From Sphingomonas pruni NBRC 15498 (GTDB taxonomy: Bacteria > Pseudomonadota > Alphaproteobacteria > Sphingomonadales > Sphingomonadaceae), in contig NZ_BCYZ01000008.1 in the NCBI RefSeq assembly GCF_001598455.1, positions 1-64,000 of the forward strand: a stretch of 64,000 nucleotides of DNA. Direction: 5' to 3'. Below, one piece after another: positions 1 to 64,000 of the stretch. The first letter of the stretch is position 1, and every line of letters starts with the position of its first letter. Below the pieces are notes generated by a model. It was not told where the DNA came from. It did not search any database and saw only the letters and a program-made list of their open reading frames with translations. A program made the translations under genes and the position numbers.

Positions 1-1
1 G

Positions 2-841
2 CTCGGCAAGATCCTGCCCGGCTGCGTGATCTTCTCGGACGAATTGAACCATGCCTCGATGATCGCGGGGATCCGCAATTCAGGCTGCGAGAAGCGCGTG
101 TTCCGGCACAACGACCTTGCCCATCTCGAGGAATTGCTGGCCGCCGAGGATCCCAACGCGCCCAAATTGATCGCGTTCGAGAGCGTCTATTCGATGGAGG
201 GCGACATCGCCCCGATCGGTGCGATCTGCGACCTGGCGGACAAGTACAACGCGCTGACCTATCTCGACGAAGTCCACGCCGTCGGCATGTACGGCCCGCG
301 CGGTGGCGGCATTTCGGAGCGTGACGAGGTCGCCGACCGCATCACGATCATCGAAGGCACGCTCGGCAAGGCATTCGGCGTGATGGGCGGCTATGTCGCC
401 GCCGACCAGACGATCATCGACGTGATCCGCTCCTACGCGCCGGGGTTCATCTTCACCACCTCGCTGTCGCCGGTACTGGTCGCGGGCGTGCTGGCGTCGG
501 TCCGCCACCTCAAGCAATCGAGCGTCGAGCGCGAGGGCCAGCAGGCGTCGGCCGCGATGCTCAAGGCGATGATGACCGAAGCAGGCTTGCCCGTGCTCCC
601 CGGCGATACGCATATCGTGCCGCTGATGGTCGGCGATCCGGTCAACGCGAAGCGGATCAGCGACATCCTGCTCGCCGAATATGGCGTCTACGTCCAGCCG
701 ATCAATTACCCGACCGTCCCCCGCGGCACCGAACGCCTGCGCTTCACCCCCGGGCCAACGCATGACGAAGCAATGATGCGCGAGCTGACCGAGGCATTGG
801 TCGAAATCTGGGATCGGCTGGAACTTCGGCCCGCTGCTTGA
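2..841 (+). CDS. hemA: 5-aminolevulinate synthase, 3' part (5' end outside window)
   Basis: PLP enzyme condensing glycine with succinyl-CoA to 5-aminolevulinate, the first step of C4-type haem synthesis in alphaproteobacteria. The reading frame is open from base 2, so the true start lies upstream; the GTG at 26 is an internal valine. Visible marks are the substrate-side DELNHAS segment, the cofactor Asp in [17 protein letters not shown], and the Schiff-base lysine in GTLGKAFG (codon 368-370). The C-terminal small domain is complete, with the [11 protein letters not shown] segment and stop at 839-841. The related family members KBL and BioF share the fold, but the sequence is ALAS-like throughout. 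A DUF302 gene follows 24 bases later, possibly cotranscribed. Confidence 0.95.
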
Positions 842-865
842 CCTTCAATCTGAAAGGAACGTGCT

Positions 866-1360
866 ATGACCACTGTTCAAATCGCGACCGACCATGTCGA
901 CATCGTCTCCGCCAAGGATTTCGAGACAACCGTCGAGCACCTCGCGGCAGCCCTGGGCAAGGCGAGCACCGGCGAACTGATGGAACGGCTCGCCAACAGT
1001 CAAAGCTGGGAAGACTATGCGGAACAGTGCGCCTCGCTCGCTGGCAGCAGCGGCCTCATCGAAGTCGGGCATCTCAACTGGGGGGAGGTGCTCTCGCTGT
1101 CGGGTGTGGCGATGAAGGCGCGGTGCTTCATCGTCGGCAACCCGCTGACGGCGCAAAAGCTGCTGTCGGCGGGCGGCGCGAAGGTCGGGCTTTACTTGCC
1201 CGCGAAAATCCTGGTGTTCGAAGCGAACGACGGAAAGGCGCATGTCGCGTACGACACCTTCGGCTCGCTTATGAAACCGTTCGGCCTCGACGCACTTGAT
1301 CGCGTCGCCTCAGCCATCGACGCTGTTCTCGAACGGCTGGCGTTTGCGGCCGCCAACTGA
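866..1360 (+). CDS. DUF302 domain protein
   Basis: A 164-residue soluble protein with no signal peptide or membrane segment. The C-terminal two thirds match the DUF302 pattern: a hydrophobic strand, then NPLTAQKLL, then GLYLPAKILVFE followed by an acidic turn and a VAYDTFGSL segment. DUF302 proteins are small alpha/beta proteins of unknown biochemical role. The ATG at 866 has a good ribosome site (AAGGAA) seven to eight bases upstream and lies 24 bases after hemA. The family call is fairly safe; the function is unknown. Confidence 0.7.
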   Translation: MTTVQIATDHVDIVSAKDFETTVEHLAAALGKASTGELMERLANSQSWEDYAEQCASLAGSSGLIEVGHLNWGEVLSLSGVAMKARCFIVGNPLTAQKLLSAGGAKVGLYLPAKILVFEANDGKAHVAYDTFGSLMKPFGLDALDRVASAIDAVLERLAFAAAN

Positions 1361-1477
1361 AGGGCCAAGCAGGCGGTACGCCGACGTGCGGACTCAATCG
1401 GCTGTCCAGAGCGAGAACGGGACATCCGAACGAGATGCTCGTTACAGCCGCACCGCCAGAAATCGGCGTGGCGTTCG

Positions 1478-2398
1478 CTATGAATTCCAAACGCGATGTT
1501 CGTCCGGCCGCGCCTTGGCGAAGCGGCGAGGAGGTTGGCCGAAGACGCGCTTGAAAGCCGCACCGAACGCGCTCTCCGATTCATATCCGACCGACGCGGC
1601 GACTCCCGCGATCGATTTCCGCCCGGTGCGCAACTCGTCTGCGGCAAGCAGCATGCGCCACCGCGTCAAATATTCCATGACAGGCTCGCCCAGCAGGTCA
1701 CGGAAGCGGATTGCGAAGCTCGTTCGCGACATTCCGGCGGTGCCGGCCAGTCCCTCCAACGTCCAGCGTCGGGCAGGCTTGGCGTGCATGGCCGTCATCG
1801 CCGCGCAAATCCTCGGGTCGCTCAACGCATATAGCCAGCCCTGCGCGCCTTCCGGTCCATCCACGAGATGGAGGCGGAGCGCTTCGATCAGCAACGCCTG
1901 GATCAGATGCCGGGCGAGAAGTTCGCCACCTGGCCGTGGCGAGCGCAGCTCGCTCATCAGTCTGGCGATCGGCGCGATCAGCTCGCCGTCCGTGGCGCCG
2001 GCCCGGATATGGACGAAGGGAGGTAGGAGACTGAGCAAAATACCGGCATGGTTGCTCTCGATCTCGAAAAAACCGCCCATCCCAGTGACCTCGCCGCCGC
2101 CATTGAGAACCGCGGTTTCGCCCGGAGCGAGGGATGGAAAGAAGACGAAGCCATTGACGGCCGGTACTGTCGGATCGCTATAGAGCCTGAACTTCTCCCG
2201 GCCCGCCAGAAGTGCAAGATCGCCGGCACCGAGCATGATCGACGGCGCGCCGTCGACTTCGAGCCAGCACGATCCCGATTGGAGCGCATAGCATTTGATC
2301 CCTGCGGCCGAGGGAAAGTCGATCGCCCAGCCGCCGGCGGCATCCAGCCCACGCAGGCCATAGGCGCTGGGCCGCAGCATACCGAGAATGTCGGACAT
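1478..2398 (-). CDS. AraC family transcriptional regulator (cupin_6-type sensor)
   Basis: A 306-residue regulator with an N-terminal cupin-like sensor (about residues 1-180) and a C-terminal double helix-turn-helix. The first HTH contains LEGLAGTAGMSRTSFAIRF; the second contains IAGVAASVGYESESAFGAAF followed by the conserved PPRRF. I chose the ATG at 2396-2398 because upstream codons lack regulator-like sequence; an in-frame GTG nine bases upstream is possible. The gene is divergent from the zinc-type oxidoreductase at 2517 across 118 bases. That arrangement is typical for an AraC activator and its target, so it probably controls that gene. Confidence 0.88.
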   Translation of the reverse strand: MSDILGMLRPSAYGLRGLDAAGGWAIDFPSAAGIKCYALQSGSCWLEVDGAPSIMLGAGDLALLAGREKFRLYSDPTVPAVNGFVFFPSLAPGETAVLNGGGEVTGMGGFFEIESNHAGILLSLLPPFVHIRAGATDGELIAPIARLMSELRSPRPGGELLARHLIQALLIEALRLHLVDGPEGAQGWLYALSDPRICAAMTAMHAKPARRWTLEGLAGTAGMSRTSFAIRFRDLLGEPVMEYLTRWRMLLAADELRTGRKSIAGVAASVGYESESAFGAAFKRVFGQPPRRFAKARPDEHRVWNS

Positions 2399-2516
2399 CG
2401 GGTCCACTGACGAATCCTGAACGATGGCGATAGAAATGTGGCCGTAACAGCATGTTCTGTACGGCAACTCCAACATATTTGCGAGGAACGAGACGAACCG
2501 AACCCGACAGCCGAGG

Positions 2517-3641
2517 ATGAACGTGACGCACAACAGCGCTCTTTGGATCACGAGAAAGCGCGGCCCCTTCGCCGTCGATTCGGCACCAATGCCGGAACCC
2601 CGCACAGGCGAGATCGTGGTCCAGACCCGTGCGATCGCCGTAAATCCGTTCGAGCGACTGATCCAAACCGTCGGCGACCTCATCACGCCCTGGATTCGCT
2701 ATCCGGCGATTGTCGGTACCGACGTGGCCGGAGAAGTGGTTGCTCTCGGATCTGGGGTGACACGTTTTGCCATCGGGGACCGCGTCATTGGCTTCGCTGC
2801 CGGCGCAGAGAAAGGGCATCGGTCCGCCGAGGGGGCGTTCCAGTCCTACGTCGTTTTGCTCGAGCACATGACCAGTCCGGTCCCCGCATCGATACCGCTC
2901 GAGGCCGCCTCGGCCCTGCCCCTGGCGATCTGCACGGCGGCAGCCGGCCTGTTCGAGAGCGACAAGCTCGCAATGAGCCCGCCTTCAGAAACGCCCGCGC
3001 GAAAGAACGAAACCTTGCTGGTCTGGGGCGGCTCGACCAGCGTCGGCTGCAACGCCATCCAGCTCGCGGTGGCCGCGGGTTACGACGTCGTCGCCACCGC
3101 CTCACCCGCCAATCACGCCTATCTGAAAAAGCTCGGAGCGCGCGCCGTCATCGACCGATGCGATCCTTACGCAACTGCCTCGGTGATCGGTGCCATGCGG
3201 GGCCGGCGGACCTGTGGTGCCATAGCGATCGGTTCCGGCTCCGCGCGCGCTTGCATCGACGCGTTGGCGGCCGCGAGCGACGGTCGCCGGTTCGTCGCCC
3301 TGGCAACGCCGCCAGTATCGTTCGACGATGTCCCCGCCGGCGCCGGCCGTTGGCGCAAGCTGGTTCCCGTCCTGGCTCGGATCGTGTTGGACAATCTCGG
3401 TCTGATGCTGCGCGCCCGCCAGAGGGGCGTTCGCACCAAATTCATATGGGGCGGCTCGCCGGTCGGAAATGACATCGGACCGATGATATTCGAACACTAT
3501 CTTCCCGCCGCGCTGGCCACGGGCCGCTATATTCCGGCACCTGACGTCGAGGTGGCCGGTGATGGGCTGACGGCCATTCCTGGCGCCCTCGAACGCCAGC
3601 GCCGCGGCGTCTCCTGCCTGAAGCTTGTGGTTCGCATTTGA
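2517..3641 (+). CDS. MDR-family zinc-independent NAD(P)H oxidoreductase, enoyl-reductase-like
   Basis: A 374-residue medium-chain dehydrogenase/reductase. The N-terminal GroES-like domain runs to about residue 125, including PAIVGTDVAGEVVALG and GDRVIGF. A Rossmann domain follows; its nucleotide loop is the unusual LLVWGGSTSVGCNAIQLA at residues 160-180. The WGGSTSVG motif is typical of the quinone-oxidoreductase/trans-acting enoyl reductase subgroup, which reduces enoyl or quinone groups with NADPH. No structural-zinc cysteine cluster is seen. The start ATG follows a GAGG directly. The gene is divergent from an AraC regulator; the real substrate cannot be read from sequence. Confidence 0.8.
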   Translation: MNVTHNSALWITRKRGPFAVDSAPMPEPRTGEIVVQTRAIAVNPFERLIQTVGDLITPWIRYPAIVGTDVAGEVVALGSGVTRFAIGDRVIGFAAGAEKGHRSAEGAFQSYVVLLEHMTSPVPASIPLEAASALPLAICTAAAGLFESDKLAMSPPSETPARKNETLLVWGGSTSVGCNAIQLAVAAGYDVVATASPANHAYLKKLGARAVIDRCDPYATASVIGAMRGRRTCGAIAIGSGSARACIDALAAASDGRRFVALATPPVSFDDVPAGAGRWRKLVPVLARIVLDNLGLMLRARQRGVRTKFIWGGSPVGNDIGPMIFEHYLPAALATGRYIPAPDVEVAGDGLTAIPGALERQRRGVSCLKLVVRI

Positions 3642-3768
3642 TGCTTGGACGATCTCGCGGGTGAGCTTGGCAGTCCGCTACGATTGTTCAAGCAAACGAA
3701 TTACATGCGGCCTGGGCCCAACGTCGTCTGCGCTTGGAGTAAGACCACCGACTTGTTAGATTTGCGCT

Positions 3769-4089
3769 ATGTCTGTCGTGGAGATGATCGAAACAAGCGC
3801 CGTCGCCGCCGTCATCAGCGATCCGCGCCTGCCCGACAATCCGATCATCGCCTGCAACGCGCCGTTCATGCTGCTGACCGGCTATGATCGCGAAGAGATT
3901 CTCGGCCGGAACTGCCGCTTCCTGCGCGGTCCCGAGACAGAGCCTGGGATCAGCGAAACGCTGAGGCAAGCCATCGGCAACCGCCAGCCGGTGATGGTCG
4001 AAATCCTCAATTACCGGAAGGACGGCTCGCCCTTCCGTTGCAGCAATTCGGCTTGCGCGCGGCGCGCCAGCTATTGCCCTCCCGGATGA
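3769..4089 (+). pseudogene. Truncated LOV (blue-light PAS) domain gene
   Basis: The first 90 residues are a good LOV domain. They include PIIACNAPFMLLTGY, the flavin-adduct motif GRNCRFLRG with the photoactive cysteine at residue 49, and NYRKDGSPF. After residue 90 (about base 4039) the similarity stops abruptly and a 16-residue Cys/Arg-rich tail leads to a stop. The last two LOV strands, including the conserved Gln that contacts flavin, are missing in all three forward frames. The end overlaps the cyclase gene of the catabolic cluster, so the truncation marks a rearrangement junction. A stably folded photosensor is unlikely. Confidence 0.7.
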
Positions 4090-4892
4090 TCAGTCGGCAC
4101 GAAAGCCACGACACGCGCCGGCGCGGCGCTGCATCGCGCGAGCTTGATCGGGAAGAACGCCACCCGGAAACCTGTTGCAGGCAATTCGCCCAGGTTTACG
4201 AGTTGCTGGACGATGAAGGCCTCCCGCTGCGTGATCGCCTTGTGTCCATCCCACAGCGTCGTCTTGTCACCGCCGCTGCGGAACCGAGCGCTCATCACGG
4301 GAAACGGCAAATCCCAACCGACCGCATCGGTCCCAAGTATCGTCGCACCAAGGCTGGTTAGGTGGAGCGTCCCCTCGCGCGACATCCCCGGTTGATTGAA
4401 GAACTCGGGGTCGTCCATCGTGTAGCGCTCCTGCCCGGTTCGGACGAGCACGGCATCTCCTCGCTCGATGGGCCTCCCGACGGCGTCGATCGCCCGGTCG
4501 AGCATCTCAATCGTGATCGGCTCCCCTCCGCGCGCCCATTCCCGAACGTCCAGCACCATCGCGGGGCGGAACAATTCGTCGAGCGTGATGTCGGTAATCG
4601 TGCGAGCGGGTGCCCCTCCGCTGCGCGTGCCGCTGTGCAACGGAGCGTCGACATGCGTGCCGCAATGCGACGAAAGGTCGTTGAGCCGTTCAGCACCCCA
4701 GCCCTCGCCGTCGGGTAAATCGTCGTGAGAGCATCCAAGGCTGGCGCAGAACTCGTTCTTGCCACCCTCTTCGGCTGGATTGAGGTAGTCGATGCGGGGC
4801 GCGATCACTCCCGCGACATGGGCAAGCGCCGGAGGCAGTTTGTCGCGATTGGCTGGATCGAGGGTAGCGGTCAGGTCGACGAGGCGCATCAT
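4071..4892 (-). CDS. Cyclase-family (kynurenine formamidase-like) metal hydrolase
   Basis: A 273-residue member of the cyclase/kynurenine-formamidase family. The metal signature is HCGTHVDAPLH at about residues 74-84, and the C-terminal segment LARCSAAPARVVAF is usual for the family. Members hydrolyse amide, lactone or cyclic ketone bonds using a Zn/Mn centre. It is the last gene of the cluster; its ATG overlaps the stop of the upstream acyl-CoA ligase gene by four bases. The context suggests a ring-opening or lactone/amide hydrolysis step in degradation of an unknown carboxylic compound. The exact substrate is not recognisable. Confidence 0.85.
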   Translation of the reverse strand: MMRLVDLTATLDPANRDKLPPALAHVAGVIAPRIDYLNPAEEGGKNEFCASLGCSHDDLPDGEGWGAERLNDLSSHCGTHVDAPLHSGTRSGGAPARTITDITLDELFRPAMVLDVREWARGGEPITIEMLDRAIDAVGRPIERGDAVLVRTGQERYTMDDPEFFNQPGMSREGTLHLTSLGATILGTDAVGWDLPFPVMSARFRSGGDKTTLWDGHKAITQREAFIVQQLVNLGELPATGFRVAFFPIKLARCSAAPARVVAFVPTDHPGGQ

Positions 4893-6430
4893 TGGATCTC
4901 CTTGGGATTGGCCAAGTGGCGCGCATCGAGCGTCGCCCGCAGTTCGGCTTTCAGAATCTTGCCGTAGCTGCTCTTGGGCAGCTCCTCGACGAAGCGGTAT
5001 TCGCGCGGCCGCTTGTAGCGAGCGATCGACGCTAGGCAGAACTTCTCCAGCTCTGCCGCGGTAGCGGGGGTTCGCAACACGACGAAGGCAACGGGGACTT
5101 CACCCCACTCGCGATCTGGGCAACCAACGACTGCCGCCTCCCGGACGGCCGGATGACGCAGTAGCGTTTCCTCGATCTCGCGCGGATAGATGTTAGAGCC
5201 GCCGGAAATCACCATGTCCTTCGCCCGGTCGACAAGCGTGAGAAGACCGGTCGAGCCGACGCGGCCGATATCACCCGTGCGGAGCCAACCATCCTGGAAC
5301 GCCTTGTCGGTCGCCGACTGATCGTTCCAGTAGCCGGCCATCACCACGCGCCCGCGAACCTGGACTTCGCCTGCCTCACCCACCGGGAGCGCCTGCCCCG
5401 ACTCGTCGGCGATCCGCAGCTCGACGCCGGTGCGCGGAATGCCGACGCTCCCGAGCAATTCCTCCCGGTCATGTTCGCCAGAGTCCGCGAGCAGTTCCGA
5501 CGGGATGTGAGCAATGGTACAGGGCGCCTCTCCCTGGCCATATCCGCCCCACAGCCGCATCGCACCCAAGGCAGCGATCGCGCGCTTGAGATCCTGCGCA
5601 TACATCGGCGCACCGCCGAACATGATCTTCGCGACGCGCCCTCGCGATGCCTCACCGAGGAAGTCAGGGTCGGCCAACCGGTTGAGCAAGGTTGGCACGG
5701 CGAACAGCGAAGAGCGTCGATGGAGGAGCAGTGCTCGTCGCACGGCGGGAGCGTCGAGCGCGCCGGTCGGCATCACGACCTGAGGCAGCCCCTGCTGGAG
5801 GAACGCCAGTCCCAGCAGCCCGCCGGCGTGCGATAGCGGAGCGGTGTGGAGCATCGCCTCGTCGACCGCGCAACCGCTGTCGGCGAGGAAACTGTCGATC
5901 ATCGCCTGAAGGTTGTGGTGTGTGAGCGTCGCGCCCTTGGCACGCCCGGTGGTGCCGCTCGTATAGAAAAGCCAGGCGCCAGCGCCCATTGGCAGCTCGA
6001 CCGCCGGATTGGCGTCCTCGCCGGCCGACGCCCGCCTATAGGTATCGCTATCGACATCCAGGATGTCTCGAGACGAGACCGCTGCGATTCCCTGCGCCAG
6101 CTCTGGCGTGGCGATACACAGGCGGGCCCCACAGTTTGCCATGAGGGCTTCCGCTTCGGCCGGCAACAGCCGGGAATTCATCGGCGCAACGATCAGCCCG
6201 GCCTGCCATGCGCCAAGCAGGATCTCGAAAAAGGAATCGTGGTTGCTCATCGCCAGCGCCACGCGCTCGCCGGGATATATCCCGCGAGCGCGAAATTGAT
6301 ACGCGAGCGACCGGGCACGGCGTGCAAGGGTCGCGAAATCCATTGCTGTGCCGTCCGCGGACATCACGGCTGTCGCGCGCGGTGTCCGCGCTGCGACCCG
6401 CTCCGCCAAGAGTCCTAGATTCATGATCAC
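4889..6430 (-). CDS. AMP-forming acyl-CoA synthetase (ligase)
   Basis: A 513-residue class I adenylate-forming enzyme that activates a carboxylic acid with ATP and CoA. Visible motifs are the phosphate loop LFYTSGTTGRAKGATLTH, the A5-type GYGQGE, the hinge region GDIGRVGSTGLL...DRAKDMVISGG, and the catalytic lysine in SSYGKILKAELR near the C-terminus. The GTG at 6430 overlaps the thiolase stop (GTGA); an ATG two codons later is an alternative. The gene lies between thiolase and cyclase genes, so it probably activates an intermediate for CoA-dependent cleavage. Substrate specificity (fatty, aromatic or terpenoid acid) is unknown. Confidence 0.92.
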   Translation of the reverse strand: MIMNLGLLAERVAARTPRATAVMSADGTAMDFATLARRARSLAYQFRARGIYPGERVALAMSNHDSFFEILLGAWQAGLIVAPMNSRLLPAEAEALMANCGARLCIATPELAQGIAAVSSRDILDVDSDTYRRASAGEDANPAVELPMGAGAWLFYTSGTTGRAKGATLTHHNLQAMIDSFLADSGCAVDEAMLHTAPLSHAGGLLGLAFLQQGLPQVVMPTGALDAPAVRRALLLHRRSSLFAVPTLLNRLADPDFLGEASRGRVAKIMFGGAPMYAQDLKRAIAALGAMRLWGGYGQGEAPCTIAHIPSELLADSGEHDREELLGSVGIPRTGVELRIADESGQALPVGEAGEVQVRGRVVMAGYWNDQSATDKAFQDGWLRTGDIGRVGSTGLLTLVDRAKDMVISGGSNIYPREIEETLLRHPAVREAAVVGCPDREWGEVPVAFVVLRTPATAAELEKFCLASIARYKRPREYRFVEELPKSSYGKILKAELRATLDARHLANPKEIQ

Positions 6431-7623
6431 CCCGCCCGACCGAGTATCAGAACTGACGCCACTGCTTCCTCGCAGCCGAGGAACCCGCCGCCATTCTCCA
6501 CGAGGCCGAAAGACGCGTTCTCAACCTGGCGATCGCCGGCGCGCCCACGGAGCTGGTTCGCGACCTCGTGGACCTGCGCGAGACCCGTTGCGCCGATCGG
6601 ATGGCCGTTACACTCCAGGCCGCCCGACACGTTGACGGGAATGCGTCCTCCTATCGTGGTCTCGCCCCGCAACGTGGCTGCCCCGCCCTCACCCTCGGGC
6701 ACGAGCCCGAGCGCCTCGATCTGGATGATCTCGCCGGCGGCAGTGGCGTCGTGCACCTCAGCGACGCCCATGTCGCGCGGGCCAAGACCGGCCAGTTCGT
6801 AAGCGAGTGACGAGAGACGTCGAGTGATGGGGGCAGCGGCGGCGGCTTCCGCCGATAGTGACCCGGACCCGAGCACCCCGGCCAGCACCCGCACAGGATG
6901 CGCGTCGGGAAATCTCGATAAAGCGTCTCGGTTGCAGACGATGGCGGCGGCGGCGCCGTTCCCGATCGGGGCGCACATCGGAAGCGTGAGAGGCCACACG
7001 ACCTCGCGCGCGGCGAGAACTTGCTCGACGCTCATTGGCTGGCGCCGTTGAGCGTCAGGGTTCGAACCGGCATGCGTCAGGTTCTTCGAAGCGACTGCGG
7101 CGAAGGCCTCCCTGGTGGTGCCGAACCTGGACATGTGTTCGCTCGCGAGCTTCGCGTATATGTCCATGAAGACCGACCGCCGCTGCGATGCGTCGCCGTA
7201 GGGCAGCGGCGTCTCCACGTCCGTCGCCCCGGAGAAGAAGGCCTTTTCAGCAGCGGGGTTGCCGGTCGAAAGCCTTTCCGACCCGACAGCCAGCACCACG
7301 TCGGCATCGCCGGCCCTCAGTGTCGTCAAGGCCTGCAGTAACGCAGTGGTCGCGCTCGCGCAGGCATTCTCGACGTTGATAACCGGGATCTGCTCGAAGC
7401 CGAAGTCGCGCAACGCGATCTGCCCGCGGATCATATGCTGACCGCCGAGCGCGCCCTGTCCGGCGTTCGAAAAGAATGCCGCGGCTATGTCACTCTTGCC
7501 GACGCCCGCGTCTGAAAGCGCCATACCGATGGCGATCGCGGCCAGTTGCTTTACGCTCGACGCGGGATCTGAAGTGAACGGCGTTCGACCGTTGCCGATG
7601 ATGAAAAGGTCGTCAGGCGACAT
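6427..7623 (-). CDS. Thiolase family protein (SCP2-type acetyl-CoA acyltransferase)
   Basis: A 398-residue thiolase-fold protein of the SCP2/lipid-transfer-like subgroup. The nucleophilic cysteine is in NVENACASATTAL, a His is in EVHDATAAGE, and the C-terminal LECNGHPIGATG carries the second catalytic His. The second Cys typical of classical thiolases is replaced in a VENGGGFLG context, as often in SCP2-type members. The ATG at 7621-7623 was chosen because sequence before it shows no homology; it overlaps the MFS gene end by 11 bases. It probably performs CoA-dependent cleavage of a beta-keto acyl-CoA made by the neighbouring ligase pathway. Confidence 0.88.
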   Translation of the reverse strand: MSPDDLFIIGNGRTPFTSDPASSVKQLAAIAIGMALSDAGVGKSDIAAAFFSNAGQGALGGQHMIRGQIALRDFGFEQIPVINVENACASATTALLQALTTLRAGDADVVLAVGSERLSTGNPAAEKAFFSGATDVETPLPYGDASQRRSVFMDIYAKLASEHMSRFGTTREAFAAVASKNLTHAGSNPDAQRRQPMSVEQVLAAREVVWPLTLPMCAPIGNGAAAAIVCNRDALSRFPDAHPVRVLAGVLGSGSLSAEAAAAAPITRRLSSLAYELAGLGPRDMGVAEVHDATAAGEIIQIEALGLVPEGEGGAATLRGETTIGGRIPVNVSGGLECNGHPIGATGLAQVHEVANQLRGRAGDRQVENASFGLVENGGGFLGCEEAVASVLILGRAG

Positions 7624-8851
7624 GCTGAGATTCTCGTCGGGGAAGTGAAAGAAAAAGTCCGGCAGCCGGCAGGTAACCAAGGGCCGCCCAGGCGAGCGCG
7701 TGTCGCAACCCGGCGGCGGGTCCCAACGCATCCGCTAAAATGCCTACGACCCACGGGCCGCCACCCGCCCCGAGCGTGTTGATCAATAGCAGGACGACCG
7801 CCGAGGCGGTCGCGCGGCGGCCGGGCACGGCCTGTCTCTGAGCTTCCGACATGACGGGCGCGAGCAACAGGCTGTGAGAGAACGCCATCGCGCACGACAA
7901 CCATACAAACGCTTGTCGGCCCTCGGTCAGGCAAGCAGCGACCAGCAGCGCTGCCGTACAGATGCTGATGATCGCGCAGAGTCGCGGCAACGGCACGCGC
8001 CTGGAACGGTCGGCGACAATTCCCGCCAGGCCACCCCCAAGAATTCCAAGCATGTTGCCGGCACCAAGAGCCGCACCAAGGGCGGTGGCACCGCCCTGCC
8101 CGTGGATGCGCAGTCCCAAGGGTGGTAGCCAGGCCAAAGCGGCGAAGCCGCCGAACGCCGCGAAGCCCATCGCGGTTGCGAGCATCAACAGCGATCGGCC
8201 GGAACTGCCCGGCACATCGTGCGGCGAAATCAAAGGCGTGATCGCCCGGGCGGGGGCCTCTCGCGGCACGGCCAGCCAGATGACGATGGCCAGGATAAGG
8301 CCCGGCGCGCCGATGGCCGCGAGCGCCGTTCGCCAACCGAGCGCGTTCGCCAGCACGCCTCCCAGCGCAAGGCCGAGGGCAAGGCCGATGCCCGAGCCCG
8401 TCGAGTAGATAGCCATCCCCACCGGGGTCCATCGGCCCTTGAACGTGTCGGCCAGGATCGAATGGGCGGGCGGCGTACCACCCGCTTCGCCAACCCCGAC
8501 ACCGACGCGCGTGGCGGCAAGGGAACCGAAGCCGATGGCGCGGCTCGCCGCCATCGTCATGACGCTCCAAAGGGCGAGCGACAAGGAGATCACCTGGACG
8601 CGGCCCCAACGGTCCGCCAACGCGGCCATCGGAACGCCGAGCGCCGCGTAGACCAGCGAAAAGGCAAAGCCGAGCAGCAGGCCGATCTGAGCGTCGCTCA
8701 GGGCCAGGTCTCGCTTGACCGGCTCCACCATCGCGACCAGAGCGAAGCGATCCATGAAGTTGAAGGCGTAAGCGAGCGTGAGCAAGCCGAGGGTCGCGAA
8801 CGCGCGCGGTCCCGGCATCCGGTCAGAATTTGAAGCGGAGATCGACGCCAT
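7613..8851 (-). CDS. MFS transporter (spinster-like/aromatic-acid type)
   Basis: A 412-residue inner-membrane transporter with about twelve hydrophobic segments. The loop after helix 2 has the MFS signature GVPMAALADRWGR, and helix 4 follows with ATRVGVGVGEAGG, characteristic of spinster-like MFS proteins common in sphingomonad catabolic clusters. It overlaps the TonB receptor gene by 29 bases and the thiolase gene by 11, so all are surely one transcript. The likely role is inner-membrane uptake of the compound that the TonB receptor brings into the periplasm. The substrate is unknown. Confidence 0.9.
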   Translation of the reverse strand: MASISASNSDRMPGPRAFATLGLLTLAYAFNFMDRFALVAMVEPVKRDLALSDAQIGLLLGFAFSLVYAALGVPMAALADRWGRVQVISLSLALWSVMTMAASRAIGFGSLAATRVGVGVGEAGGTPPAHSILADTFKGRWTPVGMAIYSTGSGIGLALGLALGGVLANALGWRTALAAIGAPGLILAIVIWLAVPREAPARAITPLISPHDVPGSSGRSLLMLATAMGFAAFGGFAALAWLPPLGLRIHGQGGATALGAALGAGNMLGILGGGLAGIVADRSRRVPLPRLCAIISICTAALLVAACLTEGRQAFVWLSCAMAFSHSLLLAPVMSEAQRQAVPGRRATASAVVLLLINTLGAGGGPWVVGILADALGPAAGLRHALAWAALGYLPAAGLFLSLPRRESQHVA

Positions 8852-11021
8852 ACGTCCGCCCCCGGTTGATGCTACCGATGAACACCAGGTCGTTAGCCAG
8901 CGGCACGACCGCCCCTACGTAGCGATCGTCGGTGAGGTTCTTGCCCCAGACCTCGATCGTCGCACCCTTGATCCCAGCGGGCGAGAAGCCGATCCTGGCC
9001 TCGAGATTCTCATAGCCTGGGTTGCTGTTAAGAAGGTCGTTCTGCGCGCGGTAATATTCGCGGCTTTGCCAGGAATAGCCGGCGTGCAGGCTCAACTGTC
9101 CCGCGCGACCTAGCACCGTATCGTAGTCGGCCGATGCGCGGAGCGACCAGCGGGGGGCCTGGTTGAGGCGGTTGCCGCTAAAATCGAGAGCACCCAGCGT
9201 GTAGCGGTCGTAGCGGGCGTTGAGATAGGCGCCGGTGAAGCCCAGCGTCAGGCCGGGCGCTGCACGACCGAGAACCTCGAGTTCCACCCCGTCGATCGTC
9301 GCTTTGGCTGCGTTCTGGATGGTGATCTGGCCGATCCCCGCAGCGAACCGGACCTGCAGGTCGTCATAATTCATGTGGAAGACGGAGAGGTTGAGACGTG
9401 CCCGCCGGTCGAGAAAGTCGGTCTTGATCCCGACCTCGTAGGAAACGACCTTTTCCGGATTGAAGGCGGGAGAACCGGCTTGGGTGGCGTTAAAGCCGCC
9501 GCTCTTGAAGCCCTGGGCAACGGTAATATAGCCGAGGACGCCGGTTGTAGGCCTGATGTTGAGCGTGAGATCGCCCGTCAGATTGCCCCAGCTTTTCGAC
9601 AGGTTCTCTACGGTGTTCGATGGCACAGGCGACGTCGCGACGATCGCGCGTCGCATCTGCTTTCGCTCATAGCTGTAGCGCAAGCCGCCTTCGAGCTCGA
9701 ACAGGTCGCTCAGCTTCCACTCGAGGTGCGAGAAGCCGGCGAACGAGGTCGAGGTGTTTCTCGCGGAAGTGCTGCTGGACAAGATGTTGGCGCTTTGCGC
9801 GAGGAAATTCACCCGGAAGCCGAAATCGCTTTTCTCATCATACGCAAAGGCGCCAACCATCCATTTGAATGCGCCGGCGTCACCCGCGAGCCTCAACTCC
9901 TCGCTATAAGCGTCCGACCGCACGGACTGAAAAGACGCGCTGTCGCGCAGGATTGCGAGGGGAGCGGGAATGCGGCCAAGAGCGACCGCAGTAAGGAACG
10001 TGGCTGCATCGGTAGCGTCGGCGTCGTAGCGGACGTTGAAACCGAGATGTCGGTAGCCGCTCACGGAGGTCAATTTGACGGTGTCCGAAAGCTTCTGACC
10101 GATCGTCAGCCCGACACCGCCGACGTCTCGATGCAACCTGCGGTCGGGCAAGTCGAGCGAGACCGTGTCCGGATTTCCGTAGGAGCCGCCGTTCACGGTG
10201 AGATTCTTGAGCACGGTATCCGCGGCCGTGCGACCGTAGTCGGCGGTCAGATCGATGGTCGGACCGCCGGCCGCCGCAGCGTCGTAGCGCGCGACCAGCC
10301 GCAGCAGCCCTTCCTCGCTGGCCCGCTCACGCCTCCCGGTCAATGTGTTGGTGAGATCCCCGCCGAAGGTGGAGTAGCTGAACGAAAGTCGAGCACTCAG
10401 GCGAGGCGCGAGACCGCCTTCGACTGCCCCGCGGGCATGGTAGTAGCCGAAATTACCGGCGCCCGCCTCAATCGTGCCGCCGAATTGGGCGCTCGGCTTC
10501 CTTGTAATGATGCTGATCGCACCTGCAGTGGAGTTGCGGCCGTAGAGTGTGCCCTGCGGACCCTTCAGCACTTCGATTCGCTCGATGTCCACCAGCGAGA
10601 AGAACTGGCCCTGCGGCCGCCCGAGATAGACTCCGTCCAGATAGACGGCCACCGGTTCGTCCTGACCGATGCCGCCGTCCTGGCCGGCAATACCCCGGAT
10701 CGAGATGATCGAGTTCGCGGTCAACCTCGGTTCGCCGATCGAGACATTCGGGACGAGTCCCTTGAGACCCGATACGTCCGTGATGCCGAGCTTCGTGACT
10801 GCGTCGCCGCCGAAGGCAGTGATCGCCCCGGATGTGTCCTGCAGGTTGGTCTCGCGCTTCTTGGCGACGACGACGATGTCGGCCAGTTGATCGTTGGAGT
10901 TCGACGCGGTCGTGTCCTGTGGCGGCGGTGTGGTGCCAGCGCCGGGCGCGGACTGCGCTGAAGCCGGGGCTCCGGCGAACATGGCCGCACCGATCGATGC
11001 CGTAACGATAACGCTCTTCAT
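8823..11021 (-). CDS. TonB-dependent outer-membrane receptor
   Basis: A 732-residue receptor. A signal peptide ends near the ASAQS site at residues 21-25, followed by a low-complexity linker, then a TonB-box-like DIVVVAKKRE and a plug domain. The barrel begins after the conserved LYGRNSTAGAISIITRKP, and the protein ends with a terminal Phe in the YGVDLRFKF strand. The ATG at 11019-11021 has a strong GGGAGGGAAG ribosome site. Sphingomonads use such receptors for sugars, aromatics and steroids as well as iron. Placement inside a ligase/thiolase/hydrolase operon argues for uptake of an organic substrate rather than a siderophore. Confidence 0.93.
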   Translation of the reverse strand: MKSVIVTASIGAAMFAGAPASAQSAPGAGTTPPPQDTTASNSNDQLADIVVVAKKRETNLQDTSGAITAFGGDAVTKLGITDVSGLKGLVPNVSIGEPRLTANSIISIRGIAGQDGGIGQDEPVAVYLDGVYLGRPQGQFFSLVDIERIEVLKGPQGTLYGRNSTAGAISIITRKPSAQFGGTIEAGAGNFGYYHARGAVEGGLAPRLSARLSFSYSTFGGDLTNTLTGRRERASEEGLLRLVARYDAAAAGGPTIDLTADYGRTAADTVLKNLTVNGGSYGNPDTVSLDLPDRRLHRDVGGVGLTIGQKLSDTVKLTSVSGYRHLGFNVRYDADATDAATFLTAVALGRIPAPLAILRDSASFQSVRSDAYSEELRLAGDAGAFKWMVGAFAYDEKSDFGFRVNFLAQSANILSSSTSARNTSTSFAGFSHLEWKLSDLFELEGGLRYSYERKQMRRAIVATSPVPSNTVENLSKSWGNLTGDLTLNIRPTTGVLGYITVAQGFKSGGFNATQAGSPAFNPEKVVSYEVGIKTDFLDRRARLNLSVFHMNYDDLQVRFAAGIGQITIQNAAKATIDGVELEVLGRAAPGLTLGFTGAYLNARYDRYTLGALDFSGNRLNQAPRWSLRASADYDTVLGRAGQLSLHAGYSWQSREYYRAQNDLLNSNPGYENLEARIGFSPAGIKGATIEVWGKNLTDDRYVGAVVPLANDLVFIGSINRGRTYGVDLRFKF

Positions 11022-11059
11022 TCTTCCCTCCCTAAATCGCGACGCCCTCTGCGGGGTCT

Positions 11060-12028
11060 TCAGCGCGTGATCGTGTTGCGGAGCGAGCCGATGCCGGTGG
11101 CCCGTAGTTCGACGGACTGTCCGGGCTGGAGGCGCCTCCCCTGCTCGGTCGCCGAGCCGTAGGCGCACGTCCCGGAGCCGATTACCTCGCCCGCCACGAG
11201 CGGTGAGATACGGCTGAACTGACTGAGCGCTTCGAACACACCGTGATGCATGTTGCGGGTCGAGCCTGCCGACCATTGCTCCCCGTCGACCCAGGCGCTG
11301 AGCTCGAGGTCGTGGGGGTCACCGATCTCGTCAGCCGTTACGATGCAGGGGCCGAGGCTGGTCGCGAAGTCCTTGCCCATACAGGGTCCCGCGCCGGATT
11401 TGGCGACATCGATCTGGAGATCGCGCGCGGACCAATCGTTCATGAGGGTGTATCCGAAGACGCATCCCTCTGCCTGTTCGGGAGTCAGGTCATAGCCGGG
11501 ACGCCCGACGACGACGCCGATCTCCAACTCGTAATCCAGGACCTCGGACTCGCTCGGCCATGCCAAGGGAGCGTCCGGCCCGATTACAGCGTGATGATTG
11601 CCATTGTAGTAGCAGCAGCGACGATAGACGACCTCCGGTAGCTTGAACTGGTCGGTCTCTAGGAGCGTCAATGCGGCAGCCTCGGGGTCGGCAGCGCCCC
11701 TCGCCGCTAATTTCGCGAGTTCGCGCCTGATGATCTCGAGATGCTCGATGAACATCCCGGCATCCCGAAGCCGGGCGGGTACGGGCAGCGGTGAGAGGAG
11801 CTGAATGCAATCGAGTGCGATGGCATGCGCGGGAGTCGCCGTTTCAATTAGGGCGCGCATGGCGCACAGCGCCGAGGGCCCTTCTTCGATGATCCTGAGC
11901 ATCGATGCATACCGACTGCCGTCGCCGCCGCCCGCACGGTCAGCTGCAGCGAGGTCGAGAAGCATGGCGTCAGCAATCTCGACGCCAGTGCGCACGCTGC
12001 CTTCAGACTGAAAACTGTAGAGCCTCAT
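11060..12028 (-). CDS. Fumarylacetoacetate hydrolase (FAH) family protein
   Basis: A 322-residue FAH-family enzyme; members hydrolyse or decarboxylate beta-diketo acids and related compounds with Mg or Mn. The C-terminal catalytic domain shows YNGNHHAVIGPDAPL, the metal-binding DYELEIGVVVG, MNDWSARDLQ, and the downstream KDFATSLGPCIVTADEI segment. The ATG at 12026-12028 gives the usual N-terminus MRLYSF. It is the first gene of the minus-strand operon, 38 bases ahead of the TonB receptor, and reads away from the TetR gene. It probably cleaves a C-C bond of a ring-fission or diketone intermediate. Confidence 0.88.
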   Translation of the reverse strand: MRLYSFQSEGSVRTGVEIADAMLLDLAAADRAGGGDGSRYASMLRIIEEGPSALCAMRALIETATPAHAIALDCIQLLSPLPVPARLRDAGMFIEHLEIIRRELAKLAARGAADPEAAALTLLETDQFKLPEVVYRRCCYYNGNHHAVIGPDAPLAWPSESEVLDYELEIGVVVGRPGYDLTPEQAEGCVFGYTLMNDWSARDLQIDVAKSGAGPCMGKDFATSLGPCIVTADEIGDPHDLELSAWVDGEQWSAGSTRNMHHGVFEALSQFSRISPLVAGEVIGSGTCAYGSATEQGRRLQPGQSVELRATGIGSLRNTITR

Positions 12029-12050
12029 CGCCCCTCCCAAAACCCTTATT

Positions 12051-12081
12051 CTGAGTCGTCACTCAGTTGAGTGAACACTCA
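12051..12081. promoter_or_regulatory. Stacked palindromic operator in the FAH/TetR divergent region
   Basis: Two inverted repeats lie side by side. The first has arms CTGAGT (12051-12056) and ACTCAG (12061-12066). The second has arms TGAGTG (12068-12073) and CACTCA (12076-12081). All four half-sites are variants of the same TGAGTG unit. The position between a TetR-family gene and the operon it faces is that of a self-regulating TetR operator. Binding is inferred, not shown. Confidence 0.65.
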
Positions 12082-12124
12082 GTGTCATGTTGCGGAGTAT
12101 GGGTCAAGATGCGATGCAGCGAGG

Positions 12125-12769
12125 ATGAAGGTGATCGCTCAGCAAGATTCGAGAGCTACGAAAGCGTCGGACGGCGCCGCGCCTCGCCGAACCCGCGGCG
12201 TCTCGAAAAATCCAGAGGAGGCCCGCCGCAGGATTCTGGAGGCCGCTATCCGGCTATTCGGGCGTCAAGGTTTCAAGGCGACGTCGACCGAGCACATCGC
12301 AGAAGCGGCAGGCTACAGTCAGGCAACCGTGTTCTTTCATTTCCAGACGAAGAGCGGGCTGCTCAAGGCGTGCCTCGATGAGGCTCTTGAGAAGGCTAAG
12401 GTCTTGGTCCCGACTGGTGGCCACGTCGGCACCTTGGCCTTGGTGGAGAAGCTGGATAACGTCTTCGACGACAATCCGACCGCGGAATTCTTCGCGCGCA
12501 TGATGTTGGAGCAGAGCAGTAACGACGTCGTGCGTCCCATCTACGCGGACTTCCACGCGCACATTCGCGATATGATCCGCGACGAGATCGTTGAGGAGCT
12601 CGGCGTAGCCGTCGAGATGGCCAATCATACTGCGGCAACCATACTCAGCATGATGATCGGAGTGCACGCCGAGTATAGAGTCGAGCATGTAAGGTTCGAT
12701 CGCTCGGACTATCGGACCATGCTTATGACGGTAACGCGGCTCACGTTGGAGGCACTGCGACGGCCTTAG
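12125..12769 (+). CDS. TetR/AcrR family transcriptional regulator
   Basis: A 214-residue regulator. The N-terminal HTH is clear: RRRILEAAIRLFGRQGF, then TSTEHIAEAAGYSQATVFFHF and KSGLL. The variable ligand-binding domain follows, with no recognisable subfamily mark. The ATG at 12125 was chosen as it precedes a normal basic N-terminal tail; an in-frame GTG at 12071 would lie inside the palindromic operator and is unlikely. Divergence from the six-gene catabolic operon and the operator palindromes suggest it represses that operon until a substrate or CoA-ester binds. Confidence 0.88.
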   Translation: MKVIAQQDSRATKASDGAAPRRTRGVSKNPEEARRRILEAAIRLFGRQGFKATSTEHIAEAAGYSQATVFFHFQTKSGLLKACLDEALEKAKVLVPTGGHVGTLALVEKLDNVFDDNPTAEFFARMMLEQSSNDVVRPIYADFHAHIRDMIRDEIVEELGVAVEMANHTAATILSMMIGVHAEYRVEHVRFDRSDYRTMLMTVTRLTLEALRRP

Positions 12770-12929
12770 GGGGCTGTAGAAAACGCGATTCCGTTGAGAA
12801 GACTTGCGAGCCGGTTTCCCCTGCGAGGGCCGCCAGAGCGATGGCTCCGGCAGATGGCTCAGGCGGGCCGTGCGACAACTGCAGCCGTCGGGTTCGTTGA
12901 TAGCAGGTCGCGAAAGCTGCCGCTCCTGC

Positions 12930-13829
12930 TCAAGCCACCGCCACCAGGTTCGGGGAGGCTCGCAGGCGGGCTATGTCGCGAGCCGGCGGTTCGCCAAACT
13001 GGCGGCGATACTCACGACTGAATTGTGAGGGGCTCTCGTATCCGACGCTCAGCGCCGCGGAGGCGACGTCAAGGCCATTGACGAGCATGAGGCTGCGAGC
13101 ATCCTGGAGTCTAAGCTGCTTCTGGAACGCCAGTGGCGTCATGGCCGTGACCGAGCGGAAGTGCGCATGGAAGCTCGAAGGGCTCATCCCGACTTCGTCG
13201 GCGAGACGATCGATATTCAGCCGTCCGCGGAAATTCCTCCCGATCAGGGCAATCGCGCGGGCGATCTGCGCGAGCGGGCCCTGCCCGGCGGTGACTTGGC
13301 GCATCCTGGCGCCATCCGCGCCGGCGAGGAGACGGTAAAGGATTTCCTGCTCTGCGAGCGGCCCGAGTATGGGTTGCGCGACCGGGTCGTCGAGCAAGCG
13401 AAGCAGGCGGAGCGTCGCGTCCAGCAGGCCGTCGCTGGCGTCCGACACCGTCTTGCCAATCGGCGGGGCCGCAATGCCGGGAGCGGGTGGAACGCGCAAC
13501 GCCAACTCTCCGAGCATCACCGGATCGAAGTCGAGGTAGAGACAAAGATAGGGGTGGTCGGGCCTCGCTTCGACCACATGACCGACCGCCGGCAGCTCGT
13601 AGGTGACGATCCCGTACCGACCCGGCGCGTATCTAAAGACGTGATCGCCAAGCATGATGTCCTTTCGCCCTTGGACGACGAGGCAGAGTTGCGGCCGATA
13701 AACATTCGGCATCGGCATCGTGACCGTGGAGGATCGAGCAAGCGTCACGCGTTCCATCATCGTGGCATGAAAGCCATCATTGGGCGTGTGTCGGTCGATA
13801 ATAGAAACAATTTCAGACAGAAACTGCAT
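12930..13829 (-). CDS. AraC family regulator (AraC_N-type sensor)
   Basis: A 299-residue regulator. The N-terminal AraC_N-type sensor includes RPQLCLVVQGRKDIMLGD and YGIVTYELPAVGHVVEA. The C-terminal HTH pair has NIDRLADEVGMSPSSFHAHF, MTPLAFQKQLRLQDARSLM and SAALSVGYESPSQFSREY. The ATG at 13827-13829 (MQFLSEIV) is the family-like start; a start 51 bases upstream adds Cys-rich residues without homology. It is divergent from the aldo/keto reductase at 14003. AraC_N regulators are very often paired with an oxidoreductase target in this way. Confidence 0.9.
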   Translation of the reverse strand: MQFLSEIVSIIDRHTPNDGFHATMMERVTLARSSTVTMPMPNVYRPQLCLVVQGRKDIMLGDHVFRYAPGRYGIVTYELPAVGHVVEARPDHPYLCLYLDFDPVMLGELALRVPPAPGIAAPPIGKTVSDASDGLLDATLRLLRLLDDPVAQPILGPLAEQEILYRLLAGADGARMRQVTAGQGPLAQIARAIALIGRNFRGRLNIDRLADEVGMSPSSFHAHFRSVTAMTPLAFQKQLRLQDARSLMLVNGLDVASAALSVGYESPSQFSREYRRQFGEPPARDIARLRASPNLVAVA

Positions 13830-14002
13830 GGTGCGACATTGGCATGTGCACAATTCGGCCGCCACCATTTTCCGCTCCATTTGCGGGATTGGGCAGAAAT
13901 TTCAGCGGATCGGGCTACCGCTTAATCGGCGCTCAGTTCCAGAGAGGAATGCCCTCGCGAGTTAAAGGAAAGCGAGCGGTAAAGATATCTGGAGCGCATT
14001 TG

Positions 14003-14965
14003 ATGATGGATTTTCTCACGACGCCGACGGTCGCACTGGGTACCTGGGCTTGGGGTGATAGCGGCAAGGCCGGGGAAGGCTATTTCGGCAGCGGCTTTGG
14101 GCAGGCGGGCCTCGATCTAATCGCCGACAGGGCGTTCGCGGCAGGCTTGAACCTGTGGGATACGGCGGCCGTATACGGCATGGGTCGTGCCGAAACTATC
14201 TTGGGACGGGTCTTGAGCCGTTTCCCGCGCAGCGACTATCGACTCTCCACGAAGTTCACGCCTCAGGCAGCGGGCCCCGGCGACAATCCCGTCGCCGACA
14301 TGCTGGACCAAAGCCTGGCCCGGCTTGGTCTCGCATTCATCGACCTGTACTGGATCCATAATCCGCTGGACGTCGCCCGATGGACACCGCTCGTCGTCCC
14401 GCTGCTCGAAAGCGGGAAGGTCAAGCATGTTGGTCTCTCGAACCATGATCTGAGTGAAATCGAACAGGCTACCCGGATTCTCGGAAGAGCCGGTTTCACT
14501 GTCGACGCCATCCAGGGCCATTACAGCCTCCTCCACCGCGGCAGCGAGCGCGCCGGCATTTTGGACTATTGCCGCGATCAGGAGATTCCCTTCCTCGCCT
14601 ATATGGTACTCGAGCAGGGTGCGCTGAGCGGTAAATACAGCCCCGAGGCGCCTCTTCCTGAGGGTACCGAGCGTGCCAAGATCTATAATGGCATGCTGCC
14701 CCAACTGAAGGCCCTGACCGACCGGCTTGCCTCGATGGGCGAGGAGCGCGGCGTCGCCGCTTCCGAAGTCGCGATCGCCTGGGCAATCTCGAAGGGTACG
14801 ACGCCGATTATCGGCGTTACGCACCCCGCTCAGGTCGACGGGTTCGTGCGAGCCGCCAAGGTCGGACTGAGCGGTGACGAAATCGCAGAGCTGGAAGTCT
14901 TGGCTGGCGCCGCTGGCGTGAATACGCGGGGCTGGTGGGAGAAGGAGATGGAGCCCGAGCTGTAG
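14003..14965 (+). CDS. Aldo/keto reductase
   Basis: A 320-residue NADPH-dependent (beta/alpha)8 oxidoreductase. The catalytic tetrad is visible: Asp and Tyr in LWDTAAVYGMGRAE, Lys in LSTKFTP and His in YWIHNP. The cofactor end of the barrel is seen in GLSNHDLSEIEQA and AIAWAISKGTTPIIGVT. The ATG at 14003 has GGAG eight bases upstream. It is similar in style to the AKR11/12-type plant-pathogen and sphingomonad reductases, but the substrate is unknown. It is divergent from an AraC regulator that probably controls it. Confidence 0.9.
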   Translation: MMDFLTTPTVALGTWAWGDSGKAGEGYFGSGFGQAGLDLIADRAFAAGLNLWDTAAVYGMGRAETILGRVLSRFPRSDYRLSTKFTPQAAGPGDNPVADMLDQSLARLGLAFIDLYWIHNPLDVARWTPLVVPLLESGKVKHVGLSNHDLSEIEQATRILGRAGFTVDAIQGHYSLLHRGSERAGILDYCRDQEIPFLAYMVLEQGALSGKYSPEAPLPEGTERAKIYNGMLPQLKALTDRLASMGEERGVAASEVAIAWAISKGTTPIIGVTHPAQVDGFVRAAKVGLSGDEIAELEVLAGAAGVNTRGWWEKEMEPEL

Positions 14966-15255
14966 GCCGTCGTGCTGAGGCAACTGACGACCCTGCCAAC
15001 CGCAAATTGGCAACGTCAGCGACGCACTTCCCCACCTGACATTCTAGAGCAGTCGCGCCTTGTCTGGAAACTCGCCTTCCGACATCCGACAGCCCGAGAA
15101 CGACAATTGCTCGGCGTCGATTGGAGGAATGAACACCTTCTCCTTGCCCGCGTCGAGAGGGTCCGCTGCTCAGGCAAGGGCGGGAACTTCCGTCGGTATG
15201 TCGCACCATCGGACGTCGCTGTATCGAGGTAGTCAGGTGGCTGGGATAGCGAAGC

Positions 15256-15522
15256 TTATCGCAGCTGGCTGTCTTTGCTGCCACGGCGATTGATGCCGCT
15301 GAACGCGACGTGGTGCCGATCACGTTGAGACTGGCACGCGATGCACGTGCGCACACCCGGAAGCGCAAGCCGGCGCTTCTCGGGTATCTCCTCCCCGCAG
15401 GCCTCGCATTCTTCGAGGCCTTCGCCGCTCGGCAAGCGCAAACGGGCGTGTGCGAGAGCATCGGCGATGCTGTCTTCTATTTGGTCTTGAACGGCGCTGT
15501 CGGGCGCCCATCCGCTCGCCAT
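15256..15522 (-). CDS. DksA/TraR-type C4 zinc finger protein
   Basis: An 88-residue protein with a central helical part and a C-terminal DksA/TraR zinc finger: CEACGEEIPEKRRLALPG then CIACQ. The four cysteines are intact. The N-terminal coiled coil of full-length DksA is missing, so it resembles the short TraR/YbiI-like proteins that may bind the RNA polymerase secondary channel. GAGG lies five bases before the ATG. It stands alone, convergent with the aldo/keto reductase gene across 290 bases in which I see no gene. Confidence 0.82.
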   Translation of the reverse strand: MASGWAPDSAVQDQIEDSIADALAHARLRLPSGEGLEECEACGEEIPEKRRLALPGVRTCIACQSQRDRHHVAFSGINRRGSKDSQLR

Positions 15523-15798
15523 GCGGGCCTCATCTAGTTGAAGTATACGGGAGATATAGGAATTGGGAAGGAAATTGCCATGACCGCGCCGCCCAGGCTG
15601 CCGCCATCAGCAGTGCCGAGTTCGAACCGCGTTAGCCGTCGCTCCCAGGAGCCTGACGCGGGCATCGTCCCCGAGATCGCAAATTGTGCCTTCACCCCCC
15701 GATGTCGCGAGCGGTCGCAATCAAATATTGCATCGAGCAATTTTGTGGTTGCAAGAACACGATAAATTGCAGTGAGCACGGCCCTAAGAGGATGGTGA

Positions 15799-16224
15799 AT
15801 GTCGGATTTGTCTTCAGAGATCGAACGTCGGGCTACACAATGGATGGAAGCGTGGATTGCACTGGATCGTGCGACCCTCGAGGATTGCCTGGCAGATGAT
15901 TTTGCATTGATCGCCTCTGCCTGGCCGCAACGGAGGATGGAAAGGGCGGCGTGGCTGGCAACGGTAGACCAATATCGTTGCTCGGCCTTCACCTATGCCC
16001 AAGTCCAGGTGCGTGGGCTGACGGCGGACATCGCGGTCATGTCTTCGATCGCTACGCAGCAGGCCCAGCTCGAAGGCCTCGATCGTTCTGGTTCATTCTG
16101 GCTTTCAGACGTTTGGCGAAAGGAGCCGGACGGGGCGTGGCGCGTGTGTGCGAGGTACAGCTCACTTCCGGAGGGAGCGAATGCTTCCGCGTCGACCCTC
16201 GATCGACTAAATCAAGATCGCTGA
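15799..16224 (+). CDS. SnoaL/NTF2-like (DUF4440-type) protein
   Basis: A 141-residue single-domain protein of the NTF2-like cone fold. It starts with an amphipathic helix (IERRATQWMEAWIALD), then LEDCLADDFALIAS, and ends with the strand pattern SFWLSDVWRKEPDGAWRV typical of DUF4440/SnoaL-like proteins. A ribosome site (AAGAGG) precedes the ATG. Members act as small-molecule binding proteins or isomerases; no active-site assignment is possible here. The 276 bases upstream look like an AT-richer promoter region with no gene. Confidence 0.72.
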   Translation: MSDLSSEIERRATQWMEAWIALDRATLEDCLADDFALIASAWPQRRMERAAWLATVDQYRCSAFTYAQVQVRGLTADIAVMSSIATQQAQLEGLDRSGSFWLSDVWRKEPDGAWRVCARYSSLPEGANASASTLDRLNQDR

Positions 16225-16315
16225 TCGCATAGCCGAGGACAGAACCAGTGTGCCCGCTATGCGCCCTCAATCGAATCCCTGACGCTGCCCTCGGAAATTC
16301 TGGAGGCTAGTCCAG

Positions 16316-16608
16316 TCAGCGATCATCTGCGCGGTCATCCCACGCCCTGGCCAGACGAAGCTGACGAACGATGGCGTTGAATCCGGCGGTACATCCCTGC
16401 GCTCGACCAATCGCGTTTTCGCCCGACGCGGCGTCCCAGAACATTTCGAGCGGCCAGCGCTCGGGACAATGATGGAGCAGACAGCGCAGCGCCAGCCGTA
16501 CCTCGACCGTGTCGACCTTGCTGGTCGTCGATCGTGTCATGGCCGCGCGCAGCACACGAATGGCGAGGTCGATGATCACGCGCTGATGGCGCGGGAGCTG
16601 TGTCGGCA

Positions 16609-16609
<1 letters not shown>
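16316..16609 (-). CDS. Small unknown protein downstream of dnaE2
   Basis: A 97-residue protein that I do not recognise. It is Arg- and Ala-rich with a helical appearance and two Cys next to His (RCLLHHCPE). Its ATG overlaps the dnaE2 stop by one base in an ATGA arrangement, so it is translationally coupled to the polymerase. The operon position suggests a role with the mutasome or simple co-expression; no domain supports either. It is the last gene on this strand before the region returns to plus-strand genes. Confidence 0.6.
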
Positions 16610-19872
<3,263 letters not shown>

Positions 19873-19948
19873 GGCCGGACCATCCCCGCCAAGCGAACTG
19901 GCGCCTGGACCCGACCCCGACTAGTTTGTGCCTGAGGGGGGATAAGTC

Positions 19949-20746
19949 ATGCCGGCGTGCGCAACGACTTCTGGCGGCTCGCCGATCGTGTCCCTCGCCT
20001 TCTGGCTCGACCTTCGCGGCTATGGCGGGATGCTCAACAAGGCCGGTTTTGATCCTACCTGCCCCGAAGCCAAGGCGGCGCTCGACCGACTCTATGAGTT
20101 CCAGGCGATCGTGGCCGCGCATAGCCGCACGACCTTTCCGACGCTCGTCATCAATGACGGCGCAGTTGCCTATCGCGACATCGGCCTTCTCCGCAAAGAC
20201 CGCGCATGGCTGTTCATCGAGCGGTGCTGGAATCTCTACCAGGAGACGTCGGCAGCGGACCGCAAGCTCAAGGGTGACGGGCTGCGCGGCGTCCTCGCTG
20301 TCGGGATGCGCGCGAAGGGCAGCAATCGCGGTATCGTGCGACAGAATGAGGAAATCGCCGCGATCATAGACGACCTGGCCGCTGACAAGATCACCGCTAC
20401 AGAAGCCAAGACAGCGGCGTGGCGCGTCCGGCGTGTCAATGACATCGTGCCCCAATTGCAGGCAAATTTCGCCTTTTCGCGCGCCTATACTGCGGAGCAG
20501 AGCGCCATCGACGACGCGCGCAAGCTGATCGAGTCGCGGTTCTACCTCGACACGCGCGTGTTCAAGGATGGCATTCCCGACTGGATGACCGTCGGCCAGC
20601 CGATCCATTGGATGCCCAAGCCACACTGGCTGTCGAGCCTCGCCACGACGTTCGTCGAGGTGCAGGGCATCGAGGTATCGGCAGCCGGTCGGGAACAGGC
20701 GATAGGGACGGGCCGCGAGATGCTGGTGTCGATGCGCAAGGTCTAG
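19949..20746 (+). CDS. Unknown protein encoded antisense between imuB and dnaE2; faint nucleotidyl-cyclase-like pattern
   Basis: A 265-residue protein that I cannot assign. The N-terminal part has SLAFWLDLRGYGGML, then about 50 residues later TFPTLVINDGAVAYRDIGLL. The spacing of a strand ending in an Asp-rich turn and a second Asp loosely recalls class III nucleotidyl cyclase-like domains, but this is weak. The C-terminal half is helical and Lys/Arg-rich, with no membrane segment. A GAGGGGGG ribosome site precedes the ATG. It converges on imuB (stop codons 11 bases apart) and is divergent from dnaE2, so it breaks the usual imuA-imuB-dnaE2 order. Confidence 0.75.
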   Translation: MPACATTSGGSPIVSLAFWLDLRGYGGMLNKAGFDPTCPEAKAALDRLYEFQAIVAAHSRTTFPTLVINDGAVAYRDIGLLRKDRAWLFIERCWNLYQETSAADRKLKGDGLRGVLAVGMRAKGSNRGIVRQNEEIAAIIDDLAADKITATEAKTAAWRVRRVNDIVPQLQANFAFSRAYTAEQSAIDDARKLIESRFYLDTRVFKDGIPDWMTVGQPIHWMPKPHWLSSLATTFVEVQGIEVSAAGREQAIGTGREMLVSMRKV

Positions 20747-20757
20747 CACGAGGCCGG

Positions 20758-22509
20758 TCATCCGAACCCCCCGTGCATCCACCAGCCGAGATCACCGGTT
20801 TCCGGTTCAACACCGTCGCCGCGCCGGAACACCCAGAAGCGCCGGCCTTTGCTGTCCTCGACGCGGTAATAGTCGCGGACAGCCCAGACCTCGCCGTCGC
20901 GCACCCACCATTCTCCGTGGATCCGCTCGGGTCCGTCACCGGCAACGACATCGTGCATTTCGCCCCGCCACACAAAGCGACGCGGCGGATGATCGGGGAG
21001 CAGCGCCACCACGCTCGCCAACGGCTCAGGACGAGCGAGCAGTCGCGCCGGGCGCTTCCAAGCCGGCCAGCCGATCGGCTTGCTCAATGCCGGCACCTGC
21101 GTGACCGCCCGCTCGGGCACGTCACTCTCGACCGATGACGCCTTGAACAGGGCGCGATGACCGATCCGCCCGGCCAACTGGTCGACGAGCGGCGCGAGAT
21201 CGTTCGCCATCTCCCCTCCGGCGAGCGCAGGCCCGAGCATCTCGGCACCGAGCGGCTCGACATGGCTGGCGACAAGTCGTCCGGCCTCGATCCCCATGCC
21301 CGGCTCGATGGTCTCGAGCCGAAGGTGTAGAAGCTGCGACAGGTGGCGTGGATCGCGGCTGGCACGCGCCAGCCCGATGGCGAGCACGTGCTCGGTGCCA
21401 TCGATGCGCAAGAGGATCAGCGAGACCTGCCTGGCCCCCAGCCCGCGCGCGCGCAGCGTGGCGGCAAGATCGTCAGCCAGATCGGTCATGACCCGTCCGA
21501 TCGCCTCAGGCGTACCTATCGGCTCCAGCAGGCGACGCTCGGCGGTCGGTGCTTCGAACGGCACGACGCCTTCGATCGGCTCGGCCATACGCCCGATCGC
21601 CTGATCCAGCCGCTCGATCGCGGCGCGCCCGAGGCGGCGCGCGAGCGGCCCACGCGGCATAGGCAGCAGATCGGCGATACGATCCAGCCCGAACCGTTGC
21701 GCGGCCACCAGAGCCGATGGATCGAGCCGCAACGCGGCGACCGGCAAGGGCGCGATCGCTTCGATCGTGCCGCCCGGCGGCACGATCGTGATCGCAGCAT
21801 GCCCATAGCGCGCGAGCGCATGCGCGGCACCCGGCGTGTCGCCAATCGCGATCCGTGCGGTGAGCCCGAGCCGCGCGCAGAAACGCTGCAAGCGATCACA
21901 GAACCGCCGCTCGCCACCGAACAGATGCGTGGTCCCGGTCAGGTCGAAAAACAGACCGTCGGGTGCGGAAACGCACGCGGTAGGCGTCCAATGGCGGACA
22001 GCATGCAAGGCAAGGCGCTCGAGCGCCGCACGGTCCGCGGTGCAATCCGCCGGCCGCAAGTCGAGGTCGGCAACGAGGGCGCGCGCATGGGTGACCGGCA
22101 TGCCGGGCGCGACCCCAATGGCAATCGCGTCGGCATTGGCGGCATAGATGACGTGGCGCTGGCCCTGCTGGATGCCGAGCGCAAACGGGCGCGAGGCAGC
22201 GAACATGGGCGCGATCGGCCGAGAAGCCGCTCGGACCCCATCATCGCCACGCAACGTCCGGAACGGATGGCCCGCTGCCTCCGACCGCCGACCGAGCTCG
22301 CGCGCGGGCGGTCGGCGATGCGTCGCATCGCCATCCTGCGCCCAGCGAGCACCGGGCCGCCATCCACCGCCCCGCGGCGCCGAACACGCCCCGGGATCGT
22401 CGTCTACCGGCAGCGCCCGCGCGCGCGCCTCAGGCAGCGCGAGCTTGATCTCCTGCCCCAACCGCTCGATCGGCAGATGGGGCAGGAAGACCGAGGCGAC
22501 CCTGCGCAT
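20758..22509 (-). CDS. imuB: ImuB, Y-family polymerase-like mutasome subunit
   Basis: A 583-residue Y-family-like protein that bridges ImuA, the beta clamp and DnaE2 in the SOS mutasome. The N-terminus has RRVASVFLPHLPIERL, a palm/finger region with YAANADAIAIGVAPGMPVTHARAL, and DGLFFDLTGTTHLFGGE, where active polymerases carry catalytic acids. The characteristic C-terminal tail contains RDYYRVED and RFWVFRRGD. The ATG at 22507-22509 is the conserved ImuB start (MRR...), giving an 80-base overlap with imuA. It is catalytically inactive as a polymerase by family knowledge. Confidence 0.95.
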   Translation of the reverse strand: MRRVASVFLPHLPIERLGQEIKLALPEARARALPVDDDPGACSAPRGGGWRPGARWAQDGDATHRRPPARELGRRSEAAGHPFRTLRGDDGVRAASRPIAPMFAASRPFALGIQQGQRHVIYAANADAIAIGVAPGMPVTHARALVADLDLRPADCTADRAALERLALHAVRHWTPTACVSAPDGLFFDLTGTTHLFGGERRFCDRLQRFCARLGLTARIAIGDTPGAAHALARYGHAAITIVPPGGTIEAIAPLPVAALRLDPSALVAAQRFGLDRIADLLPMPRGPLARRLGRAAIERLDQAIGRMAEPIEGVVPFEAPTAERRLLEPIGTPEAIGRVMTDLADDLAATLRARGLGARQVSLILLRIDGTEHVLAIGLARASRDPRHLSQLLHLRLETIEPGMGIEAGRLVASHVEPLGAEMLGPALAGGEMANDLAPLVDQLAGRIGHRALFKASSVESDVPERAVTQVPALSKPIGWPAWKRPARLLARPEPLASVVALLPDHPPRRFVWRGEMHDVVAGDGPERIHGEWWVRDGEVWAVRDYYRVEDSKGRRFWVFRRGDGVEPETGDLGWWMHGGFG

Positions 22510-23185
22510 CGCAGCCCTCCACGACCAGACTGAAAGGATTTCCATTGCGCTGACGAACGAGTTCGACGAACCAGCGCGAACGACCGACCCCGGCAATGCC
22601 GAGCGGTGCCGACGACGCGCAACCGATCCGCCACCGCGTCGTCGCGGCAGAGGGTTCACCCAACGGACACGCGCCGAGCTTCTTCCGACGCCGCAGAAGC
22701 AAGGCTGGCGTCTTGCCGTCGGCGGCGGCCAGCTGAAGCCGCCGCGACGCGGTCATATCGACGCGACGCGTTTCGCCGACGACGGCCGACAGCCCGCCAT
22801 GGCGAAGCGCATCCTCCATCACCGCAAGCAATTCGCGCTCATCGCGCGCCTGGGCAAATACCAGTCGATCAGGCGAGAGCCCGGCTTGTTCAAGACCCGG
22901 GGCGTAAAGATCGAACCGCGTAAGTGCCCACAACACCGGCGCCAGCGGCGCTGCGCGCGCCGCGATCCCGGCGAGAAACAACGTCGTCGCGGCATCCTCG
23001 GCAAGGCTTGGCGCCGCAGCGGCGACCTCATGCAATCCGCCGACTGCCAGCCCCTTGTCAGCCAGCCGGTGGTCGATCGCCTCGACGCCGAACGCCACTA
23101 CACCACCGACGCGCGCCGGCGCGTCGAGCGCGGCGATACGCCGTCGGAGATCGGCGATAGGATCGAGGCAGGCAGCGGTTTCCAT
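22430..23185 (-). CDS. imuA: ImuA, RecA-like SOS mutagenesis protein
   Basis: A 251-residue RecA/SulA-like protein of the SOS mutasome. It shows the family segment FGVEAIDHRLADKGLAVGGLHEV, a core beta sheet (APVLWALTRFDLYAPGL, DRLVFAQARDE), and the C-terminal WFVELVRQRNG. There is no Walker A GxxxxGKT, as in other ImuA proteins. The first 20 bases upstream of the gene lead to a perfect LexA box at 23206-23220. The end overlaps the imuB start by 80 bases. Family knowledge: ImuA interacts with ImuB and RecA and is required for damage-induced mutagenesis. Confidence 0.93.
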   Translation of the reverse strand: METAACLDPIADLRRRIAALDAPARVGGVVAFGVEAIDHRLADKGLAVGGLHEVAAAAPSLAEDAATTLFLAGIAARAAPLAPVLWALTRFDLYAPGLEQAGLSPDRLVFAQARDERELLAVMEDALRHGGLSAVVGETRRVDMTASRRLQLAAADGKTPALLLRRRKKLGACPLGEPSAATTRWRIGCASSAPLGIAGVGRSRWFVELVRQRNGNPFSLVVEGCDAQGRLGLPAPSADRAVGAGDQARAA

Positions 23186-23205
23186 CAGGACTCATAGAAT
23201 CATAT

Positions 23206-23220
23206 GTTCCTATTATGTTC
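23206..23220 (-). promoter_or_regulatory. LexA box upstream of imuA
   Basis: GTTC, seven bases, then GTTC: an exact match to the alphaproteobacterial LexA consensus. It lies 20 bases upstream of the imuA start, which places it in the promoter. This makes imuA-imuB SOS-induced by inference. Confidence 0.85.
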
Positions 23221-23279
23221 CGCCTCGATCGATCATTCGTCAAGCGACCACCGATGTTTCTTCCACAGCTTCGCGGTCA

Positions 23280-24380
23280 TCATGCCAATCCCCAATGCCG
23301 TCGGTGCTTGCGCAGATACGAGATTTGCCGCCTCGATGGTTGCCTGCGGAGCGACCGGGGCAATCCGAATAGTTCACGATCGCTCTTCGGCACGAGGCGT
23401 GACACGAGCATTTTTCCGTCATCGTCGAACGAAATGAGGCCGCGATCGAACAAGGCGTCGAGTTCCGCCGTCAACAGCAATCCGTTATTTGCATCAAGAC
23501 GTTCGCGATCGTTGCTCTGTTTCCATGCGAGAATATGGGATGCCATCAGCACCGGCCCCAGTGCGCTCCCCGACACAGCGCAGGCATCGTTCCACAGCCG
23601 CTCGACATCGCGCCGGAATCGACCCTGCCCGAGGCGCGCTTCGACCAATTGAAGCCTAGTTGTCGGTTTCAGATCCTTCCGCTTGGCAAGCGTCGACAGA
23701 TCTCCGGCTACAGCTTCTTCATCGCTTGTCTCAATTTCAGCGCGTACTCTCTGCCACTGCGGGGTCCGCTGCGCCGCCGGCACCGAGTCGAGCATCATGA
23801 GGGCCTGTCGCTCGTCCAGAACGGTGTAGCTGTCGAACATGGTGAGCAACTTTTGAGTCCCGCGCAGCCGTTGCGAATCGAGCGGCGCCGGCGTTTGGAG
23901 CCAAAAGAACGTCTCGGCCGGGCATCGCCAGTTGGGAATCCAGTTCAGATCACCCCGCCATACCTTGTCGAATGCTGCTCGATTGGCGTGAAGCGTCCGA
24001 ACGCGCGGTACCGCCCAAACGTCATCGCCGAGCCGCTTTAAGTCGAGCTGATCCACCAGGCGGCGTCGCTGCGGTTCATCGTTCTTGAGCCAAGTGGCAT
24101 TGGCCGCGACACCGACCAACTCCTGCACATTGTCGTGCGACGCGTACATGAACACAACAATCCGGCCCGCTTCATCCTCGACCGGCGCATTCCCGACGCC
24201 CTCGGTATGGAAAACGCGGTGCTCAGCGCCGTCTTCGACAAAACGCATGCCGGGCGCGTTATTCCACTCTTCGTGACCGAAGCCGTTGGCCTTGGGGAAG
24301 CCGGAATGCACCTTGACGCCTGATGGCCGGACATAGCCGTCGCGATTCCAGATGATCGGCTTTGCCAATAGCAGCGCCAT
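23280..24380 (-). CDS. HNH endonuclease, HNH_2-type
   Basis: A 366-residue protein with a C-terminal HNH_2 nuclease domain: a Cys in NDACAVSG, the core His in LMASHILAW, Asn in DANNGLLL, and [12 protein letters not shown]. The N-terminal part is an unclassified domain with the motif [10 protein letters not shown], which I have seen in N-terminal parts of HNH or modification-dependent restriction proteins; its ligand is unknown. There is no partner methylase. It lies between alkB and imuA in the damage island on the same strand, 55 bases behind the alkB gene and 59 bases ahead of the LexA box. Confidence 0.82.
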
Positions 24381-24435
24381 TCAGTCCGTCCTCTCCAGGG
24401 CGATAGAGTAGGACTTATGCAATCTGACAGAGCAT

Positions 24436-25014
24436 CTACGCAAATCGATCAACGGCAAGCGAGCGAAACGTAATCGACCAGCGCGGTCGCTCCATCTCGA
24501 CGATGCTGTGCTCCCACTCGTGCCGGACCTCGCCCGCAAGGTGGTAGATCGACCGCGGTTCGAGCGGCGCCGACACACGTTCGAAACCGCTCCTCTTACG
24601 CCGGCGCAGCCGGAGCGTCGCCGGCTCGCCGAGCGAGATCCCCACAACATCCTCATAGACCGGGCGATCGCGGTGCCAGCCAATCCCGGCACCGGGATCG
24701 TATCGGATCACCAGCGCCTGCACCAAGGCATCCGGTGCAAGCCGGGCGAATGACGCTGCGCGCTCGCGCACGTCCAGCAGCCAGTCCGGAAGCGGATCGG
24801 CCGGCTCCATCCGGCCGCGCTCGAAGTCGTAGCGCGATCCGAACGAGGCCGTCAGGCGCTTACCGAGCCACCCCTGAAACTTGAATGAATCGAGGGCACT
24901 CGTGTCGATATGTGCGATCAGCGCCTGCTCCTCACCTCGCGATATGATGTCGGGCGCGCTTGCAAAGCCGGGGACCAGGGGCGACCCGAACAGGTCGCCG
25001 ACTATCGCGTTCAC
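24436..25014 (-). CDS. AlkB-family 2-oxoglutarate/Fe(II) dioxygenase
   Basis: A 192-residue AlkB-like protein that oxidatively demethylates alkylated bases in DNA or RNA. The iron ligands are in GWHRDRP (His114, Asp116) and the RHEWEHSI segment (His165 or His169), and the 2-oxoglutarate Arg is in RWSITFR. NLIRYDPG-type substrate strand sequence appears as ALVIRYDPGAGIGW. It is closer to short ALKBH2/3-type bacterial homologues than to E. coli AlkB. The ATG overlaps the stop of the small upstream gene by four bases, so it is part of the SRAP-like/unknown/alkB transcript. Confidence 0.92.
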   Translation of the reverse strand: MNAIVGDLFGSPLVPGFASAPDIISRGEEQALIAHIDTSALDSFKFQGWLGKRLTASFGSRYDFERGRMEPADPLPDWLLDVRERAASFARLAPDALVQALVIRYDPGAGIGWHRDRPVYEDVVGISLGEPATLRLRRRKRSGFERVSAPLEPRSIYHLAGEVRHEWEHSIVEMERPRWSITFRSLAVDRFA

Positions 25015-25304
25015 CAGGGCAACTCCGCCACGAACTCGACCAGCTCACCGAAGCTGGCGTCGTCGAACCCGAACCCGTGATCGGTCTCGATCAATTGGGC
25101 CAGCGCCGCCGCGTCCATCAAATGCTCGGCATCGAGCTGGTGCTCCGGATCGTGAGCGGCCTGCCACCGCTCGAGCGCCGCACGACGAACCGACGCTGCC
25201 GACCCTTCCGGGCAGGCGGCGAAATCGGCGACCGTCACCGGCACCGCATTGATCGCGGCCAAATTACAACCGGCAGGCGCAAGCGCCTCCATCATTGACA
25301 TCAC
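25011..25304 (-). CDS. Small unknown acidic protein cotranscribed with alkB
   Basis: A 97-residue acidic protein, probably helical, which I do not recognise. It has HQLDAEHLMDAAALAQLIETDHGFGFDDASFGELVEFV, which is best read as amphipathic helices without catalytic motif. Stop and next start overlap (ATGA) with alkB; its own start is 13 bases after the SRAP-like gene. Two further in-frame Met codons (25301, 25295) are possible starts. Position in an SOS-controlled operon suggests a DNA-damage role. Confidence 0.62.
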   Translation of the reverse strand: MMSMMEALAPAGCNLAAINAVPVTVADFAACPEGSAASVRRAALERWQAAHDPEHQLDAEHLMDAAALAQLIETDHGFGFDDASFGELVEFVAELPW

Positions 25305-25317
25305 CGTTCCTCGATTG

Positions 25318-25827
25318 TCAGAGCGCCAATTCTGCCTGCGGCGCAGGCTCGCCCTCCCACAGTTCGGCCTTGAAGGTGTGTTCGGGAAGCGCCATCAGAA
25401 TTTCGATTTCGGGCACTTTGTAATCAAGCCAGTCCATTTGGCGGCCGCGCGGGATGACCACCATCTGCCGCTCGGCATAGGGCCGCACATCTTCGTTCGC
25501 CTCGACCGTCAGCGCCGCATAGGCGCTCTGCCAGCGCGGCGTCGCCGGACGCCAAATGCCGGCCAGATAGAAATGCTCGCCATCGATCCTGGTGAAGCGA
25601 AAGCGCTGACCCTTACGGATGTGAAAGAACTCCGAGGCGGGCACCAGGCAGCGATTTCGGTCGAACGTGCGCCCCTCGGCACGAATGACTTCGAACGGCC
25701 GCTCCTCGGGCCAGGCCGGTTCCAGCCCCCAAATCAGATTGACCATTTCCAGCGCGCGATCGCGTCCATAGCGCACGACCGCACCTGGGGCGCCAATCCG
25801 ATCAGCGTGGGTCGTCTTGTTCGTCAT
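25318..25827 (-). CDS. Catalytically degenerate SRAP (YedK/HMCES) paralogue
   Basis: A 169-residue protein that keeps the SRAP fold pattern: GRDRALEMVNLIWGL, RAEGRTFDRNRCLVPA, FYLAGIWRP and RPYAERQMVVIPR. Aligned to the active paralogue at 25967, every catalytic residue is changed. There is no Cys at position 2, Asn77 corresponds to Val47, Glu99 to His69, and His159 to Ala118. It therefore cannot form the thiazolidine crosslink to abasic DNA, though the basic DNA-facing segment RAEGRTF is kept. The ATG at 25825-25827 is the natural start. It faces the active paralogue across a LexA box. Confidence 0.8.
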   Translation of the reverse strand: MTNKTTHADRIGAPGAVVRYGRDRALEMVNLIWGLEPAWPEERPFEVIRAEGRTFDRNRCLVPASEFFHIRKGQRFRFTRIDGEHFYLAGIWRPATPRWQSAYAALTVEANEDVRPYAERQMVVIPRGRQMDWLDYKVPEIEILMALPEHTFKAELWEGEPAPQAELAL

Positions 25828-25914
25828 CGCTCGACCTTCCCGGCAGCACCGCCACCGACTACGTTCAACCTCAACGCATGCGACGTCGTCCAGTCGCCAC
25901 GACTCGAATGGTAA

Positions 25915-25929
25915 GAACATAGCAGGAAC
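25915..25929. promoter_or_regulatory. LexA box between the two SRAP genes
   Basis: GAAC, seven bases, GAAC: the exact complement-strand form of the GTTC-N7-GTTC alphaproteobacterial LexA site. It lies 37 bases ahead of the active SRAP start and 87 bases ahead of the degenerate paralogue on the other strand. One repressor site can thus serve both directions, putting SRAP, its paralogue, the small gene and alkB under SOS control by inference. Confidence 0.82.
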
Positions 25930-25966
25930 GCGCCGCCACTACAAAGGCGCCAAAGGGATCGCCGGA

Positions 25967-26566
25967 ATGTGCAACGACTATCGCCTGAATGTCGATCTCG
26001 ACACGATCGCCGGCGACTTCAGCGATCTCAAGATCAAGATCGACTTCCCCGACGGCGTGCCCAATGTCGAAGCGCGCGATGATATCAAGATCACCGATGT
26101 CGCGCCGATCGTCCGCAGCGGTTCGGCGCCGGGTATCGCACAACTGGTACAGCGACGATGGTCGTGGCCGGGCCCGACCGGCAAACCCGTCTATAACTTC
26201 CGCTCCGAAGGCCGGACATTCGGCGACAATCGGTGCCTCATCATCGCCGACGGCTTCTACGAGTTTACCGAGCCGGAAGCGGTCGAGGGTGCGCCCAGGA
26301 AGAAGCTCAAGGACAAGTGGCTCTTCACCCTCAAGGACCACGACTGGTTCTGCATTGCCGGCATCTGGCGCACAGACCCCAAGGTCGGCGAGGCCTTCAC
26401 GATGCTGACGACGGAACCCGGCCCCGATGTCGCCCCCTATCACGACCGCCAGATCGTGGTGCTCCCCCGAAGCGATTGGGCCCGATGGCTCGATCCGACG
26501 ACGCCTGCCGCGGACGTGCTTCATTCCCTCCCGCAAGGGAGCCTGGACGTCGTCCGTGTGCGTTGA
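25967..26566 (+). CDS. SOS response-associated peptidase (SRAP/YedK/HMCES)
   Basis: A 199-residue SRAP protein that protects abasic sites in single-stranded DNA by a covalent crosslink through its N-terminal cysteine. The start MCNDYR leaves Cys2 at the N-terminus after Met removal. Other active residues are Asn77 in VYNFRSEG, Glu99 in ADGFYEF and His159 in APYHDRQIVVL. The ATG at 25967 follows a CCGGA-type weak ribosome site; any upstream start would bury Cys2. The LexA box at 25915 lies in its promoter. The gene continues into a small unknown gene six bases later. Confidence 0.93.
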   Translation: MCNDYRLNVDLDTIAGDFSDLKIKIDFPDGVPNVEARDDIKITDVAPIVRSGSAPGIAQLVQRRWSWPGPTGKPVYNFRSEGRTFGDNRCLIIADGFYEFTEPEAVEGAPRKKLKDKWLFTLKDHDWFCIAGIWRTDPKVGEAFTMLTTEPGPDVAPYHDRQIVVLPRSDWARWLDPTTPAADVLHSLPQGSLDVVRVR

Positions 26567-26572
26567 GGGCGG

Positions 26573-26887
26573 ATGGAGCATCCCGTCACGCCCGATCGCC
26601 GATACTTCGTCGTGCGAGGCCGATTGTGGCGGCGCGCCAATCCGCACCTGAGCGAGCGCGAGCGCAGCCGGCTCGTCTCGGCCTTGATGACGGCGCGCCG
26701 CGATGTCGCTGCGGCCAAGCGGGACAACGACCCCGATGCCGAGCATGACGCGCGAGCGCGCGTCGATGCGGCAAAGCGCGCGTTGGGCGAACGCGGACCC
26801 GTCTGGTGGGACGATGGAGCGCCGGACCTCAATCGCCACCTCGTCCGCAACACGAGCTATGCCGGATGGTACGCCGGACTAGCGTGA
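26573..26887 (+). CDS. Small basic unknown protein behind SRAP
   Basis: A 104-residue, strongly basic protein. It opens with the strand-like TPDRRYFVVRGRLWRRANP, followed by a long Arg/Ala-rich helix (RSRLVSALMTARRDVAAAK) with D/E and R/K heptads, and ends in GPVWWDDGAPDLNRHLVRNTSYAGWY. The six-base gap after the SRAP gene implies cotranscription. I know proteins with this layout from other sphingomonads but no function. A DNA-binding or DNA-repair accessory role would fit, without motif evidence. Confidence 0.7.
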   Translation: MEHPVTPDRRYFVVRGRLWRRANPHLSERERSRLVSALMTARRDVAAAKRDNDPDAEHDARARVDAAKRALGERGPVWWDDGAPDLNRHLVRNTSYAGWYAGLA

Positions 26888-26983
26888 AACGCTTAAACCG
26901 GCCGGCGACCGGTTGCGAAACCGAGTCGGCCTCGACCCGCCGAAACGCCCGCCGTGACCTGCCGAGGCGCAGACCGAAGCGAC

Positions 26984-27038
26984 AAAAAGCCCACGCAATC
27001 GACCCCACCGGTCGCACGGATGGGGTCAAGGCGTGGGC
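26984..27038 (-). terminator. Rho-independent terminator after tRNA-Val
   Basis: On the minus strand a strong two-part hairpin (outer arms GCCCACGC at 26989-26996 and GCGTGGGC at 27031-27038; inner arms GACCCCA and TGGGGTC) is followed by TTTTTG. It lies downstream of the minus-strand tRNA-Val gene. Confidence 0.75.
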
Positions 27039-27100
27039 CCTATCTATTTCATACGTGTTTCATACGATGGACCACGCTTCGAGCTAAGTGCTTGAAAACG

Positions 27101-27175
27101 TGGTGGGCGCGACAGGGATTGAACCTGTGACCCCACCCGTGTGAAGGGTGTGCTCTACCGCTGAGCTACGCGCCC
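27101..27175 (-). tRNA. tRNA-Val (anticodon CAC)
   Basis: A 75-base gene with a 7-bp acceptor stem (GGGCGCG pairing with CGCGCCC), the D-arm AGCTCAGCGGTAGAGC, and anticodon stem CACCC/GGGTG around a loop TTCACAC giving anticodon CAC. The T-arm has GGTTCAATCC, and the CCA end is encoded. It reads valine codon GUG. It is transcribed on the minus strand towards the terminator at 26984-27038. Confidence 0.95.
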
Positions 27176-27200
27176 GATCGCGAACCAATCCCGGCATCGC

Positions 27201-27232
27201 AAAAGGAATGGGGCGACGTTTGGCGCCGCCCC
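27201..27232 (-). terminator. Rho-independent terminator of hupB
   Basis: On the minus strand, GGGGCG and CGCCCC arms enclose a loop and are followed by the T-rich run ATTCCTTTT. It lies 62 bases beyond the hupB stop. Confidence 0.7.
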
Positions 27233-27294
27233 GTTGTCATCGCCTTAAGACGATCACCGCGATCTTGTCCAGCCCCCGAAAGGGCGGGCAGCAA

Positions 27295-27567
27295 TCAGTT
27301 GACCGAATCCTTCAGACCCTTGCCGGCCTTGAACTTGGGCTGGGTCGACGCCTTGATCGTCATCGGCTCGCCGGTGCGCGGATTGCGGCCGGTCGAGGCC
27401 TTGCGCTTCGAAACCGAGAAAGTGCCGAAACCGACCAGGCGAACCTCGTCGCCCTTCTTGAGCGCGCCGCCGATCACGTCGAATACGGCTTCCACGGCCT
27501 TGCTGGCATCGCCTTTGCTGAGGCCTGCCGTGTCGGCAACGGCGCTGATCAGCTCCTGCTTGTTCAT
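27295..27567 (-). CDS. hupB: DNA-binding protein HU
   Basis: A 90-residue HU-type nucleoid protein. The N-terminus MNKQELISAVADTAGLSKGDA and the beta-arm region GFGTFSVSKRKASTGRNPRTGE with the conserved NP turn are complete. The helical dimer core precedes the arm. HU binds and bends DNA without sequence preference and compacts the chromosome. It lies behind lon as in many alphaproteobacteria (clpX-lon-hupB neighbourhood) with its own 222-base upstream gap and a clear terminator, so it is probably a separate transcript. Confidence 0.97.
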   Translation of the reverse strand: MNKQELISAVADTAGLSKGDASKAVEAVFDVIGGALKKGDEVRLVGFGTFSVSKRKASTGRNPRTGEPMTIKASTQPKFKAGKGLKDSVN

Positions 27568-27670
27568 CGTCCTCGAAACCCCCGTTTAGAGTGCGTTACG
27601 CGTTTGCTACTGGAATAAGACTCGCGGCCCGAGGCCGGGCGCGCAGTAACGCCGCTCGGGGGGAACGAGT

Positions 27671-27721
27671 CAAAACAAATCCGCCGCAAAGCCGACCGTA
27701 ACGATCGAATTTGCGGCGGAT
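27671..27721 (-). terminator. Rho-independent terminator of lon
   Basis: Minus-strand arms of twelve bases (27679-27690 and 27710-27721, perfect complement) enclose a 19-base loop and are followed by TTGTTTTG. It lies 70-120 bases beyond the lon stop. Confidence 0.7.
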
Positions 27722-27789
27722 GGTTTCGTCGCGTCCCGTTTCAGCACGGGTTGAACGATTGCGGGTCGGCTGCGCCGCCCCGACCAACC

Positions 27790-30186
27790 CTAGTGCGGCA
27801 GCTCGCTTGCCGGGGCGATGTTCGCCGGCGGTTGCGCCGCCAGCTCGTCGGCCTCGGTCCAGTCGATCGCTTCGAGCGGCTCGGTCAGCGCGAGCCGCAG
27901 CACTTCGTCGACATGCTCGACCGGAATGATCTTCAGCCCCTGGCGGATATTGGCCGGGATCTCGACGAGATCCTTTTCATTATCCTTGGGGATCAGCACC
28001 GTCTCGATACCCCCACGAAGGGCGGCGAGCAGCTTTTCCTTGAGGCCGCCGATCGGTAGCACGCGGCCGCGCAGGGTGACCTCGCCGGTCATCGCAACTT
28101 CCCGCCGCACCGGCACGCCGGTCATCGTAGAGACGATCGAGGTGACAAGGCCGATGCCCGCCGACGGACCGTCCTTGGGCACCGCGCCCTCGGGCAGGTG
28201 GACGTGGATGTCCTTGCGCGCGAACAGGCTCGGCTTGATGCCATAGGACGGCGCCCGCGCCTGGACGAAGCTCATCGCTGCCTGGACGCTTTCCTTCATC
28301 ACGTCGCCGAGCTTGCCGGTCGTCTTGACCATGCCCTTGCCCGGCACCGTGACGCTTTCGATCGTCAGCAACTCGCCGCCGACCTCGGTCCAGGCAAGCC
28401 CGGTGACCGCGCCGATCTGATGCTCCTTTTCCGACAGGCCGTGGCGATATTTCAGGACGCCGGCATATTCGTGGAGATTGTCGGGCGTAATCGTCACGCT
28501 CTCGACCTTGCCCTCGAGGATCTGGCGCAGCGCCTTTCTGATCAGCTTGGCGATCTCACGCTCGAGCGTACGGACGCCGGCTTCGCGCGTATAGTGCTGG
28601 ATCAGCGCGCGCAGACCTTCGCTGGTTAGCGTGAACTCGCCATCCTTCAGCCCATGCGCCTCGACCTGCTTGGCGATGAGATGCCGCTCGGCGATCTCGA
28701 CCTTCTCGTCCTCGGTATATCCCTCGAGACGGATGATCTCCATGCGGTCGAGCAACGGCTGCGGCAAGTTCAACGAGTTGGCGGTGGTCACGAACATCAC
28801 GTCCGAGAGGTCGATGTCGATCTCGAGATAATGGTCGTTGAACTTGTTGTTCTGCTCCGGATCGAGCACCTCGAGCAGCGCCGAGGCGGGATCGCCACGG
28901 AAGTCCTGGCCGAGCTTGTCGATCTCGTCGAGCAGGAACAGCGGATTGCTTGTCCCAGCCTTTTTCAGGTTCGAGACGATCTTGCCCGGCAGCGAGCCGA
29001 TATAGGTGCGGCGATGGCCACGGATCTCGGCCTCGTCGCGCACGCCGCCCAAAGACTGGCGGATGAACTCGCGCCCGGTCGCTTTGGCAATCGACTTGCC
29101 GAGCGAGGTCTTGCCGACGCCGGGAGGCCCGACGAGGCACAGGATCGGCCCCTTCAGCTTGTTGGTGCGCGCCTGGACCGCGAGATATTCGACGATCCGG
29201 TCCTTGACCTTCTCGAGCGCATAATGGTCCTCGTCGAGCACGGCCTGGGCCGCAGCAATGTCCTTCTTGAGCTTGGACTTCTTGCCCCAGGGCAGGCCGA
29301 GCAGGACGTCGAGATAATTGCGCACGACGGTGGCTTCGGCTGACATCGGCGCCATCGTCTTCAATTTCTTCAGCTCGGCGGTCGCCTTGGTGCGCGCCTC
29401 CTTGCTGAGCTTGAGCGTGGCGATCTTCTGGGTCAGCTCGGCGATCTCGTCGCCATCGCCCTCGTCCGCCTCATTGCCCAGCTCGCGCTGAATCGCCTTC
29501 AGCTGCTCGTTGAGATAATATTCCCGCTGGGTCTTCTCCATCTGGCGCTTGACCCGCGACTTGATCTTCTTCTCGACCTGCAACACGCCGAGTTCGCCTT
29601 CCATGAAGGCATAGACCATTTCGAGCCGCTTCGACTGGTCGAGCTCGACCAGCAACGCCTGCTTCTCGGCGACCTTGATCGCGATATTGCCGGCAATCGA
29701 ATCCGCCAGCCGCGACGGCTCCTCGATCTCGCTCAGCTGCACCGCGGTCTCCGCCGGCAGCTTGCGATTAAGCTTCGAATAGGATTCGAACTGCTCGACC
29801 ACCGAGCGCATCAGCGCCTGGATCTCGACGCCCTTCACGGGCTCTTCCTCGATCCGCTCGATCTCGGCGGTGAGATGGTCGCCGGCGCCCGACAAGGTCT
29901 TCAATGTGGCGCGCGCCTTGCCCTCGACCAGCACGCGGACAGTGCCGTCGGGGAGCTTCAGCAGCTGCAGGATCGTCGCGACGACGCCCATGTCGTACAG
30001 GTCGTCGCGCTGGGGGTCGTCCTGCGCGGGGTCGAGCTGTGCGACCAGGAAAATCTCCTTGTCGGCGGCCATCGCGCTTTCCAGCGCGGCAACCGACTTG
30101 TCGCGGCCGACGAACAGCGGCACGATCATATGGGGAAACACCACGATGTCGCGCAGCGGCAATACGGGGAAGGATTGGGTAGTCAT
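27790..30186 (-). CDS. lon: ATP-dependent protease Lon
   Basis: A 798-residue LonA protease that degrades misfolded and regulatory proteins in the cytoplasm. The N-terminal substrate domain begins [23 protein letters not shown]. The AAA+ domain has Walker [16 protein letters not shown] and Walker [10 protein letters not shown]. The protease domain carries the catalytic Ser in [14 protein letters not shown] and the Lys in [13 protein letters not shown]. The ATG at 30184-30186 gives the standard N-terminus ([13 protein letters not shown]). It is divergent from an M1 peptidase gene. Length and all motifs are normal. Confidence 0.98.
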
Positions 30187-31978
30187 GGATACTCCGGGGG
30201 CGCCCAACCGGGGCGCTTTTGTCTTTCTATATGGGAAGCGTGAGCGTTCCATCAATCTCCCAGGCCTTTTCGCACCCGGATTGGTGGGGATAAGCCTGAT
30301 CGCCGCTGCCACCGCCGGCGCGGCCAGCCTGCCCAAGAAAGGTGAGCCCCCGCTGACCGCGCAGACCCAGCGATCGGGTGGGCCGGTCGATCCCGACCAG
30401 GCGAAAATGCGGTTCGACAGCGCCGATCTGTCGTTCGAGGTGCTGCCGGAAACCGAGCAACTCAAGGCGGTTGCGGTGGAAAGCTTCACGCCCAAGGCGC
30501 CGGCCGACAAATTGGTGATCGATCTCGACAAGAACCTCGGACCGAGCGCGATCGCGATCGACGGGAAAAAGCTGCCGGCGAGCGCATGGTCGAATCCCGA
30601 GGGCCGGCTGACGATCAACCTCCCGCGCACTTATTCGGCGGGCGAACGGATCACTGCGACGATCGTTTACGGCGGCGTGCCGCACGTCGCGGTCAATGCG
30701 CCTTGGGACGACGGCGTGGTCTGGTCGAAGACCAGGGACGGCCGCCTGTGGTTCGCTACCACGAGCGAAGGCTATGGCTGCGACATATTGTGGCCCTGCT
30801 TCGACTTCCCCGAGGGGGAGCCGGGCAAGGTGGCGCTGCACATCACCGTCCCGAAAGGGCTGAAGGCCCCTTCCAACGGTGTGTTCAAGGGGATCGACAC
30901 CGGGGCCGACGGACGCGAGACGTGGAACTGGGAAATCAAGCATCCCAACACCTATGCGATCGCGCTCAACGTGGCGCCCTACGAAGTGATTTCGGGCGAG
31001 TATAAGAGCCGCTTCGGCAACACCATTCCGATGTTCTACTGGTACCTGCCCGGCGAAGAGGAACAGGCGAAGAAGCTGTTTGCCGAATTCGCCCCCACGC
31101 TCGATTTCTTCGAAAGCAATATCGGCCCCTACCCGTTCGGCGACGAGAAGGTCGGGGTGGTCGAGACGCCGCATCTCGGCATGGAGCACCAGACGATCAA
31201 TGCTTACGGCAACGCCTACAAAAAGGCGCCCGAAGGGTTCGACTGGCTGTTCCAGCACGAATTCAGTCATGAATGGTTCGGCAACCAGGTGACTGCGGCC
31301 AATTGGGACGATTACTGGATCCACGAAGGCTATGGCGAGTATATGCAGCCCGCTTACGGCCTGTGGCGCGAAGGCTATGCCCGCTACGCGACGATGATGG
31401 ACGATCAGCGCAACAAGATCGTCGACGCGGTGCCGATCACACGCGGCCGCTGGATCACCGAGGAAGAGGTATACGAGCCGAGCAAGGGCGGCCCCGGCGG
31501 GGATATCTATTACAAGGGGGCGTGGATGCTCCACACCCTGCGCTGGCTGATCGGCGACAAGCAATTCTGGGACGTGACGCGGCTCGAAGTCTATGGCCGC
31601 CCCGATCCCAAGCCGGGCAATTTCACGCCACGCTTCGGCTCGACCCGCGACTATGAGGACAATGTCCGGAAAGTCACCGGCAAGAACCTGGACTGGTTCT
31701 TCGACGTCTATCTGCGCAAGGCCGATCTGCCCGAGCTGGTCGAGGCGCGGAGCGGCGACAAGCTCAACCTGTTCTGGCTGACACCCGACAAGCTCCCCTT
31801 CCCGATGCCGATCGAAGTCCTGGTCGATGATCGGCTGATGAAGGTCGACATGCCGGACGGCACCGCGACGATTGACGTGCCCGCGGGCGCGCATGTGGTG
31901 GTCGACCCCTATGCGCGCGTGCTAAAACGATCGCGCGCGGTCGAGGATTATCAGGCAGGCTTGCGCAAACGCCAATAA
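30185..31978 (+). CDS. M1-family metallopeptidase, exported
   Basis: A 597-residue gluzincin aminopeptidase-like enzyme. The N-terminal beta domain runs to about residue 260. The catalytic part carries GMEHQTINAYG as variant of the GxMEN exopeptidase motif, HEFSHEWFGN as the zinc site, and the third ligand Glu in EGYGEYM. The signal-like segment LVGISLIAAATAGAASLP suggests export. The start is uncertain: the ATG at 30185 overlaps the lon start divergently, whereas a TTG/GTG at 30281/30284 would give a short signal peptide closer to the family norm. It lacks the C-terminal ERAP-like domain, as do short bacterial M1 enzymes. Confidence 0.85.
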   Translation: MDTPGAPNRGAFVFLYGKRERSINLPGLFAPGLVGISLIAAATAGAASLPKKGEPPLTAQTQRSGGPVDPDQAKMRFDSADLSFEVLPETEQLKAVAVESFTPKAPADKLVIDLDKNLGPSAIAIDGKKLPASAWSNPEGRLTINLPRTYSAGERITATIVYGGVPHVAVNAPWDDGVVWSKTRDGRLWFATTSEGYGCDILWPCFDFPEGEPGKVALHITVPKGLKAPSNGVFKGIDTGADGRETWNWEIKHPNTYAIALNVAPYEVISGEYKSRFGNTIPMFYWYLPGEEEQAKKLFAEFAPTLDFFESNIGPYPFGDEKVGVVETPHLGMEHQTINAYGNAYKKAPEGFDWLFQHEFSHEWFGNQVTAANWDDYWIHEGYGEYMQPAYGLWREGYARYATMMDDQRNKIVDAVPITRGRWITEEEVYEPSKGGPGGDIYYKGAWMLHTLRWLIGDKQFWDVTRLEVYGRPDPKPGNFTPRFGSTRDYEDNVRKVTGKNLDWFFDVYLRKADLPELVEARSGDKLNLFWLTPDKLPFPMPIEVLVDDRLMKVDMPDGTATIDVPAGAHVVVDPYARVLKRSRAVEDYQAGLRKRQ

Positions 31979-32019
31979 GTGTATTGCGCATATAACACGC
32001 TTCCGGCATAGTGCGTGCG

Positions 32020-32625
32020 ATGCAGCACGCTTTCCCGAACGACGCCGTCGCCCTGCCCGGTATCGCCGCGATCATGGTCGGCTTCCTGGCCTTTTTCGTC
32101 GCATTGATGGCGGCGCGGCATCGCGCCGGAAAAGCTGGCGCCGCCCCCGTGTCGCAGCGCGCCTCGATCACCTGGCTGTGGATCGTGGTTCAGGGGATCG
32201 GCATCGGCATTTCGGGATTCGGCCCGGTGCGGGTCGAGCTCGACCCATTATCCGCCATGGCGATTACCGAGGCCGTGATCGTATTGGCCCTGATGCTCGG
32301 CGCGGTGTGGCTGTTCGATGCCTCGTCCTATGCGATGGGCAAGAATTGGGCATTGGTCGCGCGGACTCGCGCCGATCACACATTGGTCCAGTCGGGGCCT
32401 TTCGCGGTCGTCCGCAACCCGATCTATGTCGCCCTATTCGGCTTCATGATCGCGATGGCGATCGCGTTCGGCCACACGCGCAACCTGATCGTCGCCATAC
32501 CAATCTATGCCCTCGGCACCTGGATGCGAGTCAGTCATGAAGAGCGTTTGCTCAGGACGCAGTTCGGCGCGGCTTATGACGACTATGCGGCGCGCGTGAA
32601 AAGGTTCGTGCCGGGAGTTTGTTAA
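32020..32625 (+). CDS. Isoprenylcysteine methyltransferase-family membrane protein
   Basis: A 201-residue protein with four to five membrane segments. The C-terminal part has the ICMT/PEMT-like pattern: GPFAVVRNPIYVALFGFMIAMA, then IPIYALGTWMRVSHEERLLRTQFGAAYDDYAARVKRFVP. The RNPxY and EERxL...YxxY elements are the SAM/substrate-binding marks of this membrane methyltransferase superfamily. The ATG at 32020 was preferred over the GTG at 32011. Bacterial members have diverse substrates, mostly unknown. It stands downstream of the M1 peptidase gene. Confidence 0.85.
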   Translation: MQHAFPNDAVALPGIAAIMVGFLAFFVALMAARHRAGKAGAAPVSQRASITWLWIVVQGIGIGISGFGPVRVELDPLSAMAITEAVIVLALMLGAVWLFDASSYAMGKNWALVARTRADHTLVQSGPFAVVRNPIYVALFGFMIAMAIAFGHTRNLIVAIPIYALGTWMRVSHEERLLRTQFGAAYDDYAARVKRFVPGVC

Positions 32626-32638
32626 CCGCGGCGTCAAT

Positions 32639-32668
32639 CTGTCATCCCCGCGCAAGCGGGGATGACAG
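32639..32668. repeat. REP-like palindrome
   Basis: Perfect 13-base arms (CTGTCATCCCCGC and GCGGGGATGACAG) around GCAA. It lies between the convergent methyltransferase-like and GNAT genes and may also act as a bidirectional terminator. It shares the GTCATCCC core with the elements at 45251 and 47819. Confidence 0.8.
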
Positions 32669-32686
32669 CAGGATGCGCGATACGCC

Positions 32687-33268
32687 TTATGGCTTCGGAT
32701 TGAGCATCGACCAGAATTTGGGGCCGCCCTTGGGGACATGCCATTCGTCGATCACTTCGAAGCCGAGCGACTGGTACAGGCTGACATTGCGCGGGGTCGC
32801 GGTTTCGAGGAACGCCGGCACGCCGTCCTCGCGCGCCTTGGCGAGCCCCTGACGGATCGATGCGGAGCCCAGGCCCTTGCCCTGGTGCGCGGGATCGACT
32901 CCGGCAATGTGCAGATACCAATAGGTCCCCGAAGGATGATGCGCGTCGATCGCATCGCCCACGCGCATCGCACGCGCCAGCGACGACCCGAACGCGCCGA
33001 TCAACGGGAACAATTGCTTGAGCATCTCGAGCTTGCCGATCTCGGCCTGTCCCGGCCGTCGCCACAGGGTCGCCGCTTCGCCGCTCCCGGTGACGAGCGG
33101 CATGCCGCCCGCATCCTCGTCGAAGATCAACCGGAACATGCGCGGCAGCCGCTTCACGCGATCGGCGCGGTCGGGAAAGATGTATGAGGTCGCCGGGTCT
33201 TCGGCGAAGGCGCGCGCGAGCGTCACGGCGACGGCGTCACGATCCGCCCTGGTCGCGACTCGGATCAT
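32687..33268 (-). CDS. GNAT family N-acetyltransferase
   Basis: A 193-residue GNAT acyltransferase. It starts MIRVATRADRDAVAVTLARAF, and the acetyl-CoA binding motif A is HIAGVDPAHQGKGLGSASI (R/QxxGxG form QGKGLG). Motif B is RNVSLYQSLGFEVIDEW near the C-terminus. The ATG at 33266-33268 overlaps the DUF1272 stop (ATGA). The acyl acceptor is unknown. The last C-terminal residues resemble the PKFWSM ending common in this bacterial subgroup. Confidence 0.88.
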   Translation of the reverse strand: MIRVATRADRDAVAVTLARAFAEDPATSYIFPDRADRVKRLPRMFRLIFDEDAGGMPLVTGSGEAATLWRRPGQAEIGKLEMLKQLFPLIGAFGSSLARAMRVGDAIDAHHPSGTYWYLHIAGVDPAHQGKGLGSASIRQGLAKAREDGVPAFLETATPRNVSLYQSLGFEVIDEWHVPKGGPKFWSMLNPKP

Positions 33269-33510
33269 GCTGCCTTGCACCCTTCGGGCTTGAACACCCG
33301 CTTGGTCGACGCTGGATAGCATGCGAGCATCGCCGCCGGACGGATCGGCCGGGCCGCGAAGTTACCGCCGCAATTGGGACACGCGCCACCGAGCTCGCCA
33401 TCGACACAATCCGCGCAGAAAGTGCATTCGAACGTGCAGATGCGTGCGTCAAGGCTGTCGGGCGCCAAGTCGCGGCCGCAGCACTCGCAATTCGGTCTCA
33501 GTTCGAGCAT
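33265..33510 (-). CDS. DUF1272 zinc-ribbon protein
   Basis: An 81-residue protein with a cysteine-rich DUF1272 core: LRPNCECCGRDL, then CTFECTFCADC and ACPNCGGNF. Eight or more cysteines are arranged to hold zinc. The family is found widely, often beside acetyltransferases, with no known activity. Its stop overlaps the GNAT start, so the two proteins are made together. The clpX terminator lies just upstream. Confidence 0.88.
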   Translation of the reverse strand: MLELRPNCECCGRDLAPDSLDARICTFECTFCADCVDGELGGACPNCGGNFAARPIRPAAMLACYPASTKRVFKPEGCKAA

Positions 33511-33524
33511 CGCCCCCCCTCCAA

Positions 33525-33560
33525 CGAAAACGGGCGCCGGTCGAAACGATCGGCGCCCGT
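33525..33560 (-). terminator. Rho-independent terminator of clpX
   Basis: On the minus strand a hairpin with ten-base perfect arms (33530-33539 and 33551-33560 on the plus strand) is followed by TTTTCGTT. It lies 28 bases beyond the clpX stop and separates clpX from DUF1272. Confidence 0.8.
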
Positions 33561-33587
33561 ATCGTATATCACCATCGGAAATCTGGA

Positions 33588-34859
<1,272 letters not shown>

Positions 34860-34963
34860 TCAATCACCTCGTCACGCGCGGATACGGGCGCGTACCGTTT
34901 GAGGGCGAGCATGTTAGCGCGCCGCCGTAAACCCACAATAAAAAACACACCGCCTTAACCGCG

Positions 34964-35275
34964 TTATCGCGATCGCGGGACGAATCGCCGCATTTCGTCG
35001 ACCACGTCCTTGGCATCTTTCAGTCCCGAACTAGTCGCTTCGCGGACCAATTTGACCGCATCGATTACCTGGCCCCCGGCCAGCAACCGTTCGACCTCCA
35101 CCCGTGTTTCGCTGGATAATTCCAGCTTTTGCCCGGCTCGGACCGCCACTGGCTGCACGCGCGACCGTGGCGGCGCGATCAAATCGTCCGATCGACCCCT
35201 CGGCCGCAACGCCATCCCCAGCAAGACCAGAAAGACCAGTCCCGCCAGAATCAGCAGAGGCAGCGGAACGAACAT
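34964..35275 (-). CDS. Membrane-anchored protein with ribosomal L7/L12 C-terminal-like domain
   Basis: A 103-residue protein. One N-terminal membrane segment (residues 5-21, PLLILAGLVFLVLLGMA) is followed by a basic linker. The C-terminal domain has the pattern VIDAVKLVREATSSGLKDAKDVVDEM, which is the L7/L12 C-terminal fold motif. It is not a ribosomal stalk protein: the N-terminal dimerisation domain is absent. The gene sits between clpP (22 bases) and clpX (104 bases) on the same strand. It could be an adaptor or anchor for ClpXP, which is inference from context only. Confidence 0.8.
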   Translation of the reverse strand: MFVPLPLLILAGLVFLVLLGMALRPRGRSDDLIAPPRSRVQPVAVRAGQKLELSSETRVEVERLLAGGQVIDAVKLVREATSSGLKDAKDVVDEMRRFVPRSR

Positions 35276-35296
35276 TCCCCCGCCCCTGCCGCAACC

Positions 35297-35974
35297 TCAA
35301 GCCGCCTGCGCCTGGTCGTCGGCCGGCGCCGGGCGCTTGTCGAACACTTCGTCGACTAACCCGAATGCCTTGGCTTCCTCGGCCTCGAGGAAATTGTCGC
35401 GGTCCATCGAACGCTCGATCACGTCGATCGGCTGACCGGTATATTTCGCATACAGGTCATTCATCCGCTGGCGGATGCGCAGGATTTCCTTGGCCTGGAT
35501 CTCGATGTCCGAGGCCATGCCCTGCGCGCCGCCCGACGGCTGGTGGATCATGATCCGCGCGTTGGTCAGCGCGACCCGCATGCCGGGCTCGCCCGCCGCG
35601 AGCAGGAAGCTGCCCATCGACGCCGCCTGGCCGATGCACACCGTGCCGACGCGTGGACGGATATATTGCATCGTGTCGTGGATCGCCATGCCCGCCGTGA
35701 CGACGCCGCCCGGCGAGTTGATGTACATGTAGATGTCCTTCTTCGGATTCTCCGATTCCAGGAACAACAACTGCGCCGTGATCAGCGAGGCCATATGGTC
35801 CTCGACCGGGCCGACCAGGAAGATGATCCGCTCACGCAGCAGCCGCGAATAGATGTCGAAGCTGCGCTCACCGCGGTTCGACTGTTCGATGACGATCGGC
35901 ACGAGGCCGCCGGTGACGGGATCGACGCGAAAGCCCGGAGGAGCGAACTGGCCGGTTTCGAACGGATTATGCAT
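35297..35974 (-). CDS. clpP: ClpP, proteolytic subunit
   Basis: A 225-residue serine protease subunit forming the ClpXP chamber. The catalytic Ser is in [14 protein letters not shown] and the His in [12 protein letters not shown]. The N-terminal handle begins [22 protein letters not shown], and the C-terminal tail is a short Ala/Gln-rich extension ([11 protein letters not shown]). The ATG at 35972-35974 is a standard start. It leads the clpP-L7/L12-like-clpX group. Trigger factor (tig), usually directly upstream, is 3 kb away here. Confidence 0.97.
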
Positions 35975-36138
35975 GTTAAGTCTCTCGGGTCCTTATGCCT
36001 TGCTTGCGCCCTACATCGGCGCTCGTCCGGCGGGGCGCAAGGGGGCGCGATGGTGAACGACGACACAGCGCGATTTTCGGCGTCTTGCATCGCCATCGCG
36101 GTGGGCGCACGTCTCTTGTAAAAGAAGGAGGCGATGCG

Positions 36139-37164
36139 ATGAGCACCATTCTAGTCACGGGCGGGTCGGGTTTCGTCGGCGGGCACGTCATCCTGCAGTT
36201 GCTCGCCGCGGGACATGACGTTCGAACGACCGTGCGGTCGCTGGCCAAGGAGCAAAAGGTTCGCGACACGCTTGCGCAGGCCGGGGCGAAAAATCTCGAC
36301 CGGCTGAGCTTCGTCGCGGCCGACCTCAACCAGAATGAAGGTTGGGCTCAGGCAGTCACGGGTTGCGATTATGTCCAGCACGTCGCCTCCCCCTTCCCGC
36401 TCGCCCAGCCCAAGGATGAGAATGACCTGATCCGCCCGGCGGTCGACGGCACGCTCCGGGTCCTGCGCGCCGCGCGCGACGCGGGGGTCAAGCGCCTCGT
36501 CCTGACCTCGTCGTTCGCGGCGATCGGCTATGGCCATGGCGACCAGGCCGCCCCGTATACCGAGGCGGACTGGACGAACGTCGATGGCCCGGCGGTCCAG
36601 CCCTATATGAAATCCAAGACGCTGGCCGAGCGCGCGGCGTGGGATTTCATCGAGCGCGAAGGGAACGGCCTCGAACTCGCGGTGGTCAACCCGGTCGGCA
36701 TTTTCGGCCCGGTGCTCAACGAGGATCTGTCGACTTCGATCGAGATCATCAAGCGCATGCTCGAAGGCGGATTGCCCGGGGCGCCGCGGCTCTATTTCGG
36801 CGTGGTCGATGTGCGCGACGTCGCGGGGATGCAGATCAAGGCGATGACCGCGCCAGAGGCGAAAGGCGAACGCTTCCTCGCCGTCGCGGGCGATCCGGTG
36901 TCGATCTACGACATGTCGGTGATCCTGCAACAGGGGATGGGCGAGACGGCGGCGAAGGCCAAGCTGCGCAAGGTTCCCGACTGGCTGATGCGGATAATGG
37001 CGCTGTTCAATCCGCTCGCGCGCGAGGCGAGTCCGCGCCTCGGCATCCGCGCGGCGGCGAGCAACGCCAAGGCGCGAGAGGTGCTGGGCTGGCAATTCCG
37101 GTCCAACGAGGAAGCGATCTTGGCGTCGGGCGAAAGCCTGATCCGGTTGGGGATCGTGCGATGA
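36139..37164 (+). CDS. Extended SDR (aldehyde/dihydroflavonol-type reductase)
   Basis: A 341-residue extended short-chain dehydrogenase. The NAD(P) loop is TGGSGFVGGHV at the N-terminus and the catalytic motif is YMKSK (YxxxK) in PYMKSKTLAE. The upstream Ser is in LVLTSSFAAIGYG. The AAGGAGG ribosome site seven bases before the ATG is perfect. It resembles dihydroflavonol-4-reductase/aldehyde reductase-type epimerase-family enzymes. The stop overlaps the next start (ATGA), coupling it to a DOPA dioxygenase-like gene. Confidence 0.9.
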   Translation: MSTILVTGGSGFVGGHVILQLLAAGHDVRTTVRSLAKEQKVRDTLAQAGAKNLDRLSFVAADLNQNEGWAQAVTGCDYVQHVASPFPLAQPKDENDLIRPAVDGTLRVLRAARDAGVKRLVLTSSFAAIGYGHGDQAAPYTEADWTNVDGPAVQPYMKSKTLAERAAWDFIEREGNGLELAVVNPVGIFGPVLNEDLSTSIEIIKRMLEGGLPGAPRLYFGVVDVRDVAGMQIKAMTAPEAKGERFLAVAGDPVSIYDMSVILQQGMGETAAKAKLRKVPDWLMRIMALFNPLAREASPRLGIRAAASNAKAREVLGWQFRSNEEAILASGESLIRLGIVR

Positions 37165-37550
37165 ACGATAACGCGCCATGGCATGCGCATATCTATTACG
37201 ATGCGTCGGAACGCGCCGCCGCCGAAGCGCTGCGCGGGACCTTCGCCGACATGATGGTCGACGTCGTCGCGCCGATCCTGTTCATCGGCCGGATGACTGA
37301 CGGTCCGGTCGGCCCCCATCCGATCGCGCAGTTCGAGATCCATTTCTCGGCCAGCGCTGGCACCATGGTGTCGCGCGCGATCGAAACGACCGGGTTACGC
37401 GCCCTGGTCCATCCGCTGACCGACGACGATGTCGCCGATCATACCACGCTCGCGCACTGGATCGGCCAGCCGCTCGATCTCGACATCAGCGTGCTCGATC
37501 CGCCGGGGCACAACCAGGGTGTCGCGCGGTTCGGGGTCAGCGATTTTTGA
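37161..37550 (+). CDS. DOPA 4,5-dioxygenase family protein
   Basis: A 129-residue protein matching DOPA 4,5-dioxygenase-type extradiol enzymes. The usual histidines are visible in WHAHIYYD, GPHPIAQFEIHFS and LVHPLTDDD, and HTTLAHWIG closes the fold. Fungal and plant members open the catechol ring of DOPA; bacterial members are short proteins mostly of unknown substrate. The start overlaps the SDR stop. Pairing with an SDR suggests a small aromatic aldehyde/ketone pathway, though no further genes support it. Confidence 0.85.
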   Translation: MNDNAPWHAHIYYDASERAAAEALRGTFADMMVDVVAPILFIGRMTDGPVGPHPIAQFEIHFSASAGTMVSRAIETTGLRALVHPLTDDDVADHTTLAHWIGQPLDLDISVLDPPGHNQGVARFGVSDF

Positions 37551-37560
37551 CGGTCTATAA

Positions 37561-37611
37561 TCCTCCCCCGCCAGGGGGAGGTGGCGCCGAAGGCGACGGA
37601 GGGGGCGGACG
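37561..37611. repeat. Left copy of a 50-base inverted repeat flanking DUF559
   Basis: It contains the hairpin CCTCCCCC-GCCA-GGGGGAGG and a second half AAGGCGACGGAGGGGG. It matches, in inverted orientation with three mismatches, the repeat at 37993-38043. Confidence 0.85.
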
Positions 37612-37614
37612 GCG

Positions 37615-37989
37615 CTACCTCTCGAATTGGCCCCTGCGCTCAAGCGCGATTGAGACGATCTGCCGAACCACGCCATCAAGGTTGATCAACACTTCCGTGG
37701 CAGGATAGCGCAGCACCATCAAACCCTGCGATGCTAGCCAAGCGTCGCGAACAGCATCGCGTTCGGGACGATCTCCACACGCATGCGCCTCGCCGTCGAC
37801 TTCGATCGCGAGCTTCGCGCGCGCACAATAAAAATCGAGTACATAATCGTCGACAGCGTGTTGCTTGCGGAAGTGCAATTTCGCTTCGTTCTTCCTTAGC
37901 GCGAGCCACAACCCTATTTCGGGCGGCGTCATTTCCTTGCGTAAGCGCTTGGCGTTTCGCTTCCCGTATTCGGAACCACCGAGCCGCAT
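37615..37989 (-). CDS. DUF559 (Vsr/PD-(D/E)XK-like) endonuclease domain protein
   Basis: A 124-residue DUF559 protein, predicted nuclease of the PD-(D/E)XK/Vsr group. The N-terminal RLRKEMTPPEIGLWLALR motif is the usual DUF559 entry. The core is HFRKQHAVDDYVLDFYCARAKLAIEVDGEAH, with catalytic-type residues Asp and E-V-D, and the C-terminal VLRYPATEVLINLDGVVRQI follows. The gene is bounded by inverted copies of a 50-base palindromic repeat only a few bases from its ends. This looks like a small mobile or repeat-associated unit. The role in the cell is unknown. Confidence 0.85.
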   Translation of the reverse strand: MRLGGSEYGKRNAKRLRKEMTPPEIGLWLALRKNEAKLHFRKQHAVDDYVLDFYCARAKLAIEVDGEAHACGDRPERDAVRDAWLASQGLMVLRYPATEVLINLDGVVRQIVSIALERRGQFER

Positions 37990-37992
37990 GGC

Positions 37993-38043
37993 GTCCTCCC
38001 CCTCCGCCGCCTTCGGCGGCACCTCCCCCTGGCGGGGGAGGAT
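37993..38043. repeat. Right copy of the 50-base inverted repeat flanking DUF559
   Basis: Inverted copy of 37561-37611 (three mismatches over 50 bases), with the same CCTCCCCCTGGCGGGGGAGG hairpin. It runs up to the end of the glycosyltransferase gene at 38045, which starts immediately after the repeat. Confidence 0.85.
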
Positions 38044-38044
38044 T

Positions 38045-38980
38045 TTACGGGTACCGCTCGCCGGGCGCTGGATGACCCAAATACGCGAGCCGCCTGACCT
38101 CGCGCCGACCTCGCACCACCGTGTCGAGGATCAGCCCGGCGAAGAAGCACAACGCCGCCAGGATGATCAGTCCGGTCGCCATGATCGCTGTCGGAAGGCG
38201 CGGCACAAGGTGCGTATGGTAATAAGTGATCGCCAGCGGAATGCCGAGCGCCAGCGCCAACAGCGCGAGCAGTCCGCCGATCGCGCCGAAGAACAGTAAT
38301 GGCCGCTCGATTCGGTACAGCGTCACGATCGTGTTGAGGATGCGGAAGCCGTCCGAATAGGTCGACAGTTTCGACGCCGATCCCTCGGGCCGCGCAAAAT
38401 AGCGCGTCTCGACCTCGCCCACCGGCATTCGCAGTTCGAGCGCGTGGACGCTGATCTCGGTCTCGATCTCGAACCCACCCGAAAGCACCGGGAAACTCTT
38501 CACGAACCGCCGCGAGAAAACGCGGTAACCCGATAGAATATCGGTGAAACTCCGTCCGAATAATTGAGCGAGCATGCCGGTCAACAGCTTGTTGCCCATG
38601 ACATGCCCGCGGCGATATGCGGCATCCTGCTGCGTCACCCGGCTGCCGACCACCATGTCGAGCTGCTCGTCGATCAACCGCCGGACGAGCTGCGGCGCGG
38701 CCTCGGCATCATAGGTCGCATCACCATCGGCCATCACATAGACGTCCGCATCGATATCGGCGAACATGCGGCGGACGACATTGCCCTTGCCCTGCATCCG
38801 CTCGGATCGCACCACCGCGCCGGCCGCGCGCGCGACCTCGACTGTGCGGTCCTTCGAATTGTTGTCGTAAACGTAGATCGTCGCGCTCGGCAGCGCGGCG
38901 CGGAACCCCGCGACGGTCTGCGCGATCGCGGCTTCCTCGTTATAGCAGGGTAGCAGGACTGCGATACGTGGTTCTGTCAT
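38045..38980 (-). CDS. Family 2 glycosyltransferase, membrane anchored
   Basis: A 311-residue GT2 enzyme. The N-terminal GT-A domain has AVLLPCYNEEAAIAQTV, the nucleotide-sugar Asp region YVYDNNSKDRT and the DxD-like MADGDATYD. LSGYRVFSRRFVKSFP follows, as in polyprenyl-phosphate glycosyltransferases. Two hydrophobic segments near residues 240-290 anchor it. It resembles dolichol-phosphate-mannose synthase/GtrB-like enzymes that load sugars on undecaprenyl phosphate for cell-surface polymers. It stands alone between two repeat clusters; the donor and acceptor are not known. Confidence 0.88.
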   Translation of the reverse strand: MTEPRIAVLLPCYNEEAAIAQTVAGFRAALPSATIYVYDNNSKDRTVEVARAAGAVVRSERMQGKGNVVRRMFADIDADVYVMADGDATYDAEAAPQLVRRLIDEQLDMVVGSRVTQQDAAYRRGHVMGNKLLTGMLAQLFGRSFTDILSGYRVFSRRFVKSFPVLSGGFEIETEISVHALELRMPVGEVETRYFARPEGSASKLSTYSDGFRILNTIVTLYRIERPLLFFGAIGGLLALLALALGIPLAITYYHTHLVPRLPTAIMATGLIILAALCFFAGLILDTVVRGRREVRRLAYLGHPAPGERYP

Positions 38981-38993
38981 TCGCGCCCCCAAA

Positions 38994-39183
38994 CCTTCTC
39001 CCCTTGTGGGAGAAGGATACGGAGACTTGCGAGCTCGCTCGCTAGTCGCAGTTGGATGAGGGGAAGCGAAGCGCAGCTTCGCGCGGTCGCAAGGGCGACC
39101 GCCTACCCCTCACCCAGCTCCGACTAGGGCCGCGCAAGGGCGCGACCCAAGTCTGCGCAACCCTCTCCCACAAGGGGAGAGGG
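38994..39183. repeat. Palindromic repeat cluster, CCTTCTCCC family
   Basis: It begins with a perfect hairpin CCTTCTCCC-cttgt-GGGAGAAGG (38994-39016) and ends with the similar hairpin CCCTCTCCC-acaag-GGGAGAGGG (39161-39183), which is roughly the inverted copy of the first. GC-rich smaller repeats lie between (TCGCTCGCTAG, AAGCGAAGCGCAGCTTCGC). The same family occurs at 57743-57880. Confidence 0.8.
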
Positions 39184-39192
39184 ATAACAATG

Positions 39193-40851
39193 TCACTTCT
39201 TCGCCGGCGCCTTCTTTGCGGCCGGCTTCTTGGCGGGAGCTTCCTCGGCGGCTTCCGCCTTGGCGGCCGGAGCCTTCTTGGTCGCGGCCTTCTTGACCGG
39301 CTCTTCGGCCTTCAGCTCGTCTGCGGGCGCCTCGACCTTTTCGTCCGACTTTGACGGCGCCTTCTTCGTCGCCGCCTTCTTCACCGGCTCCTCGGCCTTG
39401 GCTGCATCAGCCTTATCGGCCTTATCCGCCTTGGCAGCCGGCGCCTTCTTGGCGGTGGCCTTCTTCGCCTTGGGCTTGTGATTGTCGTGGTCGTGATGGT
39501 GCGTACCGGTCGCGAAACCGTCTTCCGACTCGATCGCTGCCTCGAGCTCGGCGCGAGTCACTTCGCGCTCGGTGATGTCCGCGGTCGAGAACAGGAAGTC
39601 GACGACCTTGTCCTCATAGAGCGGCGCGCGCAACTGGGCGGCGGCCATCGGCTCGTTGCGGATATATTCGACGAAGCGCTGCTGGTCCTGCGGCGCATAT
39701 TGCGCGGCCGCCTGGCTGATCAGCCGGCTCATTTCCTGGTTGGTGACCTCGATGCCATTGGCCTGACCGATCTCGGACAGTAGCAGGCCAAGACGCACGC
39801 GACGCTCGGCGATCGCCTGATAATCCTCACGCTCGGCTTCCATCTCGGCCAGCGCCGCCTCGGGATCAGGCTCATGCGTCGCTTCGTGCTTGAGCTGTTC
39901 CCAGATCTGGTCGAACTCGGCGGCGACCATCGACGGCGGCACCGGGAAATCGTGGCCGGCAGCAAGCTGGTCGAGCAGCTTGCGCTTCATATGGGTGCGG
40001 GTCAGGCCGTTGAGTTCCTGCTCGATCTGGCCCTTGAGCAGGCCCTTGAGCTGCTCGAGATCGTTGAGGCCGAGCGACTTGGCCAGGCTGTCGTCGATCT
40101 TGGTCTCGCCGGCTGTCTTCACCGACTTGACGGTGAGGTCGAACGTCGCCGGCTGGCCCTTCAGCTCCTCGGCGGGATAATCGTCGGGGAAGGTCACCTT
40201 GATGGTCTTCTCGTCGCCCGCCTTCACGCCGACGACCTGATCCTCGAAACCGGGGATCAGACGGCCCGAGCCGATTTCGACCGCCATGTCGGTGCCGGTA
40301 CCGCCTTCGAACGCGACGCCATCCTTGTCCTTGCCGACGAAGTCGAGCGTGACGAGGTCGCCGGTCTTGGCCTTGTAGCCGTCCTTGGTGTCTTCCCAAT
40401 TCTTCTGCTGCGCGGCGAACTTCTCGAGCTGCGCCTGGACTTCGTCCTCGCCGGCCGGAACCGTCAGGCGGTCGAGCTTGAGCTTGTCGATCGCCGGCGT
40501 CGGCACGTCGGGGAGGATTTCGAGCTCGATCTTGAGCTCGGCGTCCTTGCCCTTCTCATAGTCATTCTCGAGCTTGACCGAGGGCTGCATCGCCGGACGC
40601 AGCTTTTCCTTGCCGATCAGGGTCTGGATGCCTTCCTGAATAGCGGCATTGAGCGCGTCCTGGGTCAGCGCCTCGCCGTGCATCTTGCGAACCAGATTGG
40701 CGGGTACCTTGCCCGGACGGAAGCCGGGCATGCGGACCTGCGGGGCCACGCGCTTCACCTCGGCGTCGACCTTGGCGTCGATCTCCTTGGCGGTGATCGT
40801 CAGCGTGTAGGCGCGCTTGAGCCCTTCGTTCAACGTCTCGACAGTCTGCAT
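39193..40851 (-). CDS. tig: Trigger factor with long Lys/Ala-rich C-terminal tail
   Basis: A 552-residue ribosome-associated chaperone. The N-terminal domain has the ribosome-docking signature GFRPGKVPANL. The FKBP-like domain has GDLVTLDFVGKDKDGVAF and IPGFEDQVVG, and the C-terminal chaperone domain ends about residue 440. Beyond this is an unusual tail of about 110 residues: an HHHDHDNH stretch, then repeated KKATAKKAPAAK-type blocks like histone H1 or SPE-type nucleoid proteins. Normal trigger factors are about 430-450 residues. The tail may bind nucleic acid or metal. The ATG at 40849-40851 is the normal start. Confidence 0.97.
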   Translation of the reverse strand: MQTVETLNEGLKRAYTLTITAKEIDAKVDAEVKRVAPQVRMPGFRPGKVPANLVRKMHGEALTQDALNAAIQEGIQTLIGKEKLRPAMQPSVKLENDYEKGKDAELKIELEILPDVPTPAIDKLKLDRLTVPAGEDEVQAQLEKFAAQQKNWEDTKDGYKAKTGDLVTLDFVGKDKDGVAFEGGTGTDMAVEIGSGRLIPGFEDQVVGVKAGDEKTIKVTFPDDYPAEELKGQPATFDLTVKSVKTAGETKIDDSLAKSLGLNDLEQLKGLLKGQIEQELNGLTRTHMKRKLLDQLAAGHDFPVPPSMVAAEFDQIWEQLKHEATHEPDPEAALAEMEAEREDYQAIAERRVRLGLLLSEIGQANGIEVTNQEMSRLISQAAAQYAPQDQQRFVEYIRNEPMAAAQLRAPLYEDKVVDFLFSTADITEREVTRAELEAAIESEDGFATGTHHHDHDNHKPKAKKATAKKAPAAKADKADKADAAKAEEPVKKAATKKAPSKSDEKVEAPADELKAEEPVKKAATKKAPAAKAEAAEEAPAKKPAAKKAPAKK

Positions 40852-40914
40852 TTCAGGCCTTCTTCTTTTCCGGAAATCTTGTTGGTGGCCAACCCCGCCC
40901 AAAAGCGCGGGGAC

Positions 40915-40999
40915 TGGTGCGGGCGAAGGGACTCGAACCCCCACATCTTGCGATACTGGAACCTAAATCCAGCGCGTCTACCAGTTCCGCCACGCCCGC
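40915..40999 (-). tRNA. tRNA-Leu (anticodon UAG)
   Basis: An 85-base gene with a long variable arm, as in class II tRNAs. The acceptor stem GCGGGCG pairs with CGCCCGC. The anticodon stem CTGGA/TCCAG holds loop TTTAGGT, anticodon TAG. The T-arm GGTTCGAGTCC and encoded CCA end are present. It reads leucine codons CUN. It lies upstream of tig on the same strand. Confidence 0.95.
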
Positions 41000-41107
41000 G
41001 AGAGGACCGCCGGTCGGCGGCGTCTATAGCAACTGCCGGGCTGGGAGCAACCCGCTTGGCAACCTGTGGGAGCATAAAGGCGTTGATGGGTTGAGAGGAA
41101 ACCCAAC

Positions 41108-41275
41108 ATGGCCACTAATCCCCCGCCCGAAACACCGCCGCCCAGCCAACCGCCTGAACCGAGTCAGCCGGCCCAACCGACCCCCGCTCCGCCCGAGATC
41201 GCGCCACCGATGCCGGACATCGACGTGCCCTCCCCCGGCGAACAGCCGACCGGCCCAGCCAACCCGCAAGGATGA
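41108..41275 (+). CDS. Small proline-rich unknown protein
   Basis: A 55-residue Pro/Ala-rich protein that begins MATNPPPETPPPSQPPEPSQ and is about 40 percent proline. No domain or signal peptide is visible; it is probably disordered. GAGAGG lies eight bases before the ATG. Its stop codon overlaps an in-frame ATG of the next gene (ATGA). Because it is short and biased it could be questioned, but the ribosome site and the coupling argue for a real gene. Confidence 0.55.
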   Translation: MATNPPPETPPPSQPPEPSQPAQPTPAPPEIAPPMPDIDVPSPGEQPTGPANPQG

Positions 41276-41280
41276 TCCCG

Positions 41281-41505
41281 ATGACTAATAGAGACCCCCG
41301 TACCGACGCCAGCGGCGAACAAGAGCGCAACACACGCAAGGGCGACCCGCCCAGCGACCTCCAGCAGGAAGTCGAAGCGCGCAAGGATGCGGTCGAACGC
41401 GGCGAAGGCGGACCCGAGCCCGACAACATGACCGCGCCCGGCCTGTTCTCCGGTAATGCCGGCACCGGCGGCGAGACCAAAAACCAGGACGACGACGCGC
41501 AATAA
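41281..41505 (+). CDS. Small hydrophilic unknown protein
   Basis: A 74-residue, charged and probably disordered protein (TNRDPRTDASGEQERNTRKG, later EVEARKDAVERGEGG). An AAGGA ribosome site lies eight bases before the ATG at 41281; an alternative ATG at 41272 overlaps the stop of the proline-rich gene. Hydrophilic small proteins of this kind are common in sphingomonads beside stress genes. No function is known. Confidence 0.65.
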   Translation: MTNRDPRTDASGEQERNTRKGDPPSDLQQEVEARKDAVERGEGGPEPDNMTAPGLFSGNAGTGGETKNQDDDAQ

Positions 41506-41595
41506 CGCCTCCGGATTTAAGCCGGCGCCATTTACTTTGAACTGGCGCCGCCACCACGACGTGACGGCGCCCTACTCAAAATATCGCGGATGTCG

Positions 41596-42405
41596 TCATT
41601 TTGCCGGAGTAGAAGCGGCCTTGTCGACCGCAGCGATATCCGGCCACCGATTGCTCGACGTTCCCGCCGGAATATTCGGATCGCTTACCGCCGCGGCGGC
41701 CTCAGCGGACTCGTGCCCCATAGGCGACAGGCCCGACATCCGGTTAACCATCCATCCGCCGCTATTGTCGAACCGCGTCTCGATCAACTGAGCCTTGGTT
41801 CGCTTGTTGGCCGAGATTGCTGCCGGGAGCGGATTGGCATCGTCGGCGGGAGCAACGAACATCAGGTCAGCCATCGTATAGGGATGTTTGGACAGGTCGG
41901 CGGAAGCCTCTTGTCCACGAAACTGTTCGAACGGCTGGATAGCAGCTGGGCTTTCGGGGAGTACGGTGACGATCGTACCGATGTCGGTCATCTCGCCGGG
42001 TTTCACCGTGAAGCGATAGCTCCCCATGCAGAAACAGGTCGATTCGGTTCCGACGATCGCCCATTCGCCGGGCGTCACCGGCACGAGATAAACGGAGCCG
42101 TCGGTGCCGGAGACCTTCTCCGAGCCTAACGGCTTGCGCCCGCCGACGACGACGCGCCAGCCCTCCCCTTTGGGCACTGGATTGGCGTCTTTCTTGGATG
42201 GTGTGCGCAAACGGCTGGTGGCCGGATCGATGCGTTGCAGGATGACGTTGGGCGCCGTTCCCTTGGCGTCGAACGTCGGGCCGACGCGAACCAAAACGAA
42301 CCCCATATCAGGCGTGATGGCCGGGGGTCCCTTGTCTTTGGCAGCGGCGGGCATGGCGATGAGGGTGGCGACAAGCGCCGCGAGCATTGGAAGAATACGG
42401 ATCAT
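41596..42405 (-). CDS. Exported unknown protein
   Basis: A 269-residue protein with a signal peptide (MIRILPMLAALVATLIAMPAAA, cleavage after AAA). The mature part has a strand-rich domain with GFVLVRVGPTFD, a STCFCMGSYRF disulfide-type pair and a beta-rich EFTV-like segment; a C-terminal extension ends TPAK. I do not recognise the family. It is translationally coupled to the upstream exported protein at 42402-42848 by an ATGA overlap. Both proteins are probably periplasmic and may work together. Confidence 0.72.
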   Translation of the reverse strand: MIRILPMLAALVATLIAMPAAAKDKGPPAITPDMGFVLVRVGPTFDAKGTAPNVILQRIDPATSRLRTPSKKDANPVPKGEGWRVVVGGRKPLGSEKVSGTDGSVYLVPVTPGEWAIVGTESTCFCMGSYRFTVKPGEMTDIGTIVTVLPESPAAIQPFEQFRGQEASADLSKHPYTMADLMFVAPADDANPLPAAISANKRTKAQLIETRFDNSGGWMVNRMSGLSPMGHESAEAAAAVSDPNIPAGTSSNRWPDIAAVDKAASTPAK

Positions 42406-42848
42406 CGCGGCAGCTTCTCGGTGGTGGGCACAGGCCCGGTCATGAAGGCGATCATGCGATCGACAGCGTTATCGCTGCGCATGACCGTGTTCCACTGCGC
42501 TTCCGGCAGGGCGTAGCGCGAATAGCCGTGGAGCGCCATGCAGTTGCGCATCGACGAGTCACGCCGCCGGCGCTGCTCGACACTCATCGCGATCGCATCG
42601 GCAATCCCGGCCAGCAGGCCGCCACCCATGGCCACGGCATAGCGCGTGCCTCTGGGCGCCGGGCCGGCACGACCGGCGAGCGCCATGCAATAGTTCAGGT
42701 CGTTGCGAATTACGTCGGCCGGCTGGCCGTCTCCGTAAAACATGAAAAATTTGGTGGTGTCATCGTCGTCCTTGTCCTTCGCGGATGCGACGGTCGGACT
42801 GCACAGCACCGCCGCGGCAACCGCCGCGGCGCAGAATTTTCGGATCAT
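42402..42848 (-). CDS. Exported unknown protein with KDKDDDD linker
   Basis: A 148-residue protein with a signal peptide ending near SAKDKDDDD, which is followed by an acidic stretch. The mature domain has two cysteines (LNYCMALAG, RNCMALHGY), glycine-rich AVAMGGGLLAGIADAIAMS, and QRRRRDSSMRNCM. A glycine-rich amphipathic segment followed by a conserved CMxxxGY motif is typical of small periplasmic proteins with a cysteine at the end of the domain. The gene precedes and overlaps the next exported protein. Family unknown. Confidence 0.68.
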   Translation of the reverse strand: MIRKFCAAAVAAAVLCSPTVASAKDKDDDDTTKFFMFYGDGQPADVIRNDLNYCMALAGRAGPAPRGTRYAVAMGGGLLAGIADAIAMSVEQRRRRDSSMRNCMALHGYSRYALPEAQWNTVMRSDNAVDRMIAFMTGPVPTTEKLPR

Positions 42849-42959
42849 GCGACCTCCCCCTTGAACCGCGCGCCGAATCGGCGACGGCAAACAAAAGGCT
42901 ATCGCTGGTTTTGGCCGCAGCCAAGTCGGATCGGCGGCCAACAGCGTGCGGCTGCTGGG

Positions 42960-43619
42960 TTATTTCACACGCCGCGCGCCGAGAACGCGCACCGGCGCCG
43001 CAGGGACCTCTCCCTTGAACGACCCGCGCACGGTTGCATTGGGGTCAATCGGCGCGTCGAAGATCTTCAGCACAACGTCCATGCCGTCAACCACCCGCCC
43101 GAACGCGGCATAGCCGAGATTGGTCTTGAGCGCGTCGTCGGGCTTGGTCGGGTCGGCATCGAACGACGGCTGGTCGCCGACGCTGATGGTGAAGTCTCCG
43201 CGCGCCGAGCCCGGCGCCAGCCGCGCGGTCGACAGCGTTCCGTTGAGATGCTTCAGGCCGGTGATCGTGGTCGGCTCGTGCTTGATCGGCGGCAATGTCC
43301 GCTTGGGATCGCCGTTGGTCCCGAACTGCACGAAGCCAAATTTGTCGGCGACCTTGCAGGTCCGGTAGAAGGTGATGCCGTCGAGCTTCTTCTGGTCGAC
43401 ATAATGCAGGAAATTGGCGGCGGTGACCGGCGCCTTGGCCGTCTCGACCTCGACCGTGAAACTGCCGGCCGTCGTGTCGATCTTCACGCGTGGCAAAGCG
43501 GGCACGGGCGTCGGCGCGACGGCAGGCGCCGGCGCGGGCTGCGGCGCAGGTGCGGGACTCGTCTGGGCTAGTACCGGCGTCGCCAACAGGCCCAGCGTCA
43601 TGGGAATCAGTCGCCGCAT
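42960..43619 (-). CDS. Cyclophilin-type peptidyl-prolyl isomerase, exported
   Basis: A 219-residue PPIase with a signal peptide (MRRLIPMTLGLLATPVLAQ) and a Pro/Ala-rich linker. The cyclophilin domain has TAGSFTVEVETAKAPVTAANFLHYV, FYRTCKV, FGFVQFG and the conserved NLGYAAFGRVVDGMDVV. Active Arg/Phe residues in ITFYR are kept. It accelerates proline isomerisation in periplasmic or outer membrane proteins. The gene is close to gatB but reads as a separate unit. Confidence 0.92.
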   Translation of the reverse strand: MRRLIPMTLGLLATPVLAQTSPAPAPQPAPAPAVAPTPVPALPRVKIDTTAGSFTVEVETAKAPVTAANFLHYVDQKKLDGITFYRTCKVADKFGFVQFGTNGDPKRTLPPIKHEPTTITGLKHLNGTLSTARLAPGSARGDFTISVGDQPSFDADPTKPDDALKTNLGYAAFGRVVDGMDVVLKIFDAPIDPNATVRGSFKGEVPAAPVRVLGARRVK

Positions 43620-43716
43620 CGTTCTCGCTCCTTTTGAGAGTCAGCCTATTTCGCCGGGCAGACGGCGGCAACTGCCCTCAGCGGCAAGCTCCTACGGCTC
43701 AAAACGGCGCCGTCTC

Positions 43717-45204
43717 TCAGGACAGCGCCTTCTTGAGCAATTCATTGACCACACCGGGATTGGCCTTGCCGCCCATCGCCTTCATCGTCTGGCCGACGAA
43801 GAAACCGAACAGGGCTTCCTTGCCGCCGCGATACTGCTCCAGCTGGTTCGGATTCTTCGCCAGCACATCGGCGATCACCGCCTCGATCGCGCCGGTATCG
43901 CTGGTCTGCTTCAGTCCGCGCTCCTCGACGATCTTGCCGGGGGCATCGCCGGTTTCGAGCATCACCTCGAACACCTGCTTGGCAAGGCTGCCGGACAAGG
44001 TGCCATTGTCGACCAGCGCCAGCAATTCAGCCGCCTGACCCGGCGTCACCGGCGATTCGGTGATGTCCTTGCCCAGCCGGTTGAGCGCGCCGAACAATTC
44101 GGACGATACCCAGTTCGCCGCCGCGACGGGCTTGGCGCTTTCGTCGAGCAAGGCGTCGAACCAGCGCGCGGTCTCGACCTCGGCGGTCAGCACGGCGGCC
44201 TGATAAGGCGTGATGCCCTGCGCTTCGTACCGCGCGCGCTTGGCGTCCGGCAGTTCCGGGAGGCTGTCGCGGCATGCCTCCAGGAACGCATCGTCGAGCT
44301 CGAGCGGCAGCAGGTCGGGATCGGGGAAATAGCGGTAATCGTGCGCGTCTTCCTTCGACCGCATCGACCGCGTCGTGCCGGTGTCGGGATTGAACAGCCG
44401 CGTTTCCTGGACGATCTGGCCGCCCGATTCGAGCACGTCGACCTGGCGCGACGCCTCATGCTCGATCGCCTGCATGACAAAGCGGATCGAGTTGACGTTC
44501 TTGGTCTCGGTCCGCGTACCGAAATCGTCACCGGGCTTGCGGACCGACACGTTGACGTCGGCGCGCATCGAGCCCTGGTCCATATTGCCGTCGCACGATC
44601 CGACATAGCGCAGGATCGAGCGCAATTTGGTCAGATAGGCCCCCGCCTCGGCCGGCGAGCGCATGTCGGGCTTGCTGACGATCTCCATCAACGCGACGCC
44701 CGAGCGATTGAGATCGACATAGGACCGCGTCGGATGCTGGTCGTGCATCAGCTTGCCGGCATCCTGCTCGACATGGATGCGCTCGACGCCGATCTTCTTG
44801 GTCGCCTCCGCCTCGCCTTCCAGCTCGATCTCGATCGCACCCTCCCCGACCAGCGGATGGTAGAGCTGGCTGATCTGATAGCCCTGCGGCAAATCGGCGT
44901 AGAAGTAATTCTTGCGGTCGAACCGCGACCATTTGTTGATCTTGGCATCGATGGCCATGCCGGTGCGCACCGCCTGGCGGATGCATTCACGGTTGGGCAC
45001 AGGCAGCATGCCGGGCATCGCCGCGTCGACCAGCGACACTTGTGTGTTGGGCTCGGCACCAAACGCCGTCGCCGCACCGGAGAACAATTTGGCCTGCGAG
45101 GTGACCTGGGCGTGCACCTCGAGCCCGATGATCACTTCCCAGTCGCCGGTGGCGCCATGGATGCGGTAGGTCGAAGGAGCGGCAGTGCTGAGCGGTTCGG
45201 TCAT
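43717..45204 (-). CDS. gatB: Asp/Glu-tRNA(Asn/Gln) amidotransferase subunit B
   Basis: A 495-residue GatB subunit. It has [12 protein letters not shown] at the start, the magnesium and substrate region [27 protein letters not shown], and the C-terminal YqeY-like helical tail ([19 protein letters not shown]). It converts mischarged Glu-tRNA(Gln) or Asp-tRNA(Asn) with GatC and GatA using glutamine-derived ammonia. The ATG at 45202-45204 is the conserved start. gatC and gatA are not next to it in this window. Confidence 0.97.
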
Positions 45205-45250
45205 GCCGGCGCAGATAGACGTTTGGGTCACCACGCATCAAGCCCGACTC

Positions 45251-45327
45251 CGTCATCCCAGCGAAAGCTGGGATCTCGAGCGATGGCGCAATGCGGCATG
45301 ATGCCCCATCTTTCGCTGGGGCGACGG
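45251..45327. repeat. 77-base REP-like element, copy 1
   Basis: Outer arms CGTCATCCCAGC and GCTGGGGCGACG, with hairpins inside (CCCAGC-GAAA-GCTGGG, then CCCCATC...GCTGGGG). It has the same length and arm order as the copy at 47819-47895. It lies between the gatB start and the response regulator end. Confidence 0.85.
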
Positions 45328-45328
45328 G

Positions 45329-45772
45329 CTATTGGGCAGCCGCTTCCTGATCGAACAGCGAGAAGCCGCGCGGCAGGCGGCGCGGGCGCGGCCGTCCCTG
45401 GATCTGCCCATCGATCGCGGCGATCGCGGCGATCAGGTCGACCGGCCGATAGGGCTTGGCGAGACAGCCGCGGGCGAAAGCTCGGCCGCCTTCCGGGCAT
45501 TCGCCGGTGACGAAGACGACCGCGACTCCCCGGGCATGAGCTACCCGGGCGACATCGATGCCGCTGCCATCCGCCAGGGTGATATCGACAAGAACGAGGT
45601 GCACGTCCGCACCCGAACCGAGCACCGCGACGGCGTCGGCGACACGATCGACCGTGGCCACGACTTCGAACCCCTGTTCGATCAGCGAATGTTCGTTTTC
45701 GAATGCGATCAGCGGCTCGTCCTCGCAGACGAGGAGGCGGGTGATGACTCTTTTTGCGTGTCCGAACACCAT
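45329..45772 (-). CDS. Receiver-domain response regulator
   Basis: A 147-residue protein consisting essentially of one receiver domain. The acidic pocket is CEDEP (residues 16-20), the phosphorylated Asp63 is in LVLVDITLADGSG, the Thr is in VVFVTGE, and Lys107 is in CLAKPYRP. No output domain follows; the last 35 residues are a disordered tail. It resembles single-domain regulators that act by protein contact. No histidine kinase is adjacent. Confidence 0.87.
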   Translation of the reverse strand: MVFGHAKRVITRLLVCEDEPLIAFENEHSLIEQGFEVVATVDRVADAVAVLGSGADVHLVLVDITLADGSGIDVARVAHARGVAVVFVTGECPEGGRAFARGCLAKPYRPVDLIAAIAAIDGQIQGRPRPRRLPRGFSLFDQEAAAQ

Positions 45773-45902
45773 GATCGTTCAACCCAGTCGCGCGCAGATC
45801 GTTTCGTCTGCGCGTCGTTACGTGTGCGTGGCTTAACGCCCGGCAACGGGTCCGGTGTAAATTTTCCCCCGTTCCCCTGCCAATCGGTATATTGGCGCGC
45901 CA

Positions 45903-47234
45903 ATGCCTCCCTCCAAGACTCCCGACGATCAACGGATCGCAAAAATGTTGGCGCGCGCCGGAATCGCCTCGCGCCGCGAAGTCGAACGCATGATTTCCGA
46001 AGGCCGGATCGCGATCGACGGCGTCGTCGTCGAGACGCCGGCGACTTTGCTGACCTCGCTCGCCGGCGTCACCGTCGACGGCAATCCGGTGCGCGAGGCG
46101 GAAGCCGCGCGGCTGTTCCTCTACCACAAGCCCAAGGGCCTGCTGGTCACCGAACGCGATCCGGCGGGGCGCCCGACGATCTATGATCGCTTGCCCAAAG
46201 GGTTGCCGCGGCTGGTCCCGGTCGGCCGGCTCGACCTCGCCACCGAAGGGCTGTTGCTGCTGACCACCGATGGCGGGCTCAAGCGCCAGCTCGAACTGCC
46301 GGCGACCGGCGTCGAGCGCGTCTACCGTGCCCGCGCTTATGGCAATGTGACCCAGGTCCAACTCGAGGAGTTGATCCATGGCGTCGAGATCGAGGGCGTC
46401 CGGTATGGATCGATCGATGCCAATATGGAGCGTCGCACCGGCGCAAATTTCTGGATCGAGCTCAAGCTGACCGAAGGCAAGAACCGCGAAGTGCGGCGCG
46501 TGCTCGAATATCTCGGCCTGGAAGTCAGCCGCCTGCTTCGCACGCGCTATGGCCCGTTCGTGCTCGGCGACCTGCCGGTCGGGGCGATCGGCGAAGTGCG
46601 CGCGCACGATATCGATTCGTTCCGCAAGGATCCGACGAGGCTCGATCTGCCGCAACCGGCGCGCAAGCAAACCGCCGCGCTTTCGAACCCGACGCCTTCA
46701 GCCGCGCCACGCCCCGCTCCGCCAAGCCGGCAAGGAAATCCCCGAGCCCGTACCGAACCAGAGCGGCCACGCTGGCAGGCTGCGGCGCCTCGCACCGCCG
46801 CTCGCCCGGTCTCTTCGGAGACGCACCAGCGACCGTCGCAAGACGGCCCGCGTCGTTCGGACCATGCCCGCGATGCGACCGACCGAGTGCCGTTCAAGGA
46901 ACGTGGCGCACGCAATTCCTCGTCCGACGACGTGCCGCGCTCGGCAGCGGGCAAGCGCCCGCCCAAACCCAAAGCCGGCCCGCGCCAGCGCGCCGACGGA
47001 ACGCTGGCGACACGCTCGACCGGCGCGCGCAGCGATCGCTCCCGCAATTTTCGCAACGACCGCGGGGATCGTGATGCGGCCGAACGGCCAGAGCGTCCCG
47101 CTCGCCCTTCCGGTGGGACTTCCTCACGTGGTCCTGCCCGTCCTTCAGGCCCGGCGCGTCCCTCTGGGGCGTCGGATTCGCGCGGCCCTTCCCGCCCGCG
47201 TGGCGGACCGCGCCCGCCGCGAAAGCCGCGATAG
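45903..47234 (+). CDS. RsuA/RluB-family pseudouridine synthase with long basic tail
   Basis: A 443-residue protein. The N-terminal S4 domain starts DDQRIAKMLARAGIASRREVERMI. The catalytic domain has GRLDLATEGLLLLT, with the nucleophilic Asp, and the C-terminal KNREVRRVLEYLGLEVSRLLRTRYGP typical of the RsuA/RluB/RluE/RluF group. Beyond residue 250 there are nearly 190 disordered residues rich in Arg, Pro, Ser and RPSG repeats, not found in E. coli RluB. Specificity between 23S or 16S sites cannot be set from sequence. rsmD follows with no gap (TAG then ATG). Confidence 0.92.
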   Translation: MPPSKTPDDQRIAKMLARAGIASRREVERMISEGRIAIDGVVVETPATLLTSLAGVTVDGNPVREAEAARLFLYHKPKGLLVTERDPAGRPTIYDRLPKGLPRLVPVGRLDLATEGLLLLTTDGGLKRQLELPATGVERVYRARAYGNVTQVQLEELIHGVEIEGVRYGSIDANMERRTGANFWIELKLTEGKNREVRRVLEYLGLEVSRLLRTRYGPFVLGDLPVGAIGEVRAHDIDSFRKDPTRLDLPQPARKQTAALSNPTPSAAPRPAPPSRQGNPRARTEPERPRWQAAAPRTAARPVSSETHQRPSQDGPRRSDHARDATDRVPFKERGARNSSSDDVPRSAAGKRPPKPKAGPRQRADGTLATRSTGARSDRSRNFRNDRGDRDAAERPERPARPSGGTSSRGPARPSGPARPSGASDSRGPSRPRGGPRPPRKPR

Positions 47235-47771
47235 ATGCGGATCATTGCCGGACAGTGGCGCGGCCGCCCGCTTGTCGCACCCAAAGGTGACGCGACTCGC
47301 CCGACCGCGGATCGCACGCGCGAAGCCTTGTTCTCGATGCTGACGAGCCGGCTCGGCAGTTTCGAGGACTTGGCCGTCGCCGATCTGTTCGCCGGCTCGG
47401 GCGCGTTGGGGCTCGAAGCTTTGTCGCGCGGTGCAGCATCCTGCCTGTTCGTCGAGCAGGACAAGGCCGCGCTGGACGCGCTGCGCGCCAACATCGCCAA
47501 GCTCGGCGCCAAGGCCGACATCCGCGCACAATCGGTCCTGGCGCTCGGTCCGGCGCGCGCGCCGCTCGATCTGATCCTGATGGACCCGCCGTACGACACT
47601 GGCGCCGGCATCGTGGCGCTCGACAAGTTTGCCCGGCTGGGCTGGATCGGCCCAGCGAGTTGGGTGAGTATCGAAACCGCGAAGAACGAAAAGGTCGAGC
47701 TCGCCGGGTTCGAAGTCGATGCCGACAAGATCTATGGCAAGGCCCGTGTGACGTTGCTCAGGCAAATATGA
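47235..47771 (+). CDS. rsmD: 16S rRNA (guanine(966)-N(2))-methyltransferase RsmD
   Basis: A 178-residue SAM-dependent methyltransferase. The N-terminus MRIIAGQWRGRPLVAPKG, the AdoMet loop DLFAGSGALGLEALSRGA and the catalytic DPPYD motif in LILMDPPYDTG are typical. It modifies G966 of 16S rRNA in the 30S assembly intermediate. The start ATG follows the stop of the pseudouridine synthase gene directly, so the two rRNA-modifying enzymes are coupled. The repeat at 47819 lies downstream. Confidence 0.95.
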   Translation: MRIIAGQWRGRPLVAPKGDATRPTADRTREALFSMLTSRLGSFEDLAVADLFAGSGALGLEALSRGAASCLFVEQDKAALDALRANIAKLGAKADIRAQSVLALGPARAPLDLILMDPPYDTGAGIVALDKFARLGWIGPASWVSIETAKNEKVELAGFEVDADKIYGKARVTLLRQI

Positions 47772-47818
47772 TCGTCGCCCCGGCGCAGGTCAGATCATCA
47801 CCCCCGGCGAAAATAATC

Positions 47819-47895
47819 CGTCATCCCAGCGCAAGCTGGGATCTCAAGCGATATCGCGATACGGCCTGAGACCCCAGCTTTCGCTGGGGTGACGG
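47819..47895. repeat. 77-base REP-like element, copy 2
   Basis: Outer arms CGTCATCCCAGC and GCTGGGGTGACG (one mismatch), with internal hairpins at both ends and a variable centre. It lies between the convergent rsmD and monooxygenase genes and may also end both transcripts. Confidence 0.85.
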
Positions 47896-47915
47896 CCACT
47901 TCCAACGGCTCTTTT

Positions 47916-49379
47916 CTAAGCCGCCTTCTTCGCCGGCTTCGGCATCGGATTGGAGAATTTCATCTCGTCGTCGACCGACCCGAATTTCAGCGCCATCAGG
48001 TCGCGGACGTAATTCTGGTGGACTCGCCACGGCTTGCGGTCGCCCTGGCGCGGGAATTTGTCGATCGAGCGCTGGACATAGCCCGAGGTGAAATCGAGGA
48101 ACGGCTCCTCCCCCACTGGTGCGGAAGGCTGCGGCGTCGCCTGGCGCAGGCCGCGCTTGCGCATCGTGTTGAGCACCCGGCAGACATAGGCGCAGGTCAG
48201 GTCCGCCTTCAGCGTCCAGGACGCATTGGTATAGCCGAACGAGGAGGCCATGTTCGGGATGCCCGAATACATCATGCCCTTGTAATTGATCGTCCGCGAC
48301 AGATCCTTGACCTCGCCGTCGACCGAGAATTGGACGTCGCTCAGCAATTGCAGCTCCAGCCCCGTCGCGGTCACGACGACGTCGGCCGGAAGCGTCTTGC
48401 CGGACTTGAGCAGGAGTCCTTCGGGCACGAACCGCTCGATCGTATCGGTCACGACATCGGCCTTGCCCTCGCGGATCGCGCGGAACAGGTCCCCGTCGGG
48501 CACCAGGCAGAGGCGCTGATCCCAGGGATTGTAGCGCGGGGTGAAATGCGTCTCGATGTCCTGACCGGGCAGTTCGGCGCGGACCATGTCGATGATCCGC
48601 TCCTTTGCTTTGGCCGGATGCTTCCGCGCCTGATTGAAGAAGAACAGCCCGAACAACACGTTGCGCCAGCGCACCAGACTATAGGCCAGCTTGCCCGGCA
48701 GCTTGGCGCGCAGCCAGTTGGCCAATTTATCCTCGGCCGGCCGCGCGACGATATAGGTCGGCGACCGCTGCAGCATGGTGACGCTCTCGGCTGTGTCGGA
48801 CATTGCGGGGACCAACGTGACCGCGGTCGCGCCCGAGCCGATCACCACCACCTTCTTGCCCGAATAATCGAGGTCCTGCGGCCAGAATTGCGGGTGGACG
48901 ATGCGCCCCTTGAAGTCCTCCGCGCCGGCAAAGTCGGGCGAATGGCCCTTGGCGTAATTGTAATAGCCCGAGCACATGAAGAGGAAATTGCAGGTCAGCG
49001 TGACCGGGCCGTCGGCGGTGTCGGCCTCCACCGTCCAGCGCGCGTCTTCGGTCGACCACGACGCCTTCTTGACGTGGTGGTTATAGCGGATGTGCTTGTC
49101 GATGCCGTATTCGGCCGCGGTTTCCTTGAGATATTTCAGGATCGCCGGCCCGTCGGCGATCGCCTTCGCCTCGGTCCACGGCTTGAACGCATAGCCCAGC
49201 GTGTACATGTCCGAATCCGACCGGATGCCGGGATAGCGGAACAGGTCCCACGTCCCGCCCATCTGCGGCCGCCCTTCCAGGATCGCATAGCTGCGGTCGG
49301 GACTCTGCGACTGCAGATAATAGCCTGCGCCGATTCCCGAAATGCCCGCGCCCACGACCAGGACGTCGAAATGCTCCAT
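47916..49379 (-). CDS. Flavin-containing monooxygenase, Baeyer-Villiger type
   Basis: A 487-residue FAD/NADPH enzyme. The FAD loop is VVGAGISGIGAGYYL at the N-terminus, and the NADPH loop is VVVIGSGATAVTLVPAM. Between them lies FKGRIVHPQFWP, which matches the Baeyer-Villiger fingerprint FxGxxxHxxxW(P). Such enzymes insert oxygen next to ketones to make esters or lactones, but some act on sulfides. The ATG at 49377-49379 starts the FAD domain. Regulators or hydrolases for a lactone path are not adjacent. Confidence 0.9.
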   Translation of the reverse strand: MEHFDVLVVGAGISGIGAGYYLQSQSPDRSYAILEGRPQMGGTWDLFRYPGIRSDSDMYTLGYAFKPWTEAKAIADGPAILKYLKETAAEYGIDKHIRYNHHVKKASWSTEDARWTVEADTADGPVTLTCNFLFMCSGYYNYAKGHSPDFAGAEDFKGRIVHPQFWPQDLDYSGKKVVVIGSGATAVTLVPAMSDTAESVTMLQRSPTYIVARPAEDKLANWLRAKLPGKLAYSLVRWRNVLFGLFFFNQARKHPAKAKERIIDMVRAELPGQDIETHFTPRYNPWDQRLCLVPDGDLFRAIREGKADVVTDTIERFVPEGLLLKSGKTLPADVVVTATGLELQLLSDVQFSVDGEVKDLSRTINYKGMMYSGIPNMASSFGYTNASWTLKADLTCAYVCRVLNTMRKRGLRQATPQPSAPVGEEPFLDFTSGYVQRSIDKFPRQGDRKPWRVHQNYVRDLMALKFGSVDDEMKFSNPMPKPAKKAA

Positions 49380-49485
49380 ATGCTTTACCTCTCCGCCATA
49401 CCGGATATTCGATTTTGCGCGGGTTGCAAAGAGGCTTGTTGACATAGGTGTCAGTTAGCTGGGCGAAGGTGGTTAATACTCCTCA

Positions 49486-49574
49486 GTCACCCCGGCCTTG
49501 TGCCGGGGTCCACTCCTCCACAGCCAAGCTGAGGCGTTGTTGCACGGTGGATGCCGGGACAAGCCCGGCATGAC
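49486..49574. repeat. REP-like palindrome pair
   Basis: Two GC hairpins (CCCCGGC-CTTGT-GCCGGGG and GCCGGG-ACAAG-CCCGGC), the first beginning GTCAC and the last ending GCATGAC, give an outer inverted repeat similar to the 77-base elements. It lies between the tamB stop and the monooxygenase start. Confidence 0.75.
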
Positions 49575-49588
49575 GGGCGGGGAAGCGG

Positions 49589-52500
49589 TCAGAAATCCTT
49601 CTGATACTTGATGCTCGCGCCCGATCCGGTGAACGATCCGGTCTGCGACAGGATGCTGAGGCTGCGGGTCAGCGCGATCTCCAGCTGGGTTGCGGTGAAG
49701 CCCTTCGCGTCGGTGATGATCTCCACATAGATATTGTCGGTGATGTACTTGCCCGCCGCCAGAGCGGTGCCGCGGCCCGATGCCTGGTCGGCGCTCAGAA
49801 TGCGCAACCGGTCGATCCCCGCCGCGCTGCGCAGCTTGCCGAGCGGGTTGAGTCCCCCGCCCCCGCCGCGCAGCGAGTTGAGCGCGGCGGCGAGCTGGAT
49901 CGCCTCGGTCGCCGACAGATTCTGCGGGCTCGATCCGAACAGCAACCGGCTCAGCACTTCGTCCTGCGGCAGTGCCGGCGACGAGGTGAAGGCGACTTGC
50001 GGCCGCTGTCCGGTACCGGTGATGTTGATGATTGCGTTGATGCCGTTGGTGTTGGTCGAGGCCGAGATATCGATCGTCGGGTCCGACAGCGCGCCTCCGT
50101 TGAAGCGGACCGTGCCGCGATCGATGTCGAAGCGCTTGCCCGCGAAATTGTATGTGCCACGCACGATCGTCGCATTGCCCGATACGATCGGCGTGGTCGA
50201 CGTGCCGCTGACCCGCATGAACATCCGCCATTCGGACTCGAGGCCCATGCCGGTGACAAAGATCTGGTCGTCGGCGCGGATGCGGATATCGAGCGCATAG
50301 CTGCTCGGCGGCTTGGGCGCGATGTGCGGGCGAGGCGGATCGCTCTTGCGGCGGATACCCTTCAGTTCCTCGACCTCGGCCTGCCCCTGATAGACGACCT
50401 CGTAGCGCGCATTGGGGATCCTCAAGTCGCCCTTGATCAGCCCGCCCTGCGGGCCGTTGGTCACCGCAAGCGTACCCGTCGCCGTCGCGCCGAGCGAATC
50501 GCCGCTGGCCAAAGTCGCATTGTTGAGCTTGGCGTTGAGGTTCATCGGGAAATTCTGCTCGGCGGACAGTCCGACCCAACCGCTCGCCTCGACCGTGCCG
50601 TCGCCGGCCTTGGCGTTCAATTGGCTGATCTCGAGCCGGTCGTTGGTGAATCGCCCGGCGAGCTTCATCTGGGTCAGCTTGGTGCCGTAATTCGAATTGA
50701 TATAGGTCAGATTGTCGCCGCGCACGATGCCGTTGAGCTGCGGCGCGCCCAGCCGGCCGGAGAAATCCGCCGCGACGACGACGCCGCCCGCGACCTGCTG
50801 GCCCGCCAGACCGGAGAGCGAGAACAGCACGTCAGACGGGCCATTGTAGCGGATGCCGCCCGACAGCGGCGCGGCATAGAGCCGATCCATCCAACTCGCG
50901 CCGCCGCCCAAAGGCGCCAACCGTGCCTGCAGCCTGCCGACCGTGGTCGCCCCACGCTTGACCAGCGCGCGCGCGTCCGCGCCGGCCTCGGTCAGCCGGC
51001 CGACCACCTGGATGTCGACAGGCTCGGAGACGATCACCGCGTTCGACCGGGTAAAGTTGGCGATCGCCAGGCGCGTATCGATGCTCGGCACCGCCACGCC
51101 CGCCGGCTGGACATAGTCGATGCTGCCGGTGGCACTGCCATCGATATTAAGATTCGGCACCAGCGCGTTGGCCACCGACAAATCGAGCTTGTCGAGCCGC
51201 GCCTGCAGCGACATCCCCTTGCCATAGGTGCCGGCGATCCGCGCGCTGCCCTTGTCGAAATCGACTTGCGTCGGAAGCAGGCGATATTCGCCGTTCAGCG
51301 GCTCAATCTGCGCCGCGTGCGGCGTACGAAAGCCGATACCATTGGCCTTGCCGGACACTGCGACCAGCCACAATTTCGGCTGCAGCCGGGCGTTGATACC
51401 CATGCTGAACGGCACGCCCGACGATCCCGCCAGCACCGCCTGTGCTGTGCCGCTGCCGTTCGAATAATTAATCTTGGCGCGCGCCGCCTGGAACACGGTG
51501 GCGCCGTAGCGCATGTTGCCGATCTGAATATCGGCCAGCACGCGCGGCGCGTTCGGGTAGAGGACGACGCTGGCGCTGACGATCGCGCGGCCGATGGTGA
51601 AATCCTGATTGCCCGGGATCGTGGCATTATAGGCGCGCGCGGCGATGTCGGCGCGCTGCACCTTGCCCTCCGCGCCCAGCGTCGCCGTGCCGTTGATCCC
51701 CGATCCCGCGAATTGCAGCTTGCCGGCAAACGGTCCCGCCGCGGTCTGTTGCAGCGCGCCGGTCAGGTTCATGCCCGCGAACGTGCTGCCCTGATTGACC
51801 TGGATTGCCAGCGTCTTGCCGCTGCGCACCAATATGTTGGCGCCGAACGGGCCGTAATTGGTCGTGCCCTTGGCGACGATGGCATAGCCCTCACCCTTGC
51901 CGCGGATAGTTGCCTCAAGCCCGGCGAGACCGACGCCGACACCCGGTCGCGGCGCATGGATCACGATCACCGGCGCGGCTGCGGTTCCGGTCACTCGCGC
52001 GTTGATCGGGCCGTAATCCTTCGAATTCGCGTCCCCGATGAACGCAATCTGGCCGTCGGGGCGATAGCTGCCCGAACCGCGATAGATGCTGAGCCGCGGC
52101 GCGGCGAGCTTGACGTTGGAGAAAGTGAAGACCCCGTCCGTGCCATAGCCGATATCGCTGGTGACGATCGCCTGGCCGCCGAGGAAACTTTCCGCACCTG
52201 AATTGAATATCTTGCGCGTCCGAGCCGCAATCCGTCCAGTGATGCCGAAACCGCCCTTGGGCATCGACACGAGCTTGGCGTCGGTCGTCAGGTCAACGAT
52301 ACCGATTCCGTCGATCGTGTAATCGTTGACCCGCCCCTTCAGCGCGCCGGTATAATGTCCGCTCGGCAGGTCGGCGACGACGATCGCGGTCGCGTCGATC
52401 TTGTCGGATTTCAGCTTCAGATTGTCTGACAGCAGCTTGCCGTTCGAATAAGCGAAGTCGCCCACCGCGCTGACGTTGATCAGCAACATGCCGGCCGCGG

Positions 52501-53797
52501 CATTCAACCCGGTGACGCGACGCGCCCGCGCATTGACCGGGATCAGCACATGCCTGGCGTCGACCGTCGCCTTGCCCGACGCGGTCAGCCCTTCCAGGCC
52601 TGTGCCGCTGAAAGCGATCGCGGCGGCGCTGAGATTGTAGCCGATCGTCGGGGTCGCGAACGGCCCGTCGAGCGTCCAATGGGTCATAACGTCGCGGCCC
52701 GACAGATTTGGCAGCATCGCGCCGGGCGTCAGCAGGCGCGCGTCGATCACGAAATTGCCGAACTTATTCTCGCCGAGATCGAGCAGTCCGCTCGCCGCCA
52801 CCGCCAGCGCGTCGGACTTGAGCATCATCCGCGTCGTCGCCTTGCGCTTCTCCAGGGTCGAGACGATGTCGACATTCAGGCCGGGCGCGGTGAGGCGCTC
52901 GACCGGTCCTTTCAGGTATAGGCCGGGATGAGTCACGCCCTTTATCGTGAACGTGCCGTTCTGCGCGCCGAGATCGAGATTGGCGAGCGACTGCCCGCCG
53001 AGCGCTGCGACGCCCTTCCCTTTCCACGATTTCCAGTCGCCGGCGCCACCGATGCGAATCGCCATCGGCGCCTTGATCCCGGTCATGCTCGCGGCGACGC
53101 CATCGGCGGGCGCGTCGAACTTGACCCGGATGCCGAGCTTGTTTGCGTCGGGCTGCGCGTCGAGCACCAGCCGCAATCTGTCGCCGCCGGCAATCCCAGG
53201 CCCACGTACCGCGTCGGCATTTGCGATCAGTTGCGCGCGCCGGTCGGCGATATGCGCGATGCCGTCGAGCCGGATGATATGCTGCTGTCCGGTCACCGGC
53301 GCCTTGAGCAGCAGCCGGTCGACCTTCAGGCTGCCGATATCGATATCTATATCGGGCAGGATCGGCGTGTTGGGCGCGCTGGGCAGCAACGAGGGCGATC
53401 GGTGCATCACCACAGTCGGCGCGGCCATCGAATTGACGTCGATATGGTTCCACAGGAACTGGAACGGGTTCCAGTCGATCGTCGCCGTCGGTGCGGTCAG
53501 GAAGATGCCCTGGGGATCGCTGACCCGAAGGTCGAGCAATTCCATCTTGCCGTAGATCGAGCCGCGAATCCGCCCGACCTTGATGTTGAGGCCGGTCTCA
53601 GTCTTGTAGCTTTCCAGCCGCGAGACAATGAAGCGATGTCCGGGCGCGGTATCGAGCCCGAAATAGACGATCGCTAACAGCGCGATGATCGCCACACAAA
53701 CGAAAACGACGCCGCGCGCCAGCTGCAGCCACCATGGCCGCTTGACCAAGACGACCTGGGTCTCGGGCGTGTCCCCCGCGGGCGTCTCTTCGACCAT
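49589..53797 (-). CDS. tamB: Translocation and assembly module subunit TamB
   Basis: A 1402-residue inner-membrane-anchored periplasmic protein that bridges to an outer-membrane Omp85 partner. The N-terminus has one membrane segment (RGVVFVCVAIIALLAIVYFG, residues 28-47). Long beta-helical repeats follow, such as GFGITGRIAARTRKI. The C-terminal TamB domain has GLESEWRMFMRVSGTSTTPI, DLSSATEA-like LFGSSPQNLSATEAIQLAAAL and the final QTGSFTGSGASIKYQKDF strand. It is expected to move lipids or aid outer-membrane protein assembly. It overlaps tamA by one base. Confidence 0.94.
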   Translation of the reverse strand: MVEETPAGDTPETQVVLVKRPWWLQLARGVVFVCVAIIALLAIVYFGLDTAPGHRFIVSRLESYKTETGLNIKVGRIRGSIYGKMELLDLRVSDPQGIFLTAPTATIDWNPFQFLWNHIDVNSMAAPTVVMHRSPSLLPSAPNTPILPDIDIDIGSLKVDRLLLKAPVTGQQHIIRLDGIAHIADRRAQLIANADAVRGPGIAGGDRLRLVLDAQPDANKLGIRVKFDAPADGVAASMTGIKAPMAIRIGGAGDWKSWKGKGVAALGGQSLANLDLGAQNGTFTIKGVTHPGLYLKGPVERLTAPGLNVDIVSTLEKRKATTRMMLKSDALAVAASGLLDLGENKFGNFVIDARLLTPGAMLPNLSGRDVMTHWTLDGPFATPTIGYNLSAAAIAFSGTGLEGLTASGKATVDARHVLIPVNARARRVTGLNAAAGMLLINVSAVGDFAYSNGKLLSDNLKLKSDKIDATAIVVADLPSGHYTGALKGRVNDYTIDGIGIVDLTTDAKLVSMPKGGFGITGRIAARTRKIFNSGAESFLGGQAIVTSDIGYGTDGVFTFSNVKLAAPRLSIYRGSGSYRPDGQIAFIGDANSKDYGPINARVTGTAAAPVIVIHAPRPGVGVGLAGLEATIRGKGEGYAIVAKGTTNYGPFGANILVRSGKTLAIQVNQGSTFAGMNLTGALQQTAAGPFAGKLQFAGSGINGTATLGAEGKVQRADIAARAYNATIPGNQDFTIGRAIVSASVVLYPNAPRVLADIQIGNMRYGATVFQAARAKINYSNGSGTAQAVLAGSSGVPFSMGINARLQPKLWLVAVSGKANGIGFRTPHAAQIEPLNGEYRLLPTQVDFDKGSARIAGTYGKGMSLQARLDKLDLSVANALVPNLNIDGSATGSIDYVQPAGVAVPSIDTRLAIANFTRSNAVIVSEPVDIQVVGRLTEAGADARALVKRGATTVGRLQARLAPLGGGASWMDRLYAAPLSGGIRYNGPSDVLFSLSGLAGQQVAGGVVVAADFSGRLGAPQLNGIVRGDNLTYINSNYGTKLTQMKLAGRFTNDRLEISQLNAKAGDGTVEASGWVGLSAEQNFPMNLNAKLNNATLASGDSLGATATGTLAVTNGPQGGLIKGDLRIPNARYEVVYQGQAEVEELKGIRRKSDPPRPHIAPKPPSSYALDIRIRADDQIFVTGMGLESEWRMFMRVSGTSTTPIVSGNATIVRGTYNFAGKRFDIDRGTVRFNGGALSDPTIDISASTNTNGINAIINITGTGQRPQVAFTSSPALPQDEVLSRLLFGSSPQNLSATEAIQLAAALNSLRGGGGGLNPLGKLRSAAGIDRLRILSADQASGRGTALAAGKYITDNIYVEIITDAKGFTATQLEIALTRSLSILSQTGSFTGSGASIKYQKDF

Positions 53798-56010
53798 CAG
53801 AATGCCTGACCGATCGAGATGTAGAGCGCGATGCGCGAGTCACCCTTGCGCTTGTTGAGCGGCGTCGCGACGTCGATGCGGATCGGGCCGAAATTGGTGT
53901 AGAAGCGCCCGCCGATGCCCGCCCCGAATTTCCAGTCGGTGAATTTGGGCATCGAGCTTTCATAGGAATTGCCGGCGTCGACGAACGGCACGATGCCGAA
54001 ATTGCCGAACCGATAGCGTGCCTCCAGCGCGAATTCGTTGACGCTGCGCCCACCGACCGGGTCGCCATTGGGATCGAACGGCCCCAGCCGCTGATAGCCA
54101 TAGCCGCGTACCGATCCACCGCCGCCGCCATAATAACGGCGCGATGGCGCCAGGTCGTCGCGCGCGATGCCCAGGATCGATCCGACCCGGCCGCGCCCGG
54201 CGATGACGATGCTGCTGGTGATCGGATAATAGACGCTCGCGTCGATCTGCGTGCGGGCATAGGGGCGGATCGGCCCGCGTACCGACGTTTCCGGACTCAG
54301 CGTCAATTTCAGGCGATAGCCCTTGGTCGGATTGAGCAGGTCGTCCGACGTATCCCATTGGATATTGAGCGGCAGCGCGGCGATGAAATAGGTCCCGCGT
54401 TCGCGCTTGCCGCGGTTGAAGTCGTAGACGCTCTCGTTGGTCCCGGTCAGTTCGAAGCCGTAGGCATAAGTGATCCGCTTCTGCCAGATCGGTGTCGAAT
54501 CGTACGATACGCGGCCGTACAGCGACAGCGTCGCCGCATCGAAGGCATCGTAATTGTTGTGCCCCGCGCTCAGCCCGAACGCGAGCGTGCGGTCGCGCTG
54601 CTTCCAGTTCGAGCGACGGAAAGTGACAGTACCGCTCTGTTCCTGCGTCCCGGCGACGGCGCCGACGACGAACGCGCCTTCGGGGGGAAAGGCGTTGCGC
54701 GCGGTGAACGTGCCTTCCACCTTGATCCCCTCACCCGTGCTGTAGCCACCGGTCGCCGCGATCGAACGCGTCCGCCCGACTCGCTGCGTCACCGCCAGGT
54801 CGACGATACGGGTGCCGTCGGCCGCATCCTTGCCGGTATCGACCGGCTCGACCGTCACCGTGGAGAACAGCCCCGTCGCGACCAACGCCTTGCGAAGATC
54901 GTCGACCTTGTCGGTATTGTAGAGCTCGCCTTCCTCAAACCGCCGCAGGATGCGGATGTGATCGGGTCCGAACGCAAGACGGCCGCTCGTGCTGACATTG
55001 CCGAAGCTCGATCGCGGTCCGGTATCGACCGGCAAGGTATAGTCGCCGGTGAAGGCATTCTCGTCTAGCAGGATGTCGCGCGTTCCAAGCCGCACGAAGG
55101 GGTAGCCATGGCGCCCCATCTCCAGCGTGACATTGGCCTCGGCCCCCTGGACGCGGACAGTGTCGATCCGCTCACCGACCTTGAGCGGCAGGTTGCTGGT
55201 GATCAGGTCGCCCGGCACCACCGGCTGTGAATCGACGTTGACCGATGAGAAAGTATATTGCTTGCCGGGCACCGCGTTCACCACCACGCGGACGCGGCCA
55301 GGCTGATTGGGGATGCTCTCGACCGAGGACAAAGCCGTCGCATCGTAATAGCCGCGCGAGTGCATCAGCCTGACCGCCAATGCCTCGTCCTCGCGTCCGC
55401 GCGCCGCCACCATCGCCGCATTGGCCGCCTTGCCGCCGCCCTTCTTCAACGACGAGAAGGTCTTGAAGTCGCCGTCGAGGCCGAGGTCGCCGAGACCGTT
55501 GACGACGGTGTCGTAGCGTATCTCCGCACTTTTCCCGTTTGGTATGTCAGCGACTTCGGTCACCGGCGTCGTATTGTAGCTGTCGAGCGTCGGAAGAGGT
55601 GCTGCGAGTTCGGGCGCGGGCTCGGGCGCCGGCGGGAGCGTGCCGGGCGGCACGTCGGGTGCGGGCGTGGCCGGCGGCGTGACGCTGGGCGGCGCCTTGT
55701 CCGCGGTCTGCGGGGTGAACGGTGCTTCCTGCGGGATCGGCTCCAGCGGGGCGTTGATGTCGCTCGACAAAGGCGGCAGCGATTTATCGAACTGATCGTC
55801 CGGCACGATCGGCTTGTCGCCGAGCGGATCGCTGGTCGGCGTCGGCACCGGCTTGGGCTCGCCCGATTGCTTCGCCTGATCCTGGCTCGATGGATCGGTT
55901 CGCGCGCCGTCGGTGCGGGCCGAGGGAGGCACCTGTTGCGCGACCAGCGCGCCTGGAACAACTGCGCATGCCGCGATAGCCAGACAACAATGCGATACAA
56001 GACGCGACAC
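53797..56010 (-). CDS. tamA: TamA/BamA-type outer-membrane protein (Omp85)
   Basis: A 737-residue Omp85 protein. The GTG at 56008-56010 gives the signal peptide SHCCLAIAACAVVPGALVAQQ; a later ATG would lose it. A long Pro/Ala/Asp-rich linker spans about residues 25-150. POTRA-like domains follow (VNAVPGKQYTFSSVNVDSQ, VRVQGAEANVTLEMGRHGYPF), then the surface antigen barrel with the lid-lock type motif GGSVRGYGYQRLGP and the last strand SRIALYISIGQAF ending in Phe. The stop overlaps tamB's start. The pairing argues for TamA rather than BamA. Confidence 0.93.
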   Translation of the reverse strand: MSRLVSHCCLAIAACAVVPGALVAQQVPPSARTDGARTDPSSQDQAKQSGEPKPVPTPTSDPLGDKPIVPDDQFDKSLPPLSSDINAPLEPIPQEAPFTPQTADKAPPSVTPPATPAPDVPPGTLPPAPEPAPELAAPLPTLDSYNTTPVTEVADIPNGKSAEIRYDTVVNGLGDLGLDGDFKTFSSLKKGGGKAANAAMVAARGREDEALAVRLMHSRGYYDATALSSVESIPNQPGRVRVVVNAVPGKQYTFSSVNVDSQPVVPGDLITSNLPLKVGERIDTVRVQGAEANVTLEMGRHGYPFVRLGTRDILLDENAFTGDYTLPVDTGPRSSFGNVSTSGRLAFGPDHIRILRRFEEGELYNTDKVDDLRKALVATGLFSTVTVEPVDTGKDAADGTRIVDLAVTQRVGRTRSIAATGGYSTGEGIKVEGTFTARNAFPPEGAFVVGAVAGTQEQSGTVTFRRSNWKQRDRTLAFGLSAGHNNYDAFDAATLSLYGRVSYDSTPIWQKRITYAYGFELTGTNESVYDFNRGKRERGTYFIAALPLNIQWDTSDDLLNPTKGYRLKLTLSPETSVRGPIRPYARTQIDASVYYPITSSIVIAGRGRVGSILGIARDDLAPSRRYYGGGGGSVRGYGYQRLGPFDPNGDPVGGRSVNEFALEARYRFGNFGIVPFVDAGNSYESSMPKFTDWKFGAGIGGRFYTNFGPIRIDVATPLNKRKGDSRIALYISIGQAF

Positions 56011-56084
56011 GACGGCCCCTTTTTGGGGGTCGTCCTTCGCCCCCGTTGCGCGTGCCAACGCGCCGCAGCCCAATCGGTTCACGC

Positions 56085-56546
56085 TCAAAACGCTCCAACG
56101 CCCTCGGGAGCGACTTCGCTGGCGGCTGCCTCGATGCGATCGAGCATTGCCGACAGGGCAACACGTTCAGCTGGATCGAGCTGTTCGAGAATCTTGGCTT
56201 CGAGCTCGAGCGCCTTGGGCGCCACCTGATCATAGAGCGTGCGGCCGGTCGCGGTCAGCGCGAGCAGGTGCGACCTCTTGTCGTTCTCATTGGGCGTGCG
56301 CGCGACCAGTCCGCGCTCGACCAAAGCCTGCGCGGCGCGGCTCACCGTCACTTTGTCCATCCGCGTCGCCACACCCAATGCCTGCTGGGTGATTCCCGGC
56401 CCTTCGGCAATAACCGCGATCAGGCGCCACTCGGGAATTTTCAGCCCGAACAGCCGATCATAAGCGGTGGCGATCGCCGCCGACACGCGGTTGGACACGA
56501 CCGATAGCCGGTAGGGCAGGAACAGATCGAGCTTCAAATCGGCCAT
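56085..56546 (-). CDS. MarR family transcriptional regulator
   Basis: A 153-residue winged-helix regulator. The dimerisation helix LPYRLSVVSNRVSAAIA precedes LFGLKIPEWRLIAVIAEGPGITQQALGVATRMDKVTVSRAAQALVERGLV, where the recognition helix is VTVSRAAQAL and the wing is NDKRSHLLAL. The ATG at 56544-56546 is the natural start. It is divergent from hppD across 131 bases containing a perfect palindrome, so it is probably the regulator of tyrosine catabolism, sensing an aromatic acid such as homogentisate. Confidence 0.9.
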   Translation of the reverse strand: MADLKLDLFLPYRLSVVSNRVSAAIATAYDRLFGLKIPEWRLIAVIAEGPGITQQALGVATRMDKVTVSRAAQALVERGLVARTPNENDKRSHLLALTATGRTLYDQVAPKALELEAKILEQLDPAERVALSAMLDRIEAAASEVAPEGVGAF

Positions 56547-56637
56547 TTCCGGCCACTTTGCGGTGCATTGCCGCGCGAAACAAGCGTTGCGTGACATGCG
56601 TTGGCAGCGGTGGACGCGACCGCACAAACGTTATATA

Positions 56638-56651
56638 GTTTCACCTGAAAC
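56638..56651. promoter_or_regulatory. Palindromic MarR-type operator before hppD
   Basis: GTTTCA-CC-TGAAAC, a 14-base perfect inverted repeat, lies 26 bases before the hppD ATG, within the region between MarR and hppD. Its position over the hppD promoter suits repression by the divergent MarR protein. Binding is inferred. Confidence 0.65.
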
Positions 56652-56677
56652 GACTTTTCCCCCTGGAGCATGTTCCA

Positions 56678-57742
56678 ATGACCGACGCGCACGACAATCC
56701 GATGGGCCTGGACGGGTTCGAATTCGTCGAATTCACCTCGCCCGACCCGGAGAAGATGGCCGATCTGTTCGAGAAAATGGGCTTCACCCATGTCGGCACG
56801 CACAAGTCGAAGAACGTGCGCCGCTATGCCCAGGGCGACATCAATTTCCTGCTCAACATGGACGATGCCGGCCAGGTCGCGGGCTTCCGCAACGCCCATG
56901 GCCCGAGCGCCAACGCGATGGCGTTCCGTGTCGCAGACGGCGAGAAGGCGCGCGACCTCGCGCTCGAGCGCGGCGCGACCGAGGTGAAAGGCGAGCACGG
57001 CCCCGGCGAACTCGACATTCCGGCGATCGAGGGAATTGGCGGCGCCAACCTCTATCTCGTCGACAAGAAGTCGAAGATCTACGAGACCGATTTCGTGCCG
57101 ACCGGCAAAAGCGAGAACGACAATAGCGTCGGCCTGCACACGCTCGATCACCTGACCCATAATCTCAACCGCGGTCGGATGGATTATTGGGCGGATTATT
57201 ACGAGCGCATCTTCAACTTCCGCCAGATCCGCTATTTCGACATCGAGGGCCAGGCGACCGGCCTGTTCTCCAAGGCGATGACCGCGCCCGACGACAAGAT
57301 CCGCATTCCCTTGAACGAAAGCCAGGACGAGCATTCGCAGATCGAGGAATTCATCAAGGATTATAAGGGCGAAGGCATCCAGCACCTGGCGCTGGCGACC
57401 GACGACATCTTCTCGACGATCGACCAGCTGCGCGCCAACGGCATCCGCTTCCAGACCGCGCCCGACACCTATTTCGACATGATCGACAAGCGCCTGCCGG
57501 GCCATGGCCATAGCGTCGAGGAAATGCGCAAGCGCCACATCCTGATCGACGGCGCGCCGGAAACCGGCGGCGGCCTGCTGCTGCAGATCTTCACCGAGAA
57601 TATGGTCGGCCCGATCTTCTTCGAGATCATCCAGCGCAAGGGCAATGACGGTTTCGGCGAAGGCAATTTCAAGGCGCTGTTCGAGAGCATCGAACTCGAC
57701 CAGATCCGCCGCGGCGTCGTGCCGGTGAAGGCGGAGGCGTGA
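56678..57742 (+). CDS. hppD: 4-hydroxyphenylpyruvate dioxygenase
   Basis: A 354-residue Fe(II) dioxygenase converting 4-hydroxyphenylpyruvate to homogentisate in tyrosine breakdown. The two vicinal-oxygen-chelate halves are complete. Iron ligands are His in LHTLDHLTHNL, His in GIQHLALATDDI and Glu in IFFEIIQRKG. The C-terminal helix has NFKALFESIELDQIRRG. The ATG follows GGAG seven bases upstream. It leads hmgA, and the MarR regulator is divergent. Confidence 0.96.
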   Translation: MTDAHDNPMGLDGFEFVEFTSPDPEKMADLFEKMGFTHVGTHKSKNVRRYAQGDINFLLNMDDAGQVAGFRNAHGPSANAMAFRVADGEKARDLALERGATEVKGEHGPGELDIPAIEGIGGANLYLVDKKSKIYETDFVPTGKSENDNSVGLHTLDHLTHNLNRGRMDYWADYYERIFNFRQIRYFDIEGQATGLFSKAMTAPDDKIRIPLNESQDEHSQIEEFIKDYKGEGIQHLALATDDIFSTIDQLRANGIRFQTAPDTYFDMIDKRLPGHGHSVEEMRKRHILIDGAPETGGGLLLQIFTENMVGPIFFEIIQRKGNDGFGEGNFKALFESIELDQIRRGVVPVKAEA

Positions 57743-57880
57743 CTCCTTCTCCCGCTGGGAGAAGGATAGCGAAGCTTGGCGGCGCAGCCGCCTAGCGCAG
57801 CTTGGATGAGGGTGACTGCGCGCGACCCTCACCCTTCCGCCCGCTTTGCGGGCTCCCTCCCTCTCCCAATGGGAGAGGGA
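57743..57880. repeat. Palindromic repeat cluster between hppD and hmgA, CCTTCTCCC family
   Basis: It starts with CCTTCTCCC-gct-GGGAGAAGG (57743-57763) and ends with CCCTCTCCC-aat-GGGAGAGGG (57860-57880). Inner hairpins are GGCGGCGCAGCCGCC and CCCGCTTTGCGGG. It belongs to the family seen at 38994-39183. The presence inside an apparent operon could uncouple hmgA from hppD. Confidence 0.8.
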
Positions 57881-57897
57881 GTCTGAGGCGAGGCACG

Positions 57898-59181
57898 ATG
57901 ACGAATTACATGACCGGCTTCGGCAACCATTTCGCGACGGAGGCGATCCCCGGTGCCCTCCCCATCGGCCGCAACTCGCCGCAAAAGCCTGCCTTCGGCC
58001 TTTATGCCGAACAGCTCAGCGGCACCGCCTTCACCGCGCCGCGCCACGAGAACCACCGTACATGGCTCTACCGCCTGCGTCCCTCGGCCGCGCACCCGGC
58101 CTTCACCCGCTACCAGGGCGCGAAGCGCTTCGCTCCCGGTCTCAGCAAATCTCCCCTGGCCCCCAACCGCTTGCGCTGGCGCCCGCTCGACGAGGCGCAG
58201 GACGCCGATTGGCTCGACAGCCTGACGACGATGGTCGTCGCCGGCGATGGACCGCGCACCCAGGCGGGCGTGGCGATGCATCTCTACCACGCCACCCGCG
58301 ACATGACCGACCGCGCTTTCGCGTCGGCCGACGGCGAGTTGCTGATCCTGCCCGAGCAGGGGGCACTCCTTCTACTAACCGAAATGGGCCGGATCGATCT
58401 CGCTCCCGGCCAGGTCGCGGTGATCCCCCGCGGCGTCCGTTTCCGTGTCGAGCTACCCGGCGGCCCTGCCCGCGGCTATGTCGCCGAAAATCACGGCCAA
58501 CCGTTCCGCCTGCCCGAGCTTGGCCCGATCGGCTCGAACGGCCTCGCGAATTCCCGCGATTTCGAAACGCCGGTCGCCTGGTTCGAGGATTGCGAGGGCG
58601 ACTTCACTTTGATCCAGAAATTCGAGGCAGCGCTCTGGCAGACCGAACTCGGCCGCAGCCCGCTCGATGTCGTCGCCTGGCACGGCAATTACGCGCCCTA
58701 CCGCTACGATCTCAAGCATTTCAATACAATAGGCACCATCAGCTTCGACCATCCCGATCCGTCGATCTTCACCGTGCTGACCTCGCCCAGCGACGTGCCG
58801 GGCACCGCCAATGCGGACTTCGTCATCTTCCCGCCGCGCTGGATGGTCGCCGAGGATACGTTCCGCCCGCCCTGGTTCCACCGCAACGTGATGAGCGAAT
58901 GCATGGGCCTGCTCTACGGCGCCTATGACGCCAAGGCCGAGGGATTCCGGCCCGGTGCGATGTCGCTCCACAACATGATGTCCGGCCACGGCCTCGACCT
59001 TGCGTCGTGGAAAGGCGCGAGCGAGGCCGAGCTCAAACCACACAAGATCGACGGGACGATGGCCTTCATGATCGAGAGCCGCTGGGTGTTCCACTGCACC
59101 GACTACGCCCTGGAAACGAGCGCACTCGACGAGGATTACGACCAGGTCTGGTCGGGCTTCCCCAAGGCGGAATTACCCTAA
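57898..59181 (+). CDS. hmgA: Homogentisate 1,2-dioxygenase
   Basis: A 427-residue ring-cleavage dioxygenase that opens homogentisate to maleylacetoacetate. The iron-binding part shows [16 protein letters not shown] (His, then Glu) and a later [11 protein letters not shown] His. N-terminal [13 protein letters not shown] and [15 protein letters not shown] are family-typical. The ATG at 57898-57900 is the conserved start ([10 protein letters not shown]). It is downstream of hppD across a repeat of about 150 bases. Later genes of the pathway (fahA, maiA) are not visible in the window. Confidence 0.97.
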
Positions 59182-59187
59182 GGTTCG

Positions 59188-59622
59188 TCAGCCCGGCAAC
59201 ACCGCCATCGCCCGCCAGCTTATCGCGATCAGCGCGGCGGCGAGGACCAGCACGCCGATCATCATGGCGATGCTGCGCCGGCCGGTGACGATCATCCACA
59301 AGCCGTAGGCGATCGAGCCCAGGCCGAACACGATTACGGCGGCGAACACGGTGAAGATCGTCTCTGCTTGCTCCGCGGTGCCGGTAAAGGTTGTGCCGCC
59401 CGTCGTGGCGCCAGGATGCGCCATCGAGGGCGCGAGGAGGGACCAGAGATAGCTCATGAATCCGGCGAGGAAGACGCCGCATACCAGCAACACCCAACCG
59501 GCGATCCGCACCGTTCGCGGCGTCCGCATCTTGCCGCCGCAGGTCGGACAAGTGCCAACACTCCCCTCGACCTGGTTACGACATGACGGCGCGAGGCAGG
59601 TGCTGACTGCGGGCATCGACAT
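59188..59622 (-). CDS. Zinc-ribbon membrane protein, unknown
   Basis: A 144-residue protein. It starts with a four-cysteine ribbon (CLAPSCRNQ ... CPTCGGKM, residues 9-30), then has three to four membrane segments (WVLLVCGVFLAGFMSYLWSLL, TIFTVFAAVIVFGLGSIAYGLWMI, IAMMIGVLVLAAALIAI). It is similar in layout to zinc-ribbon transmembrane proteins of unknown role. The ATG at 59622 follows GAGGGGA; an ATG two codons later also works. It faces hmgA with 6 bases between stop codons. Confidence 0.72.
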   Translation of the reverse strand: MSMPAVSTCLAPSCRNQVEGSVGTCPTCGGKMRTPRTVRIAGWVLLVCGVFLAGFMSYLWSLLAPSMAHPGATTGGTTFTGTAEQAETIFTVFAAVIVFGLGSIAYGLWMIVTGRRSIAMMIGVLVLAAALIAISWRAMAVLPG

Positions 59623-59709
59623 TCTCCCCTCGTTCTCGACCATTACGACCGGGTCGAATGACGATTGCACGACGATGCGCGGAGTCAATCCGCGACCGGC
59701 AGGAGGCGA

Positions 59710-60108
59710 TCAGCGTTTCTTGCCGCTAGCGTTCGCCGCCGCCGCCTCGCGGACCAGTGCCTTGAATGCTTCCGCGTCGATCCTGTCGCCCTCGTGAAAG
59801 TCGATCGCGCGCCGGACATTTCCGTCCAGGCTCGAGTTGAACAATCCCTTGGGATCGTCGAGCGCCGCGCCCTTGGCGAATGTCGTCTTGACGGCGTTCT
59901 TGTAGGTTTCGCCGGTACAGACGATCTTGCCGTTGGCGTACCAGGTCGGCACCCCGCGCCATTTCCACTCCTCGACGACATCGGGCTCCGCTTCGTGGAT
60001 CAAGGCACGGATTTTGGCCAGCGTGGCCCCGCGCCAGTCGTCCAGCGACGCGACCCGATCGTCGATCAATTCGGACGGCGATTTGGCGCCCGCTTCGGCC
60101 GTGGTCAT
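59710..60108 (-). CDS. DUF1801 (YdhG-like) protein
   Basis: A 132-residue DUF1801 protein. The central part DVVEEWKWRGVPTWYANGKIVCTGETYKNAVKTTF and the C-terminal KGLFNSSLDGNVRRAIDFHEGD are family-typical. Such proteins often lie beside ArsR and SRPBCC genes, as here, and may bind small ligands. Function is unknown. It is last-but-one in a minus-strand run starting with ArsR. Confidence 0.85.
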   Translation of the reverse strand: MTTAEAGAKSPSELIDDRVASLDDWRGATLAKIRALIHEAEPDVVEEWKWRGVPTWYANGKIVCTGETYKNAVKTTFAKGAALDDPKGLFNSSLDGNVRRAIDFHEGDRIDAEAFKALVREAAAANASGKKR

Positions 60109-60126
60109 CGTTCTTCCTTTCGATCC

Positions 60127-60354
60127 TCAGGCGACGTCGCTTGCGCGCGACGGGGTGCGGCTCTTCGCCAGATAAGGCAGCGCGAACATGTAGAGACCGG
60201 TTAACATCAACAGGATCAAGGGGAAAAGCGCCGTCAGCCCAACCCATGTCGCCTGCCGGCCGATCACGAGCATGATGGTGTTGAAGATCACCGCCGCCGT
60301 GAAGACGATCGACGTCCAGCGGTGAAATTGCCGGAGACCCGAATTCCCGTTCAT
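60127..60354 (-). CDS. Small membrane protein
   Basis: A 75-residue protein with two hydrophobic segments (WTSIVFTAAVIFNTIMLVI and LTALFPLILLMLTGLYMFALPYL) and basic ends. No family was recognised. It lies between the SRPBCC and DUF1801 genes on the same strand, with short gaps, so it is probably cotranscribed. Confidence 0.72.
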   Translation of the reverse strand: MNGNSGLRQFHRWTSIVFTAAVIFNTIMLVIGRQATWVGLTALFPLILLMLTGLYMFALPYLAKSRTPSRASDVA

Positions 60355-60389
60355 CTCTTCCTCCCTTTAAGGATCCGAAAGCGCGCCGA

Positions 60390-60800
60390 TCAGTCGATCC
60401 GCGCCACCACCTCGTCCAGGTTGGCGAGGAATTTCTGCCAGCCGAACTTGGCGCCGGCGAAGGCCTGCTGCTGATCGGGCCGGAAACCGGCCTGCTCCAT
60501 CCGCACATGGGTGCCGGCGGCCGACGGCGTCAGCGTCCAGGTGACGACGCTCTCCAGCCCCATCGCGTCCCAGCTATAGGCGAGCGCCCGCTGCGGCTCG
60601 ATCTCGAGGACCCTGCAATCAACCGATCCCCAATCGCCGGTCAGCGTGAAGCGATGATCGAGCGCCGGCACGAAATCGTTCTTCATCAGCCATTCCGCGA
60701 TCAGGTGCGGCTGGGTCAGCGCGCGCCAGATCTTGTCCGGCGCGTGCGCGAAGTCGCGCTCGATCACCACGGAACGCGTTTCGGTCGAGGTCGTCGTCAT
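60390..60800 (-). CDS. SRPBCC (AHSA1-like) domain protein
   Basis: A 136-residue helix-grip protein with the START/SRPBCC pattern: RDFAHAPDKIWRALTQPHLIAEWL at the N-terminus, then GDWGSVDCRVLEIEPQRALAYSW and a C-terminal helix FGWQKFLANLDEVVARID. Such proteins hold hydrophobic ligands. The ATG overlaps the ArsR stop (ATGA), and the pair ArsR-SRPBCC is a common arrangement in which the regulator controls the second gene. Confidence 0.92.
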   Translation of the reverse strand: MTTTSTETRSVVIERDFAHAPDKIWRALTQPHLIAEWLMKNDFVPALDHRFTLTGDWGSVDCRVLEIEPQRALAYSWDAMGLESVVTWTLTPSAAGTHVRMEQAGFRPDQQQAFAGAKFGWQKFLANLDEVVARID

Positions 60801-61120
60801 TGGTCCATCCTCTTGAGCAAATCATCGAGATCGTCGAACCGGCTTCCCCAGAATTCGGTCATCTGGCTGGTCCAGTCGACCAGTGGTGCAAGCGCCTGGC
60901 GCCGCGCGGTGTAATGGGTTTGCCGCCCCTCATGCCGATCGAGCACCAGGCCGGCTTTTTTCAGCACACCGAGATGCTTGGACACCGCCGGCTGCGAGAC
61001 GCCCGCCATCGCCGTCAGCCCGCCCACCGTCTGCTCGCCGCCCCGGCACAGCCGCTCGAAAATCCCACGACGCGTGGGGTCCGCCAGGGCGCTGAAAATG
61101 ACGTCGTGTGGTGTAGGCAT
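60797..61120 (-). CDS. ArsR family regulator
   Basis: A 107-residue winged-helix repressor: DVIFSALADPTRRGIFERLC, then GGLTAMAGVSQPAVSKHLGVLKKAGLVLDRHEGRQTHY as the HTH and wing. No metal-binding cysteine pair (such as CVCDL) is visible, so it is likely a non-metal-responsive ArsR, common with SRPBCC partners. It starts 34 bases from a CATAAC/GTTATG inverted repeat. Confidence 0.93.
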   Translation of the reverse strand: MPTPHDVIFSALADPTRRGIFERLCRGGEQTVGGLTAMAGVSQPAVSKHLGVLKKAGLVLDRHEGRQTHYTARRQALAPLVDWTSQMTEFWGSRFDDLDDLLKRMDQ

Positions 61121-61153
61121 GAAACGTATAACTCACGGGCTATGGATTTGACC

Positions 61154-61171
61154 CATAACCGCGTAGTTATG
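61154..61171. promoter_or_regulatory. Inverted repeat in the ArsR promoter region
   Basis: CATAAC, six bases, GTTATG. It lies 34 bases upstream of the ArsR start, in the gap between the ArsR gene and the end of the membrane-bound regulator gene. It is a candidate ArsR operator. The evidence is symmetry and position only. Confidence 0.5.
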
Positions 61172-61177
61172 TATCAG

Positions 61178-62251
61178 TCAAGCCGTGCCGTTCAACCGGT
61201 CGCGCGCCCGCAACAACGTGCCCACGATGCACGCAGCGAACAGCGCGCCCTCAGCTCCGCCCATCACGAGCTGGGCGGCAAGACCGAAGTCGCGGTCGCC
61301 CGCCAGCGCGCCGAGTGGACCAAGCCGCAGGCGGGAGCCGGGAAAGGTTCGCGCCAGCAAATCCAGGCTGCCGACCATCAGTCGTCCACCCAATAGCGGC
61401 ACTAGTACGCCCCCCGCCGCGCCGGCCAGACCGGCGATGGCGATCCTGCGCCGCATGGAGGTCGACCGTCGCCGGCCGGCCAGCCACGCGCCAAGGCCCA
61501 CCGCGCCGCCGAGCAACAATCCCTCAGGCGCGCCGGCGATGCCTCCCGGCGAACGACCGAGCAGCAAGCTGAACGCATCGAGGCCAAGCAATTTGACGAT
61601 TCCGCCGATCGCCATGCCGCCGAGTGCGCCGCCAAGGATGGCCAACCAACTGCGCCGGGCGAAACCGGCCGCGGCGATCCCGAAGCTCACGCCCGCGCCG
61701 CCGACCAGCGCCACGACGACGGTCAGCCACAGCAACACGAACAGCACCGACGCCCCGCCCCCGGACTCCGGCGGCTGCGCCGCGGCGACGAATCCGTAGA
61801 ACAGCCCGCCGATTGCGCCGGCAATACCCGCCCCGATCGTTCCAGCGCCGCCGAGCAACACGAAATCGCGCCACGCATAGGGCGGAGTTGCCGGCATCCC
61901 GGGTGCCGCGACCGGTTCGATACTTGCCTGTTCCACCCACTCCACCGGCGCGACGAAGCGATAGCCGTGTTTGGGAATCGTCTCGATGAAGCGCGGATTG
62001 CTCGCATCGTCGCCGAGTTGCCGGCGCAGCGTCTTGACGCATTGGGTCAAGGCTTCGTCGGTGATCGGCACGCCGTGCCAAACGTCCCCCAGAAAGCGAT
62101 CCTTGGTGACGAGCTTGCCGCTCTCCCGCAGCAACAGGGCGAGCGCATCGAAATAGCGCGCGTTGAGCTCGACCGTGGCGCCATCGCGCGACAGCCGGCG
62201 CTCGTCCGGGTCGAGCTCGAAACGGTCGAAGCGAAAGCTGCCGGACGCCAT
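61178..62251 (-). CDS. Membrane-bound winged-helix regulator (ToxR/CadC-like)
   Basis: A 357-residue protein. The N-terminal OmpR/PhoB-type winged helix has FDRFELDPDERRLSRDGATVELNARYFDALALLL, the recognition part ALTQCVKTLRRQLGDD, and the wing FIETIPKHGYRFVAPV. After a linker there are about six Gly/Ala-rich membrane segments, not the periplasmic sensor usual in CadC. So the DNA-binding head is tied to a multispan membrane domain of unknown ligand. It is divergent from the membrane protein at 62338, which it may control. Confidence 0.85.
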   Translation of the reverse strand: MASGSFRFDRFELDPDERRLSRDGATVELNARYFDALALLLRESGKLVTKDRFLGDVWHGVPITDEALTQCVKTLRRQLGDDASNPRFIETIPKHGYRFVAPVEWVEQASIEPVAAPGMPATPPYAWRDFVLLGGAGTIGAGIAGAIGGLFYGFVAAAQPPESGGGASVLFVLLWLTVVVALVGGAGVSFGIAAAGFARRSWLAILGGALGGMAIGGIVKLLGLDAFSLLLGRSPGGIAGAPEGLLLGGAVGLGAWLAGRRRSTSMRRRIAIAGLAGAAGGVLVPLLGGRLMVGSLDLLARTFPGSRLRLGPLGALAGDRDFGLAAQLVMGGAEGALFAACIVGTLLRARDRLNGTA

Positions 62252-62337
62252 TTTTCAGCGAAACCTCAGGAGTTGCTCATGCCGCTCACCGGCGGCTCCG
62301 CCAGGATGACGCTCTATTCAAGCATGGAGACGACAGG

Positions 62338-62934
62338 ATGGCAAAGGCGATCGAGCGCAGAGGCGGAGCGAACCCCTGGAGGATCGCGGGTTGGAGTTTC
62401 GCCGCTTTGCTCCTGCTCTTGCCGCTCGTGGCGATGCACTTCACGGCGGAAGTGAACTGGACGCCCTTCGACTTCGCGGTTGCGGCAGTGATGATCGGCG
62501 CCGTCGGCACCGCGTTCGAGGTGACGGTCAGGGCAACGCGCAACAACGCCTATCGCGGCGCGCTGGCGATCGCCCTGGCCGCCGCGTTCCTGCTCCTCTG
62601 GATCAATGGCGCGGTCGGCATCGTCGGCGATGAGGAGAACCCGCTCAACCTGCTCTATTTCGGCGTTATCGCCATAGCGTTCGGCGGCATGGCCTGGGCC
62701 CGCTTCCGGGCAAAGGGTGCGGCGCGCGCAATGACGGTGGCGGCCATCGCCAATGCATTGGTCGGCGTGGTTGCGGCCGTGGCGGGCCGCAACGAACCGC
62801 CCGGCATCGTCGGGCTAATCGTGCTGAACGGCTTTTTCGTCCTGCTGTTTCTGGGTGCAGCGTGGTTGTTCGGCATCGCGGCGGCAAGCGGGGGCACGCC
62901 GACCGAGCCCCACCCGAGCGCCGAGGCCACGTGA
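62338..62934 (+). CDS. Multispan membrane protein, unknown
   Basis: A 198-residue protein with six hydrophobic segments, starting WSFAALLLLLPLVAMHFTAEVNWTPFDF, then VMIGAVGTAFEVTV and a late GLIVLNGFFVLLFLGAAWLF. The VNWTPFDF and EVTVRATRNNAYRGA segments recall a family of proteobacterial inner-membrane proteins of unknown role. It is divergent from the membrane-bound winged-helix regulator at 62251, which suggests a regulator-target pair. No transporter motif is seen. Confidence 0.8.
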   Translation: MAKAIERRGGANPWRIAGWSFAALLLLLPLVAMHFTAEVNWTPFDFAVAAVMIGAVGTAFEVTVRATRNNAYRGALAIALAAAFLLLWINGAVGIVGDEENPLNLLYFGVIAIAFGGMAWARFRAKGAARAMTVAAIANALVGVVAAVAGRNEPPGIVGLIVLNGFFVLLFLGAAWLFGIAAASGGTPTEPHPSAEAT

Positions 62935-63107
62935 TGCGATGCGCCGCACATCTTGTTGTGAGGCCGACGGGCCTTCGTTGGCCGGTGGATTTTGTCGGCG
63001 CTACGGATCTAACGGCATTGCAGGGCGCTACCCCGAAGGGCAACCGTGTAAAGCGGCCAGTCAGGAACGACCCACTTGCAGACATCCTCAGCGAGTGAGA
63101 CGAAGGC

Positions 63108-63368
63108 ATGATGCCGCTTCCGCTAAATCTGTCTCGGATCGCTCAAGTCTTCGCTGTGGCACTTGGGTCAGCCGCACTTACGATCCTTGTTGATCGTTGG
63201 CAGGTCCGAACGCCTTTGAACTTCATCTGGATTGTTGGCGTCCCAATTTTGGTCGGCGCTGCACTTAATACCGGAAACGTCCGCCGGATCGCTATGGTGC
63301 TGTTATTGCCCGGTGTTTCGTTACTCGTCCTCATGATCACCGGGCAACTTTTCGGCAGTTACACCTAA
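63108..63368 (+). CDS. Small membrane protein, unknown
   Basis: An 86-residue protein with two or three hydrophobic segments (QVFAVALGSAALTILV, FIWIVGVPILVGAAL, IAMVLLLPGVSLLVLMITGQ). No family recognised. A second ATG follows immediately. Base composition is lower in GC than the neighbouring genes, which may indicate a recent arrival, but the gene is too short to be certain. The 173 bases before it contain no gene I can support. Confidence 0.55.
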   Translation: MMPLPLNLSRIAQVFAVALGSAALTILVDRWQVRTPLNFIWIVGVPILVGAALNTGNVRRIAMVLLLPGVSLLVLMITGQLFGSYT

Positions 63369-63415
63369 AATCGGCGAACGACCATTCCCACACGCCCCGC
63401 GACAGGTTTGCGGCT

Positions 63416-63760
63416 TCAATCTTCAATGAGTTTCATCAACCGCCGCTCGATCGGCGCGAGCACCGGGCCGAGCTCATGCCCCCGCTTCACTACCTGGCCG
63501 TGCTCGGCGATCAGCGCCCACATGCCCTGGCGGTTGCGCAGATCGGGGCGTTTCTCGATCCTGAATTCGGGACGCTCGGCGGCGCGGCGGAAGGCAGCAA
63601 ACACCGCCGCCGCCTGCCCGAGCTCGATCGCATAGTCGCGCCAATGCCCGGCGGCGACCATGCGGCCGTAGAGGTCGAGAATCCGGTTGAGTTCGAGCCG
63701 CTCGAAACCGATCTGGCTCGGTTGACGCCCCTGCAAAGGAAACGGAGTGACCGTTCCCAT
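63416..63760 (-). CDS. DUF2794 protein
   Basis: A 114-residue protein of the alphaproteobacterial DUF2794 family. It shows IGFERLELNRILDLYGRMVAAGHWRDYAIELGQAAAVFAAFRRAAERPEFRIEK, which is the conserved core, and RLMKLIED at the end. The start overlaps the stop of the cysE gene by one base (ATGA). No function is known; coupling with serine acetyltransferase is a repeated pattern in this group to the extent I recall. Confidence 0.85.
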   Translation of the reverse strand: MGTVTPFPLQGRQPSQIGFERLELNRILDLYGRMVAAGHWRDYAIELGQAAAVFAAFRRAAERPEFRIEKRPDLRNRQGMWALIAEHGQVVKRGHELGPVLAPIERRLMKLIED

Positions 63761-64000
63761 CAGGCGCGGTCACGCTCCGGCGTTTCATGCTCGGCGAGCA
63801 ACGCATCGAGGCGCTTGCGCAATGTCTCGATCTCGCAGCGGAGCAACTCGACCTTTTGCGTCTGCGGGTCGAACATCTCGCTGCACGGCGTGCCATAGGC
63901 GAGGAACGGCTTTTCGCCCTTCCCTTCGACCATGGTCGGCCGCGCCGGAATACCGACCATAACCGCGCCTTCCGGCACGTCCTTGGTCACCACCGCATTG
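63760..64000 (-). CDS. cysE: Serine O-acetyltransferase, 3' part (5' end outside window)
   Basis: Only the C-terminal part lies in the window. It reads NAVVTKDVPEGAVMVGIPARPT, the end of the left-handed beta-helix with the conserved VxGxPAR motif, followed by GEKPFLAYGTPCSEMFDP and a coiled tail. This is the serine acetyltransferase (CysE/EpsC) layout, which makes O-acetylserine for cysteine synthesis. Hexapeptide acyltransferases such as LpxA share the fold, but the FLAYGTPC tail supports serine acetyltransferase. The true start is beyond base 64000. Confidence 0.8.
   Translation of the reverse strand, partial: NAVVTKDVPEGAVMVGIPARPTMVEGKGEKPFLAYGTPCSEMFDPQTQKVELLRCEIETLRKRLDALLAEHETPERDRA

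Follow-up and report, generated by a model that had tools for sequence, protein, structure and literature searches.

A predicted non-crosslinking SRAP paralogue with a candidate clamp-binding tail, encoded head-to-head with an active SRAP

Described relatives and the Sphingomonas pruni locus

SRAP proteins (Pfam PF02586), among them YedK of Escherichia coli and human HMCES, shield abasic sites in organisms from bacteria to humans. Human HMCES binds PCNA via a C-terminal PIP box. Kinetic work on YedK identified Cys2 and Glu105 as the residues most important for crosslinking, with a minor part for Asn75, and found that chemistry at the N-terminal amine requires Glu105 (PMC9436759). According to the accessible parts of two papers, DUF159/SRAP genes occur beside imuA/imuB/dnaE2, dinB, lexA and ligase genes (Aravind et al. 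2013, PMC3765255), and SRAP-like proteins tied to UmuC-like polymerases have been proposed as a polymerase-associated subunit (NAR 2026, PMC12926913). A further point of comparison is ImuB, known elsewhere as a clamp hub without catalytic function; the protein is a dead polymerase, and its clamp motif is essential (PMC10421592).

The stretch of DNA analysed here (the window) comprises 64,000 nt of Sphingomonas pruni NBRC 15498 (NZ_BCYZ01000008.1, positions 1 to 64,000) and carries two divergent SRAP-family genes (Table 1). We call proteins of the C-N-E-H type active SRAPs, and the SRAP-fold paralogue without the crosslinking residues a pseudo-SRAP. Against PF02586 (cut-off 27.1) the window pseudo-SRAP scores 54.9 bits and the divergent gene product 78.6 bits; in the genome (4.48 Mb) no further SRAP match was found. 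A longer start for the pseudo-SRAP at 25920 (200 aa) is unlikely, since translation would then begin at the LexA box, and no matching extension is seen in aligned relatives. An AlphaFold2 model built from 62 orthologues has a pLDDT of 87 and a pTM of 0.82, with low-confidence ends. All 21 PDB entries matched by this model in Foldseek at E<=1e-3 are SRAP structures, the best being 6kcq and 6nua, in which YedK is bound to abasic DNA (for YedK, E 4e-8 and probability 1.0). Pfam, AlphaFold2 and Foldseek thus bear out the statement of an earlier note on this DNA that the SRAP fold is kept.

By fold and homology the pseudo-SRAP is a member of the SRAP superfamily; its residues place it outside the crosslinking SRAPs. 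It resembles YedK and HMCES in its fold, its DNA-contact arginines and its SOS context, and differs from them in its missing catalytic residues and N-terminal ~30 residues, in a clamp-type C-terminal hexapeptide, and in lying nearly always beside an active SRAP. With ImuB it shares the gene neighbourhood and, by prediction, damage induction, the state of a catalytically dead paralogue and a clamp motif (a candidate one in the pseudo-SRAP). However, the folds are unrelated, and the motif of mycobacterial ImuB is internal (352-QLPLWG-357), whereas that of the pseudo-SRAP is C-terminal and predicted to bind. The group of PMC12926913 is similar in that an SRAP-related protein is proposed as a polymerase-associated subunit, but it is UmuC-linked, and the accessible part of that paper does not mention lost residues, a divergently arranged pair or a clamp-type tail. 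Likewise, an inactive SRAP paralogue and a divergent active/inactive pair are not described in the accessible part of Aravind et al. 2013 (PMC3765255).

Table 1 Features of the pseudo-SRAP locus in the S. pruni window.
Feature	Position	Strand	Remarks
dnaE2 error-prone polymerase	16609..19872	-	
imuB (Y-family-like)	20758..22659	-	true start probably internal
imuA (RecA-like, translesion synthesis cassette)	22430..23185	-	NF033429 65.8 bits, below cut-off 150; assigned by synteny
Second LexA box, GTTCCTATTATGTTC	23206..23220	+	upstream of imuA; near-identical to GTTCCTGCTATGTTC
HNH_2 endonuclease-domain protein	23280..24380	-	between alkB and imuA
AlkB-like 2OG-Fe(II) oxygenase (PF13532)	24436..25014	-	4 bp overlap with 97-aa ORF; likely same operon
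97-aa protein, no Pfam family	25011..25304	-	directly downstream of pseudo-SRAP; likely same operon
Pseudo-SRAP gene	25318..25827	-	ATG at 25827; 169 aa; SRAP fold
QAELAL codons, candidate beta-sliding-clamp-binding motif	25321..25338	-	C-terminal hexapeptide of pseudo-SRAP
LexA box GTTC-N7-GTTC, GTTCCTGCTATGTTC	25915..25929	.	between the SRAP genes, exact; 37 bp before active start, 87 bp before pseudo-SRAP start
Active SRAP partner	25967..26566	+	199 aa; MCNDYR...; N77, E99, H159; divergent; end without clamp motif

Residue losses, pairing and selection

Residues were mapped by aligning the pseudo-SRAP with its neighbour and with E. coli YedK, the sequence of which was verified on PDB entries. 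The window pseudo-SRAP lacks the N-terminal stretch of ~30 residues that carries Cys2 in the active SRAP, and has Val47, His69 and Ala118 at the positions of YedK Asn75, Glu105 and His160. It keeps R49, E51, T107 and R120, the equivalents of YedK R77, E79, T149 and R162. The four replacements named in the earlier note (Cys2 absent, N77 to V47, E99 to H69 and H159 to A118) are therefore right for this protein.

Bacterial and archaeal genomes were scanned with a profile; of the 163 relatives obtained, the best 80 were examined. Similar residue losses do occur in other genomes, where the earlier note had suggested looking for them: in contrast to YedK and HMCES, all of these best 80 lack the equivalents of both Cys2 and Glu105, and 78/80 lack that of Asn75 (kept in 2/80). 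The equivalent of His160 is still His in 54/80, so that the claim that all four residues are lost holds for the window protein but not across the clade. The predicted DNA-contact arginines are nearly invariant among the best 80 (R77 equivalent 76/80, R162 equivalent 80/80), and the E79 equivalent is present in every one (80/80). At the Asn75, Glu105 and His160 positions the commonest set among the best 80 is V-H-H (48/80, mostly Rhizobiales), followed by F-V-Q (11/80, Sphingomonadales); the window set is V-H-A, and its nearest relatives within the best 80 have V-H-S and A-H-A. Three early-branching pseudo-SRAPs (L062, L088 and L114, with Tistrella and Propylenella among them) keep Asn75, with Phe at the Glu105 position and Ser/Asn at the His160 position. 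A pseudo-SRAP-like protein in another locus (L012) has Leu/Ile/Lys at the three positions and lies in tandem, not divergently, with a different SRAP.

Because the YedK work ranks Cys2 and Glu105 as decisive, their loss is enough to predict that no efficient crosslink is formed, and on these alignments the pseudo-SRAPs are very probably non-crosslinking. The earlier note read the protein as a non-crosslinking SRAP that may have retained DNA binding, perhaps in the role of regulator, competitor or partner of the active SRAP. This reading is favoured by the pattern in the best 80 of 163, with Cys2 and Glu105 equivalents in 0/80 and R77 and R162 equivalents nearly invariant.

Catalysis could in principle be rescued by residues supplied from elsewhere. 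Among the best 80 of 163 relatives, however, we found no conserved Lys, no fixed N-terminal residue and no conserved Cys specific to pseudo-SRAPs; the one Cys that is conserved, C60, is conserved to the same degree in active partners. The N-terminus itself is short, variable and of low confidence in the model. Rescue, which the earlier note had named among the findings that would overturn its reading, was rejected on these grounds. One caveat is that the Asp-Gly immediately preceding the Glu105 position has given way to a nearly invariant Ser65-Glu66, which leaves a small possibility of a different chemistry. The His160 equivalent retained in two thirds of the best 80 of 163, together with a His at the Glu105 position, may likewise leave room for other chemistry. 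The pocket might, for example, have been rebuilt for lyase activity, for reversal of SRAP adducts or for another lesion, in keeping with the V-H-H set of 48/80 relatives (best 80 of 163) and the near-invariance of S65 and E66. We consider such a different enzyme rather improbable, since the equivalents of H69 and A118 vary within the clade (V/I/L/F and Q/R/S, respectively), unlike an active site, and no conserved nucleophile was found in the best 80 of 163.

Pseudo-SRAPs also share near-invariant residues specific to them, namely G34, L35, P63, S65, E66, Y87, P94, W99, N111, E140 and F152, which shows that the protein is under constraints of its own. In a tree of 92 SRAPs, all 35 sampled pseudo-SRAPs fall on one branch (support 100/97) that adjoins MCNDYR-type active SRAPs and lies far from the canonical YedK-type, although the canonical group carries a long-branch warning. 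By this topology the pseudo-SRAPs are a clade of single origin. Purifying selection is seen in 20/21 pseudo-SRAP comparisons, with omega (dN/dS) of 0.05-0.26, similar to that of the active partner; in the remaining comparison, L059-L066, changes are very few. A pseudogene or assembly artefact is rejected by this selection and by the presence of the gene in several orders. Decay of a functionless duplicate could be read from a few broken copies, one in L013 and two with altered N-termini (L083 and L104), but it is refuted by the dN/dS values and by conservation over several orders with near-invariant residues of its own, and we give it almost no credence. The L013 copy (1468-1848), from another Sphingomonadaceae genome, is an apparently frameshifted pseudo-SRAP relic.

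In 78/80 loci (best 80 of 163) the pseudo-SRAP gene is arranged head-to-head with that of an active-type SRAP, and of these 78 partners 72 are intact with C-N-E-H and 6 are split or partial. The two remaining loci of the 80 have no divergent active SRAP, and one of them (L044) is near a contig end. The earlier note called the divergent pair unusual. Within the clade it is the rule, in 78/80 loci (best 80 of 163), but the clade itself is indeed rare: in an even class-wide sample the pair is clear in 3/385 genomes (the S. pruni genome, G264 and G456), and about nine of 200 sampled genomes from the same family carry it. The pairing and the shared control described below would fit an obligate structural heterodimer, or an activator acting on the active SRAP independently of the clamp, much as the prozyme of trypanosomes, a dead paralogue, activates the enzyme it is paired with (PMC5201418, accessible part). 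However, the same bacterial family also contains close solo relatives of the active partner, without a pseudo-SRAP, so that the active protein can exist on its own; this arrangement would also leave the C-terminal tail of the pseudo-SRAP unexplained, and we regard it as unlikely. A functional partnership of some kind between the pseudo-SRAP and the adjacent active SRAP is, on the other hand, likely.

Hosts among the best 80 of 163 belong to Sphingomonadales, Rhizobiales, Reyranella, Tistrella and relatives, the genera including Sphingomonas, Sphingobium, Rhizobium, Sinorhizobium/Ensifer, Mesorhizobium, Bradyrhizobium, Shinella, Reyranella, Plastoroseomonas and Tistrella. A relative is present in 90 plasmid records, 66 of them typed conjugative, and the pair is frequent on rhizobial plasmids; phage records gave one weak match. 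Plasmid p42f of Rhizobium etli CFN 42 (L226) carries a pseudo-SRAP at 5932-6429 (RHE_RS27205) with a divergent active neighbour (RHE_RS27200), and both are annotated as crosslinking peptidase. This pair would be a convenient test system.

SOS control and gene neighbourhood

The motif GTTC-N7-GTTC between the two genes is the Caulobacter-type LexA operator (PMC9578287). In the window alone its occurrence is at chance level, with two matches in 64 kb against 2.1 expected, and the LexA argument therefore rests on the orthologous intergenic regions of 75 pairs. The exact motif is found in 71/75 measurable intergenic regions, against 0.009 expected per region as computed from the rest of the same loci, and it lies mostly 30-45 bp from the active gene start. 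The LexA box that the earlier note placed between the genes is thus exact in S. pruni and conserved in the orthologous loci. It is absent in exact form from two measured early-branching intergenic regions (L062 and L088). Across the S. pruni genome, a stricter box pattern occurs six times, and zero times when read backwards; both imuA-imuB-dnaE2-type cassettes are among these sites. A Y-family polymerase has an additional GTTCN7GTTC site in front of it, and the box type also precedes other genes. The second LexA-boxed imuA-imuB-dnaE2-type cassette of this genome lies elsewhere (L150, G000:C43:27500-33500). Taken together, the conserved boxes argue strongly that both SRAP genes are co-regulated by the SOS response through one shared site.

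The pseudo-SRAP gene probably heads an operon with the 97-aa protein, the AlkB-like oxygenase and perhaps the HNH protein, downstream of which lies a LexA box followed by imuA-imuB-dnaE2. Relatives of the 97-aa protein are found near the pair in several Sphingomonas loci. The HNH_2 protein weakly resembles a model for a phosphorothioate-DNA restriction endonuclease (26.2 bits; cut-off 180) and was not found in the other pseudo-SRAP loci examined. Around the pair, imuA/imuB/dnaE2 genes are present in 44/76 loci, dinB in 27, ligD in 25 and alkB in 6; the order of these genes is shuffled across the 76 loci and the pair itself is unchanged. Some pairs sit in ArdC- or ParB-bearing contexts that are probably mobile.

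The C-terminal tail and a proposed role

The folded part of the pseudo-SRAP stops near residue 157 and is followed by a variable linker and then by Q-x-x-L-A-[L/V/F/I] at the exact C-terminus. Gln at -6 is conserved in 60/69 orthologues, Leu at -3 in 59/69 and Ala at -2 in 58/69. The exact terminal hexapeptide is present in 53/69, against a mean of 0.13 and a maximum of 2 when the last 20 residues are shuffled (motif Q-x-x-L-x-[L/F/V/I]; V/I/M were accepted as well at the last position). In the final 12 residues the motif is found in 64/88 pseudo-SRAPs versus 2/92 active SRAPs. Among 1662 ORFs of at least 150 aa in the loci, 74 end in the motif, and apart from one antisense ORF these are pseudo-SRAPs or DinB. 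In the same loci the DinB tail is mostly QLRLAL, and the C-terminal motif of DinB is a classical clamp ligand (PMC11139829). The pseudo-SRAP tail is of low confidence in the AlphaFold2 model and is probably flexible. The earlier note does not mention this tail, which offers the most concrete clue to a mechanism.

Clamp-binding hexapeptides follow the consensus Q-aliphatic-x-[L/M]-x-[F/L]; position 2 is tolerant, but Leu is favoured there and non-aliphatic residues weaken the peptide (PMC11139829). Position 2 is Ala in the window and commonly Ala, Pro, Ser or Arg in relatives. That it is often non-aliphatic speaks against a tether, as do the roughly one quarter of pseudo-SRAP orthologues without the exact motif and the early-branching Tistrella/Propylenella pseudo-SRAPs, which have no tail or LexA box where measured (the motif was not seen in L114). 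On balance, the conservation and the DinB-like form suggest that the tail probably binds the beta clamp. An origin as a by-product of convergent overlap with dinB was rejected, since the two genes share 4 bp where checked, and in the window dinB is missing from that position. Relatives of the active partner that stand alone are mostly tailless too, so that a move of the tail from the active SRAP to the pseudo-SRAP does not follow.

Tails are not confined to pseudo-SRAPs. Of 70 canonical alphaproteobacterial YedK-type SRAPs (L156-L225), 30 end exactly in Q-x-x-[LMI]-[FLI] and four more nearly so, with QLSLL, QLSLF, QGSLF, QFDLF, QADLF, QMTLF and others as pentapeptides. Their presence on ~40% of the sampled canonical proteins suggests a general link between SRAPs and the sliding clamp. 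A search of the open-licence literature found no paper on such a link in bacteria.

As far as sequence can establish, the pseudo-SRAP has an SRAP fold and a single origin, has lost the crosslinking residues and kept the predicted DNA-contact arginines, is paired near-obligately with an active SRAP at a conserved SOS box, is under purifying selection, and carries a conserved tail on a variable linker. It could be a decoy that binds abasic sites without crosslinking, limits their sealing and lets bypass polymerases or AP endonucleases act, with no need of a tether. Both the combination of kept DNA contacts with lost catalysis and the single SOS box common to the two genes are compatible with a competitor of this kind. 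It would, however, leave unexplained the DinB-like C-terminal motif and the near-invariant, pseudo-specific S65, E66, Y87, N111, E140 and F152, and we judge it improbable. Our best reading, to which we assign a probability of roughly 0.55, is an SOS-induced, non-crosslinking SRAP that is tethered to the clamp and works beside the active SRAP and translesion polymerases, in analogy to ImuB.

Under the clamp-tethered reading, both genes would be induced by SOS, and the active SRAP would seal abasic sites. The pseudo-SRAP would still bind abasic or single-stranded DNA at stalled forks, without crosslinking, and its tail would dock on the beta clamp alongside DinB and ImuB-DnaE2. Since the active partner is itself tailless, the tethered pseudo-SRAP would most likely bring or hold the crosslinking SRAP at the clamp; alternatively, it might mark or release the site and so let lesion bypass go ahead. 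YedK and HMCES are known to act as monomers, so that a complex between two SRAPs would be new, a point against this reading. A specific delivery or gating role is the more doubtful part of this proposal. In form, the arrangement would repeat the ImuB solution, in which a dead enzyme paralogue serves as a clamp-bound adaptor.

Such proteins are misannotated in databases: pseudo-SRAPs carry the label "SOS response-associated peptidase" together with a term for protein-DNA crosslinking, although the residues for crosslinking are absent. Many soil- and plant-associated bacteria carry an active SRAP together with a crosslink-deficient one. Tentatively, the two could form in Alphaproteobacteria an abasic-site protection unit of two parts under a single SOS switch, in which a dead, clamp-tethered SRAP delivers or gates the active one at the replication clamp and so chooses between shielding and error-prone bypass. 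More widely, bacterial SRAPs may be clamp clients, as the C-terminal motifs on many canonical SRAPs suggest. The SOS-controlled divergon of a dead and an active SRAP with a clamp-type tail, often near DinB or ImuB-DnaE2, offers a genetic handle on how SRAPs are recruited to the fork and on the balance between bacterial SRAPs and translesion polymerases.
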